A stretch of 64,000 nt of DNA, taken from positions 1,922,001 to 1,986,000 of the forward strand of contig NZ_CP049887.1 in assembly GCF_011304195.1 (NCBI RefSeq). The letters are read 5' to 3'. Below are positions 1-64,000 of this stretch, piece by piece. The notes beneath the pieces are model-generated. The model was not told where the DNA came from, made no database searches, and saw nothing but the letters and a program-made list of their open reading frames with translations. This DNA is from Vagococcus hydrophili. GTDB taxonomy: Bacteria; Bacillota; Bacilli; Lactobacillales; Vagococcaceae. Numbering within the stretch: position 1 is the first letter of the stretch; every line of letters starts with the position of its first letter. The position numbers and the translations under genes are program-made.

Positions 1-11
1 TTGTTTATCTC

Positions 12-471
12 ATGGAGGTATCAATACGAAAAATTGGAAAAGATGATTTACAGCCATTTTGGAACATTGCCTATGGACCGGAAGCGAATTTATCTTGGAA
101 AGAATACGATGATCCCTTTTTTGATAATCCAACTTTTACTTGGACTAGTGACAGCTTACTGGACTGATGGTGGAAAACTTAGAGAAGGACCAAAACAATG
201 GCTAGAAGTTGGAATTGTCATTTTTAATCCAAATTACTGGGGGCTAGGAATAGGAAGTAAAGCTTTGATGATGTGGCTTAAAGATTTATTTGAACGTTAT
301 AATTATTTAGCTCATATTGGATTTACTACTTGGTCAGGAAACTTAGGTATGCAAAAAGTAGGAGAAAAAACGGGAATGACAAGAGAAGGTGTTATTCGTC
401 AAGTTCGTTTTTTAGATGGAACGTATTATGATGCTGTTAAATATGGTATTTTACGTAACGAAATGAAGTAA
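12..471 (+). pseudogene. GNAT acetyltransferase, frameshifted and internally deleted
   Basis: The reading frame from the ATG at 12 encodes a typical GNAT N-terminus (MEVSIRKIGKDDLQPFW) but stops at 167. The GNAT acetyl-CoA-binding half lies in another frame from about position 140 to the stop at 471, with LEVGIVIFNPNYWGLGIGSKAL (a Q/RxxGxG/A-like loop, here GLGIGS) and the C-terminal EGVIRQVRFLDGTYYD. A full-length homologue should have roughly 30 more residues between the halves, so I infer a deletion plus frameshift rather than a simple indel. The left part touches the window edge, so the true start could lie just upstream. The family acetylates small molecules or protein N-termini; the substrate is unknown. 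It is probably inactive. Confidence 0.6.
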
Positions 472-484
472 GAACTAAATTGAT

Positions 485-528
485 AAAAAACTAGCATCTG
501 GGCTAAATTCTAGATGCTAGTTTTTTTT
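485..528. terminator. Rho-independent terminator
   Basis: The arms ACTAGCATCT and AGATGCTAGT flank a 12-nt loop, with A-rich and T-rich tracts on the two sides. It can therefore serve both the GNAT remnant (+) and the 97-residue membrane protein gene (-). Confidence 0.8.
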
Positions 529-549
529 GATAAATATATTATCTAATTT

Positions 550-843
550 TCAATCTTGTCTTTTAATCTGTAAGTTTCTATTTCTAATCGTAACAATCAC
601 AAAGTAAATAAGATTAATTACATAGGTTAAAAGAGTTAGAAGCAGTAATAATATACATGGTAAGTACTGGGGCAGAACTAAAATAAAGAGATTCCACCCA
701 GATTCAGGTCCGGATCCTACGATAACCGAATCGTTATACCAAATGTAAATAAAAGAAATAATCGTTGTGATGGTAAAAAAGATACTTAGAAATGTTGTAA
801 TAAATAATCCTGTACTCTTTTGGGATGGGGAATTAATAGACAT
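550..843 (-). CDS. Small hypothetical membrane protein (97 aa)
   Basis: I do not recognise this protein. It has two clear hydrophobic segments (about residues 12-36 and 50-86, the second long enough for one or two helices), a short polar loop between them (NDSVIVGSGPESGW) and a basic C-terminal tail (RNRNLQIKRQD), so an integral membrane protein is likely. The ribosome site AGAAAGGAAA precedes the ATG at 843. It begins 25 bp after the stop of the S41 peptidase gene on the same strand and was probably co-transcribed with it. The IS66 insertion upstream may now reduce its expression. Confidence 0.6.
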   Translation of the reverse strand: MSINSPSQKSTGLFITTFLSIFFTITTIISFIYIWYNDSVIVGSGPESGWNLFILVLPQYLPCILLLLLTLLTYVINLIYFVIVTIRNRNLQIKRQD

Positions 844-868
844 GAGATTTCCTTTCTAATGATAAAAA

Positions 869-1135
869 CTAGTTTTCTAGAGCATAATCAATAACCGTAT
901 CAATCCCATTTTTTCTATCTTCTAAACTTTCTTGAATCAAAACATCAGATTTAATGCCCAAATTATGATGCCCTATACCATTAGGAACTTCTACTTTTTT
1001 TGCTGTTATTATAAAATAGCCCCCAGTTTTTAATTTAAAAAGTGCTGGTTGACCAGTAGAGCCTGCTGTTGTAGTCCCAATCAAAGTTGCTCTTTTAGTA
1101 TTGAAAAAATTGATAATAAAATTTTCAGAAGCAGA
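869..1135 (-). pseudogene. S41-family peptidase, 3' fragment (gene split by IS66 element)
   Basis: This is the C-terminal piece of the peptidase whose 5' part lies at 3431-4444. Reading on from the target-site duplication gives S-A-S-E-N-F-I-I followed by K-R-A-T-x-I-G-T-T-T-A-G-S-T-G-Q-P. This is the S41 (C-terminal processing/tricorn-like) block with the nucleophilic serine and the following GSTGQP strand. If the element and one 8-bp duplicate are removed, the frame is continuous and the protein is 426 residues long. The fragment by itself has no good start and should not give an active enzyme. Confidence 0.85.
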
Positions 1136-1143
1136 GTAAGTTT
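1136..1143. repeat. Target-site duplication, left copy (IS66 element)
   Basis: GTAAGTTT directly before the element's inverted repeat; an identical copy lies at 3431-3438. An 8-bp duplication is the known length for the IS66 family. Confidence 0.93.
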
Positions 1144-1216
1144 GTAAGCGGGAAGTAATCGAGTATATGCCAAATAAGGCGTCACTCTGTCATAATATGA
1201 CAAGTGGCTCCTTATT

Positions 1217-2719
1217 TTATCGACACGTAGCTTGAATCTGTTCTGACCAAGGTAAATAAACCTCAAGTGCTTTAGAATTTGAACTATCTTCTAAATTAGG
1301 AAGATGCTTAAACAAATATTCTAAATACTTCACAGGAACTAAGTTATTAGCTTTAGCCGTTTCGATGATAGAATAAGCGATTCCGTTAGCTGTTGCTCCC
1401 CGTTCACTCGCAGAAAAATGCCAATTTTTTCTGCCAATCGTTGTTGGGCGAATACTTCGCTCAGCTAAATTATTTGATAAGGCACATCGACCATCCTCCA
1501 GAAAATTCATCAAACCAGCCTTCATATTAAGCGCATAGTTAACCGCTTTTCCTAATTTCGAACCTGGAAGAGCTCTGAAAGAAGCGATCCATTGCCAGAA
1601 TTCATCAAGAATGGGTTGGCTTTTTGCCAACCGTAAATCATATCTTTCTTGATGGCTTAATCCCTTCATTTCTTTTTCAATATGAAAGAGTTGATCGCAA
1701 TAGGTAACTCCTTGGCTTGCCGGAGTATCTTTAGAAGAGGAATCTTTCGCTTCAAAGAATTTTCTTCGGACGTGAGCCCAACAATTAACTAACGTCGTAT
1801 TCTCAATCGATTTGTAAGCCGAGTAGCCGTCACAATGCAAATAGCCTGAGAATTCGGCTAAAAATTGTTGAGCGACACTACTTTTACGACTCAGGTCATG
1901 ATGATATAAAATAATTGGATACTCTGCTTGTTCGATGGTTCGAAAGAGCCAAAAGTAAGACTTTTCTTTTTCACTTGATAAAACATTATAGTAAGTTTCA
2001 TCCGCATGGATGAGCTCTTCTTTGACTAGTTTCTTTTTGAGCTCCTCCCAAATAGGTGTTAACCATTTTTCACATGAGGTGATGAACCAGTTTGCTTGTG
2101 TTCTACGTGGCACTCGTAATCCATAAGATTCCCACTCCTTTTCTTGTCGATAAAAAGGCAAACTCATTTCTATTTTTTGATGAAATAAGTGAGCTAAGAT
2201 AGAGGCAGACGCCAAACTATGAGTGATTGGTTGTTTAGGAACAACGGCTTTTTTTATGGCATCAGCTCCATCTTTTTTACAATTAGGGCATTCGTAGGCA
2301 TGTTGGTAGTACACATTTTTATACATCTTTGCAGGAACAAAAATAACTTCTTCACGGATTTTAGATTTACCAATATCTTTTAAATCAGAACAACACCAAT
2401 CACAGGTGCAGTCTTCTCCTTCAAGCTGACAATGAACTTCTTTTATAGGTAAATCTTTTGTGAGGGCTGCTTTGTAGCCTTTTTTCTTTTTCCGCTGATA
2501 GTTAATTTCCTCAAAGACGGTTTTTTCTTCAGTTGTCTCTGCTAGATTAAAAGACGAGTCCTCTTCAAATAAATCTAATTGCCCATTAGGGTCAATTGAT
2601 TTTTCAGATGAACGTCCATACAATTTATTTAAAAGAAATTGATTCTGTTCTCTTAGAAGTTTAAGTTCATTAGTTAAAGCTTCGTTTTGTTTTAACAATC
2701 GTTCTTCAAACTCGGTCAA
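1217..2719 (-). CDS. tnpC: IS66 family transposase TnpC
   Basis: This is the large DDE transposase of the element (about 500 aa). It has an N-terminal coiled coil (EERLLKQNEALTNELKLLREQ), a zinc-finger-like region with C-x-C-x2-C (CTCDWCC) and a later C-x2-C, and the catalytic core with LIHADETYYNV, YLHCDGYSAYKSI and the C-terminal NNLAERSIRPTTIGRKNW block. These are hallmarks of IS66 TnpC. An ATG exists at 2734, but GGAGGTG lies inside those first codons, so the TTG at 2719 (MTEFEERLL) is the better start. Length is normal for the family and no frameshift is seen. Confidence 0.93.
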   Translation of the reverse strand: MTEFEERLLKQNEALTNELKLLREQNQFLLNKLYGRSSEKSIDPNGQLDLFEEDSSFNLAETTEEKTVFEEINYQRKKKKGYKAALTKDLPIKEVHCQLEGEDCTCDWCCSDLKDIGKSKIREEVIFVPAKMYKNVYYQHAYECPNCKKDGADAIKKAVVPKQPITHSLASASILAHLFHQKIEMSLPFYRQEKEWESYGLRVPRRTQANWFITSCEKWLTPIWEELKKKLVKEELIHADETYYNVLSSEKEKSYFWLFRTIEQAEYPIILYHHDLSRKSSVAQQFLAEFSGYLHCDGYSAYKSIENTTLVNCWAHVRRKFFEAKDSSSKDTPASQGVTYCDQLFHIEKEMKGLSHQERYDLRLAKSQPILDEFWQWIASFRALPGSKLGKAVNYALNMKAGLMNFLEDGRCALSNNLAERSIRPTTIGRKNWHFSASERGATANGIAYSIIETAKANNLVPVKYLEYLFKHLPNLEDSSNSKALEVYLPWSEQIQATCR

Positions 2720-2810
2720 AAGTAACACCTCCATTCACACATGATATGATAGCTAATTCTATCAATAATACGACGAAAAACCGTCTATAATTTTCATTAT
2801 AAACGGCTAA

Positions 2811-3167
2811 TTAAGAAACAAATCCAGTTTTAGCTTTTAATATCTTTTTTCTTTGTTCGATGGATAAACCTTCTAATAACCAACGGAGTTGTTGTTGCGT
2901 TAATTCTTTGACTTCTTCTTGTTTTCTAGGCCATTGTAATTTTCCATTTTCAAACCGTTTATACAGGAGAATAAAACCATCCCCTTGCCAGTAAAGTGCT
3001 TTGAACCGGTCTGAACGATTGCCACAAAATAGAAATAAGGCATCCGAATAAACATCTAACTCATATTGATTCATGATAATTGAAGCCAGACCATCAATCC
3101 CACGTCTTAAGTCTGTCTTACCACAAACAATATAAATAGTTTGTATCTTCGTATAATCAAGAACCAT
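2811..3167 (-). CDS. tnpB: IS66 family accessory protein TnpB (Orf2)
   Basis: A 118-residue protein with the family signatures TDLRRGIDGLA, DALFLFCGNRSDRFKALYWQGDGFILLYKR and the C-terminal LRWLLEGL. IS66 TnpB is needed for transposition in characterised elements, though its biochemical role is unknown. The gene overlaps the 3' end of the upstream short ORF by 11 bp, which suggests translational coupling. It lies 91 bp before tnpC. Confidence 0.93.
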   Translation of the reverse strand: MVLDYTKIQTIYIVCGKTDLRRGIDGLASIIMNQYELDVYSDALFLFCGNRSDRFKALYWQGDGFILLYKRFENGKLQWPRKQEEVKELTQQQLRWLLEGLSIEQRKKILKAKTGFVS

Positions 3168-3348
3168 GATTGAACTCTTTCAATGCAGCGTTAAGAATAT
3201 AGTTATTACATCCATTGTAAATCGTAATATCCATATTATCTCGTTTGACTCGTAAAGCAATTTTTTGCGTGGTTTGATTGGGTGTAGGGGCACTTTTAGG
3301 CGGTGTCGGTTGTAAAGAAACGGGAACAATTTCTTGTTTGTCTATCAT
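3157..3348 (-). CDS. IS66 short TnpA-like ORF (63 aa)
   Basis: This is the first gene of the element. It matches the C-terminal half of IS66 TnpA, with IALRVKRDNMDITIYNGCNNYILNAALKEFNHGS. It is shorter than the roughly 100-residue or longer TnpA of proteobacterial IS66 elements and has no obvious helix-turn-helix, as is common for low-GC Gram-positive copies. The ATG at 3348 follows GAGGTTTTTC. It may help end recognition; this is inference from position. Confidence 0.7.
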   Translation of the reverse strand: MIDKQEIVPVSLQPTPPKSAPTPNQTTQKIALRVKRDNMDITIYNGCNNYILNAALKEFNHGS

Positions 3349-3430
3349 TGAAAAACCTCCTCGTTATTTGTATCTTAAGAATAACCGAGGAGGTTAGATG
3401 TGACTATATACTTGGTTACTTCCCGCTTAC

Positions 3431-3438
3431 GTAAGTTT
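3431..3438. repeat. Target-site duplication, right copy (IS66 element)
   Basis: GTAAGTTT immediately after the element's right inverted repeat, identical to 1136-1143. Confidence 0.93.
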
Positions 3439-4444
3439 GCTCATTTTGAAGTATTTTAACAGGAATATCTTTTAATAAACCTTCGTATTGTTTATAGTGA
3501 TTTTTTTCTACTCGTGAAGTCAGATATTGATGGTGTAGCATTTTGTTCATTTTAATTAGTTCTGGGTCAGTTTCTTTATTCGGATCATAGTTATCGGTAT
3601 TCAGAATAATTCCAGAGGCAATATATTCGCCTACAATTATTTGTGTACTAATTTTTTCAGTTTCAAAGGTAGAATTAAAGAAAGCTTGAGTTATTTCATT
3701 TGCGTAACCAGAATTGCCACCACCATTATTTCTCAAATCAAAGATGATTTCCTCACACGTTAGATATTCAGGAATGTATTTATAAAAAATAGCCGTCATT
3801 TCATCTGACATAAAATGAGTTAAATGAACGATTATTTTGTTAGCTACTTTATAAATTCTAATGGCATCATGCTCTTCCAAAATTTGACAGTTATTGCTAA
3901 GTGTATCAGAATAAAAATTTGAAAAATTGGTTTTGTCAGGTAGAAAAGGAATCTCCTGCTTATCTCCGTTTTCAAATTCAATCTCAAAAGAATGAGTATT
4001 AAATAGAAAACTAAAATTATTTTGAGCCATAATTAAGGATTCGTTGATATTATGTTGCCAATAATGAGAGCTGACAATCTTTAAAAATTCACTGACAGAA
4101 AGATGATTGATAGACTTGATAGGTTTAAAAATAAAGTCACTAAAATTTTTGTCCGATGAATTTATCACTAATTGATTTTCTATAACTGTTAAAGTCATTG
4201 GGGCGTAAGTTAAATCATTTTTAATCTTGTCTGGTAAAAAGATGAGTGTATGCCCATCATTTAATAAGGCACTCAGTTTTTGAAGTCTGAGATAAAATTC
4301 TTTTATAGGTAACTCTTTTTGAATATCGTTAAGTAAGTCAACAATGGAATTTTCCCATAAATCAATTAAATCATCAGTCCAGTAAGGAAAAACATTTAAG
4401 GCTTGATGATGGATAGTTAAAATGTCTGAAAGTTGATTATTCAT
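3431..4444 (-). pseudogene. S41-family peptidase, 5' part (interrupted)
   Basis: These 338 codons encode an S41-like peptidase lacking a signal peptide. Visible features are an N-terminal domain with LSALLNDGHTLIFLP, the core strand EEIIFDLRNNGGGNSGYA typical of S41 enzymes, and VKILQNEQTY just before the catalytic serine block. The present reading frame runs four codons into the IS66 element (VSGK, stop at 3416) and so lacks the nucleophile and the C-terminal 88 residues. It should be catalytically dead. Intracellular tricorn-like S41 proteins degrade peptides; the substrate of this one is unknown. Confidence 0.87.
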
Positions 4445-4691
4445 TTGAGTTATCCCCTTTTACTTTAAAATTTTTTAAGTTTATTATTCATTATATCACT
4501 AAGTGGTTCTTTGTTTTGAAATTAGATTACTTCTTTATTCTTTTAGTTAAGTTAAACTATGGTGTGTTTACTTTAGGTATGCCATAATTAAGCACATCAG
4601 TCATAAATTATAAATGTACTAAATTCAGTTATATACTATTAAGCAAAAGCCAATTTTTTATATTTAAAAAAAGTGAGGAAGGAAAATCAAA

Positions 4692-5627
4692 ATGAGTTTA
4701 ACAAAAGATCAATTAAGTGTTGAAGTAGCTAGGCTTTACTACCAACTAGAGTATGGACAACAAAAAATAGCAACAGAATTAAATATTTCAAGACCGACAG
4801 TATCTAGACTACTCAAGCATGCGAAGGATAAGGGATTTGTCACCATTACTATTACAGATCCATTTAGTGAAAGAGAGGTATTAGCTAGAGATATTAAGGA
4901 AAAATTTGGATTAAAAGAAGTAGTTATCGCACAAACGCCAAGTGATAACTATGAATTAATTGTAGAGCAAATCAGCTTAGAAGCAGCTAATTTTATTTCA
5001 GAAGTAATAATAGATGGAGATATCATTGGTATTGGATGGGGAACAACTATTTATGAAGTAGCTAAAAAACTTCAACCTGATGATTCAAAGAATATTCAAG
5101 TGGTTCAGTTAAAGGGAAGTATCACCCATTCAAAAGTAACAACTTTCGCTCATGAAACCTTATCATTATTTGCAGATAATTATCATACAACTGGGACATC
5201 ACTTCCATTACCAGTTATTTTTGATAATAAAGAAGTTAAAACGGTTGTTGAAAAAGACCGTCACATTCAACATATTATGAAACTTCAAGAAGAAGCAAGC
5301 ATAGCCATTTATACAGTGGGAACCACAAGGGAAGAAGCCTTAGTTTTTCAATTAGAGTATTTAACAGATGAGCAAAAGACTTACTTGCAGAAGGTAGCTG
5401 TGGGAGATATTTGTTCTCGTTTTTATAATGAAAAAGGAGACATTGCTTCAAAAGAAATTAATGAGCGGACGATAGGGATTGAGCTTTCTGAATTACCTAA
5501 AAAAAGGGTATCTTTATTGGTTGCAGGTGGGGAACATAAACTAAAAGCTATTGAAGGCGCTTTGAATGGTAATTATGTTAATACCCTAGTTACTGACTAT
5601 TGGACAGCTAAAAAATTGGCAAAATGA
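4692..5627 (+). CDS. deoR: DeoR, SorC-family deoxyribonucleoside regulator
   Basis: This 311-aa repressor has an N-terminal helix-turn-helix (QQKIATELNISRPTVSRLLKHAKDKGFV, residues about 20-47) and a SorC-type sugar-phosphate-binding domain with IGIGWGTTIYEVA and a C-terminal LLVAGGEHKLKAIEGALNG. SorC-type DeoR of Bacillus senses deoxyribose-5-phosphate and represses deoC. Its position 81 bp upstream of deoC supports the same role here. The ATG follows GAGGAAGG. It is unrelated to the DeoR family in the strict sense despite the name. Confidence 0.85.
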   Translation: MSLTKDQLSVEVARLYYQLEYGQQKIATELNISRPTVSRLLKHAKDKGFVTITITDPFSEREVLARDIKEKFGLKEVVIAQTPSDNYELIVEQISLEAANFISEVIIDGDIIGIGWGTTIYEVAKKLQPDDSKNIQVVQLKGSITHSKVTTFAHETLSLFADNYHTTGTSLPLPVIFDNKEVKTVVEKDRHIQHIMKLQEEASIAIYTVGTTREEALVFQLEYLTDEQKTYLQKVAVGDICSRFYNEKGDIASKEINERTIGIELSELPKKRVSLLVAGGEHKLKAIEGALNGNYVNTLVTDYWTAKKLAK

Positions 5628-5646
5628 AATTATGTTCATATTGATG

Positions 5647-5675
5647 TTTACATTTGTTCTGGTTGAGTATATAAT
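5647..5675 (+). promoter_or_regulatory. Promoter of deoC with probable DeoR operators
   Basis: A -35 TTTACA (5647-5652) and a -10 TATAAT (5670-5675) are 17 bp apart. Two palindromes lie on it: ATGTTTACAT (5644-5653), overlapping the -35, and ATTTGTAAACAAAT (5678-5691), at the expected transcription start. They are good candidates for the binding site of the adjacent DeoR. This is inference from placement and symmetry. Confidence 0.7.
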
Positions 5676-5708
5676 GAATTTGTAAACAAATAGAGAGGAA
5701 GTATAGGT

Positions 5709-6386
5709 ATGACAAATTTAGCGAAAATGATCGACCACACAAAATTAAAAGCGGACACTACTCAAGATGAGATTGCTGCTTTAACAAAGGAAGCGAAAGA
5801 ACATGGCTTTTGGTCAGTATGTATTAATCCAGTATGGATTCCATTTGCTAAAGAAGAGTTAGCAGGAAGCGACGTGAAAATTTGTACAGTTATTGGTTTT
5901 CCTTTAGGAGCAAATTCTTCAAAGACTAAAGCTTTTGAAACAAATCTAGCAATTAATGATGGTGCTGATGAAGTAGATATGGTTATTAATGTTGGTGCTT
6001 TAAAACAAGCGCAATATGATGTTGTTTTAGAAGATATTAAAGCTGTTGTGAATGAAGCTAAGGGACGTGCTTTAGTTAAAGTAATAATAGAAACAGCACT
6101 TTTAACAAAAGAAGAAATTATTAAGGTATGTGAATTATCAGTAGAAGCTGGAGCAGACTATGTAAAAACATCAACAGGATTTTCAACAGCAGGAGCAACA
6201 GCTGAAAATGTTAAATTGATGAAGGATACTGTCGGTGAGAAAGCATTAGTTAAAGCATCTGGTGGGGTTAGAACAACTAGTGATGCAGAAGCTATGGTTG
6301 CTGCAGGCGCATCACGTATTGGTGCTAGTGATGGCGTTAAAATTATAGGTGCAACAACAGATAACAGTGATACAAGCGGCTATTAG
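5709..6386 (+). CDS. deoC: Deoxyribose-phosphate aldolase
   Basis: Cleaves 2-deoxyribose-5-phosphate to glyceraldehyde-3-phosphate and acetaldehyde, the last step of deoxynucleoside catabolism. The Schiff-base lysine is K153 in YVKTSTGF, and the second conserved lysine is K182 in [27 protein letters not shown] is also typical. Length (225 aa) is normal. The extreme C-terminus ([10 protein letters not shown]) ends in Tyr, as in DeoC enzymes where this residue assists catalysis. It has its own strong promoter, so it is probably induced when DeoR is released. Confidence 0.95.
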
Positions 6387-6399
6387 TAACTAAGATGGT

Positions 6400-6597
6400 T
6401 AAAAGTCGTTTCGCTCCAGTTATTGTCGAAGCAGACTTTTCAGGGGGTGTGACCTAAGTACGCCCCGCTTCTTTTACAGACTAAACGGTGTCACAGAAGT
6501 AGCTTCTTCAGAAATAAGCCGAAAATTACAAAAATTTGAAAAGCAATTTTCGTGATTTCCTTCTTATTTTTTGAAGCTGAACACTTCTGTCACAACC
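6400..6597. repeat. Structured intergenic palindromic repeat
   Basis: Two nested structures lie in the otherwise gene-poor stretch 6387-6901. At 6400-6441 AAAAGTC pairs with GACTTTT around a TTTCG/CGAA stem. At 6487-6597 GGTGTCACAGAAGT pairs with ACTTCTGTCACAACC, continued inward by GCTTC/GAAGC, AGAAATAAG/CTTATTTTTT and CGAAAATT/AATTTTCG. The stretch resembles elements at 50567-50729 and 53537-53584, and the hairpin at 46607 shares GTGACAGAAGTAG. I read it as a dispersed palindromic repeat that also ends transcription. No protein is encoded. Confidence 0.55.
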
Positions 6598-6618
6598 TCT
6601 GACCAATGTAGGCTGCTG

Positions 6619-6667
6619 AAAAAGTCCCGATTTTCTTAATTGAAAATCGAGACTTTTATTTTTTTAT
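6619..6667 (+). terminator. Terminator downstream of deoC
   Basis: AAAAGTC-CGATTTTC and GAAAATCG-GACTTTT form a strong stem around TTAATT, followed by a run of T. Confidence 0.8.
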
Positions 6668-6790
6668 CACATTACTTTTGTGTACTCCTTAGAATACTGG
6701 CATGAATTTATAGATAATGAATTTGGTTCAGTTGATTTAAAAACTGAAGTGGTCATGATACCTGAAAATATAAAGAAATATATGGAATGA
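6668..6790 (+). pseudogene. 3' remnant of an unidentified gene
   Basis: The open frame has no start codon: it begins directly after a terminator and runs for 40 codons (...EYWHEFIDNEF, then VVMIPENIKKYME, stop at 6790). The protein-like composition and lack of an initiation site suggest the tail of a deleted gene. I do not recognise the family. The following two small membrane-protein genes may have belonged to the same lost cassette. Chance coding cannot be excluded. Confidence 0.3.
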
Positions 6791-6901
6791 AAGTTGTTGT
6801 TCATTTTAACTTATAATAGTTTCTGAATGATATGATACTTATCAAATTGTTTTACATGTGTAAATAAAAAATGCTATGATAAAAATAAAGGGTGATTATC
6901 T

Positions 6902-7324
6902 ATGAAAAAAGTAATCCGAATAGTTTGTATTATTTTTCTTGGCTTTATCACGATTATGATGCCTATAATTTCTTATGATAGTTGGAAAGAGCAACAGGCA
7001 TTTTCAAAAGGAGACAAAGGAAAAACTGAGGCTATTATCAAAGTGGATGAACATAAAGTTAAAACCTATAATTATAAAGAGAATGGTTACGGTGTTGACG
7101 CTGAAAAATCTGCTTGGCGAGACGGAGATAAGGTGACAGTTTACTATTTGAAAGACAAACCGGATATGGTAGCAGAAAATCCTTATGTTTATCATACTAA
7201 GCGAGAAATATTTGCTCCGTTAATGTGGTTTATTCTATTAGGGATCGCTGTGATTACAGAATTTTATGTCCGCTATCTAACTAAAAAAATCGAGTTAGAA
7301 ATAGGTTGTGATGCTGATGATTGA
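6902..7324 (+). CDS. DUF3592-like membrane protein (140 aa)
   Basis: It has an N-terminal hydrophobic segment (residues 5-24), an extracytoplasmic or cytoplasmic beta-rich middle (KGKTEAIIKVDEHKVKTYN, WRDGDKVTVYYLKDKPDMV) and a second membrane helix (about 105-128). The pattern 'build a value, then convert to VTVYY...PxxV' resembles DUF3592 proteins; no function is known for them. Its 3' end overlaps the next gene by 17 bp, so the pair is translationally coupled. A -10-like TATGAT lies at 6875-6880. The assignment to DUF3592 is from pattern only. Confidence 0.6.
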   Translation: MKKVIRIVCIIFLGFITIMMPIISYDSWKEQQAFSKGDKGKTEAIIKVDEHKVKTYNYKENGYGVDAEKSAWRDGDKVTVYYLKDKPDMVAENPYVYHTKREIFAPLMWFILLGIAVITEFYVRYLTKKIELEIGCDADD

Positions 7325-7523
7325 TATATTAAGGGGAAGAATCTTATTTCTGTTGCTATTTTTAATAGTTATTCTAGTGGGCTTCTTTTTAATCCTAAGT
7401 CTATTTAAAATAAAATCGAGTAGTAAATTACTAAAAATTAGTCTTTCTTTATTGGGAATAATTACTGTATTGGCAGGTCTTTACGGTTTATTATTTACTT
7501 TATTTTTTGGTTATAACTCATAA
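7308..7523 (+). CDS. Small hypothetical membrane protein (71 aa)
   Basis: Two hydrophobic segments (about residues 10-31 and 43-66) are joined by a short basic loop (FKIKSSSKLLK). It overlaps the 3' end of the DUF3592-like gene, suggesting one transcript and a shared membrane role. The family is not recognised. A bidirectional terminator follows immediately. Confidence 0.5.
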   Translation: MMLMIDILRGRILFLLLFLIVILVGFFLILSLFKIKSSSKLLKISLSLLGIITVLAGLYGLLFTLFFGYNS

Positions 7524-7560
7524 AAAAAGCAGAACCAACTCTGAAGCGGTTCTGCTTTTT
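7523..7560. terminator. Bidirectional terminator
   Basis: AAAAAGCAGAACC and GGTTCTGCTTTTT flank a short loop. It separates the converging 71-residue protein gene (+) and pnuC (-). Confidence 0.85.
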
Positions 7561-7570
7561 ACATTTATTT

Positions 7571-8275
7571 TTACGCTTCCTCATACTCATTCCATACTTT
7601 ATTCGCATAAATACTATTAAACAATAGTGCTGCTTGTAAGGCTACTTGTGATAAACAGCCACCAAGTGTGCCGATATCTGATGAGCCAGAGAAGACTTGG
7701 TAAGTTAACAATGACCAGTAAATCAAGTTCGCAATGTTAACGAAAATCCATAATGACCAATTTTCTTTGTATTTGAAAATGTAAAGCGTTTGAGCGATTA
7801 AAGAGATGACTAAGTTCACACTATCAAAGTAAGGCAGTTGTCCACCTAAATTAGCTAGAACGAACCAACCAATTCCCCAAGCGATGAAAGCGCCAATGAA
7901 TAATTTATGTTTCACGCTTTTACTAAAACTATTCACTGCTTCGTCATTGCCCCATAAAAACCAACCAATAGGCTGAGAAATCACATAAACGATATTCATA
8001 GCGAAAGAACCATATGCGTGTGTTTTCCAAGCAATGTACGTCATGGCTAAACATTGGATAAAGCCGAAAATAAAAGTGATTCTACGACCTTTCATTCCAT
8101 AAACTAAACAAATAACTCCTGCTAAACCACTAATCATCCCAATCACTGAATCAGGAGCAATCAAGTAAACAACCACTTGTAAGGCAAGTAGAGCTAAAAT
8201 ATAAGTAATTTCAAATTTTTTCCAACCAGTAAATAATTGCTGATACAACCAAGATTTATTATTTTGTGCTTCCAT
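7571..8275 (-). CDS. pnuC: Nicotinamide riboside transporter PnuC
   Basis: A 234-aa polytopic membrane protein with about seven helices and the PnuC signatures QPIGWFLWG, Y(I)FKYKENWSLWI and NLIYWSLL. PnuC facilitates uptake of nicotinamide riboside (or related vitamins), trapped by phosphorylation. The N-terminus overlaps the nucleoside phosphorylase gene by 17 bp, so the two are coupled. This points to NAD precursor salvage, with the phosphorylase perhaps splitting the imported riboside. No NiaR-type or riboswitch element is seen upstream. Confidence 0.88.
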   Translation of the reverse strand: MEAQNNKSWLYQQLFTGWKKFEITYILALLALQVVVYLIAPDSVIGMISGLAGVICLVYGMKGRRITFIFGFIQCLAMTYIAWKTHAYGSFAMNIVYVISQPIGWFLWGNDEAVNSFSKSVKHKLFIGAFIAWGIGWFVLANLGGQLPYFDSVNLVISLIAQTLYIFKYKENWSLWIFVNIANLIYWSLLTYQVFSGSSDIGTLGGCLSQVALQAALLFNSIYANKVWNEYEEA

Positions 8276-8996
8276 TGTGTGTGTCTCCCCTTAAAAGTTT
8301 TAATGCTAATTCAATCGATTCTTTTTCTCCTTGAGCCACAACTTCGGCTTCGTTGACTAAATTATTCACGCCTTCGTTTAAATCTGCTTCAAATAAAACC
8401 ACGTTGTTTAAAATAGCTAAAGTGCGCATGCCTTTTAATGCCCCTAAAACATAAAGAGTGCTTGTTTCCATGTCGCCACCTAAGATGCCAAAATCAGACC
8501 AAAAACGCTCTGTTTCTGCGTTATCAGCCATGTAGAACCCGTCATGTGAGCGAGTGATGCCAAAATGTGAGTGAGGTGATAATTCTTTAGCATGAGCTAA
8601 AAGGCTAAGTGTTGGTACGCCAGGAAAATCAGCTGGGACATATTTTTTCGTTAACCCTTCGTCTCTAACGACGCCTGTTGAAATAACTAGTTCTCCAAGT
8701 GGAATATCCTTTTGCATCGCACCGCAGCTACCTACACGGATAATGGTTTCAATGCCAATGTCACTTAATTCTTCAATAGCAATGGCAGTGGAAGGAGCGC
8801 CGATGCCTGTTGAAATAACTAGAATATTTTCCCCTTCGTAAATGCCAACCACAGATTTAAATTCACGATTAAAGGTTAAATCAATCGGTGAGTTTAAATA
8901 TTTTTTAACCGTATCCACACGTTTAGGATCACCTACGATGATTGCTTTTGTGACATGTTCCATTTTAGTTAATTGAATATGAGCTTGTTTTTCCAT
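8259..8996 (-). CDS. Nucleoside phosphorylase (uridine phosphorylase family)
   Basis: A PNP/UDP family-1 phosphorylase of 245 aa: IIVGDPKRVDTV (phosphate-binding GDP-R), STGIGAPSTAIAIEEL, IRVGSCGAMQ and GGDMETSTLYVLG (the purine/pyrimidine site with Met-Glu-Thr). It cleaves a ribonucleoside with phosphate to base and ribose-1-phosphate. Family similarity favours uridine, but linkage to PnuC allows nicotinamide riboside as substrate. The ATG overlaps the stop of the Crp/Fnr gene by one base (TAATG), so the operon is Crp/Fnr, phosphorylase, PnuC. Confidence 0.85.
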   Translation of the reverse strand: MEKQAHIQLTKMEHVTKAIIVGDPKRVDTVKKYLNSPIDLTFNREFKSVVGIYEGENILVISTGIGAPSTAIAIEELSDIGIETIIRVGSCGAMQKDIPLGELVISTGVVRDEGLTKKYVPADFPGVPTLSLLAHAKELSPHSHFGITRSHDGFYMADNAETERFWSDFGILGGDMETSTLYVLGALKGMRTLAILNNVVLFEADLNEGVNNLVNEAEVVAQGEKESIELALKLLRGDTHNGSTK

Positions 8997-9652
8997 TAGT
9001 CTTTCTTCCTTTCAAGTAATAATTTTTGTTGATTAATAATGGTAATGCTTTTGGGTTCCACACGAATGATATCAAGTGTTTCAAGTTCACTTAGAATGCG
9101 GTAAACACTTCGAGAAGTGGCTGAAACTGATTGAACAAGGAGCTTCTTATCAATACCTTTGCCCTTTTTTTCAAGGTCTAGAAGTGTTGTAATGACTTGT
9201 TCTTTCACCGAACCTAAACTATATTTAGCCGCACGATTAGTGAGTTCATACATTTGTTCGCACAAGGAATAAATCAAATCTTGGTTGAAGTGATGATCAA
9301 GAGTAACCCACTCAATAAAACCTTGGTTTGGCACTTTAATTAAAAGACAATCCGTTGTGTTTTCGATAGAGGCACTGTATGGCATATCTAAAAAGGCTTC
9401 TTGTTCACCAATTAAATTGCCTGATTGGTAAATATCAAGTAAAATTTGGCGACCGCTTTCATCAGAAACAAATATTTTAACTTTCCCACTGACAACAATG
9501 TAAACATCTGAATGCTTCATTCCTTGATGTAACTGAAATTTTCGAGCCTTAAAAAAGACAAGTTCCATTTGCGAAAGAATGGTATAAGGACAATGTTTAA
9601 GCATGTGTCTAATGGTTTGGTTATTATTGATAACGCTTAATAGTTCTTCCAT
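8996..9652 (-). CDS. Crp/Fnr family transcriptional regulator
   Basis: A 218-aa protein with a cyclic-nucleotide-binding-like fold (residues about 20-130: VYIVVSGKVKIFVSDESGRQILLDIYQSGNLIGEQEAF) and a C-terminal winged helix with SVSATSRSVYRILSELETLDII. No N-terminal cysteine cluster of the FNR type is seen, so iron-sulfur oxygen sensing is unlikely; the ligand is unknown. It heads the phosphorylase-pnuC operon and is divergent from DUF1858/DUF438. A perfect palindrome in the shared region (9807-9826) is a likely binding site. Confidence 0.85.
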   Translation of the reverse strand: MEELLSVINNNQTIRHMLKHCPYTILSQMELVFFKARKFQLHQGMKHSDVYIVVSGKVKIFVSDESGRQILLDIYQSGNLIGEQEAFLDMPYSASIENTTDCLLIKVPNQGFIEWVTLDHHFNQDLIYSLCEQMYELTNRAAKYSLGSVKEQVITTLLDLEKKGKGIDKKLLVQSVSATSRSVYRILSELETLDIIRVEPKSITIINQQKLLLERKKD

Positions 9653-9806
9653 GTGTTTTCCCCCGATGACTCTATTTTAATATGAATGCGCTTTATTTAA
9701 AATGACAGATGTCTCTTTGTTTGGTGTAAAAATAAGAAAAGAAGGCAAAATTTCTGACATTTGTCTAACCGCTATCATTTTATCATAGTTAGTCAGATAA
9801 GGCTTA

Positions 9807-9826
9807 AATGTGAAGTAAAACACATT
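9807..9826. promoter_or_regulatory. Probable Crp/Fnr-type operator
   Basis: AATGTG-N8-CACATT is a perfect inverted repeat. Its centre lies about 43 bp upstream of the expected start of the DUF1858 transcript, the spacing of class II Crp/Fnr activation, and it abuts the -35 hexamer. The adjacent Crp/Fnr gene makes it the natural candidate regulator. Confidence 0.55.
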
Positions 9827-9853
9827 GATGTTAAAGTAAGAAAGTGCTATGAT
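9825..9853 (+). promoter_or_regulatory. Promoter of the DUF1858/DUF438 operon
   Basis: TTGATG (9825-9830) and TATGAT (9848-9853) are separated by 17 bp. The transcription start is expected near 9860. Confidence 0.65.
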
Positions 9854-9860
9854 AACTGCG

Positions 9861-9879
9861 ATTGAGAATAATTATCAAT
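9861..9879. promoter_or_regulatory. Fur/PerR-like box
   Basis: ATTGAGAATAATTATCAAT is a nearly perfect 19-bp inverted repeat resembling Fur-family boxes. It lies on the presumed transcription start, where a bound repressor would block initiation. The downstream hemerythrin-like gene fits iron or redox control. Confidence 0.5.
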
Positions 9880-9887
9880 GAGGTGAA

Positions 9888-10124
9888 ATGATGATAAAAC
9901 TTAGTAGAGAAACAGCGGTCTTTGATTTGATTGAAACTTATCCAGAAATCAAAGATATTTTAATAGATTTAGGATTAAATGGGGTAGAAAATCCTTTAAT
10001 GCTTAGAACAGCGGGAAAGAAGATGACCGTTTTTAAAGGCGCTAAAATGAAGAAAATACCTTTAGAAATAGTTGTGAATAAGTTTCAAGAGAATGGTTTT
10101 ATTTTTAACGAGGAGGAAAAATAA
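9888..10124 (+). CDS. DUF1858 domain protein (78 aa)
   Basis: The whole protein is a DUF1858 domain: AVFDLIETYPEIKDILIDLGLNGVENPLM, the region that in relatives often carries Cys or resembles ScdA_N. The family is common next to DUF438/hemerythrin proteins in anaerobes and may bind metal or sense redox state, but its role is not established. Two ATGs are adjacent (9888 and 9891), both after GAGGTG. The stop overlaps the start of the next gene by one base (AATAATGG context), so translation is coupled. Confidence 0.8.
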   Translation: MMIKLSRETAVFDLIETYPEIKDILIDLGLNGVENPLMLRTAGKKMTVFKGAKMKKIPLEIVVNKFQENGFIFNEEEK

Positions 10125-11410
10125 TGGGAAAAGAAAGAGCCGTGGATAGACAAAAGAAATTGATTGAGATTTTAGGTTTATTACATGAAGGTGGTCGTTT
10201 TGAAGAAGCGAAAGCCATGTTTGATGAGTCTTTTAGTGATGTGGATGTGAGTGAAATTACTTCAGCAGAAAGAGAACTGATTGCAGGGGGCTTATATCCT
10301 GCTGAGATTCAAAAGTTGTGTACGGTTCATGCCTCTGTTTTTAAGGGTTCGATTAAAGACATTCACCATTCAAACTATGAACACGAAACACCAGGACACC
10401 CGATTCATACGTTAAAATTAGAGAATATCGTGATCAAGTCCTTACTTCATGACGAATTGCTTCCTCTATTTGAAAAAATAGTGAAGGGGGAGTTAGCTTT
10501 ACAAGACAAACTGGTGGCTGTTCTAGAAGATTTGTATCAAATTGATATTCACTATAAACGCAAAGAAATGCTGATTTTTTCTTATATGGAGAAATACGGT
10601 ATCACAGCGCCACCCCAAGTTATGTGGGGCGTAGATGATGATATTCGTGCTGAAATCAAACAATTAATCACTGATTTTTCTGATCCTAAATTTATTATTA
10701 ATCAACTAAGAACCCCGCTATTTGAAATGGTGGAAAATGTGGATGAAATGATTTTTAAAGAAGAAGAAATCATGATTCCTATGGTATTGGAAGTTTTTAG
10801 TTTAGAAGATTGGGAAGAAATTAGTGAAAATAGCTTCGACATTGGGTTTGCTTTTATTCCTAAACCACTTGTTTATAAAGCTAGTGATGCAGCGAAAGAA
10901 GTTAGTTTGGAGCATGAACCAAGAAGATTAGCTGTCATTCAGGAATCGATTCAGTTTAGTCAAAGCCAACAAGAAGCTATGCAGCCAGAAGAATCAAAAG
11001 AAGAAACGTCATTTGTTAGTTTACCAACAGGAAAATTAAGCATAGATGAAATGAAGGCGATGTTTAGCGTTTTACCAGCTGATTTGACGATTGTAGATGC
11101 AGATGATAAAGTGAGTTTTTATTCAGAAGGACCAGACAGAGTTTTCCCACGAACGACTTCCGTCTTAGGGCGTGAAGTGATCAATTGCCATCCACCAAAA
11201 AGCATGCATATGGTGGAAAAAATCTTGGAAGAATTTAAAGCAGGAACCAAAGATAACGCTGATTTTTGGATTGATTTAGGGCCAAGAAAAGTTTATATTC
11301 GCTACTTTGCATTGAGAGATGAAACTAAAACTTACTTAGGATGTTTAGAAGTGACACAAGATATTACTAAAATCCAAGCCTTAGAAGGACAAAAAAGATT
11401 ATTAGATTAA
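10124..11410 (+). CDS. DUF438 protein with hemerythrin-like and PAS domains
   Basis: 428 aa in three parts. The N-terminal DUF438 domain (about 1-85) has GGRFEEAKAMFDESF and ISSAERELIAGGLYP-like sequence. A central hemerythrin-like helical bundle (about 85-240) has spaced His/Glu (HHSNYEHETPGHPIHTL, EEEIMIPMVLE). A C-terminal PAS domain (about 305-425) has LPADLTIVDADDKVSFYSEG, REVINCHPPKSMHMVEKIL and YLGCLEVTQDIT. The design suggests an iron-centred oxygen/NO sensor or repair protein, but no member has a settled function to my knowledge. The Fur-like box upstream fits iron use. Confidence 0.82.
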   Translation: MGKERAVDRQKKLIEILGLLHEGGRFEEAKAMFDESFSDVDVSEITSAERELIAGGLYPAEIQKLCTVHASVFKGSIKDIHHSNYEHETPGHPIHTLKLENIVIKSLLHDELLPLFEKIVKGELALQDKLVAVLEDLYQIDIHYKRKEMLIFSYMEKYGITAPPQVMWGVDDDIRAEIKQLITDFSDPKFIINQLRTPLFEMVENVDEMIFKEEEIMIPMVLEVFSLEDWEEISENSFDIGFAFIPKPLVYKASDAAKEVSLEHEPRRLAVIQESIQFSQSQQEAMQPEESKEETSFVSLPTGKLSIDEMKAMFSVLPADLTIVDADDKVSFYSEGPDRVFPRTTSVLGREVINCHPPKSMHMVEKILEEFKAGTKDNADFWIDLGPRKVYIRYFALRDETKTYLGCLEVTQDITKIQALEGQKRLLD

Positions 11411-11424
11411 ACAACAAATTAGTA

Positions 11425-11465
11425 CAAGTCTAGGTATTCCGATTTGGAATACCTAGACTTGTTTG
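11425..11465 (+). terminator. Terminator of the DUF1858/DUF438 operon
   Basis: Perfect 15-16 bp stem (AAGTCTAGGTATTCC / GGAATACCTAGACTT) with a 5-nt loop, then T-rich sequence. Confidence 0.9.
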
Positions 11466-11579
11466 TTTTGGAATATTGGTTGAAAAAGATGGGTGAATCG
11501 GTTGATACATTGGGAAATAAAAAAGATTTGGAAAGTAAATAAAAAAACTGTCAACGTTGGTTGAAGATTAATTGTAAAA

Positions 11580-11617
11580 TGACACTCTGAGATTTAGGCG
11601 TCTTCAGGGTGTTTTTT
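11580..11617 (+). terminator. Second terminator-like hairpin
   Basis: ACACTCTGA pairs with TCAGGGTGT and is followed by seven T. It ends the stretch 11466-11714, in which I see no gene. It could end read-through, or a short transcript from 11466-11579 that I cannot otherwise support. Confidence 0.5.
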
Positions 11618-11714
11618 TGTGGTTATCATTTAATGAATCAATATATGGATAATAAACAAGTTAAGGATTAAAAGTAATAAGCTAATAGGTGTAAATAGCA
11701 GTATTCAACTTAAA

Positions 11715-12107
11715 TTAAGGACGGAAACATTTTTCGATAGAATAAGGGTGAGAATAATAAAAGAGAATATCCCTAATATTAATCCCGGAACGTAACTTTT
11801 CAAAAAAAAGGGCTTGTCCAATATGGACTAAAATATGGATATTATAGGCGATTATTAATGATACGTAGAATTCATGATAAGAAAAACTGTAGCAAATAAC
11901 TGCTATAACAAGCATTAACAAGTACTCTTCAAGAACCATTAAAGTAAAAGCTTTATGAGTTGGGGGATTCTTTTTTAATCTCTGTGGTATTTTCTCTGAT
12001 TTTAAATTTTTGTGAAGCCAATCATTCATATAGGCAATTTCTTCTAGTTCGTGAAGCATAAATAGAATTGGAAAAGAAAGATATAGAAATAGGATTGAAT
12101 GATTCAT
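11715..12107 (-). CDS. HXXEE domain membrane protein (130 aa)
   Basis: The motif H-E-L-E-E (residues 19-23, FMLHELEEIAY) and later HILVHIGQALFF match the HXXEE family, small membrane proteins with conserved His/Glu of unknown activity. Three or four helices are visible, and the C-terminus (SYxHPYSIEKCFRP-like) is short, giving a slightly smaller protein than usual. It is monocistronic, with GAGGTAAAAAAATG at the start. It is AT-rich like the RiPP locus that follows upstream of it. Confidence 0.75.
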   Translation of the reverse strand: MNHSILFLYLSFPILFMLHELEEIAYMNDWLHKNLKSEKIPQRLKKNPPTHKAFTLMVLEEYLLMLVIAVICYSFSYHEFYVSLIIAYNIHILVHIGQALFFEKLRSGINIRDILFYYSHPYSIEKCFRP

Positions 12108-12563
12108 TTTTTTACCTCGTTATTATTTTGAATCAATTTTAACATAATTTATGAAGGGATTTTAGATGGTTGGTTTTGAAAGGGGAAAGTATAACTAGTT
12201 AAATGTATTATCCATATAAACTTCTTTCAAAATAATTTAAGATTATAAATGTTTTTTGATTTTAATAAGTTATCTAAAAAATATTTAAGGTACTTAAAAT
12301 ATAAAAGATGTAAATAAATTTTTGAACAATTACGTATAGCTCTATGTGAATAATTCAATAAAATAGCATTTATATATAGAATATCCTAAATTATTAATTA
12401 ACGTTTTTTTGTAAAAAGATCACAAAATGGTTTTTTTCGGTATTGAATATTACAAAAAACATTGAATAGTTGTTTAATGAGAGTAAAATAAACTTATCTA
12501 CTAGGACTACTATATGATGTGATTATTTTTTGTGTTTATACTAAAAGGAAAAGGTGATATAAG
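12108..12563. other. AT-rich upstream region of the RiPP locus
   Basis: This 456-bp stretch has no convincing ORF. It holds the promoters of the HXXEE gene (-) and the precursor gene (+). A candidate promoter for the precursor is TTGAAT (12462-12467) with TAAAAT 16 bp later. The octamer ATTGAATA occurs twice in direct orientation (12442-12449 and 12461-12468), 19 bp apart and overlapping that -35, as expected for a regulator binding one helix face. Both are weak predictions. Confidence 0.3.
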
Positions 12564-12710
12564 ATGAAGAAGAATAATGAAAAAAAAGTTGCTATTAAAA
12601 AAATTGATGTAAAATCTATAAATAAAGATTTTGAAATTTTAGAGGATGCCATTACTCCGTCTTGGGGTATTAATTGCCGTAAAGGTAGTTTTGGAATCTG
12701 GTGTAACTAG
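12564..12710 (+). CDS. RiPP precursor peptide (48 aa) with duplicated core motif
   Basis: This small gene has the ribosome site AAAGGTGAT 8 nt before the ATG. The first 29 residues form a charged, lysine/glutamate-rich leader (MKKNNEKKVAIKK...FEILEDA). The C-terminus holds two copies of S-aromatic-G-I-x-C: SWGINC (33-38) and SFGIWC (42-47), joined by RKG and ending in N48. It directly precedes a radical SAM/SPASM enzyme, an M50 protease and an ABC transporter, so I infer that Cys38 and Cys47 or the aromatic residues are cross-linked or otherwise modified and the leader is removed. No similarity to a named class is certain. CcpM-linked Cys-rich peptides and YydF epipeptides are the nearest contexts I know. 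Confidence 0.75.
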   Translation: MKKNNEKKVAIKKIDVKSINKDFEILEDAITPSWGINCRKGSFGIWCN

Positions 12711-12766
12711 TTAATTAATGTTAGTAGTCATGTCTAGTAGACTGATTTAAGATAAAGGTAAAATAG

Positions 12767-12810
12767 AAATCACATCAAGTACATTATTTAATGTGGTTGA
12801 TGTGATTTTT
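12767..12810 (+). terminator. Attenuator between precursor and radical SAM gene
   Basis: AAATCACATCAA (12767-12778) and TTGATGTGATTT (12797-12808) are perfectly complementary and followed by T. Partial termination here would make the precursor mRNA more abundant than that for the enzymes, as is common in peptide loci. Confidence 0.8.
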
Positions 12811-12857
12811 ACTACTATCCATTTTTATATTATTATATGAGGAGGTTAAGATAAGAC

Positions 12858-14186
12858 ATGAACATAATAGAAAGAAGAAATAAAAATATATTATTTTTTT
12901 CAAATTCCCTAAACTCATTTGAAATAAATGATAAAACGAAAAGAATAATAAAAGAATTATCTAAAAACAAATCAGAAAATAAAATTTTGCAAGATAATGA
13001 GGTTACAAAAGGAGAAATTCTGGAAATTAATAATTTAATCACAGAACAAAACTCAATTGAATTACCTGTAGAAGATAGAAAAGAAGGTCATTCGAATTAT
13101 TTAAAAAGACTATCAATAAATATATCTAATTCTTGTAATATGAAATGTAAATATTGTTACGCTCAATTTGGTTATTATGGATCAGAAAAATCTTTAATGA
13201 ACATTGATATTATAAAGGAAACGTTAGACAATTTCTATTCATCATTTGATGAAATTGCTATTATTCAAGTCTTTGGCGGAGAACCTTTTTTACATTATGA
13301 AGGATTCAAATATATTTGTGAATACATAGAGTCTAAGTATGAAAAAGGAGAAATAAAATATAAAACACTAATAACTACAGTTACTAATGGTACAGTTCTA
13401 TCTGCTAAAATTATTGAATTGATAAAGAAGCACAATATTATTATCACCATTAGTTTAGATGGTCCAAAAGAAATTCATGATTGTAACAGGTCCTTTTTAA
13501 ATGATACTGGTACATTTGAAAGAATAATAAAAAATATAAAAAAATTAAAGGTTGAAACTGGTCAACCACAACAAATTGAGGCTACTTATAATCAAGAACA
13601 CGTTAAACATAATATAAGTATTATTAAACTTATCGAATACATCAAGACACAATTTGAAGATGTTTCTATTCATATAGCTCCTGTTTCTGGGAACAAGAAT
13701 GAATGTTTTACTTTAGAAAATAGAGACAGTTTTGTTGATTCAGTAGATGATATTTTTAATTATAATAAAAAAAAGAAAAATAAAGCTAATTATTTAATTT
13801 TAGATTCCATGCTACAATTATTTCAAAATCCAGAAAAAAAAACAAATTTTTGTGATGCAGGAATTAGCTTATTTTCGGTATCATATACAGGATATGTATA
13901 TCCATGTTACATGTTTATTGACGAACCTGGATTTGCCTTATGCAATGTTCAAGATTCTAATTTTTCAAGAAGTTTCTTATTAAATAAAGCAAAAAAATAT
14001 CAAGAACATAATAGACAAGAAGGAAAATCTTCTTGTAAATCATGCCCTATAGTTAATGTTTGTGATGGTTGTCTTGGAATGAATTATTTTAACACGGGAC
14101 ACATATATACACCAGTAACTGAAGATTGCAGTATGAAGAGAAAAATGGTCAAAAGTATTATTTTCAATATAAACGAGTATGCTTAA
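12858..14186 (+). CDS. Radical SAM/SPASM peptide maturase
   Basis: 442 aa. The radical SAM cluster motif is C93-x3-C97-x2-C100 (CNMKCKYCYAQFG), followed by the glycine-rich SAM site VFGGEPFLHYE and SLDGPKEIHDCNR. The C-terminal SPASM region (from about residue 335) has FCDAG, YVYPCYMF, CKSCPIVNVCDGC and a last Cys near residue 427, enough ligands for two auxiliary iron-sulfur clusters. The N-terminal 80 residues lack cysteines and may bind the leader. Such enzymes install thioether, C-C or epimer modifications in peptides; this one should act on the precursor just upstream. The ATG follows GGAGG. Confidence 0.9.
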   Translation: MNIIERRNKNILFFSNSLNSFEINDKTKRIIKELSKNKSENKILQDNEVTKGEILEINNLITEQNSIELPVEDRKEGHSNYLKRLSINISNSCNMKCKYCYAQFGYYGSEKSLMNIDIIKETLDNFYSSFDEIAIIQVFGGEPFLHYEGFKYICEYIESKYEKGEIKYKTLITTVTNGTVLSAKIIELIKKHNIIITISLDGPKEIHDCNRSFLNDTGTFERIIKNIKKLKVETGQPQQIEATYNQEHVKHNISIIKLIEYIKTQFEDVSIHIAPVSGNKNECFTLENRDSFVDSVDDIFNYNKKKKNKANYLILDSMLQLFQNPEKKTNFCDAGISLFSVSYTGYVYPCYMFIDEPGFALCNVQDSNFSRSFLLNKAKKYQEHNRQEGKSSCKSCPIVNVCDGCLGMNYFNTGHIYTPVTEDCSMKRKMVKSIIFNINEYA

Positions 14187-14201
14187 TGGTGAGGGATATT
14201 C

Positions 14202-15356
14202 ATGGATAAAATGCAAATTACACCTACAATTGTTTCAGATGTGAAATGTTGGTTATTATTTAAAAAAAAAGAAAATGAATACTGTCTGGGAAGCTTATCT
14301 ACAAACAATTTTATAAAGTTATATGAATATCAAATTGAAGATGTAAACAAAATGATTTATTTGATGGATGGTAACAATACATTAGAGTTTATCGATAAAC
14401 AAATTAAATCTTTTCAAGTTAAAAATTTATTTGATGTAATGTGTAGTATTGGATTAATTCAAGGTTATGAGTCCCAAAAAAAGAAAAATGAATTTGAATT
14501 ATATTCTTTCACTTTTTTTAAAATACCTTTATATAAAATGAATAAATTTTTATGTGCATTATCTAGTAAAATTATTAATAGAAAAATATTAATAATCATA
14601 TCAATGATAATGTTAATTATTTGTATTGTTTTTTTCAAAAATATACCTTATTTAATGACTTCTCCAACCACATATAAATTATTGGATAGTGATATTCTGA
14701 ATATAATACTTTATTACTTGTTGACAATAGTTTCTGTACTACTACATGAATTATCTCATGCATTAGTTGCTTCAAGATATAATATTTATCCTACTTATTT
14801 TTCTGGAGCATTGTACTTATACATATCCCCAATAGTATATTTAACTATACCAGGTATATATACACGACAACCTAAAGAGAGAATATATGTTTGGGGAGCT
14901 GGAATGTATACTAACTTATTAGTTTCAATGATTTCTTTATTATTATTTTCATTGAATAATAACAACTTAGCAGCGCTTATCTTTGTTATTAATATTACGT
15001 TAGTAATGGTTAATTTATCTCCTATGATGCCGTTAGATGGATATTTTATTGTATGTACTTTGCTTAGAGAAACTAACATGAGAAGGCAATTTTTACATCC
15101 TTTTGATAAGAATGTTTGGAGTAATAGTAGTATACTAATAAAATTATATACATTCTCTTCTTTTTTGCTGATAATATCAGTTTTATTAACACAGTGTATT
15201 TGGTTGTTTAAATTTATCAGTTCTGCTTATGAACACAACACAGACGTTATATCATTTTTTATCGACATAAAATTAGTTATATTAGTTATATTAGTGATGA
15301 TAATTTCAAGAGTAATAAAATTAGGAGCTAAAAAATATGGAAGTTTTGACGTGTAA
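14202..15356 (+). CDS. M50-family membrane protease with PqqD-like N-terminus
   Basis: 384 aa. The first ~90 residues look like a PqqD/RRE winged helix (VKCWLLFKKKENEYCLGSLSTNNFIKLYEYQIED, then a helix-rich part). The rest is polytopic, with the zinc site H182-E183-L-S-H186 (VLLHELSHALVA) and the partner motif MPLDG (D279) typical of site-2 proteases. It most resembles YydH in the Bacillus yydFGHIJ locus. I infer that it cuts the modified peptide at or in the membrane during export. The gap to the maturase is 15 bp, and its 3' end overlaps the ATPase gene by 20 bp. Confidence 0.85.
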   Translation: MDKMQITPTIVSDVKCWLLFKKKENEYCLGSLSTNNFIKLYEYQIEDVNKMIYLMDGNNTLEFIDKQIKSFQVKNLFDVMCSIGLIQGYESQKKKNEFELYSFTFFKIPLYKMNKFLCALSSKIINRKILIIISMIMLIICIVFFKNIPYLMTSPTTYKLLDSDILNIILYYLLTIVSVLLHELSHALVASRYNIYPTYFSGALYLYISPIVYLTIPGIYTRQPKERIYVWGAGMYTNLLVSMISLLLFSLNNNNLAALIFVINITLVMVNLSPMMPLDGYFIVCTLLRETNMRRQFLHPFDKNVWSNSSILIKLYTFSSFLLIISVLLTQCIWLFKFISSAYEHNTDVISFFIDIKLVILVILVMIISRVIKLGAKKYGSFDV

Positions 15357-16242
15357 CAACATAACAAAAAAAGTTGGAAAAAAAATAATAATTGATGATA
15401 TTAGCTTGTCTTTGAAAACTGGTGAGGTTATTGGTTTGATTGGACCAAACGGAGCTGGAAAAACAAGTCTAATGAAATTATTAGTTGGTTTATATTATAT
15501 TGATGAAGGTTGTATATCAAGTCTAGATAATGACCAAAAATTAGATTTTCCTAACTATATAAAAAATATAGGAGCTATAATAGAGAATCCGATGTTTTAT
15601 CCAAAATTAACTGGAAAACAGTGTTTAAACTATTATTCAATTATTAGAGATATTAATAACAATAGAATTAAAGAAGTTAGTGATTTAACAGGAATTAATT
15701 CAATATTAAATCAACAAGTAAAAACATATTCATTAGGAAATAAACAAAGACTAGGAATTGCTCAAGCATTATTAGTTGACCCGCAACTTCTAATTTTAGA
15801 TGAACCATTCAATGGTTTAGATCCTGATGGTATTTTAGAGTTAAGAAATATTATTTTAAAACAAAAGGAAAAAAATAAAACTATATTAATATCGAGTCAC
15901 ACTTTACCAGAACTGGAACAAATATGTGATCGTTTTATTTTTCTCAAAACAGGAAAAATTATTGAAGAATTGGAAAATAAAGATTTTGAAAATACTAATT
16001 TTTCCATAATTGATATTGATCCTAAAGATTTTACAAATGTTGAAAAATTATTAGAGAGCCAATGTACTTATCCTTTTGAAATTGATGATACTAGAATAAT
16101 ATTTAAAGGTGTAGAACAAGAGTATATTCTAGATTTGATTTTTTGGTTAAAAAATAAAAATGTAAATGTTATTAATTTTGAAAATAAAAAAGAAACATTA
16201 CAAGATTATTACGAAAAAATAATCTTGGGAGGTAAAAAATGA
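15337..16242 (+). CDS. ABC transporter ATP-binding protein (peptide export/immunity)
   Basis: 301 aa with Walker A GPNGAGKTS, signature YSLGNKQRLGIAQ (S-L-G-N replaces the usual SGGQ), Walker B LLILDEPFNGLDPDG and the H-loop ISSHTLPELEQ. About 80 C-terminal residues form an accessory domain seen in bacitracin/lantibiotic-type export ATPases. It overlaps the genes on both sides (20 bp and 4 bp), showing one operon. It should power the adjacent permease to export the peptide or protect the producer; YydI is the positional counterpart. Confidence 0.9.
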   Translation: MEVLTCNNITKKVGKKIIIDDISLSLKTGEVIGLIGPNGAGKTSLMKLLVGLYYIDEGCISSLDNDQKLDFPNYIKNIGAIIENPMFYPKLTGKQCLNYYSIIRDINNNRIKEVSDLTGINSILNQQVKTYSLGNKQRLGIAQALLVDPQLLILDEPFNGLDPDGILELRNIILKQKEKNKTILISSHTLPELEQICDRFIFLKTGKIIEELENKDFENTNFSIIDIDPKDFTNVEKLLESQCTYPFEIDDTRIIFKGVEQEYILDLIFWLKNKNVNVINFENKKETLQDYYEKIILGGKK

Positions 16243-17123
16243 AGTCTATATTTAAAGGTGAAACCTTAAAATTTTTTTATTCCAAAGTTTGGTTATTTTG
16301 GGAACTGATTATCCTTATTTTTTCCTTATTTTTAATGCTATCTATGGATAAAGGATATAACTGGCAGAAGGATTTATTAAATGAAAATCAGCAAATTGAA
16401 CAAAATTTAAACATGACTCACGAAGAATTAAAAATTAATGATAAGAATGATCAAGATATTTTAAAATGGAAAATTAATGAAAAATATTTAAGTAAAGATA
16501 ATAATAGTATTGATAAAAATGGGTTTATTAGTTATATATCCAATCTGTTTTCTGTAAAAGGTTTAGGTTTACTGATTATTATTTTTCCTATTATTTTCAG
16601 TGTCGGAATCGCTAAAGAATTTGAAAATAAAACAATTGATTTTGTATTAATTAGCCCACATAAAAGAAAAGAATTTTATTGGGGGAAACTATTAAGCAAT
16701 TTTACTGTGATTATTCTATTTCTAATTAGTGTATTACTAATAAACATGGTTATAGGTTATTTTTACTTTGACAGATACCAATTTAGTGACACGGTATTTT
16801 TTATTAACAAAAATAAAATTGTGGAAACATCAGCTACATCCTACATGATTAATAGTTTATTGAGATCATTACCTTACTATTTTGTCTATTCATTTATCGG
16901 TTTTTGCTTAGCAATTACTACACGGTCTACTGTACTCAGCTTAACCATAACATTATTTTTTGCATTATTAGGCAATCAAATTTCAGGTCTAATTCCAATT
17001 AAAAATGGAATGATATTTATTTTACCTGCTATAACTGATTTAACTAATTACATCGATTCACCAACTTATATTCAATATTTAGACATCAATCTTTGGATAA
17101 TACTTCTTATTATGATAGCGTAA
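16239..17123 (+). pseudogene. ABC-2 type permease, 3' end replaced by IS256-family insertion
   Basis: It encodes 294 residues with an N-terminal helix, an extracytoplasmic loop (about 40-105) and five further hydrophobic segments, as in YydJ-like or bacitracin-type permeases. The last codons (I-A, then TAA) come from the inserted element. Joining 17113 to 18451 restores LLIMSIYVVLIILGSKRIF and a stop at 18514, giving 312 residues. The truncated protein lacks only the last part of the final helix and tail, so partial function is possible. That makes the system's activity uncertain rather than surely lost. Confidence 0.85.
17106..17113. repeat. Target-site duplication, left copy (IS256-family element)
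   Basis: CTTATTAT directly before the element; an identical copy lies at 18443-18450. Taking out the element and one copy restores the permease frame. Confidence 0.85.
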
Positions 17124-18442
17124 AATATTTTGTGTAAATAGAAATTTTAGGTAGATAAAAAGAAAGTCCATTCTGTAAAATTAAAGTTACCACAACCGAA
17201 ATTTTATAGGAGGACTTTCTCATGACTAATTTTACTACAGAAATTATGGAAACACTAATCAATAAAGGTGATTTGGATGACTTATTCCGTCGTCATCTAG
17301 AATTAGCTATCAATACACTGCTACAAGCTGAATTAACGGCTTTTCTTGATTATGAGAAATATGATCGCACTGGTTTTAATTCAGGTAATTCCCGAAATGG
17401 GAATTATTCTCGTTCATTTAAAACAGAGTATGGAGAATTAAATTTGGCAATTCCTAGAGATAGAAATGGAGAGTTTTCTCAACAAACGTTGCCTGCTTAT
17501 AAAAGAAGTAACGACTCTTTAGAAACCACCATTATCCAATTATTTCAAAAAGGAATCACTATGTCTGAAATCTCTGAGTTGATTGAAAAAATGTATGGTC
17601 ATTACTATACACCACAAACCATTTCCAATATCACTCAAATAGTATCTGAAGATGTTGTTGCTTTTAAAGAAAGGTCCTTAGAATCCCAATACTCAATCAT
17701 TTTTATGGATGCTACTCACATTCCTTTAAAAAGACAAACTGTCTCAAAAGAAGCTGTATATATTGTCATAGGTATCCGACTGGATGGGACCAAAGAGGTT
17801 CTTGGGTTTAGTATTGCTCCAACTGAGTCTTCGTATGTTTGGAAAGAAATACTTCAAGACCTAAAAGACCGTGGTTTAGAAGAGGTTTTATTAGTCGTAA
17901 CTGATGGTTTAAGCGGCATTGACGATAGTATCCATAGTATTTATCCAAATGCTCAATTTCAACAATGTTGTGTCCATATCTCTAGAAATATTGCTCATAA
18001 GGTTCGTGTTAGTGATCGACAAGAAGTCTGTAATGATTTTAAATTGGTTTATCAAGCAGCTTCAAAAGAAGAAGCTATGAATCAAATAAGTTTTATGATA
18101 GATAAATGGAAAAAGCAGTATCCACGAGTAGTTAAATTACTCATGAATCCTGCTATATTAACCTTTTATAATTTTCCTCCATCAATCAGAAGAACCATTT
18201 ATTCAACTAACTTGATTGAAGGTTTTAACAAACAATTAAAGAAATATACAAAAAGAAAAGAACAATTCCCTAATGAAGAATCTCTAGAGAGATTCTTAGT
18301 TTCTCAATTCAACAACTATAATCAGAAATTTTTGTGTCGGATTCATAAAGGTTTTAAAGAAATACAAGATACATTAGAATCAATGTTTTAACTTAACCGA
18401 CAGAATGGTTTTTTCCATTTACACATAATTCTTGACGCAACC
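17114..18442 (+). mobile_element. IS256-family insertion sequence (1329 bp)
   Basis: The ends are imperfect inverted repeats. The left end reads GATAGCGTAAAATATTTTGT and the right end, on the other strand, GGTTGCGTCAAGAATTATGT; both continue into GTGTAAAT and a CCATTCTGT block. The element is flanked by the 8-bp repeat CTTATTAT. It carries one intact mutator-type transposase gene in the same direction as the RiPP operon. Size and structure fit IS256. Confidence 0.88.
17222..18391 (+). CDS. IS256-family (mutator type) transposase
   Basis: 389 aa with hallmarks of the family: RSGNSRNGNYSRS-like N-terminal block (NSGNSRNGNYSRSFKTEYGE), the DDE core beginning FMDATHIPLKRQ, VTDGLSGIDDSI (second Asp), QQCCVHISRNI and the C-terminal RRTIYSTNLIEGFNKQLKKYTKRKEQFPNEESLERFL containing the catalytic Glu. 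Length is typical and no stop or frameshift is seen, so the copy may be active. GGAGGACTTTCTCATG gives a good start. Confidence 0.95.
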   Translation: MTNFTTEIMETLINKGDLDDLFRRHLELAINTLLQAELTAFLDYEKYDRTGFNSGNSRNGNYSRSFKTEYGELNLAIPRDRNGEFSQQTLPAYKRSNDSLETTIIQLFQKGITMSEISELIEKMYGHYYTPQTISNITQIVSEDVVAFKERSLESQYSIIFMDATHIPLKRQTVSKEAVYIVIGIRLDGTKEVLGFSIAPTESSYVWKEILQDLKDRGLEEVLLVVTDGLSGIDDSIHSIYPNAQFQQCCVHISRNIAHKVRVSDRQEVCNDFKLVYQAASKEEAMNQISFMIDKWKKQYPRVVKLLMNPAILTFYNFPPSIRRTIYSTNLIEGFNKQLKKYTKRKEQFPNEESLERFLVSQFNNYNQKFLCRIHKGFKEIQDTLESMF

Positions 18443-18450
18443 CTTATTAT
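18443..18450. repeat. Target-site duplication, right copy (IS256-family element)
   Basis: CTTATTAT directly after the right inverted repeat of the element. Confidence 0.85.
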
Positions 18451-18514
18451 GTCAATTTATGTAGTATTAATTATATTAGGTTCAAAAAGAATATTTGAAA
18501 AAAACGATATTTAG
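18451..18514 (+). pseudogene. Severed 3' end of the RiPP ABC permease gene
   Basis: In frame with the permease after removal of the element: 21 codons ending ...VVLIILGSKRIFEKNDI and TAG at 18512-18514. It completes the last membrane helix and a charged tail. It has no start of its own. Confidence 0.8.
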
Positions 18515-18586
18515 AATAAAATATTTTAGAGTTGATTAAAGTTAGCAATCATAAAATAATTAATTTAAAAAACTCTAGTTAACGAT

Positions 18587-18625
18587 AAAAAGAGGAATCC
18601 CATAACCGGTGATTCCTCTTTTTTT
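18587..18625 (+). terminator. Terminator of the RiPP operon
   Basis: AAAAAGAGGAATC and GATTCCTCTTTTTTT form a strong hairpin after the permease tail. Confidence 0.85.
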
Positions 18626-18723
18626 ACCAAATCCAACGCTCCAAACATCACAAAATCCATCCATATCGAAAATAGAACATATATTTTAAAAGGAACCCTA
18701 TTTGTAAAAGTTTTAACAAATTA

Positions 18724-18752
18724 TTGATAAGTTACTTTTTTCACGATATAGT
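18724..18752 (+). promoter_or_regulatory. Promoter of the TrmB-like/TSUP/OCD operon
   Basis: TTGATA (18724-18729) and TATAGT (18747-18752) with 17-bp spacing. Confidence 0.75.
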
Positions 18753-18772
18753 AGTTACTGTAGTAGCTACTA
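18749..18772. promoter_or_regulatory. Tandem 12-bp operator
   Basis: TAGTAGTTACTG (18749-18760) is followed directly by TAGTAGCTACTA (18761-18772). The second is a perfect palindrome and the first differs by two bases. They overlap the -10 and the transcription start, which suggests autorepression by the TrmB-like regulator. Confidence 0.6.
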
Positions 18773-18792
18773 AAAATTAGGGGATAAAAAAT

Positions 18793-19602
18793 ATGGAAAC
18801 GATTGTACAAATAATGAAGAAATATGATTTTTCTGAAATGGAAACCTTAGTCTATACCACGCTTTTAGAAAAAGGTGTTATGACTGGTTATGAAGTTAGT
18901 AAGCAGTCAGGTGTTGCTAGATCAAAGGTCTATAACGTTTTAGAAAAACTAATTAAAAAGAATTTGGTTGTCGTTAATAAATCAGAACCTAAATTGTATT
19001 ACGCAGTGTCGTCTGAAGAGTTTTTAAGTCGATTAGAAAATAGTGTTAAGCAGGATTTAGCCCTTTTAGATAACCAGTTAGGTAAAATCAAAATCCAAGA
19101 AGAAGAAGAACTTCTTTGGAAATTAGAAAACTATCAAAGTGTGATGGAAAAAAGTCAGCATCTAATGAAACAAGCTAAAAACAGCTTATTAATGCAGATG
19201 TGGGAAGAGGATTTAAGCAAGGAAATTATTAGCCTACTGCAAGAAATAGAGGCGAAGATTCCTAATTTTGTGTTAATTCTTTTTAGCAACAATCATCACT
19301 ATGATATTCCTTTATCCAATTATTATGTCCATGGGTTTGAAGAGGAAAAGCTTCATGACTTTGGTTCCAGATGGATTAATATTGTCGCAGATGAAGCAGA
19401 GGTTGTCTTTGGAACCTTGGAGAGTGACGAACAAGTTATGGACGTGACGTGGACAAAGAACAAAGCTATGGTAAATCTAGCAAAAGAGTATGTTAAACAT
19501 GACGCTTACACATTGAAAATCATTGAAGAAAACGCAGAGACACTCAAAAATCAATACGGAGAAGAATTTGAAAGAATTAGATTGATTTATGAGGAGGACT
19601 AA
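18793..19602 (+). CDS. TrmB-like transcriptional regulator
   Basis: 269 aa. The N-terminal winged helix (residues about 10-70) contains FSEMETLVYTTLLEKGVMTGYEVSKQSGVARSKVYNVLEKL, a TrmB-type HTH. It is followed by a coiled-coil linker and a ligand domain of PLD-like/TrmB type (SLLMQMWEEDLSKEIISLL, FVLILFSNNHHYD, INIVADEAEVVFGTL). It should regulate its own operon through the tandem operator at its promoter. The effector is unknown; the downstream cyclodeaminase suggests an amino acid or related compound. It lies 2 bp before the TSUP gene. Confidence 0.82.
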   Translation: METIVQIMKKYDFSEMETLVYTTLLEKGVMTGYEVSKQSGVARSKVYNVLEKLIKKNLVVVNKSEPKLYYAVSSEEFLSRLENSVKQDLALLDNQLGKIKIQEEEELLWKLENYQSVMEKSQHLMKQAKNSLLMQMWEEDLSKEIISLLQEIEAKIPNFVLILFSNNHHYDIPLSNYYVHGFEEEKLHDFGSRWINIVADEAEVVFGTLESDEQVMDVTWTKNKAMVNLAKEYVKHDAYTLKIIEENAETLKNQYGEEFERIRLIYEED

Positions 19603-19604
19603 CG

Positions 19605-20483
19605 ATGGTTAGAACAATATTATTAAGTTTAATAGTGATAGTGAATGGGTATTTTTTATTTGTATTTGTGAAGGATTTAATTAGTCATAAAGAAGCGTTT
19701 AAAGAAGAAAAGGGTAATATGAAAGCATTGCCGTTTACGTCATTTATTATGTTTTTCCTATCAACATTTGGTATTTCGGATTTTGCTATTGGAACGGTAC
19801 TTTATCCAAAATTGGGCTGGACTAGTATGAAAAAATTACCAGGAACATTAAACACTCAATGTGTGATTCCTGTAGCAGTCATGGCTCTGTCTTACATTTC
19901 CTCTGTTGAAGTGGGAATCAAAACCTTAGCTGTTTGTATTATTGCCCAAGTAATTGGTGCTTATGTCGGTCCTAAATTTGTGGTGAAATTACCAGAAGAC
20001 ACGATTAAAAAGTTTGTTGGTTTTGGATTAATTGTGGCAGCTTTTCTTATTTTCGCTGGTCAAATGGAATGGATACCATCAAATGGTGTAGCTAAAGAAT
20101 TATACGGTGGTAAACTTATTTTAGCAGCCATTTTACTATTTACATACGGCGCTTTAAACAATATTGGGATTGGTTCATTTGCCCTAACAATGGTTACTGT
20201 TTATTTATTAGGAATGGACCCAATCGCAGCTTTCCCAATTATGATGGGAGCTTGTACATTCTCAGTGCCAACAGGTAGTGTGCAATTTGTTAAATTAGAT
20301 CAGTACAGCCGAAAAATCACTTTATTTACATCAACATTTGGGGTACTAGGAGTGTTAGTAGCAGTCTTTTTAGTGAAATCATTGGATACTTATTTATTAA
20401 AATGGTTAGTGATTTTCGTGTTAATTTATAGCTCATATACAATGTTAGTTGAGCAAAAAAAGAAAATGGTGCAAGAAGCTTAA
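19605..20483 (+). CDS. TSUP (TauE/SafE) family transporter
   Basis: A 292-aa protein with eight or so hydrophobic segments. The repeated family features are an N-terminal half with FFLSTFGISDFAIGTVLYPKLG and a C-terminal half with TYGALNNIGIGSFALTMVTVYLLGMDPIAAFPIMMGACTFSVP. TSUP proteins move sulfite, sulfonates, organic acids or other anions. The operon partner, an ornithine-cyclodeaminase-like enzyme, suggests an amino- or imino-acid-derived substrate here, but that is inference. Confidence 0.8.
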   Translation: MVRTILLSLIVIVNGYFLFVFVKDLISHKEAFKEEKGNMKALPFTSFIMFFLSTFGISDFAIGTVLYPKLGWTSMKKLPGTLNTQCVIPVAVMALSYISSVEVGIKTLAVCIIAQVIGAYVGPKFVVKLPEDTIKKFVGFGLIVAAFLIFAGQMEWIPSNGVAKELYGGKLILAAILLFTYGALNNIGIGSFALTMVTVYLLGMDPIAAFPIMMGACTFSVPTGSVQFVKLDQYSRKITLFTSTFGVLGVLVAVFLVKSLDTYLLKWLVIFVLIYSSYTMLVEQKKKMVQEA

Positions 20484-20501
20484 AGAGAGGATTATGAAGA
20501 A

Positions 20502-21482
20502 ATGTTATTTCTAAAAAAAGAAGATATTGAAGCAAGTTTTAATATGAGAGACGCCATCGATGCGTGTAAAGAGGCATTAAAATTATATTCAGAAGGTAAA
20601 GCGAATGTTCCTTTAAGAACCAATATTAGTGTGGATAAGCAAGCTGGTCAAAGTTTATACATGCCCGCTTACGTGGAAGATGAAAAAGACGCATTAGGAG
20701 TAAAAATCGTTTCCGTTTATCCTAAAAACATTGAGAAAAATATTCCCAGTGTTCCAGCAACTATGATAACTTTAGATGCTGAAACAGGAATCGTCTCAGC
20801 GATTTTGGATGGTACGTATCTAACACAGTTAAGAACAGGGGCAGTTCAAGGGGCAGCAACTGAACTTATGGCGAGTCGAGATGCTAAAATTGGTGCTTTA
20901 ATTGGAACAGGTGGTCAAGCAGAATGCCAATTATGGGCAATGTTAACGGCCAGGAAATTAGAAGAAGTTAGAATTTTTGATATTGATTTTACCCGTGCCA
21001 GCGAGTTTGCCAAAAGCATGGAAGAAAAATACAAAGTAAAAATGATTCCTTGCGAAACGGCTGAAAAATGTGTGACAGGAGCAGATATTATAACGAGTGT
21101 CACAACGTCTAAACAGGCAACGTTCTCAAATGATTGGGTGAAAAAAGGAGCACATATCAATGGTGTTGGGGCATACACGCCTGAAATGTGTGAAATTCCT
21201 AAAGAAACAATCAAAGCTGCGGATAAAATTATTTTTGACACAATGGACGGTGTTTTGGCAGAAGCAGGCGACTTTATTCAACCACTAGAATTAGGTTTTG
21301 TTTCAAGAGAAGACTACCAAGGTGAGTTAGGTGAACTTGTTTTAGGGAAAATTAAATCAAGAGAATCTGAGGAAGAAATCACGATTTTTAAAACAGTCGG
21401 TTCAGCAGTCTTGGACGTTTATGTGGCAAATAAAATTGTGGAACAAGCGGCTGTAAAAGGATTGGGACAAGAATTATCGTAA
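20502..21482 (+). CDS. Ornithine cyclodeaminase/mu-crystallin family dehydrogenase
   Basis: 326 aa. The N-terminal half carries the substrate site with the conserved R and K region (DALGVKIVSVYPKN, LDGTYLTQLRTGAVQGAATELMA), and the NAD-binding Rossmann motif is IGTGGQAECQLWAM. DTMDGVLAEAGDFIQPL and TVGSAVLDVYVANKIVEQA are typical of the family. Members convert ornithine to proline with ammonia release, reduce cyclic imino acids, or act as other imine reductases. Proline production would fit the proline reductase genes elsewhere in the window, but sequence alone does not decide the substrate. Confidence 0.82.
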   Translation: MLFLKKEDIEASFNMRDAIDACKEALKLYSEGKANVPLRTNISVDKQAGQSLYMPAYVEDEKDALGVKIVSVYPKNIEKNIPSVPATMITLDAETGIVSAILDGTYLTQLRTGAVQGAATELMASRDAKIGALIGTGGQAECQLWAMLTARKLEEVRIFDIDFTRASEFAKSMEEKYKVKMIPCETAEKCVTGADIITSVTTSKQATFSNDWVKKGAHINGVGAYTPEMCEIPKETIKAADKIIFDTMDGVLAEAGDFIQPLELGFVSREDYQGELGELVLGKIKSRESEEEITIFKTVGSAVLDVYVANKIVEQAAVKGLGQELS

Positions 21483-21493
21483 TACGGTTCAAT

Positions 21494-21546
21494 AAAAATA
21501 GAGCTCTATCACTAGATTTGATAACTAGGATAGAGCTCTATTTTTT
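21494..21546. terminator. Bidirectional terminator
   Basis: AAAATAGAGCTCTATC and GATAGAGCTCTATTTT form a long stem between the converging OCD-family and GNAT genes. Confidence 0.85.
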
Positions 21547-21994
21547 AGCATTCTAAAATCATGATAATTTCGCCATTTTCTTTGTCAATTTGATGGGTAT
21601 TTTTAAACCCAAATGATTCATAAAAAGAAAAGATACTTTCATTTTCCTCGTGAGCACTTAAAATAATTGTCTCAATTTTCCAGCTTTCTTTAATAAAATC
21701 AAGAATAAGTTGTAAAAATCTTTTTCCATATCGTTGTCCTTGAAAGTGTTGGTCAATCATTAATCGATCTAGCCAAATTGATTTTGTGTTTGCATTATAA
21801 TCGCCAATCATAGAAAAACCAACTAATTGTTGTTCATCGTATAAAGCGAGAGGGAGCCAATTATACTTTGTATCAAAAGCAGCTTCTAAGAGTGATTCTT
21901 TGTTTGTTTCAATAAAATCAAGTTGGTCAGGGGAAACAGATAAATTTGCTACATGACGCCAGTTTTCTTGGTTTATTTTTTTGAGTTGTAGCAT
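21545..21994 (-). CDS. GNAT family N-acetyltransferase
   Basis: 149 aa with the acetyl-CoA motif FQGQRYGKRFLQLIL (Q-x2-R-x-G-K pattern) after WLDRLMID, and a C-terminal SIFSFYESFGFKNTHQ. The domain covers the whole protein, as in spermidine/amino-acid acetyltransferases, but no substrate can be assigned. It lies 26 bp downstream of the amidotransferase gene on the same strand and may be co-transcribed. Confidence 0.82.
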   Translation of the reverse strand: MLQLKKINQENWRHVANLSVSPDQLDFIETNKESLLEAAFDTKYNWLPLALYDEQQLVGFSMIGDYNANTKSIWLDRLMIDQHFQGQRYGKRFLQLILDFIKESWKIETIILSAHEENESIFSFYESFGFKNTHQIDKENGEIIMILEC

Positions 21995-22020
21995 ATAACG
22001 TATCCGCTTCTTTCTATAAA

Positions 22021-22695
22021 CTATTTTTCATTAGTAATAAAATCCAATAACTTAAACATCACATCTTTATTTTCTTTAGGAACAACAGCCTTCAAAATAT
22101 CTGAGGTGCTTTGCTTTAAAGCGTTGTGTTGTTCAGCGTAATCAGTATCATTAATCGCAATTTCCCGAACATCATCTTGCTCAGGTTCAAAATGAAATTG
22201 CAAGCCGATTATTTTGTTACTAATGATAAATCCTTGATTGATTAGTAAGTCGCTACTAAATAAAAGTTCCGCTTCTTTTGGTAATTCAAAGGTTTCCTCA
22301 TGCCAATGTAAAGCAGTTAATTTTGCTGGAATATCAGGGATTAAATCACTTTTAAGATAGACTGGTGCCCAACCAACTTCTTTATAAGAAGCTTTTGAGA
22401 TGTTGCAACCAAGCGTTTTTGCGATTTGTTGAGCCCCGTAACAAGCACCAAAAATTGGAATATTTTTCTCGATTAATTTGCTGATTAATTTTCTTTCTTC
22501 AATAATCCAATCGATGTTATCATTCGGGCTCATAGGACCACCTAAGATAACTAACATGTCCGTTTCACTTGCACTAGGTAAGGTTCCAAATTGATAAGGG
22601 TGGTAAATAAAAACATCGTGATTATGGCACTTAGCCCACTCTTTAATCGTTCCTGGACCTTCATTTGGTGTGTGTTGCAAAATATTAATGCGCAT
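22021..22695 (-). CDS. Class I glutamine amidotransferase-like protein
   Basis: The GATase-1 triad is visible: Cys in FGACYGAQQIA, and His/Glu in LQFHFEPEQ. LVILGGPMSPND is the oxyanion strand. Free-standing homologues of this size (about 224 aa) are annotated as GMP-synthase-like amidotransferases, and some hydrolyse gamma-glutamyl amides; the partner is unknown. The frame extends to 22746, but GAAAGGA lies just before the ATG at 22695 (MRINILQH), which is the better start. Confidence 0.8.
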   Translation of the reverse strand: MRINILQHTPNEGPGTIKEWAKCHNHDVFIYHPYQFGTLPSASETDMLVILGGPMSPNDNIDWIIEERKLISKLIEKNIPIFGACYGAQQIAKTLGCNISKASYKEVGWAPVYLKSDLIPDIPAKLTALHWHEETFELPKEAELLFSSDLLINQGFIISNKIIGLQFHFEPEQDDVREIAINDTDYAEQHNALKQSTSDILKAVVPKENKDVMFKLLDFITNEK

Positions 22696-22800
22696 AGAGC
22701 ATCCTTTCACATCGACGGCAATGTTGGGATTAGGTATCGCCTGCAATTACCTATTAATAACATGATTATATCAATTTAAGCGTACTAGAGCGAATAATTG

Positions 22801-23289
22801 CTAAAGATTCAAATCATTTAATATTAGTTTCAGGGCATCTTTTTTAGAAATTTCATCAGATAAAATCACTTCATTTTCAATCCCAATAAAATCATGAGGA
22901 ACGAACCAATCTTTCATCTGAGAATGATTAAAGTCAGTTTCTTTTTTAGTGTCATGTCTTTTAGTGGTTTCTTCATAGGATAAATCGTAGTAGTAAGCAT
23001 AAACTTCATCTGCCTTATTCAGGGAATTTCGAAGCATCTCACCATATTTATTATTTGCTAGAATGCCTTCGATAATGGTGTACTCGCAATGTTCAATACC
23101 ATAATGAATCATCGTCTCTATTAAGCCGACACTTAAATTCATTGGTTTGTCCTTAACATTTAACATGGTACGTCTAACATAATCTTGAGAAATAAGGAGA
23201 TTTCCACTTCCAAAAATTTGGTGTAGTTCATTAGCAACCGTTGTTTTACCACTACCAGAGTTTCCTCTGATTAGAATGACTTTTGACAT
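22801..23289 (-). CDS. P-loop kinase-like protein
   Basis: About 162 aa from the ATG at 23289, which follows GGAGGAA; the longer frame to 23439 lacks such a site. Walker A is RGNSGSGKTTVA (residues 8-19), followed by ISQDYVRRTML and YTIIEGILANN. This layout matches small zeta-toxin/chloramphenicol phosphotransferase/AAA_33-type kinases that phosphorylate small molecules. No antitoxin partner is adjacent, and it is divergent from the next gene. Confidence 0.75.
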   Translation of the reverse strand: MSKVILIRGNSGSGKTTVANELHQIFGSGNLLISQDYVRRTMLNVKDKPMNLSVGLIETMIHYGIEHCEYTIIEGILANNKYGEMLRNSLNKADEVYAYYYDLSYEETTKRHDTKKETDFNHSQMKDWFVPHDFIGIENEVILSDEISKKDALKLILNDLNL

Positions 23290-23381
23290 GATGTGTTCCT
23301 CCAATTTTGAGTTTTTATTAGTGATATAAATAAACGACAAGAGACAAAAAATAAGATAAACTGATGAAAAGGGGTGATTTG

Positions 23382-24134
23382 ATGAATATAAAGTATAATA
23401 CATCTTATTTTGCTGATTTAAATTTTGTTGATTCTCCAAAAGACTATTATTTTCTTATGACAAGTAATACATTTTTATATGACGAACAATTTTTAAGAGT
23501 AACGGATCTCCTAACTGAAAAAATAACGTTCTCAGATGGATTTATGGTAGAACAATTATTAGAAACGATTCATATTGAAAAATTCAAACTACCAATAGAT
23601 TACAAATGGTACTCAAACCTAATTAGTTGTTGGGCTGATGAGCGGACGATTTTTATAAATAATGACGAACTTATAATAAAAGAATTATCAGAAGAGGAAA
23701 TACTTTTAGTGGCTGTTAAAAATAATTTAGATCCTAAGATTAAAGATATACTTTACTTATTTAATTTTCAAGACGTAGAAATTTTTTTGGTGAATCACCA
23801 ACATTATTTTTCAGAAAAAGAAGTAAGAATCTTAAATCACTTATATGGTAAATCACCTCACTCGTATTATCAACCACCAGATAGCATGCTAGAAATAAAG
23901 ACGAAAAAACTAAAACAAGAATATGAGATTATTAAAAAATTTAGTTTATGGAAAAAAATAGTCATCACTTTAATAACTTTATTATTAAGTTTTCAGATAC
24001 TTCCTCTTCTGGAATCGGGATTGAAAGATAGGTATTTTATATTAGAATTTTTAGTAATCGTAGTGTTACTTTTTTTAGTCTCTCATATACTAATATTTTT
24101 AACAGATAAAATATTTAAAAAAGATGATGAATAA
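23382..24134 (+). CDS. Hypothetical protein with C-terminal membrane helices (250 aa)
   Basis: I do not recognise this family. Residues 1-175 are soluble and mixed, with a charged linker (EIKTKKLKQEYEIIKKF). Two hydrophobic helices follow (about 185-205 and 215-240), and the tail is FKKDDE. The ATG at 23382 (MNIKYNTSYF) follows AAGGGGTGAT; the ATG at 23364 overlaps that site and is less likely. It has a composition like its neighbours and no obvious operon partner. Confidence 0.6.
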   Translation: MNIKYNTSYFADLNFVDSPKDYYFLMTSNTFLYDEQFLRVTDLLTEKITFSDGFMVEQLLETIHIEKFKLPIDYKWYSNLISCWADERTIFINNDELIIKELSEEEILLVAVKNNLDPKIKDILYLFNFQDVEIFLVNHQHYFSEKEVRILNHLYGKSPHSYYQPPDSMLEIKTKKLKQEYEIIKKFSLWKKIVITLITLLLSFQILPLLESGLKDRYFILEFLVIVVLLFLVSHILIFLTDKIFKKDDE

Positions 24135-24215
24135 AAATAACGATATTTATAAAAACTCACAAAGTATCTAAAAGCCTTTCCAATCAAAGGTTTATAGATA
24201 CTTTATTAATTTAAA

Positions 24216-24225
24216 GAAACGTTTC
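24216..24225. promoter_or_regulatory. LacI-type operator, distal
   Basis: GAAACGTTTC, a perfect palindrome with the central CG of LacI/CcpA-family sites. It repeats at 24298-24307, 82 bp away, a spacing that would permit looping. The LacI repressor at the end of this operon is the likely ligand; CcpA could also bind. Confidence 0.6.
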
Positions 24226-24259
24226 AATGAATATTTAATAAAAAAGGACATAAAACTAG

Positions 24260-24288
24260 TTGTAAACGGTTTATTTTTGTGATATTAT
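24260..24288 (+). promoter_or_regulatory. Promoter of the beta-glucan operon with cre-like site
   Basis: TTGTAA (24260-24265) and TATTAT (24283-24288) are separated by 17 bp. TGTAAACGGTTTAT (24261-24274) overlaps the -35 and resembles a catabolite-responsive element. Confidence 0.7.
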
Positions 24289-24297
24289 CTGTTTGTC

Positions 24298-24307
24298 GAA
24301 ACGTTTC
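24298..24307. promoter_or_regulatory. LacI-type operator, at the transcription start
   Basis: GAAACGTTTC just after the -10, so a bound repressor would block transcription. It is identical to the copy at 24216-24225. Confidence 0.7.
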
Positions 24308-24335
24308 ACCAAATTAGAAAGGAGGCTTTACTTTG

Positions 24336-25250
24336 ATGAAATCAAAGTTTAATCGGTTTTTATCTCAATGGCAATTACAATGGATGGTTCTTCCGGGAAT
24401 TGCTTTTATGATTGTTTTTAATTATATTCCAATTTATGGGATATCTATCGCATTTAAGAACTACACAGTTGTGGATAGTGTGTCTACTGCCAATTGGGTA
24501 GGATTAGAAAATTTCAGAATTATTTTCGAAGACACATTCTTTTGGGAAGCAGTTCGAAATACGTTAGCCATTAGTTTACTAAAACTAGCGTTAGGATTTT
24601 TTATTCCAATTGCTTTAGCCATTATGATTTATGAGATGAAAGACGGAAAGCTCAAAAAAACGATCCAAACCATTTCTTACATTCCCCATTTCTTTTCTTG
24701 GATTGTATTAGGAGGGATGATGATTAGTTGGTTGTCAACTTCCGGATTCTTTAACCAAGTCTTAATGTCCGTTGGTTTAATGGACAAAGGAGTTAATCAT
24801 TTACTTGAACCAAGTAAATATTGGTGGATAGCAGTCTTCTCTGATTTATGGAAAGAAGTTGGTTGGGGGACGATCCTTTACTTAGCAGGAATGTCTAAAA
24901 TTGACCCAACTTACTATGAAGCAGCAAGGATGGATGGTGCAACTAAATTAACACAAATTAGAACCATTACCTTGCCTCTATTAACACCAATCATTTCTTT
25001 AAATTTAATCTTAGCAGTGAGTAACATTTTAGGTTCTAACCTTGATCAAACATTTGTACTGATGAATTCACAAAATCAAAACCGTTCAGAAGTTATTAAC
25101 TCATTCGTTTATAAAATGGGGATCACACAAGGTGATTTCTCATACGCGACGGCAGTTGGTTTAGGTGTTTCGATTATCTCAATTATCTTGTTACTGATCA
25201 CAAATAAAGTAACGAAGAAAATGAATAATGGTCAATCAGTTATCTTGTAG
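24336..25250 (+). CDS. ABC sugar permease (LplB-like)
   Basis: 304 aa and six membrane helices, with the inner-membrane EAA loop YYEAARMDGATKLTQIRTITLPLLTPII that contacts the ATPase. It belongs to the CUT1/LplB group that uses a shared ATPase (MsmK type), and none is encoded here. It is the first gene of the beta-glucan operon and pairs with the next gene. A TTG three bases upstream is an alternative start; GGAGG lies 7-10 nt before either. Confidence 0.88.
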   Translation: MKSKFNRFLSQWQLQWMVLPGIAFMIVFNYIPIYGISIAFKNYTVVDSVSTANWVGLENFRIIFEDTFFWEAVRNTLAISLLKLALGFFIPIALAIMIYEMKDGKLKKTIQTISYIPHFFSWIVLGGMMISWLSTSGFFNQVLMSVGLMDKGVNHLLEPSKYWWIAVFSDLWKEVGWGTILYLAGMSKIDPTYYEAARMDGATKLTQIRTITLPLLTPIISLNLILAVSNILGSNLDQTFVLMNSQNQNRSEVINSFVYKMGITQGDFSYATAVGLGVSIISIILLLITNKVTKKMNNGQSVIL

Positions 25251-25269
25251 AAAATGGAGGTGAACTAAA

Positions 25270-26148
25270 ATGCATAAGAGAAAAAAAGAAAATCGAACCT
25301 TTAATATTATTAATACAACCTTACTTATCTTGTTCGCTTTAATAATTGTTGTCCCACTTTGGAACATTGTTGTTTCGTCTTTAAGTGCAGGAGCGGGTAC
25401 TGGTAATTCAGGGTTAGTGTTAATCCCCAAAGATTTTACTTTAGAAAATTATAAAAAAGTGTTAACAGATGAAAGTATTCCGAGAGCCTTACTCATCTCG
25501 ATTTTAAAAACAGTCATTGGTGCATTTACCCACGTAGCCTTTTGTGCGGTGTTTGCTTATGCCTTGAGTAAACAAAAACTAGCAGGTAGAAGTGTCTATG
25601 CCATGATGGGCGTTATTACCATGTACTTTAGTGGTGGTATGATTCCAACGTACCTATTGATTAAGTCTTTAGGCTTACTTGACACATTTTGGGTCTACAT
25701 TATTCCAGGTTTGTTTAGTTACTATGATGTAGTGATCTTAATGAACTTCTTTAGAGATGTACCACCGTCATTAGAAGAATCAGCAAAAATCGACGGTGCC
25801 TCAGAGTTCACAATTTTTAGAAAAATCTATGTTCCACTTTCTAAACCAGCCTTAGCAACCATTCTTTTATTTAATGGTGTGGCTCAGTGGAATGACTTTA
25901 TGACCACTAAATTATATGTTACAAACGAAAAATTATATCCATTACAAATGAAAATATATGAAATCATTGTTCAGTCTAATATGACGGCAATGTCAAATAG
26001 TGGAAGTACCGACGTGATTGTTGAATCAAGTACAAAAGGGGTTCAACTGGCAACGATCGTCATTACAACGATTCCAATCTTAATTATTTATCCATTGTTA
26101 CAAAAACACTTTATGGGTGGCATGATGGCGGGAGCCGTTAAAGAATAA
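25270..26148 (+). CDS. ABC sugar permease (LplC-like)
   Basis: 292 aa, six helices. The EAA loop reads SLEESAKIDGASEFTIFRKIYVPLSKPALATI. It forms the heterodimeric channel with the upstream permease; the two genes are 19 bp apart with GGAGGTGAA before the ATG. The C-terminal YPLLQKHFMGGMMAGAVKE is the usual end of this subfamily. By context it imports sophoro- or other beta-oligoglucans. Confidence 0.88.
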   Translation: MHKRKKENRTFNIINTTLLILFALIIVVPLWNIVVSSLSAGAGTGNSGLVLIPKDFTLENYKKVLTDESIPRALLISILKTVIGAFTHVAFCAVFAYALSKQKLAGRSVYAMMGVITMYFSGGMIPTYLLIKSLGLLDTFWVYIIPGLFSYYDVVILMNFFRDVPPSLEESAKIDGASEFTIFRKIYVPLSKPALATILLFNGVAQWNDFMTTKLYVTNEKLYPLQMKIYEIIVQSNMTAMSNSGSTDVIVESSTKGVQLATIVITTIPILIIYPLLQKHFMGGMMAGAVKE

Positions 26149-26177
26149 TAAACATAATCAGAAGGGTGAAAATATAA

Positions 26178-27785
26178 ATGAAAAAAGTAGTTCTTGGTTT
26201 ATTAACAGCAACATTAGCATTAACTCTAGCAGCATGTGGTAACGACAAAAAAGATGCGGGCAAAGATTTCAGTATCAAAGATCGTTACGAATTGGATGAA
26301 AAAACTCCAGCTTGGAAATTAGATAAGAAAAAAGAAACAACAGAATTAACTTGGTACATTAATGCTGATTGGAAAATGACGCCATTCGGAACAGATGCAA
26401 CAACGAAAAAAATCAAAGAAGATTTAAACATTGATGTGAAATTCGTGACTGGAGATGATGCGAAATTAAATGCTTTAATCTCAAGTGGGGATCTGCCTGA
26501 TATTGTGACATTAATGAAAAAAGATAGTCCAGCTGGAAATAAAGCTGATAAATGGGCATATTCTTTAAATGACTTAGCAGAAAAATATGATCCATATTTA
26601 AACACAGTCGTGACAAAAGATACCTTTAACTGGTTTGCTTTAGAAGACGGTAAAACATACGGCTATCCAAACTATTCAAACACACAAAAAGATTATGACA
26701 ACAACGTCATTCCAGCAAACGACGCATTTGTGATTAGAAAAGATGTTTACGAAAAACTTGGAAAACCTTCAATTCAAACACCAGAAGATTTCCAAAAAGT
26801 GATGAATGATATTAAAAAAGAATATCCAAAATTAACACCATTTGGCTTCCCACCAGTGAAAGAAGAAGGTGGTCCATTTGAAAGAATTTTACAAGACTTT
26901 ATTGGTGTTCCTTTAGAAACCAAAGATGGTAAATTTAACGAACGTAGTTTAGATCCAGAGTACAAAGAGTGGCTACAAGCAATTAATAAAGTCTATCAAG
27001 ATGGCAATATCACTGATGATAGCTTTACTGATGATGGCGATACTTATAAAGGTAAACTTAAAAATGGTGACTATGCGATTGTTTTTGCTAATGGATTTAA
27101 CGGCTCAGTTGGTGAGTTCCAAGATTTCAAAAACAAAGGTGAATCTGAATATATGGCAATTGATGGACCTAAGAGTACATCAGGTCGTGAAATCATGTTA
27201 AATCAAACAGGTATTTCAGGTTGGTTAGTTAACTATGTTTCTAAAAATGCCAAAGATCCAGCTAAAGCAACTCAATTATTTACTTATTTAATTAGTGAAG
27301 AAGGTCAAATCTTAACTAAGTTTGGTGTGGAAGGTGAAACATTCAAATACAATGCAGATAAAAAAGTTGAAATTTTACCAGAAGTCAAAGAATTAGAAAA
27401 AACAAACCCAGAAGAATATCGTAAAAAATATGGTTTAAGTGCCTTTAACTTCTTTAACAATGACCGTATGAATTTACTTAAAGAACCAGAAGATAGTGCT
27501 GTAACTCAAATGCAAGCTTGGGGTAAAGGAAAATTATCACCTCATTTTATTATTGAAAATACAACACCAGAATCTGGCTCAAAAGAAGCTCGTTCAGAAA
27601 CAGCAATCAAAACAAAATATGACACAGCAGTTATTTCTTTAATCCGCTCTAAAACAGATGCAGATTTCGAAAAAACATACAAAGACTACGTTGATTTTAC
27701 AGAGAAAAATAATATAGAAGAAATCAATAAAGCAAAAACTGACATTATGAAATCAAACAAAGAAAAATTAGGCATAAAAGACTAG
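26178..27785 (+). CDS. Extracellular solute-binding lipoprotein
   Basis: 535 aa with a lipoprotein signal peptide: TLALTLAAC with lipidated Cys20 followed by GNDKK. The mature part is a CUT1/LplA-type sugar-binding protein, with a domain start TELTWYINADWKMTPFG and ISGWLVNYVSKNAKDPAKATQLFTYL near the hinge. It should capture oligosaccharide at the cell surface. The Listeria innocua counterpart in the same gene order binds 1,2-beta-oligoglucans, which is my basis for the substrate. A hairpin follows directly. Confidence 0.87.
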   Translation: MKKVVLGLLTATLALTLAACGNDKKDAGKDFSIKDRYELDEKTPAWKLDKKKETTELTWYINADWKMTPFGTDATTKKIKEDLNIDVKFVTGDDAKLNALISSGDLPDIVTLMKKDSPAGNKADKWAYSLNDLAEKYDPYLNTVVTKDTFNWFALEDGKTYGYPNYSNTQKDYDNNVIPANDAFVIRKDVYEKLGKPSIQTPEDFQKVMNDIKKEYPKLTPFGFPPVKEEGGPFERILQDFIGVPLETKDGKFNERSLDPEYKEWLQAINKVYQDGNITDDSFTDDGDTYKGKLKNGDYAIVFANGFNGSVGEFQDFKNKGESEYMAIDGPKSTSGREIMLNQTGISGWLVNYVSKNAKDPAKATQLFTYLISEEGQILTKFGVEGETFKYNADKKVEILPEVKELEKTNPEEYRKKYGLSAFNFFNNDRMNLLKEPEDSAVTQMQAWGKGKLSPHFIIENTTPESGSKEARSETAIKTKYDTAVISLIRSKTDADFEKTYKDYVDFTEKNNIEEINKAKTDIMKSNKEKLGIKD

Positions 27786-27792
27786 AAAGGAG

Positions 27793-27824
27793 AGGTGGGA
27801 AAAGTCTAACTTTACCCACCTTTT
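27793..27824 (+). terminator. Attenuator-like hairpin after the binding-protein gene
   Basis: AGGTGGG pairs with CCCACCT (inner AGT/ACT also complementary), and TTT follows. It would stabilise the upstream mRNA and reduce read-through, as expected when binding protein is needed in excess. Confidence 0.6.
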
Positions 27825-27833
27825 GTGATAGAG

Positions 27834-28427
27834 ATGAAAAATATATTATCAATTGACGGTTGGTACTTTAGAGTGTTCTCTAAATTGGCAAATTTGGTAT
27901 TACTTAATTTAATATTTGTGGTTTCGATTATTCCGGTTGTGACAATTGGACCAGCGTTTATTGCTCTTATTTTGTCATTAAAGGAACTGAAAGAGGACGG
28001 CACATTGGCAGTTGCTAGAGTATATGGCACACACTTTAAAGATAACTTTAAGAAAGGGTTAATTCTATCTGTTATTGAATTACTTGCCTTTTTATTACCA
28101 AGTTCTTTAATTTATGTGAGTCTTCAATACATTCCATTATTAAGTACGTTGTTGATGATTTTATTTTCATTTGGCTTACTATTACTAGTTATTTTCCCTC
28201 TTATTTACAGCTTGAAAGATGTAACAATCAAACAAGGAATTCATCTTACATTAGAATTTGTCACAGTCCGAATTGCTTATGCGATTGCCTGTTTCATTGT
28301 TCCAGCAGTGATTGGCTTTATTAGTTTAAAATATTCGATTATTTTCTTAGTTTTAGTCGGAATTGCCACAAGTATTTATTTACAGCTTCATCTTCTTGAA
28401 AAAGGTGGGCTATTAGATGAAAACTAA
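27834..28427 (+). CDS. DUF624 (YesL-family) membrane protein
   Basis: About 197 aa from the ATG at 27834, with five or so hydrophobic segments. The start has the family pattern 'WYFRVFSKLANLVLLNLIFV...IPVVTIGPAFIAL', and RVYGTHFKDNFKKG follows. YesL-type proteins occur beside LplABC importers and are of unknown function. The ribosome site is weak, so translation may depend on the upstream gene. Its last codons overlap the esterase gene by 11 bp. Confidence 0.82.
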   Translation: MKNILSIDGWYFRVFSKLANLVLLNLIFVVSIIPVVTIGPAFIALILSLKELKEDGTLAVARVYGTHFKDNFKKGLILSVIELLAFLLPSSLIYVSLQYIPLLSTLLMILFSFGLLLLVIFPLIYSLKDVTIKQGIHLTLEFVTVRIAYAIACFIVPAVIGFISLKYSIIFLVLVGIATSIYLQLHLLEKGGLLDEN

Positions 28428-29325
28428 AGATTATTGGGATGAACAATTGTCTCTTTCCAAGGAATTACCACTAGATCTAAGTTTAAAAAAGATCGATTTT
28501 CCAAGTACCATCGCCAATCTATATGACGTGACTTATACGAGCCTTTATGATGAAAAAATTCATGGCTGGTTTATTGAACCAAAGAACACAGAAAAATATC
28601 CCTTGGTCGTTGAGTTTATCGGCTACATGAATCATTTAGAATCACCTTTGCAGTTTATGCACTACTTAAGTGTGGGGTGTGGCGTGTTAGTCACTGATTC
28701 AAGAGGTCAGGGTGGTAAAACAAAGGACACGCAAAAATATCAAACCTATTCGGAATCAAGATTAATGGCTTGCGGCTTTTTAGATAGGGATGATTTTTAT
28801 TTAAGACGTTTGTATTGGGATGCACTGCGTTTACTTGATGTTGTCCAAGAAATCTCCCATGTTGATAAAGAAAATATTTTTATTCATGGGACGAGTCAAG
28901 GTGGTGGCATTGGACTTTTCGCGAATAGTTTAACGCCACATCCTATTAAATACGGTTTCTATGATGTACCAAGTCACAGTAATTTGATTAGTCGCATTGC
29001 TCAAGGAACAGGGTCTTATCAAGGGATTCATGAATATTTAAAAAATAATCCAAGTGATGAAGAAAAAGTTTTAACTGTATTAGATTATTTTGATATCAAA
29101 CATGTTGTTGATGAAATAACTAATCCAGTACTGATTTCAGTTGGTGAGGCTGATCCAATTTGTCCAAAGGAAGATTTTTTAGTAGCGTATCATAAAATCA
29201 AAGCCATTAAAGAGCTGGATACCTATCAACAACCAGGACATGGCGGTGGCGGATTAAAACACATAGAAAAAATATTAAATTATTTATTAAAAGAAACAGC
29301 TGGTGAATGCAATGAGAGAGATTAA
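28417..29325 (+). CDS. Acetylxylan esterase/cephalosporin-C deacetylase family hydrolase
   Basis: 302 aa alpha/beta hydrolase of the AXE1 (CE7) type: the nucleophile elbow is HGTSQGGG with S160, the RGQGG motif is at about 96-100, and the C-terminal acid/His part has SVGEADPICPK and PGHGGGG. Family members remove acetyl groups from oligosaccharides inside the cell. In this operon it suggests that the imported glucan carries acyl groups. No signal peptide is present, in line with intracellular action. The 3' end overlaps the next gene. Confidence 0.87.
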   Translation: MKTKDYWDEQLSLSKELPLDLSLKKIDFPSTIANLYDVTYTSLYDEKIHGWFIEPKNTEKYPLVVEFIGYMNHLESPLQFMHYLSVGCGVLVTDSRGQGGKTKDTQKYQTYSESRLMACGFLDRDDFYLRRLYWDALRLLDVVQEISHVDKENIFIHGTSQGGGIGLFANSLTPHPIKYGFYDVPSHSNLISRIAQGTGSYQGIHEYLKNNPSDEEKVLTVLDYFDIKHVVDEITNPVLISVGEADPICPKEDFLVAYHKIKAIKELDTYQQPGHGGGGLKHIEKILNYLLKETAGECNERD

Positions 29326-30082
29326 AGTTGCGACATATAACGTTCGTACAGATACAGATTTTGATCAGAATTGGTCTTGGGATTACCGAAAAAATCACGT
29401 GATTGATTTAATTAAGTTTCATGATTGGGATATTTTAGGTGTTCAGGAAATAAGACCTAATCAGGTCAATGATCTGAAAAGTTTATCAGAGTACGCAAGT
29501 TTTACAAGAGAAAGAGAAGGCGACCAAACAGATGAAGGCTTAGGTATTTACTACCGAAAAACGTTGTTTGATTGCATGGGGCAAGGATTTTTTTGGTTGT
29601 CTGATACCCCTTTTGAATCAAGTATTCATCCAGAAGCAGGGTGTAAACGAATCGCTTTATGGATTATCTTGAAAGATAAACAGAGTAAACAAGAGTTTTT
29701 AGTAATTAATACACATCTAGACCATGTGTCCGAAGTAGCAAGACAAAAAGGAATGGATGTTTTACTTGAGGTATTAGCCAAAAAAATCAACGTTTATTCA
29801 ACCATTCTTTTAGGAGATTTTAACGCTGAAAGAGAAGAAGTGTTACACGATAAACTACAAGAAATTTTTCAATATCCAGAAGATAATCAAGAGGTGTTCA
29901 ACTATGGTCCAAAGGGAACCTTTCAAGAGTTTGAATATGAGAGAGATTGGAAGGATTTAGAATACATTGATTATATTTTATATAAAGACATGATATGTAC
30001 CAAACGAGGCGTATTAACGGATTCGTGTGATGGGCGATTTCCCTCAGATCATTTTCCAGTTGTTACCACCTTTAAAATTTAA
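29312..30082 (+). CDS. Endonuclease/exonuclease/phosphatase family protein
   Basis: About 256 aa covering an entire EEP domain: VATYNVRTD (Asn), ILGVQEIR (metal-binding Glu), INTHLDHVS, LLGDFNAERE (Asp/Asn) and the terminal PSDHFPV His. No signal peptide. EEP enzymes hydrolyse phosphodiesters or phosphomonoesters. Linkage to a glucan operon suggests removal of a phospho- or glycerophospho-group from the sugar; that is inference. The ATG at 29312 overlaps the esterase gene by 14 bp. Confidence 0.83.
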   Translation: MREIKVATYNVRTDTDFDQNWSWDYRKNHVIDLIKFHDWDILGVQEIRPNQVNDLKSLSEYASFTREREGDQTDEGLGIYYRKTLFDCMGQGFFWLSDTPFESSIHPEAGCKRIALWIILKDKQSKQEFLVINTHLDHVSEVARQKGMDVLLEVLAKKINVYSTILLGDFNAEREEVLHDKLQEIFQYPEDNQEVFNYGPKGTFQEFEYERDWKDLEYIDYILYKDMICTKRGVLTDSCDGRFPSDHFPVVTTFKI

Positions 30083-30101
30083 CTATTAGGAGATTATAAA
30101 A

Positions 30102-32252
30102 ATGAAACAAACTGAATTATTAGCCATTATTGAAAAAATGAGCCCGAAAGAAAAAGTTGATCAATTACTACAATTAGCTGCAGATTTTTATACCGATAAC
30201 GCAGAGGATCGTACAGGTCCAATGGATAACTTAAACATTAATGAAACAACGATTGATAATGCAGGAAGTATCTTAGGTGTGTCTGGTGCACAAAAGGCTA
30301 TCGACATTCAAAAAAATTATATTGAAAACAATCCCCATAACTTGCCTACGATTTTAATGGCAGACATTATTCATGGTTTTAGAACGATTTTCCCAATTCC
30401 TTTAGCCCTTGGTTGTACTTGGAATACAGATGCTGTAGAGGAGATGGCATCCATTTCAGCTTTAGAATCTTCTGTATCTGGTCTTCACTTAACCTTTTCA
30501 CCGATGCTTGATTTAGTTAGAGATCCTCGTTGGGGACGTGTTTTAGAATCAACTGGAGAAGATCCTTATTTAAATAGTGTTTATGCTAAATCAATGGTTA
30601 AAGGCTATCAAGGTGATAATTTAAAAGAAGACGTGACAAAAGTAGCTGCTTGTGTGAAACATTTTGCCGCATACGGTGGGGCGATTGGTGGACGTGATTA
30701 CAATACTGTAGATGTGTCTGAAACAACTTTACGTGAGAAATATTTACCAAGCTATCAAGCAGCGATTGATGCGGGAGCTAAACTTGTGATGACTGCTTTT
30801 AATACTATTGAAGGCGTTCCAGCAAGTGGGAATAAAAAATTATTTAGAGATGTATTAAGAGATGAGTTTGAGTTTAAAGGACCTGTTATTTCAGACTGGG
30901 CAGCCATTAAAGAGATGATTAATCATGGTGTGGCAGCTAACGAAAAAGATGCCGCTAGACTTGCGATTGAAGCAGGTGTGGATATTGAAATGATGACAAC
31001 GTGTTATGACAAACATCTTTTAGAATTAATCGATGAAGATGCTAAATACATGGATTTATTAGATGAAGCGGTTCTTAGAATTTTAGAGTTGAAAAATGAT
31101 TTAGGTTTATTTGAAAATCCTTACCGCGGGGCTGATCCTGTTAAAGAAAAAGAAGTGATTTTATCAGAATCACACCGTGAGTCAGCTCGTGAAATTGCTG
31201 AAAAATCAATGGTTCTTTTAGAAAATAAAGAGATTTTACCACTTGATAAAACAGCTAAAATCGCTGTGTTTGGACCAAAAGCAACAACAGGTGATTTAAT
31301 GGGTGCATGGTCATGGCAAGGGAAATTTGACGAAGTAATCACGATTGCAGAGGGTTTGGTTTCTAAAGGCGAGCACGTGAGCGTTTCAACAACTAACTAT
31401 GATTTATTTGAAAACACCGCTGAAAGTTTAGTTGACGCAAAAGAATTAGCAACAACGAATGATGTGGTTGTTTTAGCACTTGGTGAAGCTGATTGGATGA
31501 GTGGTGAAGCAGCAAGTCGTAGTGATATTAAATTGCCACAAAGCCAAATTGAATTATTTAAAATAGTTCGTTCAGTGGCTAAAAAAGTAGTGGTTGTTTT
31601 AGTGAATGGTCGTCCTTTAGATTTAACAGATATTTCAGAAGCAGATGCTATTTTAGAAGCGTGGTTCCCAGGAACTGAAGGTGGTAATGCAGTAGCGAAT
31701 ATTCTATTTGGTGACGTGAATCCAAGTGGTCGTCTGAGCATGTCATTCCCAGAAAATGTTGGTCAAGTCCCTGTTTATTACAATACTGAAAATACTGGTC
31801 GTCCTTATGAAGCGGCACCAGAAGAAAAATATGTTTCTAAGTACTTAGATGTATCTAACTATGCGAAATACCCATTTGGCTATGGTTTATCTTATAGCTC
31901 TGTTTCTTATGACAACTTAGCTCTTGATAAAGAAATCGGTGAAATTGAAGATACGATTAAAGTAACTGTGACAGTGACAAATCAATCAGATCGCTTAACA
32001 ACAGAAACAATCCAAGTTTACACCCGTGATTTAGTTGGCGAAACTGCGAGACCTCTTAAAGAATTAAAAGCCTTTAAACAAGTAGAATTAGCGGCAAATG
32101 AAACAAAAGAAGTCGTGATTGAATTAGAAACTAAAAAACTAGCTTACGTTCATCAAGATTTATCATGGGCAGTAGATGCTGGTGAGTTTAACTTAATGGT
32201 TGGACCAAACAGTCGAGAATTAAAATTAGCTAAGAGTTTTTCTCTTAGATAA
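30102..32252 (+). CDS. Glycoside hydrolase family 3 beta-glucosidase
   Basis: 716 aa with GH3 N-terminal barrel, C-terminal alpha/beta domain and fibronectin-III-like end (from about 600). The catalytic nucleophile is D265 in GPVISDWAAI; KHFAAYG and RDPRWGRVLESTGEDPYL are the substrate-binding motifs. No signal peptide, so it acts in the cytoplasm on imported oligosaccharide. Gene order matches the Listeria innocua locus in which the GH3 enzyme cleaves sophorose and larger beta-1,2-glucans. GH3 alone does not prove linkage specificity. Confidence 0.9.
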   Translation: MKQTELLAIIEKMSPKEKVDQLLQLAADFYTDNAEDRTGPMDNLNINETTIDNAGSILGVSGAQKAIDIQKNYIENNPHNLPTILMADIIHGFRTIFPIPLALGCTWNTDAVEEMASISALESSVSGLHLTFSPMLDLVRDPRWGRVLESTGEDPYLNSVYAKSMVKGYQGDNLKEDVTKVAACVKHFAAYGGAIGGRDYNTVDVSETTLREKYLPSYQAAIDAGAKLVMTAFNTIEGVPASGNKKLFRDVLRDEFEFKGPVISDWAAIKEMINHGVAANEKDAARLAIEAGVDIEMMTTCYDKHLLELIDEDAKYMDLLDEAVLRILELKNDLGLFENPYRGADPVKEKEVILSESHRESAREIAEKSMVLLENKEILPLDKTAKIAVFGPKATTGDLMGAWSWQGKFDEVITIAEGLVSKGEHVSVSTTNYDLFENTAESLVDAKELATTNDVVVLALGEADWMSGEAASRSDIKLPQSQIELFKIVRSVAKKVVVVLVNGRPLDLTDISEADAILEAWFPGTEGGNAVANILFGDVNPSGRLSMSFPENVGQVPVYYNTENTGRPYEAAPEEKYVSKYLDVSNYAKYPFGYGLSYSSVSYDNLALDKEIGEIEDTIKVTVTVTNQSDRLTTETIQVYTRDLVGETARPLKELKAFKQVELAANETKEVVIELETKKLAYVHQDLSWAVDAGEFNLMVGPNSRELKLAKSFSLR

Positions 32253-32265
32253 CGGAGTGAACTAA

Positions 32266-35200
32266 ATGAAACTAAAAAATTATTCAGGTAAAAACGTGTC
32301 TTTCGCGTTTTTACCTCATGGTGATATTAAAGAGATAACAGCTAAAGAAATCTTAATCAACCAATTAATTGGAAACGAATTTGATGGTAGTGTGAATAAT
32401 TTGTTTCTACGTATTTTTACAGATAAATCCATTGAAGTTTATGCTTTAATTGGAAAACGTTCGGAGTCTAAAACTGAATTTTTTGAAAACGGTGTCCGGT
32501 GGAGTGGTAACATTCAAAATGTGGATTATGAAGTTGAAGTTAAGTTATCCAATCAAGATATTTGGTTTTGGGAAGTTAAGTTATCAGGTAGTGGCAATGT
32601 GGACGTTGTTTATGGTCAAGATTTAGGCTTAGCAAACAAAGGTGTCGTAACAACCAATGAAGCTTATAATTCTCAATACGTAGATCATTCTGCTTATCAA
32701 GTGAACGGAAGCTATGTGGTTTCTTCAAGACAAAATATGGCACAAAATAAGCGATTTCCATACCTACAACAAGGCTCATTAACTAAAAATGTTGGTTTTT
32801 CAACAGATGGTTACCAATTATTTGAAAAAACAGAAGGCAATAGTTATACAAGTTTATTAAGTCATCAAGAAAATCTACCCAATGAAGTTTATCAATTTGA
32901 GATGGCTTATACAGGACTTCAATCTGAACGTCTAACATTGACGGAAGATGCTCAAAAAGTGATTTTTTATGGTGCTTACTTAGAAAATCACCCCAAAGCT
33001 GTGAAACAAGCTGAAGTTAGTTTATTGGATATAGAAGTGAGTTATCAATCTCTTGAAGAACTGACAAACAGTACTGAAGTAGTTCAACCTTTAGCTAGTG
33101 GTGTAAAAGAAATTTCAGGAAAAGACTTAACAGAAGTAGAGATTAGTGAGTTATTTCCAACTAGAAAAGTTGAAGAAAAAAATGAAGCAGGAGAACTCTT
33201 ATCTTTCTTTGATGACAAGGACTATCACGTTGTTTTAAAAGAAAAAGAATTGTTAATGGAAAGATCTCACGGTCATATTATTATTAGTGGGGAAGAAGAA
33301 ACCATTGATAATCCAGTGATGGCAAGTACGCTTTACATGGACGGATTATTTAATTCTCAGATTGTTTTAGGGAACACTACCGTTAATAAATTCATAAGTA
33401 ATACGCGTAGCACTCTTAACCTTCAAAAAAAATCAGGTCAACGTCTGTATATTAAAATCAATGAGGAATGGCACCGATTAGGCATGCCTTCTGCCTTTAA
33501 AATTGGTTTTAACTTTGGCACTTGGTATTACAAATTAGCAGATGATTTAATCGAAGTAACAAGTTATACAGTTGGTGAATCAAGAAGTATTAAATTAAGT
33601 GTTTCGAGTAAGAAAAATAAACATTATGACTTCTTAACAAGTTTTGATTTAGTGATGGGAGATAGTGAAAATAAACAAGATTACACTGTTTCAAAAGAGA
33701 ATCACTTGTTAACGATTAAACCAACAGAAGACTCTGCTATTTACAATAAATACTCTGATTTAACTTATTATGTTTCTTTAGAAGAAAATTATGAGTGTTT
33801 ATCGGCTAGTGAATTCTTCCAAATATCAACAGACGAAAATCTACTTCTACTTGAAGTGAAAGATAGTAGTCAAATGGCGATGACGATTCAAGGAACACTG
33901 TCAAATGAAGCGTTTAAATCAGAAGAGATGTCCTTAAGTCAAGCAAGTAAAAATTATGATCAATACATCTCAACTTTAAGTAATGACTTTTTACTTGAAG
34001 GAAAAGAGCAAGCTCGTTTAGATAAAATGAACGCCCTTGTTAAGTGGTATACCCATAATATGTTGGTTCATTATTTATCACCTCATGGATTGGAACAATA
34101 TGGCGGGGCAGCATGGGGAACTCGTGACGTTTGTCAGGGACCTGTAGAATATTTCTTTGCCATGAACAAACCTGAAATTGTTCGCTCAATTATTTTAACA
34201 ATTTATGCGAACCAATTTGATGATGATGGTAATTGGCCTCAGTGGTTCATGTTTGATAAATTTGAAGAAATTAAAGCAGATGAAAGTCATGGTGACATTA
34301 TTGTTTGGCCTCTTAAAGTGGTCGGCGACTATCTAAGAATCACGGAAGATTTTACGATTTTAGAAGAGTTACTACCTTATTCTAGTCGTCAAAACTTTAA
34401 ACAAACGAAAGAGACAGAAACACTTTTACAACATATTGAAAAACAAATTCAGTACATGGAAGATAACTTCTTAGAAGGAACCTATCTTTCTTGTTACGGT
34501 GATGGTGATTGGGATGATACCTTACAACCAGCTGATCAAAGCTTGAAGAAAAATATGGCAAGTAGTTGGACGGTTGCGTTAACTTATCAAACCATGAAAC
34601 AATTTTTTGAAGTTATGACTGAAAACAATAAAACAATTGCTAAACGTAGTCAAAAAATAGCTGATGGTGTGTATCAAGATTTTCATAAGTATATGTTGCA
34701 GGATGAAGTGATTCCAGGTTTCTTATTCATGTCAGACACAGGTGAGACTGAGTTAATGGTTCATCCAAACGACACAAGAACAGGTATTGACTATCGATTA
34801 TTGCCGATGACGAGAAGTATGATTTCAGAATTAATTGATCAAGAGGAAGTTAATAAACATTATGATATTATTCAAGAACATTTGAAATACCCAGATGCTG
34901 TTCGTTTGATGAACAAACCTGCTAATTATGAAGGTGGCGTTAGTGAAATATTTAAACGTGCAGAACAAGCAGCCAATCTTGGTCGTGAAGTAGGATTAGC
35001 TTATATCCATGCTCATATTAGATACATTGAAGCGATGGCAAAAATTGGTAAGCCAGAAGAAACTTGGCAGAATTTAGAAGTTATCAATCCAATTGGTATC
35101 TTCGACGTGGTATCTAATAGTGAACTAAGACAAGGAAATGCTTATTTTAGTAGTTCTGATGGTAATTTTAAAACAAGATATGATGCGAAAGAGAACTTTG

Positions 35201-35580
35201 AAGAATTAAAAACGAAGGAACGGACTGTTAAAGGTGGATGGCGTATTTATTCCAGTGGACCTGGTATCTATTTGAATCAATTAATTAGTAATGTCCTAGG
35301 GATTCGCAAAACCAATCAATTTGTGATATTTGATCCAGTCTTACCACAAGAATTAGATGGGGTGACATTGAATTATACAATGGATGACAGACCATTAAAA
35401 ATAACGTATCACTTAAATTCTTCTGTTCAACAGCTTAAGATAAATGGTAAACTAGTAGCAGCAGAAACACAAAAAAATCGTTATCGAAATGAAGGATTGC
35501 AAATTTCATTAGAGGCTTTTAATTCACAAACTAAAATAGGTGAAGAAAATGAGCTAGAAATATTTATTGGAGAGATGTAA
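32266..35580 (+). CDS. GH94-type 1,2-beta-oligoglucan phosphorylase
   Basis: 1104 aa, cytoplasmic. An N-terminal beta-sandwich region precedes an (alpha/alpha)6 barrel with EQYGGAAWGTRDVCQGPVEYF and CYGDGDWDDTLQPADQS, where the GDGDWDD Asp is the general acid expected in GH94 phosphorylases. The unusual length and the GH3/ABC partners match the Listeria 1,2-beta-oligoglucan phosphorylase. It would convert glucan plus phosphate to glucose-1-phosphate. Cellobiose- or chitobiose-phosphorylase-like specificity is less likely because those enzymes are about 800 aa. Confidence 0.85.
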   Translation: MKLKNYSGKNVSFAFLPHGDIKEITAKEILINQLIGNEFDGSVNNLFLRIFTDKSIEVYALIGKRSESKTEFFENGVRWSGNIQNVDYEVEVKLSNQDIWFWEVKLSGSGNVDVVYGQDLGLANKGVVTTNEAYNSQYVDHSAYQVNGSYVVSSRQNMAQNKRFPYLQQGSLTKNVGFSTDGYQLFEKTEGNSYTSLLSHQENLPNEVYQFEMAYTGLQSERLTLTEDAQKVIFYGAYLENHPKAVKQAEVSLLDIEVSYQSLEELTNSTEVVQPLASGVKEISGKDLTEVEISELFPTRKVEEKNEAGELLSFFDDKDYHVVLKEKELLMERSHGHIIISGEEETIDNPVMASTLYMDGLFNSQIVLGNTTVNKFISNTRSTLNLQKKSGQRLYIKINEEWHRLGMPSAFKIGFNFGTWYYKLADDLIEVTSYTVGESRSIKLSVSSKKNKHYDFLTSFDLVMGDSENKQDYTVSKENHLLTIKPTEDSAIYNKYSDLTYYVSLEENYECLSASEFFQISTDENLLLLEVKDSSQMAMTIQGTLSNEAFKSEEMSLSQASKNYDQYISTLSNDFLLEGKEQARLDKMNALVKWYTHNMLVHYLSPHGLEQYGGAAWGTRDVCQGPVEYFFAMNKPEIVRSIILTIYANQFDDDGNWPQWFMFDKFEEIKADESHGDIIVWPLKVVGDYLRITEDFTILEELLPYSSRQNFKQTKETETLLQHIEKQIQYMEDNFLEGTYLSCYGDGDWDDTLQPADQSLKKNMASSWTVALTYQTMKQFFEVMTENNKTIAKRSQKIADGVYQDFHKYMLQDEVIPGFLFMSDTGETELMVHPNDTRTGIDYRLLPMTRSMISELIDQEEVNKHYDIIQEHLKYPDAVRLMNKPANYEGGVSEIFKRAEQAANLGREVGLAYIHAHIRYIEAMAKIGKPEETWQNLEVINPIGIFDVVSNSELRQGNAYFSSSDGNFKTRYDAKENFEELKTKERTVKGGWRIYSSGPGIYLNQLISNVLGIRKTNQFVIFDPVLPQELDGVTLNYTMDDRPLKITYHLNSSVQQLKINGKLVAAETQKNRYRNEGLQISLEAFNSQTKIGEENELEIFIGEM

Positions 35581-35581
35581 A

Positions 35582-36544
35582 GTGGTCGGAATAAGAGATA
35601 TAGCAAAGTCAGCAGGCGTTTCTATCTCAACGGTTTCATACGCTTTAAACGGAAGTGAGAAGGTAACGGAGGAAACCAGGCAAAGAATTCAGAAAATAGC
35701 AGACGAGATGAATTACGTTCCTAATATGGCAGCTAAAGCCCTCAAACGGCGTGAAACACGGATTATTGGCGTGTATTTATCAGATTATATGGGAAGTTTT
35801 TATGGTGAATTACTTGACGGAATTAAACATGGGTTAAAATCTTATGATTATGAGATGATTGTTTGTAGTGGCAAACGATCTCATCTATTTATCCCGGAGC
35901 GAATGGTAGATGGGGTCATTATTTTAGATTGGACCTTTGATACCGCTGAAATTGAGAAATACGGTAAAGCTGGCTATAAGCTAGTTACTCTAGACCGTGA
36001 AGTTTCTGGAGAAAACTTGTGTCATGTTTTACTAGATAATACAGGCGGAGCCACATTAGCTGTTGAAAAAATCGTGGAAGAAGAAGCCCAAGAAATTCAT
36101 CTAGTAACAGGTCCAGATAATTCCTTTGATAGTGTGAAACGGCTTGAAGCTGCAGAGCGTGAACTAAAAAGATATAATAGAGAATACACCGTCCATAAAG
36201 GTGACTTTGACACAAAATCAGGTAAAAGAATTGCTGAGGAAATTTACTTGAAAATGACAACCAAACCCGTTTCTATTTTCTCATTTAATGATGAGATGGT
36301 GGTTGGAATGTACGAATTTTTCAAAAAAACTGAGTTAAAAATCGGTAAAGATGTAAAAATCATCGGTTTTGATAATGCTAATTTTGGCAGCATTATCACA
36401 CCTACTATCGCAACAATTGGTTTTTCAAAAAAACGTTGGGGTATGGTGGCTGTTGAAAAGTTAATGCAATTAATTAAAAGTGAAGAAGCAACAAATGGTT
36501 TAATCTATACAAGTTTTGTTTCTGGAGAGTCATTTCCAGAGTAA
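35582..36544 (+). CDS. LacI-family transcriptional repressor
   Basis: About 320 aa from the GTG at 35582 (MVGIRDIAKSAGVS) placed after GGAGAG; the TTG at 35567 would overlap the phosphorylase gene. The N-terminal helix-turn-helix and hinge (IRDIAKSAGVSISTVSYALNG, YVPNMAAKALKRRET) are clear, followed by a periplasmic-binding-like domain. Co-transcribed with the glucan genes, it should bind GAAACGTTTC at their promoter and release it on sensing the sugar. Confidence 0.88.
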   Translation: MVGIRDIAKSAGVSISTVSYALNGSEKVTEETRQRIQKIADEMNYVPNMAAKALKRRETRIIGVYLSDYMGSFYGELLDGIKHGLKSYDYEMIVCSGKRSHLFIPERMVDGVIILDWTFDTAEIEKYGKAGYKLVTLDREVSGENLCHVLLDNTGGATLAVEKIVEEEAQEIHLVTGPDNSFDSVKRLEAAERELKRYNREYTVHKGDFDTKSGKRIAEEIYLKMTTKPVSIFSFNDEMVVGMYEFFKKTELKIGKDVKIIGFDNANFGSIITPTIATIGFSKKRWGMVAVEKLMQLIKSEEATNGLIYTSFVSGESFPE

Positions 36545-36558
36545 TAAGTAATTTAATG

Positions 36559-36608
36559 AAAGAGGTATTCACAAAGTGTGTTTAATTTTGTGAATACCTC
36601 TTATTTTT
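36559..36608 (+). terminator. Terminator of the beta-glucan operon
   Basis: AAAGAGGTATTCACAAA pairs with TTGTGAATACCTCTT, followed by ATTTTT. Confidence 0.88.
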
Positions 36609-36724
36609 AGATAGTTTATAAAGTTTTCTTTATTAAGAAAAGGTAAAAACACAAAATTTATATCGACTTTTAATTACAAAAGTATTACAATTGTTACAAA
36701 GAGATGCATAAAAAAGGAGATAGC

Positions 36725-37699
36725 ATGATGAAAAAGACGATAAACTCATTATTAATTAGTGGATTAGCATTAGGAACGTTTGGTTTAGGAACGCTTGTGT
36801 TAGCAGAAGATTCAAAAGTAGATGAAAAAGCAGCTCAAGAAGAAGTCATTACAGAATCAAGCGCGATGGAAAGCTCTAACGTAGAAACAAAAACAAGTGA
36901 AACAACCCCAGGAAGTTCAACGTCAGAAGCCAAAAAAGATACAGCTGATGTAACTAAAGTTGAAGAAAAACTTGAAAAAGTGGTTGGTGAAAAAAAAGGT
37001 GAAGATGTTCCTGTTGAAACCAACCCTCAAGCAAGCAAAATTAGAGAAGAACTATCATCAGGCGATTTTGGTATCACCAAAGAGCAACTTGCTAAATACA
37101 CAGATGAACAATTAGAACAAGCCATGACTTTATTTACTCGTTATAACTACGATGTAACTGGTATGGATTATGGTGCATATGGTCGTTTATTAAAAACTTT
37201 ATATGGTGATAAAACAGTTAACGTGAATGATGCATTAACACAGTTATCATTTGATCCATCTAGTTTTAATAGTTTTTCTGAGATGATTCCTCAAGTAGAC
37301 AAATTACAAAAATATTTACAAACGTTATATCCAACAAATAGCACGTTTATTGCTGGTATAAGCTATACAAATGACCAACTGATTGCTAAGTTAAATAAAC
37401 TTCAAAAAATGGAAGATGAACTAAAAGCCGCTGGTCAAACAATGCCATTTGGTCGTATTGCAGGCTTACTTCAAGCCGATACTGATGAAGGTACAGGGAC
37501 AAGTTCATCAACAAGCGAAACTAAAACAACCACCACATCTGAGAGTGGTAAAAAAGATAAAGTCACACCAACAAGCAGTTCAGATAAAAAAGGTGGTTTC
37601 TTACCAAAAACAGGTGAACAACAAGGAACTATTGCCTTAGCAACTCTTGGCGTCTTCACAATTTTAGGCACAGCTTTCGTTTTACGTAAAAAATTATAG
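36725..37699 (+). CDS. LPXTG-anchored surface protein
   Basis: About 324 aa. An N-terminal signal peptide (LLISGLALGTFGLGTLVLAE) leads into an acidic, Ser/Thr-rich stretch (about 45-85) and a unique middle region (about 100-255, with DYGAYGRLLKTLYGDK). A Ser/Thr-rich spacer precedes the sortase site LPKTG, a hydrophobic helix and the tail RKKL. It should be anchored covalently to the cell wall. Its ligand is unknown. Two ATGs (36725 and 36728) follow AAGGAG; either is possible. Confidence 0.85.
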   Translation: MMKKTINSLLISGLALGTFGLGTLVLAEDSKVDEKAAQEEVITESSAMESSNVETKTSETTPGSSTSEAKKDTADVTKVEEKLEKVVGEKKGEDVPVETNPQASKIREELSSGDFGITKEQLAKYTDEQLEQAMTLFTRYNYDVTGMDYGAYGRLLKTLYGDKTVNVNDALTQLSFDPSSFNSFSEMIPQVDKLQKYLQTLYPTNSTFIAGISYTNDQLIAKLNKLQKMEDELKAAGQTMPFGRIAGLLQADTDEGTGTSSSTSETKTTTTSESGKKDKVTPTSSSDKKGGFLPKTGEQQGTIALATLGVFTILGTAFVLRKKL

Positions 37700-37708
37700 T
37701 ATGTCAAA

Positions 37709-37746
37709 AAATGAGGTGTCTTATAGTAAGATGCTTCATTTTTTTG
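37709..37746 (+). terminator. Terminator of the surface protein gene
   Basis: AAATGAGGTGTCTT pairs imperfectly with AAGATGCTTCATTT, followed by T. Confidence 0.7.
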
Positions 37747-37776
37747 TGAAATTTTAAAAATAATAAAAAGAAAGTG

Positions 37777-37805
37777 TTTACATTTTTTTGTTTTAATGAT
37801 ATTAT
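37777..37805 (+). promoter_or_regulatory. Promoter of the PTS operon
   Basis: TTTACA (37777-37782) and TATTAT (37800-37805) with 17-bp spacing. Confidence 0.75.
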
Positions 37806-37821
37806 CCATGTATACATTTAA

Positions 37822-37935
37822 GGATTGTGACTGTACGGCAGGCAAAACCTAAATTGAAAGAAAATATATTAAGTGAACAAACTCTATTCTTAGGGGATGT
37901 TTGTAGTATATTTCTCTCAGTTTAGGTTTTTTTGT
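37822..37935 (+). promoter_or_regulatory. BglG/LicT-type antitermination leader (RAT and terminator)
   Basis: The ribonucleic antiterminator sequence lies at 37822-37849, from GGATTGTGACTGTACGG through CAGGCAAAACC, close to the LicT consensus. It overlaps the left arm of a long hairpin (ACCTAAATTGAAAGA... paired with ...TCTCTCAGTTTAGGT) that ends in seven T near 37934. A BglG-family protein bound to the RAT would prevent that terminator. The cognate protein is encoded just downstream of the PTS gene. Confidence 0.88.
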
Positions 37936-37960
37936 TGTTTAAAATTAAGAGGGGGAATAA

Positions 37961-39829
<1,869 letters not shown>

Positions 39830-39915
39830 TATTTTATAAATGAATCAATTTGAGTTACACTAGAGGTACCATTAAAAAAAGGGACGATCATGAGTAGGAA
39901 GGGGCAAGATAACTG

Positions 39916-40758
39916 TTGATTATCAAGAAAGTACTAAATAATAATGTTGTTATTTCTGAAAATGATCGACTAGAAGAAATTGTTGTCATGGGTAAAGGGT
40001 TAGCCTTTCAAAAAAAAACAGGTGACAGAATCGAATCTGAAAAAATAGATAAAGTCTTTGTTTCAGGTTCTAAAGAAGGCGTCAGAGAAATCGAAAAAAT
40101 GGTCATGGCCGTTGATCCAGTTGTCTTGGATATTGCTAAGGAAACCATTCTTTATGCAGAGAAGACAACCAATCATGAGTATTCTGATCAAGCCTATATC
40201 ACCTTAACAGACCATTTGAATTACGCTGTTGAGAGGGGACGCAAAGGAATTTATATTCCTAATCCGTTGTTGTTTGAAATTAAGAAATTTTATCCAGATG
40301 AAACAAAAGTAGCTTTACAAGCTATTGACGTAATTAATAAGAAGTTAGATATTAACTTTCCATCAGATGAAGCGGGATTCATCGCGATTCATTTAGCTAA
40401 TAGCCGAATTAATGCCAATGAATTACCGATTACGATGGAGAGCACAGAGATGGTTCGAGATATTTTAAACATTATTAGCCGTTTCTTTGGGATTATGTTT
40501 GATGACACATCTCTTAGCTATAACCGGATGGTGACACACATTCAATATTTTGTAAAACGAATATTGCGTGATGAAACCATTGAAGAAAATGACGAGTTTT
40601 TGTATGAATTAGTCCAAAGTAAATATCCAGAAGCTTTTAATTGCAGTCAACGAATTAAAGATTACTTATGCCAAAGTAAAAAGGTGAAAGTAAGAGAGCC
40701 AGAGATGATTTACTTGGTGATTCATATTAATCGAGTGGTTGAGGATACGAAAAGATAA
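39916..40758 (+). CDS. licT: BglG/LicT-family transcriptional antiterminator
   Basis: 280 aa: an N-terminal RNA-binding CAT domain (IKKVLNNNVVISENDRLEEIVVMGKGLAFQKKTGD) and two PTS regulation domains with conserved His (TDHLNYAVERG; FIAIHLANSR; VTHIQYFVKRI; YLVIHINRV). When dephosphorylated at PRD1 by sugar flow through the PTS it binds the RAT and prevents early termination. It starts at a TTG (39916). Placing the antiterminator after the transporter makes a positive loop. The symbol rests on family membership and context. Confidence 0.85.
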   Translation: MIIKKVLNNNVVISENDRLEEIVVMGKGLAFQKKTGDRIESEKIDKVFVSGSKEGVREIEKMVMAVDPVVLDIAKETILYAEKTTNHEYSDQAYITLTDHLNYAVERGRKGIYIPNPLLFEIKKFYPDETKVALQAIDVINKKLDINFPSDEAGFIAIHLANSRINANELPITMESTEMVRDILNIISRFFGIMFDDTSLSYNRMVTHIQYFVKRILRDETIEENDEFLYELVQSKYPEAFNCSQRIKDYLCQSKKVKVREPEMIYLVIHINRVVEDTKR

Positions 40759-40764
40759 GATCAT

Positions 40765-40803
40765 TGAGGTAGACTGAAAGGTCTGCCTCAGTGGTCTTTT
40801 TTG
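40765..40803 (+). terminator. Terminator of the PTS operon
   Basis: TGAGGTAGAC pairs with GTCTGCCTCA around TGAAAG, followed by a T-rich stretch. Confidence 0.8.
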
Positions 40804-40903
40804 TCTCAGCCTTTAGACGGATGTAAACAAAAAAACTAGTGTTATACTTGTCATATTAGTAACATATACGACATATTAGTTACATAATGAGGAGGAGATT
40901 AGA

Positions 40904-41473
40904 ATGAGTAGTGGGAAAAAAATAGGTTTAATTATTGGTAGTGCTGTAGTACTGTTAATTGTTTTATGTTTTGCGACTTACAATGGTTTAGTCACAAAAC
41001 AAGCAGAAGTCGAAAGTCAGTGGGCAAAAGTTGACTCTAAATTACAGCGTCGTTACGATTTAGTTCCTAATTTAGTCAATTCAGTTAAAGGAAGCATGGA
41101 GCAAGAAAAAGAAGTCTTTGGTAATATTACAGATGCTAGAAGTAAGATGACTGGAGCAGGGACAGTTAAAGAAAAAGCTATGGCGTCAAATGAAATGGAG
41201 TCTGCTTTATCTCGTTTAATGGTAGTAATGGAGAATTATCCAGAGATAAAATCAAACGAAAATGTCAAAACATTAATGACTCAATTAGAAGGCACTGAAA
41301 ATCGAATTTCAGTTGAACGTGATCGTTATAATGATGCCGTTAAAAAATATAATGTTTCAATTAAAAAATTCCCAAAATCAATTATTGCTGGAATAACAGG
41401 CTTTGAAGAAAAAGAATACTTTGAAGCTGACAAAGAAGCGGAAAAAGTACCAGAAGTTAATCTCAGCAAATAA
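40904..41473 (+). CDS. LemA family membrane protein
   Basis: 189 aa with one N-terminal membrane helix (residues 6-27) and a LemA helical domain outside or inside the membrane: EVESQWAKVDSKLQRRYDLVPNLVNSVKG, LSRLMVVMENYPEIKSNENVKTLMTQLEGTENRIS and YNVSIKKFPKSIIAGITGF. LemA proteins often accompany TPM/YgcG proteins, as here 44 bp downstream. The molecular role is not established; an envelope function is inferred from the pairing. Confidence 0.9.
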   Translation: MSSGKKIGLIIGSAVVLLIVLCFATYNGLVTKQAEVESQWAKVDSKLQRRYDLVPNLVNSVKGSMEQEKEVFGNITDARSKMTGAGTVKEKAMASNEMESALSRLMVVMENYPEIKSNENVKTLMTQLEGTENRISVERDRYNDAVKKYNVSIKKFPKSIIAGITGFEEKEYFEADKEAEKVPEVNLSK

Positions 41474-41517
41474 GATGAAAGTAGTATTGTCAGGTTGTGA
41501 TTTAGGAGGTATCTAAA

Positions 41518-43011
41518 ATGGAGAATAGTTGTTTTAGGAAAAAGGGCTTGATTTTTGGTTTGGTAATAATAGTTTTCTTGATATTTTCGGGTACGGCATT
41601 TGCTGAAATTGATAATATTTTTGTAGAAGATAATGCAAATATATTAACGACAGAAGATAAAAATTATATTAAACAGATAAACGAAGAGGTATTTATTACT
41701 CTTCCTGGTGAACCACAATATGCTGTTATTACTTTAAAAAGTTTAAAGGGATTTGAGTCCATTGAAAGTTATGCTGAAAAAAAATTCAAAGAATTAGGTG
41801 TCGGAAATAAACAATTAAATAATGGCTTTTTATTTGTTATTTCAGTGGAAGATCGAGAGTATCGATTGGAAACAGGTTATGGTGTGGAAGAAATCATTAC
41901 TGATAGTATGAAAGAAGATATAGTTACATCAGAAGCCACTGAATTACTACAAGATGAAAAATACGGTGAGTCAGTAATGATGATTTCGAAGAACATTGAA
42001 CAGTTAGTAAAAATGAAATATAGCGATTTGGACTCAGCAAAAGAGATGGTAGCGGCTGAAAAAGAGAGACAAGACAAGTTAATGAAGATGATTTTTATCA
42101 TTGTTATTTTCTTTTTTATCATAACGGCATTAGTTGCTATCATCTATATTTTAAGTATTATGTTTATTCGTAAGAAACTAACTAAATCGTATTTGGCAAA
42201 AGATTTAGTAGGATATATTTATATAGATAAAGCGAATACGATATTAGGAACAGCAAAGGGGACAAGTAAAGTAAATTTATCGGAATCTATTGCTAAGAAA
42301 ATTAATCGTATGCCAAATAAAATGAAGTTCTTATCAAATGATTATGACTTAAAGAATTATATTGCCCAATTTTTATTGATTGATAGTTTGATTCAATATT
42401 GTAAACAATTCAAAAAAGAAGCTCCTTATAATGTGTCAGTTTACTTAGATAGTAAACATTTAGATACATTGAAATCTGAATTGATACCAATTAGTAGCAC
42501 ATTTGATTATCCAGTAACTGTTAATCCATATTTATCAGATGTTGAGATGCTGATTGTTGGAGATTACGTGGAAATTGTGACAGAAAAGCATCGTCAAGCA
42601 CTAAAAATAGCATCAAAAAATAAAAAATTTATAGAAACTGTTTCTCAGCAGTACGCTAGTGAAAAAGAGAAACAACTTGGTCGTATCGATTATAAACTAA
42701 TCATCGCCTTAATGGTTTATTACTTTTTAAAAGATAGAGACTTATCAGACCCAGAATTATTAAGCCAATTAACAATTAATGAGGCATCCCTAGAAAAAGC
42801 ATATAAATTTGCTAAAAAGAGAAAAAAAGAAATTGATAGTGATCAAAGGCAGAAAGCTCTGAATGATTTAACCAATATGTCATTAGGAAACTACTATATG
42901 CATACGATGATTTGGTCAAGTTATAATGATTCTAGTGGTGGATCTTCAGGTGGAGGATCTTCCTTTGGTGGAGGTTCATCTGGTGGTGGAGGCTTTTCTG
43001 GTGGTTGGTAA
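41518..43011 (+). CDS. TPM domain protein (YgcG family)
   Basis: 497 aa: a signal-anchor or signal peptide (LIFGLVIIVFLIFSGTAFAE), a TPM domain (about 30-160: IFVEDNANILTTEDKNYIKQIN, NNGFLFVISVEDREYRLETGYGVE), a membrane helix (about 190-215), a cytoplasmic domain of roughly 260 residues and a glycine/serine-rich C-terminus ending in GGW. TPM proteins have been linked to photosystem or envelope repair. Together with LemA it probably acts at the membrane. The start follows GGAGGTA. Confidence 0.85.
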   Translation: MENSCFRKKGLIFGLVIIVFLIFSGTAFAEIDNIFVEDNANILTTEDKNYIKQINEEVFITLPGEPQYAVITLKSLKGFESIESYAEKKFKELGVGNKQLNNGFLFVISVEDREYRLETGYGVEEIITDSMKEDIVTSEATELLQDEKYGESVMMISKNIEQLVKMKYSDLDSAKEMVAAEKERQDKLMKMIFIIVIFFFIITALVAIIYILSIMFIRKKLTKSYLAKDLVGYIYIDKANTILGTAKGTSKVNLSESIAKKINRMPNKMKFLSNDYDLKNYIAQFLLIDSLIQYCKQFKKEAPYNVSVYLDSKHLDTLKSELIPISSTFDYPVTVNPYLSDVEMLIVGDYVEIVTEKHRQALKIASKNKKFIETVSQQYASEKEKQLGRIDYKLIIALMVYYFLKDRDLSDPELLSQLTINEASLEKAYKFAKKRKKEIDSDQRQKALNDLTNMSLGNYYMHTMIWSSYNDSSGGSSGGGSSFGGGSSGGGGFSGGW

Positions 43012-43023
43012 TTAAGTATTCAT

Positions 43024-43067
43024 AAAGTTGGAAGTGAACTAAAAAAGTTCACTTCCAACTTTTTTGG
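43024..43067 (+). terminator. Terminator after the LemA/TPM operon
   Basis: AAGTTGGAAGTGAACT and AGTTCACTTCCAACTT flank a 5-nt loop and lead into T6. Confidence 0.9.
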
Positions 43068-43168
43068 TGAAGTAAGGTTTAAAAAAAGAGTATCTTCTAG
43101 TAAAAAAAGTATTTGATAAACTATAGTTTGTTACAAAACCTCTTTAATTTGTTTCTTATAAAGAAATA

Positions 43169-43183
43169 AAGAAAGCGTTATAC
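43169..43183 (+). promoter_or_regulatory. Possible cre site on the second importer's promoter
   Basis: AAGAAAGCGTTATAC fits the CcpA consensus with about two mismatches and overlaps a -10 (TATACT, 43179-43184). The matching -35 (TTATAA, 43156-43161) is weak. Confidence 0.4.
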
Positions 43184-43212
43184 TTTCAGTGTGAATGAAG
43201 GGAGGAAAAAGA

Positions 43213-44154
43213 GTGAAGAAAAAGAAAAAAGGGTTTTGGGCTGATGTTTACCGCTTTAGAGCGTTAATTTTTATGGCAATACCTGGCTTTATCTGGTTTA
43301 TATTCTTCTTTTATATTCCAGTATTTGCTAATGTTATTGCGTTTAAAGATTTTCATATTTCCCCAGATGGATTTATTGCCAGTCTAAGAGATAGCCCATG
43401 GGTTGGATTTGATAACTTCAAATTCCTATTTGCATCTAATGATGCGTGGTTAATTACCCGAAATACATTAGCTTATAATATTATATTTTTAGCATTTAAC
43501 TTATTCTTTGCAGTCGCATTTGCCATTATTATGAGTGAGTTACGGAATAAAAAATTAGTGAAGGTTTATAATACGATGTCATTACTACCATACTTCTTAT
43601 CATGGGTGGTTATCTCGTATTTTGTTTATGCCTTCTTAAGTCCTGACAAAGGTATTATCAATCAATGGCTAACGCAAAATGGCCAAATGCCAATCCAGTG
43701 GTACACTGACCCAACATGGTGGCCATTAATCTTTGTCGTGTTAAATGTTTGGAAGAGTTTAGGTTATAACAGTATTATCTACTATGCCTCAGTTATGGGA
43801 ATTGATCCTACGTATTATGAAGCTGCAATGGTAGATGGCGCGAGTAAATGGCAACAAATTAAAAATGTAACGATTCCACAATTATTACCAATGATGAGTA
43901 TTTTATTAATCTTAAACATTGGAGGAATCTTCAAAGCAGATTTTGGAATGTTCTTCTCAATTCCAAGACAATCAGGTGCTTTGTATGAAGTAACCTCTGT
44001 GTTAGATACATACATCTATAACGGTTTAACTGCAACAGGAGATATTGGTATGACAGCAGCAGCAGGTCTTTATCAATCAGTTGTCGGAAGTACGTTATTA
44101 ATTTTAGCGAATTTTGTTGTTCGTAAGCTTGATCCAGATTCAGCATTATTCTAG
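43213..44154 (+). CDS. ABC sugar permease (LplB-like)
   Basis: About 313 aa with six helices. The EAA loop is YYEAAMVDGASKWQQIKNVTIPQLLPMM. The GTG at 43213 lies 6 nt after AGGGAGGA; the ATG at 43195 is upstream of that site and is therefore rejected. It is the first gene of a second CUT1-type importer and is closest in layout to permeases controlled by YesM/YesN systems. The substrate is unknown. Confidence 0.87.
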   Translation: MKKKKKGFWADVYRFRALIFMAIPGFIWFIFFFYIPVFANVIAFKDFHISPDGFIASLRDSPWVGFDNFKFLFASNDAWLITRNTLAYNIIFLAFNLFFAVAFAIIMSELRNKKLVKVYNTMSLLPYFLSWVVISYFVYAFLSPDKGIINQWLTQNGQMPIQWYTDPTWWPLIFVVLNVWKSLGYNSIIYYASVMGIDPTYYEAAMVDGASKWQQIKNVTIPQLLPMMSILLILNIGGIFKADFGMFFSIPRQSGALYEVTSVLDTYIYNGLTATGDIGMTAAAGLYQSVVGSTLLILANFVVRKLDPDSALF

Positions 44155-44168
44155 TAGGAGTGTGACAA

Positions 44169-45092
44169 ATGAGTAGAAAAAAAGTAGCTAAAGTTGAAAT
44201 TCGAGCCTTTAGTCCTAAAGTCGATTTTTTCTTTAATATCATGGTGGCATTGTTTGCTATCTCATGCTTAGTCCCATTCATCTTTGTTATTATTATCTCA
44301 CTAACAAGTGAAACATCTTTAGCAGAGAATGGGTATAGCTTTTTCCCACAAGAATGGTCTTTTGCTTCTTATAAATATATTTTTGCAGGTCAAATGTCTG
44401 AGAAAATATTTAGAGCATTTGGTGTGACGATTTTTGTAACCGTCTTTGGAACGTTAGTAAACGCGTCAATGACATCACTTTATGCGTATGTTATTTCTCG
44501 TTCGAATTTTCCATTTAGAAAATTCTTTACGATGTTTGCACTGATTACCATGTTGTTCTCACCAGGAATGGTAGCCAACTACATAGTTATGACAAACATG
44601 CTTCAATTAAAAGATACGATTTGGGCATTAATTTTACCACTTGCCTTAGGACCTTTTAATATTTTAGTTATGAGAACGTTCTTTAAAAAGACTGTTCCAG
44701 ATAGTATCATTGAATCGGCTCGAATTGATGGAGCCAGTGAGATGACTATCTTCATGAAAATTGTCTTACCATTAGCCGTACCCGGGATTGCAACGATTAG
44801 TTTATTTGCAGCTTTAGGTTACTGGAATGATTGGTTTAACGCTTTGTTATATATCCAAAAAGATAATTTGGTTCCACTTCAGTACTTACTAATGAAAATC
44901 CAGAACAACTTGGATTACTTAGCTAAAAATACCGGAATGGGATCACAAATTGCAGGAGGATTAGCCGCTCTTCCAAGTGAGTCAGCACGTATGGCTATTG
45001 TGGTGGTTTCAACCTTACCGATTGCTTTAAGTTACCCATTCTTCCAAAAATATTTTGTGGGTGGTTTAACAATTGGTGGCGTGAAAGAATAA
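44169..45092 (+). CDS. ABC sugar permease (LplC-like)
   Basis: 307 aa, six helices, with the EAA loop IIESARIDGASEMTIFMKIVLPLAVPGIATISLF. It forms the channel with the preceding permease, 14 bp upstream. The end YPFFQKYFVGGLTIGGVKE is the usual one for this group. Like the first importer it lacks a dedicated ATPase gene, so both probably share an MsmK-like ATPase encoded elsewhere. Confidence 0.88.
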   Translation: MSRKKVAKVEIRAFSPKVDFFFNIMVALFAISCLVPFIFVIIISLTSETSLAENGYSFFPQEWSFASYKYIFAGQMSEKIFRAFGVTIFVTVFGTLVNASMTSLYAYVISRSNFPFRKFFTMFALITMLFSPGMVANYIVMTNMLQLKDTIWALILPLALGPFNILVMRTFFKKTVPDSIIESARIDGASEMTIFMKIVLPLAVPGIATISLFAALGYWNDWFNALLYIQKDNLVPLQYLLMKIQNNLDYLAKNTGMGSQIAGGLAALPSESARMAIVVVSTLPIALSYPFFQKYFVGGLTIGGVKE

Positions 45093-45114
45093 AAAAAGTA
45101 TACAGGGGGAATTA

Positions 45115-46587
45115 ATGGTGAAAAGCTTTAAGAAAATCGCAACCGTCGCTGGTGCAGCACTTTTAGTGGCAGGTTTGGCAGCGTGTGGTAATGGTGGTAG
45201 TAAAGATGCCAAAGGTGGAAAATCTGGAGGTAAAAGTGATACAACAACTCTTTTAATGTACCAAGTAGGGGATAAACCAGAAAACTATGATGAGTTAATG
45301 GGAATTGCCAACAAACGCATTAAAGAAAAAATTGATGTAGAAATTGATTTACAATACATTGGTTGGGGTGACTGGGATCAAAAAATGAGTACCATCATCG
45401 CTTCAGGTGAAAACTACGATATCTCTTTTGCATCAAACTATGTCTCTAACGCTCAAAAAGGCGCTTATGCAGATTTAACTGAATTAGCACCAGATCACGC
45501 GAAAGAAGCTTATGACCAATTAGATGAATCTTATATTAAAGGTAACTTAGTAGATGATAAATTATATGCTTTCCCAGTTAAAGGAAATGTCTATGGTCAA
45601 CAAATGTTAACATTTAACAAACAATATGTTGATAAATATAAGTTAAACGTCGATGACATTAATTCTTATGCTGATGCTGAAAAAGTGTTAATGGAATTCC
45701 ATAAAAAAGAACCAAATATCGCGGCTTTTGCGATTGGTCAAAACTTTAAAGTATCAGGCGATTATGATTATCCATTAGGAAAAGATTACCCATTCGCTAT
45801 TAAATTAGATGATGAAAAAAATCCTAAGATTATTAACCAATACGAAGACAAAGACATGATGGAAAACCTTAAAACTTACCGCAAATGGTATGAAGCAGGA
45901 ATTATTCCAACAGATGCTGCTACAAACACAACTGGTTTCCCATTAGAAGGAAACACTTGGTTCATGCGTGAAGAAACACAAGGACCTATGGATTACGGCG
46001 ATACAGTGTTAACAAATGCTGCGGGTCAACCAATTGTTTCTCGTGCGATTACAAAACCATACAGAACAACAGCACAAGCACAAATGGCTAACTTTACAGT
46101 ATCAAATGTTTCTAAAAACAAAGAAAAATCAGTTGAATTTTTAGGCTTATTAAACAGCGATCCAGAATTATTAAATGGTTTAGTATGGGGTGTTGAAGGA
46201 AAAGCTTGGGAAAAATCTGGTGATAACAAAATTAAATTATTAGATGGTTACAAACCTAACCAACACATGGCAGCTTGGAATACAGGAAACAACATGCTTC
46301 TTTACACACAAGACACATTATCAGATGATTTAGTTAAAGAACGTGATAAAAAAATCGAAGAATCAATTGTTTCTCCAACATTAGGCTTTAACTTTAAAAC
46401 AGATAGCGTTAAAACTGAATTAACTAACATTGCTAACATCATGAGTCGTTACAAAGATAGCATCAACACTGGATCAGTTGACCCAGAAGAAAATGTTGCT
46501 AAAATGTCTAAAGACTTAGAAAAAGCAGGTTGGAGTAAAGTTCAAGAAGAAATGCAAAAACAATTAGATGAATTCTTAAAAAAATAA
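45115..46587 (+). CDS. Extracellular solute-binding lipoprotein
   Basis: 490 aa. The lipobox is LVAGLAAC with Cys24, followed by a Gly/Ser/Lys-rich tether (GNGGSKDAKGGKSGGKS). The mature protein is LplA-like, with IDLQYIGWGDWDQKMSTIIASGENYDISFASNYV. DUF3502-type sequence is seen at the C-terminal end, as in many LplA relatives. It delivers an unknown sugar to the two upstream permeases. A strong terminator follows, so downstream genes may be expressed separately. Confidence 0.87.
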   Translation: MVKSFKKIATVAGAALLVAGLAACGNGGSKDAKGGKSGGKSDTTTLLMYQVGDKPENYDELMGIANKRIKEKIDVEIDLQYIGWGDWDQKMSTIIASGENYDISFASNYVSNAQKGAYADLTELAPDHAKEAYDQLDESYIKGNLVDDKLYAFPVKGNVYGQQMLTFNKQYVDKYKLNVDDINSYADAEKVLMEFHKKEPNIAAFAIGQNFKVSGDYDYPLGKDYPFAIKLDDEKNPKIINQYEDKDMMENLKTYRKWYEAGIIPTDAATNTTGFPLEGNTWFMREETQGPMDYGDTVLTNAAGQPIVSRAITKPYRTTAQAQMANFTVSNVSKNKEKSVEFLGLLNSDPELLNGLVWGVEGKAWEKSGDNKIKLLDGYKPNQHMAAWNTGNNMLLYTQDTLSDDLVKERDKKIEESIVSPTLGFNFKTDSVKTELTNIANIMSRYKDSINTGSVDPEENVAKMSKDLEKAGWSKVQEEMQKQLDEFLKK

Positions 46588-46606
46588 AAAATAGTAACGA
46601 ATTAAA

Positions 46607-46668
46607 TGGTGACAGAAGTAGAATCGGTTGATATTTACCGATTCTACTTCTGTTACATTTATCTTTTG
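46607..46668 (+). terminator. Terminator after the binding-protein gene
   Basis: GTGACAGAAGTAGAATCGGT is fully or nearly fully complementary to ACCGATTCTACTTCTGTTAC around an 8-nt loop. The arm GTGACAGAAGTAG also occurs in the repeat at 6487. Confidence 0.88.
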
Positions 46669-46730
46669 TTTAAATGGTACGTTAAAAAATGATACAATGA
46701 ATTGAGAATAAATGAAAGAAGGAATAAAAA

Positions 46731-47357
46731 ATGCTAGGAACAGGATTAGAAAGAGCATTCAAAGTAAGTTGGTTAGTGATTAAATTAAATTTATTTTTTC
46801 ATTTATTTAGTCTAATGGGAGCGATTGTCTTTGGCATCGGTCCATCAATTCAAATGGTGTCGGATTTATTTCAACTTTCAGAATTTGATTATAAAGAAGT
46901 GACTTTAAAAAAAGCGTTTGAAATTTGGAAGAAACATTTTGTTAGAAGTAATGGGCAGTTTCTTTTGTTTGTTGGTGTAGCAGCTGTTCTTGCTTATAAC
47001 TTATACTTGTCAGTTCAAATGCTCGGCATGGTTTGGCTAATGCTTGATTTCATCTTAATTGTTGCCTTAATGTTACTGTATTTGGCTTATCAATATGTGA
47101 TTTCTTATGAAACAACTTACGAGATGCCATTTATTCAAGTGATAAAATTAGCGTTTATCAGTGTTTTCTTTAGCTTTGGTACCTTTTTTAAGCTATTATT
47201 AGGAGTAGTAACTATCGGTTTTATCACATGGCAAATGAAGGGATTATTCGTTTTTGCCACATTTAGTTTGCTTATTATGTGGAGTGTCATTGCGACAAAA
47301 AAAATCAGAGATGTTGTGAATGAAAAGTTGGGATTGAATGAAGAAGAAATGGTTTAA
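46731..47357 (+). CDS. DUF624 (YesL-family) membrane protein
   Basis: 208 aa with about five hydrophobic segments. The opening 'FKVSWLVIKLNLFFHLFSLMG...FGIGPS' has the family pattern seen also in the first sugar locus. YesL is found beside YesM/YesN in Bacillus and is of unknown function. It overlaps the sensor kinase gene by 20 bp, so the three genes after the terminator appear to be one unit. Confidence 0.8.
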   Translation: MLGTGLERAFKVSWLVIKLNLFFHLFSLMGAIVFGIGPSIQMVSDLFQLSEFDYKEVTLKKAFEIWKKHFVRSNGQFLLFVGVAAVLAYNLYLSVQMLGMVWLMLDFILIVALMLLYLAYQYVISYETTYEMPFIQVIKLAFISVFFSFGTFFKLLLGVVTIGFITWQMKGLFVFATFSLLIMWSVIATKKIRDVVNEKLGLNEEEMV

Positions 47358-49059
47358 TATTTTTAATAAGGGATTTTTAATTAATCAATTAATGCAATTA
47401 TACAGCTTAATCCTCATGGTGGTTTTGTTAATTATCATGAGTGGATTAAGTTTATTTGTATTTGAAATGAACCAAAGAGAAGCAGAGGTTAAGATTGACA
47501 ATGTAACAACAGAAGTCGCGACTAGTTTAAATAGTAAAGATAGCAACGTAGTGAGTAATATTTTAGGGGAAGTGGCTAATACGAGTGCTCATTATGAGAA
47601 CTTAAGAAACTATATGATGATGGATCAGCAAAGTTATTTTGAATACATGATAGATATTTGGCATGAGACGGGGAATAGTATTTATTTTCCAGACGTGATG
47701 AAGGCGATTTTATCCAATTACGGTGAAGTAAAATCAATCGATATTGTTTTTGAAGATTTAGATATCTATCTTCACGGAGACAAATCAAGTGTTATGGGGA
47801 AAAAAATTACCAAACCTTATCATAAACCAACAGATGAATTAACGTTAGTCAGAACGATTCAAGAACCGAGCACTTCAAAAATAAGCGGAGCAGTTTACAT
47901 TACATTTACAGATGATAGCGTATCTTCTTTTTATAACGAGAATCAAAATAACAAACAACGAGTGAGTCATTATATCTTTGACTCTCACGACCAATTAATT
48001 TATAAGAATCAACAGGATATGCCAAAAGAAACGCAAGAAGTAATCAAACAAGATATGGAGAATAACTCTTGGGTGAGTGAAAAAGGGTTAAACAATCGGT
48101 ATTATGTCCGAAATAAAGCAGTCAAAGGTTTGTCCATTGTAACGGTCCTGGATAAACGACAAGTCCGAGTCACTTCATTTTTACAAATCGGTGTCATTTT
48201 CTCTATTGGAATAGGTGTGATGATTTTATTACTCTTCTTTTTAAATAAAGTCTTCCAAAAATACTCGACTCAAATGAAAGAATTAGTTAAAGTAACCAAT
48301 CAAGTCAGTGCGGGAAATTTAAGTGCTCAAGTTGATCCAAGTATGATGCAACTAGAATTAAAAGATTTAGGGGACGCGATTAATCAGATGGTAGTAAATC
48401 TGAATAAATACATTGAAGACATTTATTTACTTGAGATCAAGCAGCGAGATGCTCACATGAGGGCTCTGCAGTCACAAATTAATCCTCACTTCTTGTATAA
48501 CACATTAGAGTACATTAGGATGTATGCTCTGAGTAACCAGCAAACCGAATTAGCCGATGTGGTCTATGCATTCTCAGCCTTACTTAGAAACAATATTACC
48601 CAAGAGAAAACAACGACCTTGAAAGAGGAGCTGGATTTCTGCGAAAAATATGTTTACTTGTATCAAATGAGGTACCCAGATAGTATTGCGTATCATTTCA
48701 TTGTAGATGAAGGATTGGATCAATTTGTGATACCTAAATTTATCATCCAACCTTTAATTGAAAATTACTTTGTTCATGGGATTGATTATGAGAGACAAGA
48801 TAATGCAATTAGTGTGAAAGCCTATCAATTAGAGCATGAAGTAGAGATTCGAATTATTGATAATGGTCTTGGTATGACACAGGAACGTTTAAAAGATGTG
48901 AATCAACGATTGCTTGATGATAAAACCTTGCTTCAAAACTCAATTGGTATTTCCAATGTGTATCAAAGAATCAGAGGCTTTTTTGGAGAAGAGTCTAAAA
49001 TGCAGTTAGAAGCAGTCGAGGATCAGGGTGTTACGATTATTATTAAAATCAAAAACTAA
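47338..49059 (+). CDS. YesM-family sensor histidine kinase
   Basis: 573 aa: an N-terminal helix (about 16-38), an extracellular sensing domain to about residue 285, a second helix (about 283-303) and a HAMP region. The LytS-type kinase core has QSQINPHFLYNTLEYIRM with the phospho-His, and the ATP site is IDNGLGMTQERL. The family senses extracellular sugars or the state of the binding protein and phosphorylates the AraC-type partner encoded next. Confidence 0.9.
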   Translation: MKKKWFNIFNKGFLINQLMQLYSLILMVVLLIIMSGLSLFVFEMNQREAEVKIDNVTTEVATSLNSKDSNVVSNILGEVANTSAHYENLRNYMMMDQQSYFEYMIDIWHETGNSIYFPDVMKAILSNYGEVKSIDIVFEDLDIYLHGDKSSVMGKKITKPYHKPTDELTLVRTIQEPSTSKISGAVYITFTDDSVSSFYNENQNNKQRVSHYIFDSHDQLIYKNQQDMPKETQEVIKQDMENNSWVSEKGLNNRYYVRNKAVKGLSIVTVLDKRQVRVTSFLQIGVIFSIGIGVMILLLFFLNKVFQKYSTQMKELVKVTNQVSAGNLSAQVDPSMMQLELKDLGDAINQMVVNLNKYIEDIYLLEIKQRDAHMRALQSQINPHFLYNTLEYIRMYALSNQQTELADVVYAFSALLRNNITQEKTTTLKEELDFCEKYVYLYQMRYPDSIAYHFIVDEGLDQFVIPKFIIQPLIENYFVHGIDYERQDNAISVKAYQLEHEVEIRIIDNGLGMTQERLKDVNQRLLDDKTLLQNSIGISNVYQRIRGFFGEESKMQLEAVEDQGVTIIIKIKN

Positions 49060-49075
49060 GGGGAGACATAAGCTT

Positions 49076-50569
49076 ATGTATAAAGCCATGTTGGTAGATG
49101 ATGAATATATGATTTTAGAAGGGTTAAAACAAATTATTCCATGGAATGAATTAGGATTTGAAGTAGTTAAAACAGCTAAACGAGGGCAAGAAGCACTGGA
49201 TTATCTCAAAGAGAATGACATTGATTTGCTGATTACAGATGTGACCATGCCTAAAATGACAGGGATTGAATTAGTAAGAGAAATCAGAAAGTTTAAACCA
49301 GATCTTTCGATTATTATTTTATCTGGTTATCAAGAGTTTAGTTATGTGAAACAAGGCTTAGAGTTAGGTGTTAAAGGTTATTTGGTCAAACCCGTCAATA
49401 AAGATGAGTTGGAGCAGAAAGTTATTCAAATCAGAGATGATTTAATTCAAGATGCTAGAATGGGAACCCAAAAAGAACTTTATTACGATACGATGGTTCA
49501 AAGATGGCTAAATGATGAATTAAATGAAGACGAATTTTTAAACTTTATCAAAGAGCTTAAAATTCATTTAAACCCGTCATATTCTGTGATTATTGTTAAT
49601 CAAGCCAATAATCCAGTGGACTTGTCTGAATATGTTAAATCCCAGCAACAACCCTTTATGGTTCAAACAGAAAACTTATCAACTTATCAAACGGTGATAA
49701 TTTATCAAGGAATGCGTAATGAGTTAAATTTGTTTGTTAAAGGAATTGAAGAAGAGCTTAGAGGTCAAACCTTCAAGATTATTTTAGGAGAATCTGTCAC
49801 AGAGTGGGAAAATGTTTATGAAAGTTTTGAGAAATCAAAAAAATTATTACTATTCCAAGAGTTTTACGGAGATAAAGAAGCCTCACAAATGGTAGTATCC
49901 TTAACCGATACAGAAGAAGAAGTGGAAAAATTACATTTTCTCTCTTTCAATAAGGCGTTGATGATTGGGGATATGGCGACGATTAAAGATGAGCTACATG
50001 GTATCTACCAACAGATGGCAGAATTTCGTTATACACCAGAGAATGTTCGTCACGTGACATTTTTGTTATTCACGGATATTTATCGTCAATTTCCTTCTTT
50101 AGATAAAGAAATTTATGATGATACACTAAAAAAAATTCATCATAGTTCAAGTATGAAAGAACTAAAACAATGGCTAGACCAAATACTAGATTCGATTTAT
50201 GATAATCCAGCAGTTAGTAAACGATATTCTGATTTAGTGAAATCAGCTATTCACATTATATCCACAGATTATCAAAAAGATCTATCTCTAAAATCAGTAG
50301 CAGAGGTACTCCACATCAATCCAGTTTATTTAGGTCAACTATTTAAAAAAGAAACAGAACGCAGTTTCTCCCAATTTTTAAACCAAACACGAATTAAAAA
50401 AGGACAGTATTTACTACTAAATTCAAGTAAACCAATTAACGAAGTCGGCTACGATATAGGTTATAACAACCCAACCTATTTCTTTAAAATGTTCCGCAAA
50501 TTAAACGGCTTAACCCCAAAAGAATTCCGAGAAAAATACCTACAAAATTACCAATCCTTTGAAGAATAG
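49076..50569 (+). CDS. YesN-family response regulator (AraC type)
   Basis: 497 aa. The N-terminal receiver has the phospho-Asp55 in LLITDVTMPKMTG and K107-type switch LVKPVNKDE. A middle part of about 250 residues is unassigned. The C-terminal AraC HTH (about 395-490) has LSLKSVAEVLHINPVYLGQLFKKE and INEVGYDIGYNNPTYFFKMFRKLNGLTPKEFRE. It presumably activates the ABC genes at 43213. The ATG at 49076 follows GGGGAGA; the kinase stop is 16 bp upstream. Confidence 0.9.
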   Translation: MYKAMLVDDEYMILEGLKQIIPWNELGFEVVKTAKRGQEALDYLKENDIDLLITDVTMPKMTGIELVREIRKFKPDLSIIILSGYQEFSYVKQGLELGVKGYLVKPVNKDELEQKVIQIRDDLIQDARMGTQKELYYDTMVQRWLNDELNEDEFLNFIKELKIHLNPSYSVIIVNQANNPVDLSEYVKSQQQPFMVQTENLSTYQTVIIYQGMRNELNLFVKGIEEELRGQTFKIILGESVTEWENVYESFEKSKKLLLFQEFYGDKEASQMVVSLTDTEEEVEKLHFLSFNKALMIGDMATIKDELHGIYQQMAEFRYTPENVRHVTFLLFTDIYRQFPSLDKEIYDDTLKKIHHSSSMKELKQWLDQILDSIYDNPAVSKRYSDLVKSAIHIISTDYQKDLSLKSVAEVLHINPVYLGQLFKKETERSFSQFLNQTRIKKGQYLLLNSSKPINEVGYDIGYNNPTYFFKMFRKLNGLTPKEFREKYLQNYQSFEE

Positions 50570-50729
50570 CGTGATGAAAAAGGCGTTTAGCTCCAAGCAA
50601 CTGGAGTGAATACTAAACAATCCACGCTTTTCGGATTGATTAGTATTTGCGAAGTTGCCGCAGGAGCTGCCTTTTGAATCCGGACTACATAGCGTGATGA
50701 AAAAGCCGCCTAACTCCAAGCAACTGGAG
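50567..50729. repeat. Intergenic repeat: 40-bp direct repeat enclosing a long hairpin
   Basis: Copies at 50567-50606 and 50690-50729 start TAGCGTGATGAAAAAG and end CTCCAAGCAACTGGAG, with 36 of 40 bases identical by eye. Between them AATACTAAACAATCC pairs with GGATTGATTAGTATT, GCAACT with the GTTGC side, and AGCTCC with GGAGCT, making a long imperfect hairpin. The first copy begins on the yesN-like stop codon. It is related to the repeats at 6400 and 53537 through (A)GGC-TTTAGCT-CC. Confidence 0.65.
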
Positions 50730-50743
50730 GAAATTAAAAAAGT

Positions 50744-50785
50744 AAGGAAGAAGCTGATTCGAGTGACAGCTTCTTCCTTTTTTTA
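50744..50785. terminator. Bidirectional terminator
   Basis: AAGGAAGAAGCTG and CAGCTTCTTCCTT lead into T7 on the plus strand. It can also end the MerR transcript on the minus strand. Confidence 0.85.
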
Positions 50786-51256
50786 TTTTTTATCATCAAT
50801 CGATGTTTTATAGGTTAATTTATCTTCTTCAATGTCATAAGAAATGTAAAGTTCTTCATTATTGGGTTCAAAATCTCCAAATGAAAGATTGATAAACTGG
50901 TCATCAATGACTTCGATATCTTTAAAAGCACGTCTGAAAAATTGACGAATATGAAGCATGTTTTTTATTTTTTGATTAGATTTTTCAACAGCTTTACTCA
51001 AAGTATAACCTTCATCTAAGTAACCTTTAATAATTTCAACCTTTAAAACAACAGGTAATCGGTACTGTCGTGCAGACTTATCATCTTTTGAAATGGACTC
51101 AATAAATCCTTTCTCTTCCCAATAACGCAATTGTCTAGGTGAAACACCACTCATTTTACTTAACTCACTTATGCCAACTAATAATGTATCATTTTCTAAA
51201 AGATATTTAATGGATGCATTCAAGATAGCTCCCTCTTTCTTTTCGTATATTATCAT
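50783..51256 (-). CDS. MerR-family transcriptional regulator
   Basis: 157 aa with the MerR HTH VGISELSKMSGVSPRQLRYWEEKGFIESI at about residues 27-55, wing residues YRLPVVLKVEIIKGYLDEGYTLSKAVEK and a short C-terminal effector region without the usual Cys ligands. It is divergent from the MFS exporter and shares the 51257-51358 region with it, so it probably controls the exporter in response to a drug or other ligand. Length is slightly above the minimal family size. Confidence 0.85.
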   Translation of the reverse strand: MIIYEKKEGAILNASIKYLLENDTLLVGISELSKMSGVSPRQLRYWEEKGFIESISKDDKSARQYRLPVVLKVEIIKGYLDEGYTLSKAVEKSNQKIKNMLHIRQFFRRAFKDIEVIDDQFINLSFGDFEPNNEELYISYDIEEDKLTYKTSIDDKK

Positions 51257-51276
51257 TGTAACTTTATTTACTATCG

Positions 51277-51293
51277 TGTCAACTTACTTGACA
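51277..51293. promoter_or_regulatory. Divergent promoter with palindrome (MerR/MFS)
   Basis: TGTCAACTTACTTGACA is a perfect inverted repeat whose two arms are the -35 hexamers (TTGACA) of oppositely directed promoters. The MFS side has a TAAAGT -10 after 17 bp. The MerR side has TACAAT after 16 bp. A protein bound here would affect both genes. Confidence 0.65.
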
Positions 51294-51358
51294 AAGAATT
51301 AGATTAGGAATAAAGTATTCTATGTTATAAATGATTATACAGCAAAAGGGGAGAATAT

Positions 51359-52831
51359 ATGAATAAAAATAAAGCAGTAGATATTGAAGGGAAAGAGTAT
51401 AATCGGACCGTTCTAGTTGGGGTATTATTAATTGGAACATTTTGTACAGTCTTAAATCAAACACTACTAACAACAGCCTTTCCAGCATTAATGAAATCTT
51501 TTGACATCACAGCTTCAGATGTTCAGTGGTTAACAACAGGATTTTTACTTGTTAACGGGATTATGATTCCGATTAGTGCCTGGTTAATTAATAAATTTAG
51601 TTCAAGAAATCTTTATTTATTTTCGATGATTGTTTTCTTAGCCGGAACAATTATCTGTTACACAGCACCAACGTTTTCCATGTTACTCATTGGTCGTTTA
51701 GTTCAAGCGTGTGGCGTTGGTTTATCAATGCCACTTCTACAAACCATCATGTTAACAATTTTCCCACCTGAAAGACGTGGGGCAGCAATGGGAATGGCGG
51801 GGATTGTTATCGGACTAGCCCCAGCCTTAGGACCAACGTTATCAGGTTGGATTATCGATCATTATTCATGGAGAGATTTATTTGGAATGGTGATACCGAT
51901 TATCATTTTAGTAATTATTCTAGCCTTTTTCTATATGAGAACAGTAATTCCTTTATCTAATCCCAAAATTGATATTTTATCGATTATCATGTCATCTATT
52001 GGATTTGGTAGTTTATTGTATGGTTTTTCATCTGTTGGTAACAAAGGTTGGGCGAGTTTGGAAGTTTTACTAACCATTAGTATTGGTATTCTATTTATTG
52101 TTTTATTTGCTTTAAGACAATTAAAATTAGAAGAACCATTCTTAAATATCCGCGTCTTTCAATCCAAAGACTTTGCGATTGCAGCCGTTTTATCGGGAGT
52201 AACGAATATGGCTTTAATTGGCGCTGAGATGGTTGTGCCATTATATATTCAAAATATTCGAGGAGAATCTGCGTTTCATTCAGGTTTGATGCTACTTCCA
52301 GGTGCTGTTGTTATGGGGATTATGATGCCAATTACAGGCGCAATCTTTGACCGTAAAGGGGCTAAAAAGTTAGCAACGACAGGGATGTTTATTTTAACAG
52401 CTGCAACGATTCCTTTTGCTTTCTTAACAGAAACAACACCGGTTCCATTAATTATGGTCCTATATGCGATTCGTATGTTTGGGATTTCTATGGTGATGAT
52501 GCCAGTCACAACCTCAGGAATGAATGCTTTACCTAATGAATTAATTACTCATGGTTCAGCCGTCAATAATACCTTTAGACAAGTAGCCAGCTCAATTGGA
52601 ACAGCGATTTTAATTAGTGTCTTAAGTAATGTCACAAAAAGTAATATGCCGAGTGAAACAGTCTTAAAAGAAACACCACTAGCATTTAAAGAAGAAGCAG
52701 TTCATGCTACCTTAAGCGGTTATCATGCTGCCTTTTATGTGGCAATTTTATTTAGTTTACTAGGTTTTGGAATTGCTTTTCTCCTTAAAAATAAACCCCA
52801 AAAATTAACGTTAGAAAAAGGAGATAACTAA
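51359..52831 (+). CDS. MFS multidrug exporter, DHA2 (EmrB/QacA) family
   Basis: 490 aa with about 14 membrane helices. Motif A-like and family motifs are visible: FDITASDVQWLTTGFLLVNGIMIPISAWL, LIGRLVQACGVGLSMPLLQT and motif C ALGPTLSGWII (GPTLSG). DHA2 pumps export drugs and cations using proton antiport. It is divergent from a MerR regulator and is followed without a gap by the DUF4811 gene, a common pairing in lactic-acid bacteria. Confidence 0.9.
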   Translation: MNKNKAVDIEGKEYNRTVLVGVLLIGTFCTVLNQTLLTTAFPALMKSFDITASDVQWLTTGFLLVNGIMIPISAWLINKFSSRNLYLFSMIVFLAGTIICYTAPTFSMLLIGRLVQACGVGLSMPLLQTIMLTIFPPERRGAAMGMAGIVIGLAPALGPTLSGWIIDHYSWRDLFGMVIPIIILVIILAFFYMRTVIPLSNPKIDILSIIMSSIGFGSLLYGFSSVGNKGWASLEVLLTISIGILFIVLFALRQLKLEEPFLNIRVFQSKDFAIAAVLSGVTNMALIGAEMVVPLYIQNIRGESAFHSGLMLLPGAVVMGIMMPITGAIFDRKGAKKLATTGMFILTAATIPFAFLTETTPVPLIMVLYAIRMFGISMVMMPVTTSGMNALPNELITHGSAVNNTFRQVASSIGTAILISVLSNVTKSNMPSETVLKETPLAFKEEAVHATLSGYHAAFYVAILFSLLGFGIAFLLKNKPQKLTLEKGDN

Positions 52832-53533
52832 ATGATTTTACTATTCTTATTAGTGTTAAGTGCCTTCTTGTTACCTGTGGTTAATATTTTCTGCAAAGGA
52901 AAAAAACGTGTCTTTTTGACTTTTCTAGTAGGTGTAATCTTTAGCGGCAGTATCTGTTTAGTTGTCTTAAATCAATATCAACATTTAGGTATGAAGAAAG
53001 TAACAACGACGAAAGAAGTCTCTTTAAAATCAAGTTCAGAAGAAATGCCAATGGATATCTTATTTTACCAACCCTTAGGTAATGGCAAAGAAAAAATATA
53101 CCTATACCATACAGATAAAAAAGAGAAAGAACTTTTAAAAACGGGACAAGAAAAAGTGAGTAATCAAGTATTAACTAATCAATCACAAGAAAAATTAGTA
53201 ACAAAACAAACAGAATGGGTCTATCAATCTGATTTTCTAAAACTATTTTTTAGTGTTGAAAAAGAGCCAACTTATTTAGTTCAAGAAGAAAATACCTTCT
53301 ATCTTCCCAAAAAATGGTTAGAACTTAGTGTGGATGAAACTAAAAAACTAGGGGAAGAATTAACTAAGAATGAAGCAAAAATGAAACAAGAGGGTCAAAT
53401 TTGGGTAGGAGAAGAACTTAAAAAAGAACTTACTAAGAACCCTAAAATGACAGAAAAAGAACAACAAGAAGAAATGAAAAAACTATCTCAAGATTACAAA
53501 ATAAAAGTAGTCAAAGAAATTCTAGAGAAATAA
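52832..53533 (+). CDS. DUF4811-like membrane-associated protein
   Basis: 233 aa: two N-terminal hydrophobic helices (about 2-18 and 28-46), then an extracytoplasmic beta-rich part (ILFYQPLGNGKEKIYLYHTDKKEKELL, FLKLFFSVEKEPTYLV) and a charged, coiled-coil-like C-terminus. It begins on the base after the exporter stop, so the two are one operon. The two-helix topology and partnership fit DUF4811; function is unknown. The family name is offered at moderate confidence. Confidence 0.65.
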   Translation: MILLFLLVLSAFLLPVVNIFCKGKKRVFLTFLVGVIFSGSICLVVLNQYQHLGMKKVTTTKEVSLKSSSEEMPMDILFYQPLGNGKEKIYLYHTDKKEKELLKTGQEKVSNQVLTNQSQEKLVTKQTEWVYQSDFLKLFFSVEKEPTYLVQEENTFYLPKKWLELSVDETKKLGEELTKNEAKMKQEGQIWVGEELKKELTKNPKMTEKEQQEEMKKLSQDYKIKVVKEILEK

Positions 53534-53536
53534 TAA

Positions 53537-53584
53537 AAGGTTGTGATAGAGGCATTTAGCTTCCATCACAACCTCTTCTTTTTT
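53537..53584. terminator. Hairpin terminator of the palindromic-repeat type
   Basis: GGTTGTGAT and ATCACAACC flank AGAGGCATTTAGCTTCC, the same core (GGC-TTTAGCT-CC) as in the repeat at 50567. T-rich sequence follows between two converging genes. Confidence 0.8.
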
Positions 53585-54917
53585 AGTTAGCACACAAACG
53601 ATAAATGGCTTCAGCGTAAATCTCCATTGTTTGACGCATTTCGTCTAACTGCCAAGTTTCGTTTGGTTGATGCATCGTATCTTTCGTATTTTCAAACATT
53701 GCCCCAAAGGCTACACAATTGTCCATGGTACGAGCAAATGTCGCCCCACCAGAAATTTGAGGTGGACGCATGTCACCAGTTTTATCTCGGTAAGCACCAA
53801 GTAAAGTAGTGACTAATTCAGAATCAACTGGTACATAAAGTGACGCTAAAAAGTCATGTTCATGGTAAGTCAGTTCATATTCTTTGGCTACTTCTGCTAA
53901 TTTAGTAGTCACTATTTCTTTTTCAAAGGTAACCGGAATACGAATATCAATCCCGATTTTAGTTTCATTTTCATTGATTTCAACAGTCGCAGCATTAAAG
54001 GTCAAGTTACCAGAAGCTTCGTCCTTAATTTCACCAAGAACGCTAATTCCTTTTGCGTCTTCTTTAATTAATTTTCCTAAGAAATCAAGTGCAGTGTGAT
54101 TATACACAGAAACAAGCGCTTGAGCTAAACGAGTATTGGCATTAATGCCATCAGGTGCGTCTTTTGAATGGATTGATTTTCCTTTAACGTGAACATCTCC
54201 GTCTTTCATTAGATAGTTAAAGCCAAGTTTATCTAATTCAGCAGTGACCTCTGCAACTTTGCTACCAGAATAGACAGCTGTATCTGCCACAACGTTTAAA
54301 GCTGAACCACCAGTGAAGGTAAAATCATTAGAACCTTTACCAGTTAAGAATACTTGTAGTAATCCTTTTTCAGCATAAATAACAGGGAAGTTAGCGTCTG
54401 GTGCAATCCCCATTGCTACACCTTGTTCTTTTTTATGGTATTGATCCATACAACGCCATAAGTTTTCTTCATCTGTTCCAAAGATGAAACGAATTTTTTT
54501 ATTTAGTGCGACTCCATTTTCAAGAAGGGCTTTAACAGCAAAAAGAGCTGCAATAGTAGGTCCTTTATCATCTTGAACCCCACGACCAACAAGAGCATTA
54601 TCAACAATTGTTGCTTCAAAAGCTGGTGTGTTCCATAAGGTTTCATCCCCTTGAGGTACCACGTCTAAATGGCAAAGAATACCAAAAATTTCAGATCCTT
54701 CACCGATTTCAGCGTAACCATAGTAACCGTCAGGGTCAATAAAAGTTGCGTAACCCTCTTCTTTGAATAGTTCTAAAGTGTCTTTTAAACAATCAAGAAT
54801 ATCTTGACCAAAAGGTGCCCCATCTACTGCATCTTGTAGAAATGATGGTTTAGAAACAACACGTTGAAGGGCTTTGATGGCTTGTTCTTGATGTGAATCT
54901 GTAATAAAATCTTTCAT
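53583..54917 (-). CDS. pepV: M20 dipeptidase PepV
   Basis: About 444 aa. The PepV metal site is visible: LCHLDVVPQGD (His/Asp), VQDDKGPTIAALFAVKALLENG (bridging Asp), GTDEEN (catalytic Glu), APDANFP and the terminal His in TMHQPNE. PepV releases amino acids from dipeptides in the cytoplasm of lactic-acid bacteria. The ATG at 54917 (MKDFITD) lies after AAAGGAG. A GTG four codons upstream (54929) is too close to that site. It is monocistronic. Confidence 0.93.
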   Translation of the reverse strand: MKDFITDSHQEQAIKALQRVVSKPSFLQDAVDGAPFGQDILDCLKDTLELFKEEGYATFIDPDGYYGYAEIGEGSEIFGILCHLDVVPQGDETLWNTPAFEATIVDNALVGRGVQDDKGPTIAALFAVKALLENGVALNKKIRFIFGTDEENLWRCMDQYHKKEQGVAMGIAPDANFPVIYAEKGLLQVFLTGKGSNDFTFTGGSALNVVADTAVYSGSKVAEVTAELDKLGFNYLMKDGDVHVKGKSIHSKDAPDGINANTRLAQALVSVYNHTALDFLGKLIKEDAKGISVLGEIKDEASGNLTFNAATVEINENETKIGIDIRIPVTFEKEIVTTKLAEVAKEYELTYHEHDFLASLYVPVDSELVTTLLGAYRDKTGDMRPPQISGGATFARTMDNCVAFGAMFENTKDTMHQPNETWQLDEMRQTMEIYAEAIYRLCAN

Positions 54918-55177
54918 GTAACGTTCCACTCCTTTAATTTAATTAATCAATATGATAAGTATAACACTTTCAAATTATAAAAAGAGTGAAGAATCAGGTA
55001 TTTTCATGGGATTCACATGAAGATTGATGATTTTAGTCTATTAAAATTGTCAGAAAATTTAGGTAATGATACAATATTTACAATGAATCATCATTAAATT
55101 ATTTATTTAAAATCAATATATGTTTAATAAAAAAACACATATCATAATTTTTAATAACGTTTTCATAGGAGGTAAAC

Positions 55178-55654
55178 ATGGAAATAAGAGAGATAACAAA
55201 AAAAGACAATCTAGGTGTTAAAGAATTAATTCAATCCTCTTTAAAAGAGCTTGGATTTGATAAACCAGGAACAGCATACTATGATCCTGAGCTAAATGAT
55301 TTAACTTATTTTTATCATTCAACACCTAAAGCAATGTATTGGGTGATTGAGGTAGAAAGTAAAATTGTAGGTGGGGTAGGAATAGCGCCATTTAAAGATA
55401 ACGTTTGTGAGCTTCAGAAATTATATGTTTCACCAAAAATCCAAGGAAAAGGTTTAGCTAGATTATTAATGGATCAAGCACTAACATTTGCGAGTGAACA
55501 TTATGAAGCCTGTTATTTGGAAACGCATTCAGATTTAGACGCTGCTTGTAAGTTATATGAAAAATATGATTTTGAATCGCTGTCTAAACCAATAGAAGGA
55601 TCAGAACATTCTGCCATGGATAAATGGTATTTAAAACGAGTATCTCAGAATTAA
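55178..55654 (+). CDS. GNAT family N-acetyltransferase
   Basis: 158 aa, whole-length GNAT domain: VGGVGIAPFKDNVCELQKLYVSPKIQGKGLARLLMDQAL holds the acetyl-CoA loop Q-G-K-G-L-A, and CKLYEKYDFESL is the C-terminal beta-alpha end. No substrate can be given. It has its own GGAGG site. A weak hairpin (TAGGATGAAA / TTTCATCCTA, about 55731-55761) follows. The 54930-55177 region before it is AT-rich and otherwise empty. Confidence 0.85.
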   Translation: MEIREITKKDNLGVKELIQSSLKELGFDKPGTAYYDPELNDLTYFYHSTPKAMYWVIEVESKIVGGVGIAPFKDNVCELQKLYVSPKIQGKGLARLLMDQALTFASEHYEACYLETHSDLDAACKLYEKYDFESLSKPIEGSEHSAMDKWYLKRVSQN

Positions 55655-55730
55655 ATAACAAAAATATAAATGTGAAAAATTAACAAAGTTATAGTTTGGA
55701 AAACATAAATAAAAAATAATTTTTTAAAAG

Positions 55731-55764
55731 TAGGATGAAAACAACAAAAACTTTCATCCTATGT
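55731..55764 (+). terminator. Hairpin after the GNAT gene
   Basis: TAGGATGAAA and TTTCATCCTA form a 10-bp stem, but the T tract that follows is interrupted. Confidence 0.55.
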
Positions 55765-55822
55765 ATTATCTTTTTTGTGCATAAATTAACAAGAGTGAAA
55801 TCAAAAAATACTAAAATTACGT

Positions 55823-55851
55823 TTGACAAAGGATTTTTTTAGTGATACATT
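55823..55851 (+). promoter_or_regulatory. Promoter of tRNA-Sec
   Basis: Consensus -35 TTGACA (55823-55828), 17-bp spacer, -10 TACATT (55846-55851). Start is expected about 55858, 17 bp before the tRNA. Confidence 0.78.
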
Positions 55852-55874
55852 GTTATCAAGTTATTTAATATGTT

Positions 55875-55971
55875 GGGAATGGATGGGTTCTGGTGTTCCC
55901 TCTGGTCTTCAAAACCAGTATGAGGAGTTAAGAGCTTCTTGGGTGGGTTCGATTCCCACACTTTCTCGCCA
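55875..55971 (+). tRNA. selC: tRNA-Sec (anticodon UCA)
   Basis: The anticodon arm is CTGGT-CTTCAAA-ACCAG (55902-55918), anticodon TCA at 55909-55911, identical in its loop to E. coli tRNA-Sec. A long variable arm follows (GAGGAG...CTTCTT), then the T arm GTGGG-TTCGATT-CCCAC and an encoded G-CCA end. The 97-nt length and large variable arm are those of selenocysteine tRNAs. The 8-bp acceptor stem has two weak pairs by eye, so the 5' end could be off by a base. It delivers Sec to UGA codons such as the one in prdC downstream. Confidence 0.88.
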
Positions 55972-56014
55972 AAATCATCATATTAAGAGTAATATTAAAA
56001 TTAAAATATAAATG

Positions 56015-56214
56015 AATGGACTAGTAAAGGATTGTTTAACACAACAAGAGAGGAATCGGTAGCTGAAAAGATTCTAGTTGTTAATCCCTTGAACCTACCA
56101 AATAAACATAGGTTGGATACCTTTATTAATCCCAATAAGTCGTAAAGTAAACTCTACTTTGAAGCAAGGTGGTACCGCCAGTCATGGTCCTTGTATTCAA
56201 AGTGGAGTTTTTTT
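56015..56214 (+). promoter_or_regulatory. T-box leader of the prolyl-tRNA synthetase gene
   Basis: The conserved T-box AAGGTGGTACCGCC lies at 56166-56179, with UGGU able to pair with a tRNA ending in A-CCA. A terminator made of AACTCTACTTTGAA (56150-56163) and TTCAAAGTGGAGTT ends in T7 at about 56214. Stem I is around 56025-56095 (AAGGATT pairs with AATCCCTT). By gene context uncharged tRNA-Pro should be the ligand. I could not fix the specifier codon. Confidence 0.85.
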
Positions 56215-56243
56215 ATATAGTGAAAATTAGGAGGAATTTTTCA

Positions 56244-57689
56244 ATGGCAAAAAAAGATGGTTTCGTTAAACAAATTACAAGTCGTGATATCGACTTTGCA
56301 CAGTGGTATACAGATGTCTGTTTGAAAGCTGAATTATGTGATTATTCAAGTGTTAAAGGTTGTATGATTGTTCGCCCCTTAGGAACTGCACTATGGGAAG
56401 GGATTCAACATGCAGTCGATACTCAGTTAAAAGCAACTGGACATCAAAACGTCTTAATGCCAATGTTAATTCCTGAGAGTTTACTGTTAAAAGAAGCAGA
56501 ACATGTGGAAGGTTTTGCGCCTGAAGTAGCTTGGGTAACAGCTGGTGGAGATTCTGAATTACAAGAAAGACTAGCAGTTAGACCAACTTCAGAAGTGATG
56601 TTCTGTGAGCATTTCAAAAAAATTATTCACTCACATAGAGATTTACCGGTTCTTTATAATCAATGGGTAAGCGTGGTTCGTTGGGAAAAAACAACCCGTC
56701 CATTCTTAAGAACGACTGAATTTTTCTGGCATGAAGGACACACGTGTCATGCTGATTACGCAGATGCGGATAAAGAAGCATTAAGTATTTTAGATATGTA
56801 TGTTGATATTTGTGAAAACATGTTAGCTATTCCAGTTGTATCAGGTGTGAAATCTGAAAGTGAAAAATTTGCTGGAGCAGATAAAACATACACAAATGAA
56901 ACGTTGATGTATGATGGAAAAGCATTACAGATTACAACATCACATCACTTAGGCGATAACTTTGGTAAAGCTTTTGAAATCACTTATGCTGATAAAAATG
57001 GGCAGGAACAATTTGTTAATACAACATCTTGGGCAATTACAACAAGAGCTATCGGTGGGATGATCATGGTTCATAGTGATGACCGTGGACTTGTTTTACC
57101 TCCAAGAATTGCACCAACTCAAGTAGCAATTATTCCTATTGCTCAACATAAAGAAGGTGTCTTGGACAAAGCTTACGAATTACGTGACGAGTTAAAAGAC
57201 AAAGTAACAGTTATGGTTGACGCAAGTGAAAAACAACCTGGTTGGAAATTTAGTGAAGCTGAAATGAAAGGTTACCCAATTCGTATTGAAATTGGACCTA
57301 AAGATATTGAAGCTGGTGAAGTTATTGTCGTTCGTCGTGACACATTAGAAAAAACTAAAATGGCATTAGATGCTGATTTAGGAACTAAATTACAAACATT
57401 ATTAGATGAAATTCACGATAATATGCTAGCAAAAGCACGTGAACGTCAAAATGCTAAAACACGTGTAGCAAAAACAAAAGAAGAGTTTGCTGAATTAATT
57501 AAAGATGGTGGCTTTGTTATTGCTCCTTGGTCAGGTAGCGAAGAGATCGAAGATTTAATTAAAGAAGAAACAGGTGCTTCATCACGTTGTTTAAGTTTTG
57601 AATACCAAGATGCTGATTTAACTGGTGTCAAAGATTTATGGAATGGTGAAGATGCTAAGTACATGATGCATTGGGCAAAAGCATACTAA
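56244..57689 (+). CDS. proS: Prolyl-tRNA synthetase, archaeal/eukaryote-like short type
   Basis: 481 aa class II synthetase: VRPLGTALWEGIQHAV, SEVMFCEHFKKIIHSHRDLPVLYNQWVSVVRWEKTTRPFLRTTEFFWHEGHTCH (motif 2) and WAITTRAIGGMIMVHSDDRGLVLPPRIAPTQVAIIP (motif 3). The C-terminal anticodon-binding and extension domains end in Tyr, as in archaeal-type ProRS, and there is no bacterial editing insertion. It charges tRNA-Pro. The ATG at 56244 follows GGAGG; the earlier GTG at 56169 lies in the T-box. It may be a second ProRS dedicated to a proline-fermenting locus. Confidence 0.92.
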   Translation: MAKKDGFVKQITSRDIDFAQWYTDVCLKAELCDYSSVKGCMIVRPLGTALWEGIQHAVDTQLKATGHQNVLMPMLIPESLLLKEAEHVEGFAPEVAWVTAGGDSELQERLAVRPTSEVMFCEHFKKIIHSHRDLPVLYNQWVSVVRWEKTTRPFLRTTEFFWHEGHTCHADYADADKEALSILDMYVDICENMLAIPVVSGVKSESEKFAGADKTYTNETLMYDGKALQITTSHHLGDNFGKAFEITYADKNGQEQFVNTTSWAITTRAIGGMIMVHSDDRGLVLPPRIAPTQVAIIPIAQHKEGVLDKAYELRDELKDKVTVMVDASEKQPGWKFSEAEMKGYPIRIEIGPKDIEAGEVIVVRRDTLEKTKMALDADLGTKLQTLLDEIHDNMLAKARERQNAKTRVAKTKEEFAELIKDGGFVIAPWSGSEEIEDLIKEETGASSRCLSFEYQDADLTGVKDLWNGEDAKYMMHWAKAY

Positions 57690-57717
57690 TCGACTGTGTT
57701 ATTTTAAGAATATAATA

Positions 57718-57762
57718 AAAAAGAGCAGAATACTCAATTTGAGTTTCTTGCTCTTTTTTTTT
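57718..57762 (+). terminator. Terminator of proS
   Basis: AAAAAGAGCA and TGCTCTTTTT form the outer stem, ACTCAATTTGAGT the top, followed by a T run. Confidence 0.8.
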
Positions 57763-57825
57763 GAGAAAAAACACTTTTTCTTTATTTGAGTCTAATTATT
57801 AAAATGAAAGAGCTATGAGAGAAGA

Positions 57826-57854
57826 TTGAAAAATGAAAGCGATACTTCTATACT
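57826..57854 (+). promoter_or_regulatory. Promoter of the double-cubane reductase genes
   Basis: TTGAAA (57826-57831) and TATACT (57849-57854) with a 17-bp spacer. Confidence 0.72.
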
Positions 57855-57893
57855 TATTGTGAATTACAAAACAATCTTATTGGAGGTTATTTA

Positions 57894-59057
57894 ATGAAAG
57901 TGAAAACTGAGTTACCAACTATCTTTAATGATTTTGCGGAAGCAAGACAACAAGGTTTTTTGACTGTGAAAGAGTTAAAAGATCAAGGAAAACCAATTGT
58001 GGGTGTGTATTGTACGTTTATGCCGGAAGAACTAACGATGGCAGCAGGAGCACTTCAAATTAGTTTGTGTTCTACATCAGATGAAACGATTCCAGATGCT
58101 GAAGAAGTGTTACCAAGAAATTTGTGTCCTTTAATTAAATCAAGTTTTGGATTTGGTAAAACAGATAAGTGTCCCTATTTTTATTTTTCAGACTTAATTG
58201 TTGGGGAATCAACCTGTGATGGTAAAAAGAAAATGTATGAGTACATGACGGACTTTAAAGAACTTTATCTGATGCACTTACCAAATATGAGAAACAGTCC
58301 AGAAAGTTCTGCTTTATGGAAAGCCGAGATGATTCGTTATAAAGAAAAATTAGAGTCATTCTTTGATGTTGAGATAACAGAAGAAGCCATTAAAGAAGCA
58401 ATTATCTTTAAAAATGAAGAAAGAAGAGCACGGAAAAGATTTTATGAATTAGGTAAATTAAATCCATTACCAATCAAAGGTTCTGAAATTTTTAAAGTGA
58501 TGTATGGGGCTAATTATTCCTTCGATAAAACTAAATTAATTCGTGATTTAGATGAAATGACAGACAGTATTATGAAAGAATATGATTCAACACCACAAGA
58601 AAAAAGTCGTAAACCAAGAATTTTAATCACAGGTTCACCTATCGGAGGCGTTACTGAAAAAGTAATCCGAGCTATTGAAGAAAATGGTGGTGAAATCGTG
58701 GCTTATGAAAATTGTACAGTTGCTAAACCGATTGAGCGTTTAGTTGATGAAGAAAATCCAGATGTGTATGACGCTCTAGCTGAAAAATATTTAGATATTG
58801 GTTGTGCCTGTTTATCTAATAATCAACCGAGAATTGATATGTTAGACCGAATGATTGATGAATACCAAGTAGATGGTGTGTTAGATATGGTATTACAATT
58901 CTGTACCCCATTCTCAGTAGAGTCGTTAAAAATCAAAGAGTTCTGTCAGAAAGAAAAAAATGTTCCTTATCTTTATTTAGAAACAGACTACTCTAATGCG
59001 GATGTGGAACAAATCAATACGAGAGTTGAAGCGTTTATTGAGATGATTGGAGGTTAA
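57894..59057 (+). CDS. yjiM: Double-cubane-cluster anaerobic reductase (HgdB-like, YjiM)
   Basis: 387 aa of the 2-hydroxyacyl-CoA dehydratase D-component fold. GVYCTFMPEELTMAAGA, PRNLCPLIKSSFGFG, GESTCDGKKKMYEYM and the C-terminal CACLSNNQPR and LQFCTPFSVES supply the cysteines that hold iron-sulfur clusters. YjiM-type homologues with a YjiL-type activator carry an [8Fe-9S] double cubane and do ATP-driven low-potential reductions; their natural substrate is unknown. It is not a CoA-substrate dehydratase by context, since no CoA transferase is present. The activator gene starts 3 bp after it. Confidence 0.85.
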   Translation: MKVKTELPTIFNDFAEARQQGFLTVKELKDQGKPIVGVYCTFMPEELTMAAGALQISLCSTSDETIPDAEEVLPRNLCPLIKSSFGFGKTDKCPYFYFSDLIVGESTCDGKKKMYEYMTDFKELYLMHLPNMRNSPESSALWKAEMIRYKEKLESFFDVEITEEAIKEAIIFKNEERRARKRFYELGKLNPLPIKGSEIFKVMYGANYSFDKTKLIRDLDEMTDSIMKEYDSTPQEKSRKPRILITGSPIGGVTEKVIRAIEENGGEIVAYENCTVAKPIERLVDEENPDVYDALAEKYLDIGCACLSNNQPRIDMLDRMIDEYQVDGVLDMVLQFCTPFSVESLKIKEFCQKEKNVPYLYLETDYSNADVEQINTRVEAFIEMIGG

Positions 59058-59060
59058 CAC

Positions 59061-59813
59061 GTGAGAATAATTGGTTTAGATTCCGGTTCAACAACCACTA
59101 AAGGTGTTTTGATGGAAGATGATATTATCATTGATCATGCCTTAGTTTTAACCGCTGGAAATCCTAAAAAAGCGATGAACAATATTTTAGAGAAATTAAA
59201 TTATAATCAACAAACTCTCTTAGTAACAACAGGTTACGGTCGAAAGTTGATTGATGCTGATAAATGTGTCACAGAAATTACATGTCACGCAAAGGGTGCT
59301 AATTTTCTAAATCCAGAGGTAACAAGCATCATTGATATCGGTGGACAAGACAGTAAAACGATCAAATTAAACAAACTTGGACAAGTAGAAGAATTTAATA
59401 TGAATGACAAGTGTGCTGCAGGAACTGGACGCTTTGTGGAGGTACTAATGCGGATTTTAGGCGAAGATATTAGTTGTTTAGACGAATTTGTAGCAACAGG
59501 TGAGGCAGTAAAAATAAATAGCATGTGTACAGTGTTTGCTGAAACTGAAGTGATTAGTTTAGTTGCTAAAGGTGAAGAGAGAGAAAACATTGCTTTAGGT
59601 GTTCTTCATTCAATTTGCCATCGAATTCATGGACAATATTTAAAGATTTCGCCTCAACAAGATGAATTAATATTCTTTTCAGGAGGATTATCTAGTAGTA
59701 TTATCATGAAAAATATCTTAGAAAACTTCACAGGTAAAAAAATTATCACCCATCCACTAGCCCAATATACAGGTGCTATAGGGGCAGCAAGAATGATAAA
59801 TAATCGACGTTGA
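59061..59813 (+). CDS. yjiL: ATP-dependent activator of the reductase (HgdC-like, YjiL)
   Basis: 250 aa ASKHA-fold ATPase: GLDSGSTTTKGVLMED (phosphate 1), IGGQDSKTIK (phosphate 2) and the Fe-S ligands in KCAAGTGRFVEVLMRILG and SMCTVFAETEVI, which in the dimer hold one [4Fe-4S] cluster. FFSGGLSSSIIMKNIL and the terminal YTGAIGAAR complete the adenosine site. It transfers electrons to the upstream reductase with ATP hydrolysis. It starts at a GTG (59061) after GGAGG. Confidence 0.87.
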   Translation: MRIIGLDSGSTTTKGVLMEDDIIIDHALVLTAGNPKKAMNNILEKLNYNQQTLLVTTGYGRKLIDADKCVTEITCHAKGANFLNPEVTSIIDIGGQDSKTIKLNKLGQVEEFNMNDKCAAGTGRFVEVLMRILGEDISCLDEFVATGEAVKINSMCTVFAETEVISLVAKGEERENIALGVLHSICHRIHGQYLKISPQQDELIFFSGGLSSSIIMKNILENFTGKKIITHPLAQYTGAIGAARMINNRR

Positions 59814-60094
59814 ATTGTGAAATGAGACACAATCAGATGTTTTGTTAGACGAGAAAAAAATAAAAAAATTTGTTATGTTATTTTTAATTAATATATGTGA
59901 AAAATAGTTTTAAAAGCGCTTTATTATTTTATGCTTTTATTAATAACGTTGATAATTATATAAAATATAATAGTGAATAAATTAACTAATTTTATAAAAA
60001 GTCTGTTCAAAAATAAAAAGCTATGTTATTATACAAACGAGATTTGTTAACCTTCAAATGCTCAAATTATCACAATTGACAGGAGGTGAAAAGA

Positions 60095-61378
60095 ATGACC
60101 GTATTTGACATTCCATTGAAACAACATGTAGGCGCACCTTGTATTTCTTTAGTGAAAAAAGGTGACTATGTGAAGCGTGGTCAATTGATTGCAGAACCTA
60201 ATGGCTTAGGAGCTAACATTCATGCCAGTGTCTCAGGTGAAATATCTGAAGTGACTGAAGAAAAGATTGCTATTATTCCAAGTGATAAATTATCGACAGA
60301 TTTTGTAAAATTGACAGAGAGTAATTCCAAACTTAAGTTAATTGAAGCTGCAGGAATTGTAGGTGCTGGTGGTGCTGGTTTTCCGGCGCACGTTAAATTA
60401 AATGTTGAGATTCCAGAAGGATGTTTCATAGCCAATGCTGTTGAATGTGAAGCGTTGTTAAAACATAACGTAAAACAAATTAAAGAGCATTCAGAAACAA
60501 TTGTTCGAGGCATTAAATACGTTATGGAGATAACAAAAGCACCAAAAAGCTACATTGCAATTAAAGACAAAAATCGCCAAGCAGTAATTGAGCTTCTTAA
60601 AGCAACCAAAAATGAACCGAATATTGAAGTATTTAGACTTCCAGATATTTACCCGGCTGGAGATGAGCGAATGATTATTCGAGAAATTTTAGATATTGTT
60701 TTAGAACCTGGTCAATTGCCAATAGAAGTAGGGGCAGTTGTCTCTAATGTTGAAACTCTAAAACATATTGTTGAAGCAATTGAAGATCATAAACCATTTA
60801 TTGATAAGGATGTAACTGTCTCTGGCCGCGTTAAAAATGAGTCTCATGTTTTTGTTAATGTTCCAATTGGGTTACCTGTTAAAGTTTTAATTGATGAAGC
60901 AGGTGGCTATATTGAACCACATGGAGAAATAGTTATTGGAGGACCAATGACGGGACATAGTGGTGAAGAATCTACTCCAATTACTAAAACAACTGGAGGA
61001 ATTTTAGTTGCTATGCCATATCCTCAAGAACACCGTAAGATTGGTATTTTAATCTGTGAGTGTGGTGGTTCAGAAGAAAGATTAACTGAAATAGCTGAAA
61101 ACATGGGTGCTGAAGTTGTTGCAAGTGAGATGTGTAAGCGAATGGTAGAAGTGAATGGCCGCTACAGATGTTCTAAACCGGGCGTCTGTCCAGGGCAAGC
61201 TGAAAAAGTGATGAAAATGAAAAAAGAAGGCGCAGAAGTCGTCTTAACCGGAACTTGTTCCGATTGAACGAACACCGTCATGGGTGTCGCTCCTAGGTTA
61301 GGAGTTCCAGTGTATCATCATACAGATCATGTTCTTAGAGCAGTTGGACATAAGCTATACCGTAAGCTACCAAGCTAA
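60095..61378 (+). CDS. prdC: Proline reductase-associated electron transfer protein PrdC (selenoprotein)
   Basis: An RnfC-like protein: FDIPLKQHVGAPCISLVKKGDYVKRGQ, AAGIVGAGGAGFPAHVKLN and the NAD/FMN-type stretch YPAGDERMIIREIL. The frame meets UGA at 61265-61267 after GTCSD and continues 37 codons (TNTVMGVAPRLGVPVYHH...) to TAA at 61376-61378, giving 427 aa with Sec391. A SECIS-like hairpin follows the UGA. PrdC supplies electrons to D-proline reductase in clostridia. The start is the ATG at 60095 after AGGAGG rather than the GTG within it. The 59814-60085 region before it is AT-rich, and I see no gene or clear sigma-54 promoter there. Confidence 0.88.
61290..61304 (+). promoter_or_regulatory. 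SECIS-like hairpin in prdC
   Basis: CTCCTA-GGT-TAGGAG is a perfect 6-bp stem with a three-base GGU loop. The loop begins 29 nt after the UGA at 61265-61267, within the window used by bacterial SelB. A smaller hairpin (ACACC-GTCATG-GGTGT, 61272-61287) lies between and might contribute. Confidence 0.65.
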
Positions 61379-61428
61379 TACTTATAATAAATAAAAATTT
61401 ATTTAAAAAAATTAGGAGGAGTTTTCGA

Positions 61429-63312
61429 ATGTCTATAACTGTAGAAACTGCAAAAGAACATGCTAACGATCCTGCGGTACTTTGTTGTCGTGCGGAAGGA
61501 AATATCATTATTGAACCATCAAACTTGGAGGATCCAGCGATTTTCCCAGATTTAGAGGATTCAGGTTTACTAGAAATTCCAGAAAATTGTTTAAAAATTA
61601 GTCAAGTCTTAGGTGCTAAATTATTAAATACAACAGATGCTTTAGTTGCTTTAACGCCAGACTTAGTTGAAGGTGCAATTCTTGAAGAAGTGGTCGAAAC
61701 ACCAACTGAAGTTGTCTCAGAACCAGTCACACCAGTAGCGCAAACAGCTAATCCAGTTGTCCCGCAAATCACAGGGAATCAAACGATTAAAATTCATATT
61801 GCTGAAGGTAAAGGGATTGATTTAGAATTACCTTTAATTTTAGCTGGTGGAGGAGCAACGACTCAAGCTCCAGCTGAAGGAGTAGCTCCAGTAGTCGAAA
61901 CATCAGCACCAGTAGCTGCTAGTCAAGAAGTTGTTCAAGAAGCGATTAAAATGCGTTCTTTTGAAAGAGAACATTTAGAAATTAAAGAAGTTGTTTTCGG
62001 TGAAGAAACAAAAATCGAAGGAACAACCTTAACTTTAAGAAATCCAGAAGAACTTGGTAAAGAAGCTGCTGAATTAGAAGCGTTAGTTCTTGGTATGACG
62101 ATTGATATTATCACACCAGATCGTTACGGCGAGTACAGTGAAACAATCATGGATGTCCAACCAATCGCAACTAAAATTGAAGGTGATTTAGGTCACGGAA
62201 TTACACGTGTGATTGATGGCGTTGTGATGGTCTTAACTGGTACTGACGAAAACGGCGTTCAAATTGGTGAGTTTGGTTCATCTGAAGGTGAATTAGATCG
62301 TAATATTATGTGGGGAAGACCAGGTGCTCCTGATAAAGGTGAAATCTTTATTAAAACACAAGTAACGATTAAAGCGGGGGCAAACATGGAACGCCCTGGA
62401 CCTTTGGCAGCTCATAAAGCCTCTGATTATGTGACACAACAAATCAGAGAAGCATTAAAAGTGGCTGATAGTTCTTTAATTCATAAAAAAGACGAAGTGG
62501 CGCAATATCGCCGACCCGGCAAGAAAAAAGTCTTAATTATTAAAGAAATCATGGGACAAGGTGCAATGCATGATAACTTAATTATGCCAGTTGAACCTGT
62601 TGGAACATTAGGTGCGAAACCTAACGTTGACTTAGGTAACTTACCAGTTATTTTAGCACCAACAGAAGTGGTTGATGGTGGTATCCATGCGTTAACGTGT
62701 ATTGGACCAGCTTCAAAAGAAACGTCTCGTCATTATTGGCGTGAACCACTTGTTCTTGAAGCAATGGCTGATGAAGAAATCGACTTAGTAGGTGTGATGT
62801 TTGTAGGTTCTCCACAAGCAAACTCTGAAAAATATTATGTTTCAAAACGTTTAGGTATGACGGTTGAAGCAATGGGCATTGATGGTGCGATTGTGACAAC
62901 TGAAGGATTTGGTAATAACCATATTGACTTTGCTTCTCATATTGAAGAAGTTGGTAAACGTGGTATTCATGTTGTTGGAGATTCATATAGTGCGGTTCAA
63001 GGTGCTTTAGTTGTTGGTAATAAACAAATGATCGCTATGGTTGATAATAATAAATCAAAACAAGGGATTGAAAATGAAGTTTTATCTAACAACACACTTT
63101 GTAAGGAAGATGCGATTCGTGATTTAGCGATGCTTAAAACGTTAATGGGTGGCGGAACTATCAAAGAAGCTGAACGTAAGTGGAACCCTAATGTGAAAGA
63201 AAATAACCTTGAAATCATTGAAAAAACAACAGGTCAAAAAATTGATCGTGTTGACAATGAACAAATCTTACCTAAGAGTAAAAAACGCCAAGAGATTTAC
63301 GAAAAAGACTAA
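61429..63312 (+). CDS. prdA: D-proline reductase proprotein PrdA
   Basis: 627 aa. It is the precursor of two reductase subunits. Cleavage is expected before C424 in GGIHALTCIGPASKE, where the cysteine becomes the N-terminal pyruvoyl group of the small (about 23 kDa) subunit; the N-terminal part would be about 45 kDa. The pyruvoyl group binds D-proline, which is reduced to 5-aminovalerate with the PrdB selenocysteine. NPELGKEAAELEALVLGMTIDIIT and GRPGAPDKGEIFIKTQV are typical. Residues about 90-175 form a Pro/Val/Thr-rich linker. GGAGG precedes the ATG. Confidence 0.95.
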   Translation: MSITVETAKEHANDPAVLCCRAEGNIIIEPSNLEDPAIFPDLEDSGLLEIPENCLKISQVLGAKLLNTTDALVALTPDLVEGAILEEVVETPTEVVSEPVTPVAQTANPVVPQITGNQTIKIHIAEGKGIDLELPLILAGGGATTQAPAEGVAPVVETSAPVAASQEVVQEAIKMRSFEREHLEIKEVVFGEETKIEGTTLTLRNPEELGKEAAELEALVLGMTIDIITPDRYGEYSETIMDVQPIATKIEGDLGHGITRVIDGVVMVLTGTDENGVQIGEFGSSEGELDRNIMWGRPGAPDKGEIFIKTQVTIKAGANMERPGPLAAHKASDYVTQQIREALKVADSSLIHKKDEVAQYRRPGKKKVLIIKEIMGQGAMHDNLIMPVEPVGTLGAKPNVDLGNLPVILAPTEVVDGGIHALTCIGPASKETSRHYWREPLVLEAMADEEIDLVGVMFVGSPQANSEKYYVSKRLGMTVEAMGIDGAIVTTEGFGNNHIDFASHIEEVGKRGIHVVGDSYSAVQGALVVGNKQMIAMVDNNKSKQGIENEVLSNNTLCKEDAIRDLAMLKTLMGGGTIKEAERKWNPNVKENNLEIIEKTTGQKIDRVDNEQILPKSKKRQEIYEKD

Positions 63313-63329
63313 TAATCGTAGGTGAGAAA

Positions 63330-63623
63330 ATGGATGGAATAGATCAATTAAAATATGTCTCAACTGAGAGAATGTTTGAAGGAATTCTAGTAGATATTAC
63401 AGACGCAAGTGTCACAATTGATATAAAGGGACGTCTTGGACAATTCAAAATTCCAAGAAGAATGTTAATTTCAGAATATGATATTAAAATCGGTCAAGAA
63501 GTTGGTTTTATGATGTCATATCCAGAAGTTTTAAACGAAGAACCGAATGATCATTATGTGAACGCGATAACTGAGCATAACGCTAGACAAAAAAATATGA
63601 TGGAAAAGAAAGAGGAGATTTAA
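63330..63623 (+). CDS. CBO2463-like small protein of the prd operon (97 aa)
   Basis: Between prdA and prdB lies a small beta-rich protein: YVSTERMFEGILVDITDASVTIDIKGRLGQFKIPRRMLI, KIGQEVGFMMSYPEVL. Position and sequence pattern fit the CBO2463/CBO2479 family found in proline reductase clusters; its function is unknown. It resembles an S1- or PilZ-like small barrel by eye. A shared role in assembly or cleavage of PrdA is possible but unproven. The start lies 17 bp after the prdA stop, with AGGTGAG before it. Confidence 0.75.
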   Translation: MDGIDQLKYVSTERMFEGILVDITDASVTIDIKGRLGQFKIPRRMLISEYDIKIGQEVGFMMSYPEVLNEEPNDHYVNAITEHNARQKNMMEKKEEI

Positions 63624-63626
63624 ATC

Positions 63627-64000
63627 ATGACTTTAACAGTTTTTGAAGGTTTACAATCAGAGATTTATGTACCGATTACACCTAAATCTATCTTTACTCC
63701 CGTAAAAAAAGAGTTAAAAGAGATGCGTGTAGCCATGGCAACTGCTGCCGGTGTACATTTAAAAACAGATAAAAGATTTAATTTAGCAGGAGATACGTCT
63801 TATCGTGAAGTACCAGATTCAGCAACAACAGAAGAATTAATGGTTTCTCATGGTGGGTATGACAATGCTGACGTTAACCGCGACGTGAACTGTATGTTCC
63901 CAATCGATCGTTTGCATGAACTTGCTAAAGAAGGATTTATTAAAGAAGTAGCCCCAACTCACTTTGGTTTCATGGGTGGTGGGGGAGATCAGGACGCCTT
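63627..64000 (+). CDS. prdB: D-proline reductase selenoprotein subunit PrdB (partial, cut by window end)
   Basis: The first 124 codons are present: LTVFEGLQSEIYVPITPKSIFTPVKKELKEMRVAMATAAGVH, MVSHGGYDNADVNRDVNCMFPIDRL and HFGFMGGGGDQDA. PrdB is the 26-kDa subunit that carries the active-site selenocysteine, encoded by UGA further on, beyond the window. The ATG at 63627 follows AGAGGAGAT and lies 3 bp after the small protein's stop. Confidence 0.93.
   Translation, partial: MTLTVFEGLQSEIYVPITPKSIFTPVKKELKEMRVAMATAAGVHLKTDKRFNLAGDTSYREVPDSATTEELMVSHGGYDNADVNRDVNCMFPIDRLHELAKEGFIKEVAPTHFGFMGGGGDQDA

Follow-up and report, generated by a model that had tools for sequence, protein, structure and literature searches.

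A 48-residue precursor peptide encoded in Vagococcus hydrophili carries two tandem six-residue units, and the radical SAM/SPASM maturase encoded next to it is predicted, with a little more than even confidence, to close one four-residue G-x-x-C thioether ring per unit by joining Cys to the Gly upstream of it. The features concerned are given below by their positions in the window, i.e. the whole stretch of 64,000 nucleotides that was analysed.

12564..12710 (+): gene for the 48-aa precursor peptide, its leader reaching about residue 32 (ILEDAITP) and its core being SWGINCRKGSFGIWCN
12660..12677 (+): unit 1, SWGINC, residues 33-38, with GxxC = G35-C38
12687..12704 (+): unit 2, SFGIWC, residues 42-47, with GxxC = G44-C47, Cys47 being penultimate
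12764..12811 (+): strong hairpin between the precursor and maturase genes, from folding of the 147-nt spacer, bounds read off the dot-bracket output
12858..14186 (+): radical SAM/SPASM maturase, 442 aa, with PF04055 and PF13186 both scoring above cut-off
14202..15356 (+): 384-aa membrane metalloprotease of the M50 type, with HELSH at 182 and NLSPMMPLDG at 271
15337..16242 (+): 301-aa ATP-binding protein of an ABC transporter
16239..17123 (+): ABC-2 permease gene, 3' end removed by an IS256-family element, stop at 17123 inside the element
17115..18442 (+): IS256-family insertion, transposase at 17222-18391, located in the permease gene and shortening its frame

The ORF at 12564-12710 (+) translates as MKKNNEKKVAIKKIDVKSINKDFEILEDAITPSWGINCRKGSFGIWCN, is preceded by AAGGAAAAGGTGAT, a ribosome-site-like stretch, and ends in SWGINC-RKG-SFGIWC-N. 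The first-pass annotation had described the two hexapeptides as lying nine residues apart, separated by RKG, within the last 16 residues, and this is borne out by the translated ORF, in which they start at residues 33 (base 12660) and 42 (base 12687) and in which its numbering of W34, C38, F43 and C47 is correct. A chance origin of the duplicated motif is ruled out by composition-preserving shuffles of the precursor, none of 1,000,000 having two copies of [WF]GIxC (at least one copy in 1,539), and among the window's 1,573 stop-to-stop frames with 20 codons or more, two [WF]G[IV]xC motifs are present in just one, the precursor ORF itself. A recent DNA duplication is likewise ruled out, since the two 18-base units have only 8 of 18 bases in common and differ in all six codon pairs; five of the six residue pairs are nevertheless identical or aromatic, so that the likeness of the units is maintained by selection on the protein. 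The ORF is a real peptide gene of the RiPP type, and its small size together with the adjoining gene for an enzyme with CxxxCxxC and SPASM cysteines places it among the radical SAM/SPASM-matured RiPPs. When 19,230 frames of 20-150 codons were searched in 108 partly overlapping sequences (755,196 bases) chosen for containing maturase relatives, two or more copies of [WFY]G[IV]x[CP] were found in five distinct ORFs, located in the window, L021, L084 (present there as L078) and, for two of them, L107, each of these loci having a relative of the window maturase.

The spacer hairpin (z -5.24) was matched in stability by none of 200 shuffles of the 147-nt spacer, and it may set a high precursor-to-enzyme ratio; a terminator scan detected no site. 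Judging from their gene families, the M50-type protease (14202-15356) likely serves in leader removal and release and the ABC ATP-binding protein (15337-16242) in self-immunity or export. Upstream, on the opposite strand, lies a gene for an HXXEE-family protein (PF13787; 11715-12107, -). The GC content of 12150-17114 is 24.5% versus 33.9% for the rest of the window (31.9-36.0% in 97 overlapping windows of equal length elsewhere), and none of 13 genomes of the same genus (G001-G013) has a match at 1e-60; taken together, these data suggest that the operon is an acquired island. The IS256-family element is flanked by the same nine bases on either side (17106-17114 and 18443-18451). Its first 107-116 bases match plasmids at 93-100% among the best 20 of 242 records, 240 of which are from Enterococcus. 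With its permease gene disrupted, this strain may have weakened immunity or production. That the whole locus is dead or decaying, leaving a former precursor with no product, would agree with this interruption of the last operon gene and is to be regarded as very unlikely, the precursor, maturase, protease and ATPase frames all being open and the cysteines and HExxH motif to be expected all being there.

The closest operons found are those of a Robinsoniella MAG (L021; JAMPFB010000023.1), whose precursor gene at 5613-5789 ends in ...DADILEDPVAPGWGIFCTGKACTVKSWGVVCG, and of genome G680 (L084), which belongs to the same family as that of L021 and whose precursor gene at 4134-4265 ends in ...GIETLEDTIAPTFGIWCAGCTSGHWGVVCG. 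In both, the precursor is followed by a radical SAM/SPASM enzyme, an M50-type protease and then what look like an ABC ATPase and two membrane proteins. The radical SAM proteins are 36-37% (L021) and 33% (L084) identical to the window maturase, and the L021 protease is 28% identical to its window counterpart; the L084 protease scores 82 bits with the daptide HExxH model, for which the cut-off is 300. Conservation of the repeats in homologous precursors, proposed as a check by the first-pass annotation, was found in both operons, each precursor having two [WF]G[IV]xC units; the absence of the repeat, named there as a refuting outcome, was thus not observed. The six units of these three WG-type peptides all keep the aromatic residue, Gly, Ile/Val and Cys, with variation at the position just ahead of Cys; all three peptides share the LEDxxxP leader end and finish with Cys plus one residue, and those of L021 and L084 each have one extra Cys between the units. 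This conserved duplication, together with the two to eight units found in related precursors (see below), is consistent with the earlier suggestion that one maturase would make the same change in each repeat.

Sixteen loci with the maturase or a relative of it were read for precursors (the window, L021, L022, L075, L076, L077, L084-L088, L098-L100, L106 and L107), and two [WF]G[IV]xC units occur in three of them, namely the window, L021 and L084. L075 encodes SWGIFCGGVC and, in a sister ORF, DWEVICGIGCI; two small WxxxC peptides are found there at 3749-5637, each followed by a gene for a membrane protein of ca. 235 residues, the two membrane proteins sharing their C-terminal end (NSWGCIFLFIFFWNAF). 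CGxxC-rich precursors occur in L098, L099, L088 and, beside a remoter maturase, L100; that of L099 at 3535-3768, a Gly/Cys-rich peptide of 77 residues, has eight Cys with Gly at -3 of each. Other Cys-rich peptides were found in L077 and L022, and no precursor was recognised beside the maturase relative of L076. In five loci (L085, L086, L087, L106 and L107) the cores next to a related maturase are devoid of Cys, and the Gly with its following aliphatic residue recurs in such relatives as tandem xG[IVL] units. The clearest case is L107, where a single peptide contains LTGLIKP-TAGIISRP-LTNGIISKP-LTNGIISKS; three Cys-free precursors with tandem xG[ILF][IV]xxP-like units lie there beside a related maturase (6296-6532, 6592-6804 and 2475-2681, -), and neither of the two that were scanned gave an NCBIfam match at 0.001. 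Another L107 peptide reads LYGIQP-LYGIKP-LYGIAI, its assignment to an enzyme not being certain; tandem LYGIQP/LYGIKP peptides with a leader ending in ELTGG are encoded at 2936-3154 and 1783-2055 (-), close to another, distinct radical SAM gene.

The best leader match of the window precursor is the Cys-free L107 peptide at 6296-6532 (MKKNNE...VKS), with a score of 55 against a shuffle mean of 19.9 (sd 4.0; 0/300), the alignment setting W34-G35-I36 on T-G-L of AIAPLTGLIKP. Among 15 chosen precursors, three (L084, L107a and L107c) were significant at 0/300 and 12 were not, including that of L021, the leader of which was equalled by 75 of 300 shuffles; the link between L021 and the window relies on a local match over leader and first unit, with an E-value of 3e-8 for that single pair.

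The bond position is suggested by a spacing rule. In 14 Cys-containing precursors from eight loci, 51 of 53 Cys have a Gly exactly three residues upstream (7/8 in the window, L021 and L084; 3/4 in L075; 31/31 in L098, L099 and L088; 10/10 in L100), the exceptions being one extra Cys of L084 and the WEVIC of L075, and no other position from -8 to +4 has Gly in more than 25 of 49. When the core letters were shuffled around fixed Cys, the mean was 18.9 (sd 3.1) and the maximum 30 in 10,000, a result to be read as a composition control and not as a probability since the peptides are related, some of them being paralogues from a single locus, and a number of them are rich in Gly. The same spacing was absent from two GggA precursors (0/4), a SCIFF precursor in L002 (0/6) and L022 (0/3), and was found for 2 of 10 Cys in L077. 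The aromatic residue is confined to the branch of the window precursor, whereas Gly persists and Cys occurs in several branches. These observations favour Cys as one crosslink partner, as had been proposed from the window alone. They do not support the aromatic residue as the obvious donor, since the residue preceding the conserved Gly in relatives is often Cys, or Tyr, Met, Ser or Ile.

The maturase has the cysteines C93, C97 and C100 as well as C332, C350, C393, C396, C402, C405, C424. Its predicted structure (pLDDT 73.6, pTM 0.73) begins with a beta-beta-beta-helix-beta-helix stretch (residues 2-65) that may, at low confidence, resemble an RRE, the 10-residue pLDDT means being 49-69 there and no PqqD-like Pfam match being found. 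Its best NCBIfam model is that of PapB (NF047865; 182.9 bits, cut-off 340), with lower scores for a nif11-type model with no stated chemistry (159 bits), the SCIFF maturase (TIGR03974; 156.5 bits, cut-off 425), GggB (NF050038; 111.8 bits, cut-off 650) and the cyclophane models YhhB (87.8 of 445 bits) and GrrM/OscB (80.4 of 310 bits); among the best 25 models no curated maturase cut-off is reached. The M50-type protein scores 41.3 bits with the YydH/LiaK model (cut-off 225). Membership in the PapB, SCIFF, GggB, cyclophane and epipeptide families is rejected on these cut-offs, and, among the models listed, none of 15 precursors or 11 maturases scanned attains an NCBIfam cut-off. The closest solved structure by sequence is CteB (5wgg; E 2.3e-55), which also takes ranks 1-3 in Foldseek (TM to query 0.62-0.65), EpeE first appearing at rank 29 (0.45).

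A tree of 19 rows places the window enzyme with those of L021, L084 and the Cys-free L085 (88/87), and an adjoining group contains L075, L086, L106, L087, L107, L098, L099 and L088 (84/92). No clade confined to WG-type maturases is supported and substrate type sorts uncleanly, the WG label being as clustered in 223 of 500 shuffles and all labels in 82 of 200. With the query's own genome included, strong matches were obtained in 4 of 348 and 3 of 146 genomes at 1e-48, 4 of 395 at 1e-60, 6 of 246 (four at coordinates already found) and 1 of 200 at 1e-85, and 1 of 6 in each of two small sets. A phylum search at 1e-25 gave matches in 299 of 398 genomes, three of which beyond the window's own (G370, G348 and G520) were examined. 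Plasmid searches returned no match for the precursor, 76 records for the maturase (all below 60% identity, the best 40 of 76 at 21-29%) and 116 for the L107 maturase (all below 60%), among which no cyclopropylglycine enzyme was identified; a scan of viral contigs gave three weak loci, which were left out of the comparison. The papers listed by literature searches included no description of the two-unit [WF]GIxC motif and none combining Vagococcus, RiPP and radical SAM.

A Gly-Cys ring is favoured by the persistence of GxxC, the penultimate position of the second Cys and a maturase whose nearest enzymes include thioether makers; the rings of NxxC peptides and streptosactin (see below) are precedents, and the direction would be the reverse of that in streptosactin. 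As Cys47 is followed by one residue, its partner has to lie upstream, and a link from Cys to a downstream residue (CxxG, CX3D) is ruled out for the second ring. The adjacent radical SAM/SPASM enzyme would bind the leader and act once per unit, producing two in-line, unnested four-residue rings (G35-C38 and G44-C47) from Cys sulfur to Gly, probably at the alpha-carbon since this is the sole carbon of Gly bearing a hydrogen. The M50 protease would then cut near the LEDxxxP leader end, releasing a peptide of about 16-18 residues, and the ABC pair would give immunity or export; from the gene families, the product is probably a narrow-spectrum bacteriocin. The anatomy of the precursor, its conserved duplication, the conserved operon and the GxxC rule are read directly from sequence, and the modification, bond, cleavage and role are predicted.

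The strongest evidence against the Gly-Cys ring comes from the Cys-free relatives, since the five loci that pair a related maturase with such cores imply that the chemistry of the family need not be thioether formation; the Cys-free nature of the best leader match, the curated cut-offs and the unsupported grouping of WG-type maturases point the same way. A broader scheme, which we put forward tentatively and with limited expectation, would have one maturase family attack the Gly of a Gly-centred unit in all lineages while the partner was exchanged in evolution, being Cys at +3 where present and otherwise a Thr/Ser oxygen just upstream (TNG, TSG, TAG) or a neighbouring aliphatic side chain; here the aromatic residue could add a second bond per unit. 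As in the main reading, the acceptor of the thioether ring would precede Cys, opposite to streptosactin, and with the second bond each unit would become a compact, doubly linked motif, present here twice. The Gly followed by an aliphatic residue in Cys-free relatives would also suit a change of Ile/Val with no inter-residue crosslink, either epimerisation, as in epipeptides, or formation of a side-chain cyclopropane, as by TvgB on TVGG repeats. The operon order equals that of yydFGHIJ in the available part of PMC7026026, with the M50 protein matching the YydH/LiaK model (see above), and TvgB is described as acting repeatedly on a repeated motif in that of PMC9062424. Such a change is nonetheless improbable, given that only 26 of 53 Cys combine Gly at -3 with an aliphatic residue at -2, versus 51 of 53 for Gly alone, and that the maturase fold is nearest to CteB and far from EpeE.

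The aromatic residues are central to two further readings. Triceptide-like cyclophanes, in which the rings of W34 and F43 would be joined to the beta-carbons of Ile36 and Ile45 (i to i+2) so as to give two three-residue cyclophanes with Cys left free or in a disulfide, are unlikely, even though aromatic-Gly-Ile/Val is kept in all six WG-type units and in the Cys-free LYGIQP/LYGIKP of L107. An Ile-Trp crosslink is reportedly named in the title of a 2022 paper by Clark and Seyedsayamdost, which counts in favour of such a link. The GxxC of 51 of 53 Cys would then be left unexplained, most of these Cys belonging to peptides that lack the aromatic residue, the LYGIxP precursors are not assigned to an enzyme, and the cyclophane maturase models (YhhB 88, GrrM/OscB 80 bits) score below those of PapB and SCIFF. 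Three-residue cyclophanes do join an aromatic residue i to the beta-carbon of i+2, yet the third residues named in the available text of the same source are Arg, Asn, Asp and Ser (PMC11002830). The link put forward in the first-pass annotation, a five-residue ring closed by a thioether from each Cys to the aromatic residue at -4, would account for the constancy of both residues in the six WG-type units; the variety of residues before the Gly of GxxC in relatives means that the acceptor is not generally aromatic, no precedent appeared among the papers listed by literature searches, and this link is very improbable.

Overall, the data point to a new precursor/maturase subfamily of radical SAM RiPPs lying outside the named classes, with its chemistry predicted. 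The GxxC rule provides a sharp prediction for the bond position, and comparing natural variants that have or lack Cys and aromatic residues would reveal which residue is the target of a SPASM enzyme and how thioether chemistry is gained or lost in one family. Among the closest known systems, streptosactin (GGG, from streptococci) has a SPASM maturase, a short precursor and two unnested four-residue thioether rings, such rings being predicted here. Its rings join Cys to alpha-carbons, one of them on Gly, with acceptors downstream of Cys (C25-S28 and C31-G34) in the available part of PMC8172795, an arrangement impossible for Cys47; moreover, GxxC is absent from two GggA precursors and the cut-off of the GggB model is not reached. 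Compared by the description available in PMC13361665, NxxC RaS-RiPPs likewise have Cys bonded to a residue that precedes it, their name implying the same spacing, the acceptor being the beta-carbon of Asn there and Gly here. PapB-type ranthipeptides correspond to the best-scoring NCBIfam model, below its cut-off, and PapA has several in-line crosslinks per peptide, but its Cys-X3-Asp/Glu motifs, as given in the accessible text of PMC9413430, are absent from the window precursor. CteB of the SCIFF system is closest to the maturase by both sequence and fold, whereas the six-Cys SCIFF precursor has no counterpart here, the window precursor having two Cys and the L002 SCIFF precursor no GxxC. With the epipeptide operon yydFGHIJ of Bacillus subtilis the order of precursor, radical SAM enzyme, M50 protease, ABC ATPase and permease is shared (PMC7026026, in part), and an M50 protease releases the epipeptide according to the available portion of PMC10885120; the window maturase is however nearer to CteB than to EpeE, and the YydH/LiaK cut-off is not reached. 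Triceptides share aromatic-X-X units repeated in the core, the differences here being Ile/Val as third residue, a constant Cys and low scores with the cyclophane models. Finally, the TVGG poly-cyclopropylglycine peptide of TvgB resembles the window precursor in having a repeated motif that is repeatedly modified by one SPASM enzyme (PMC9062424, in part), and differs from it in the motif itself, the window precursor containing Cys and aromatic residues.
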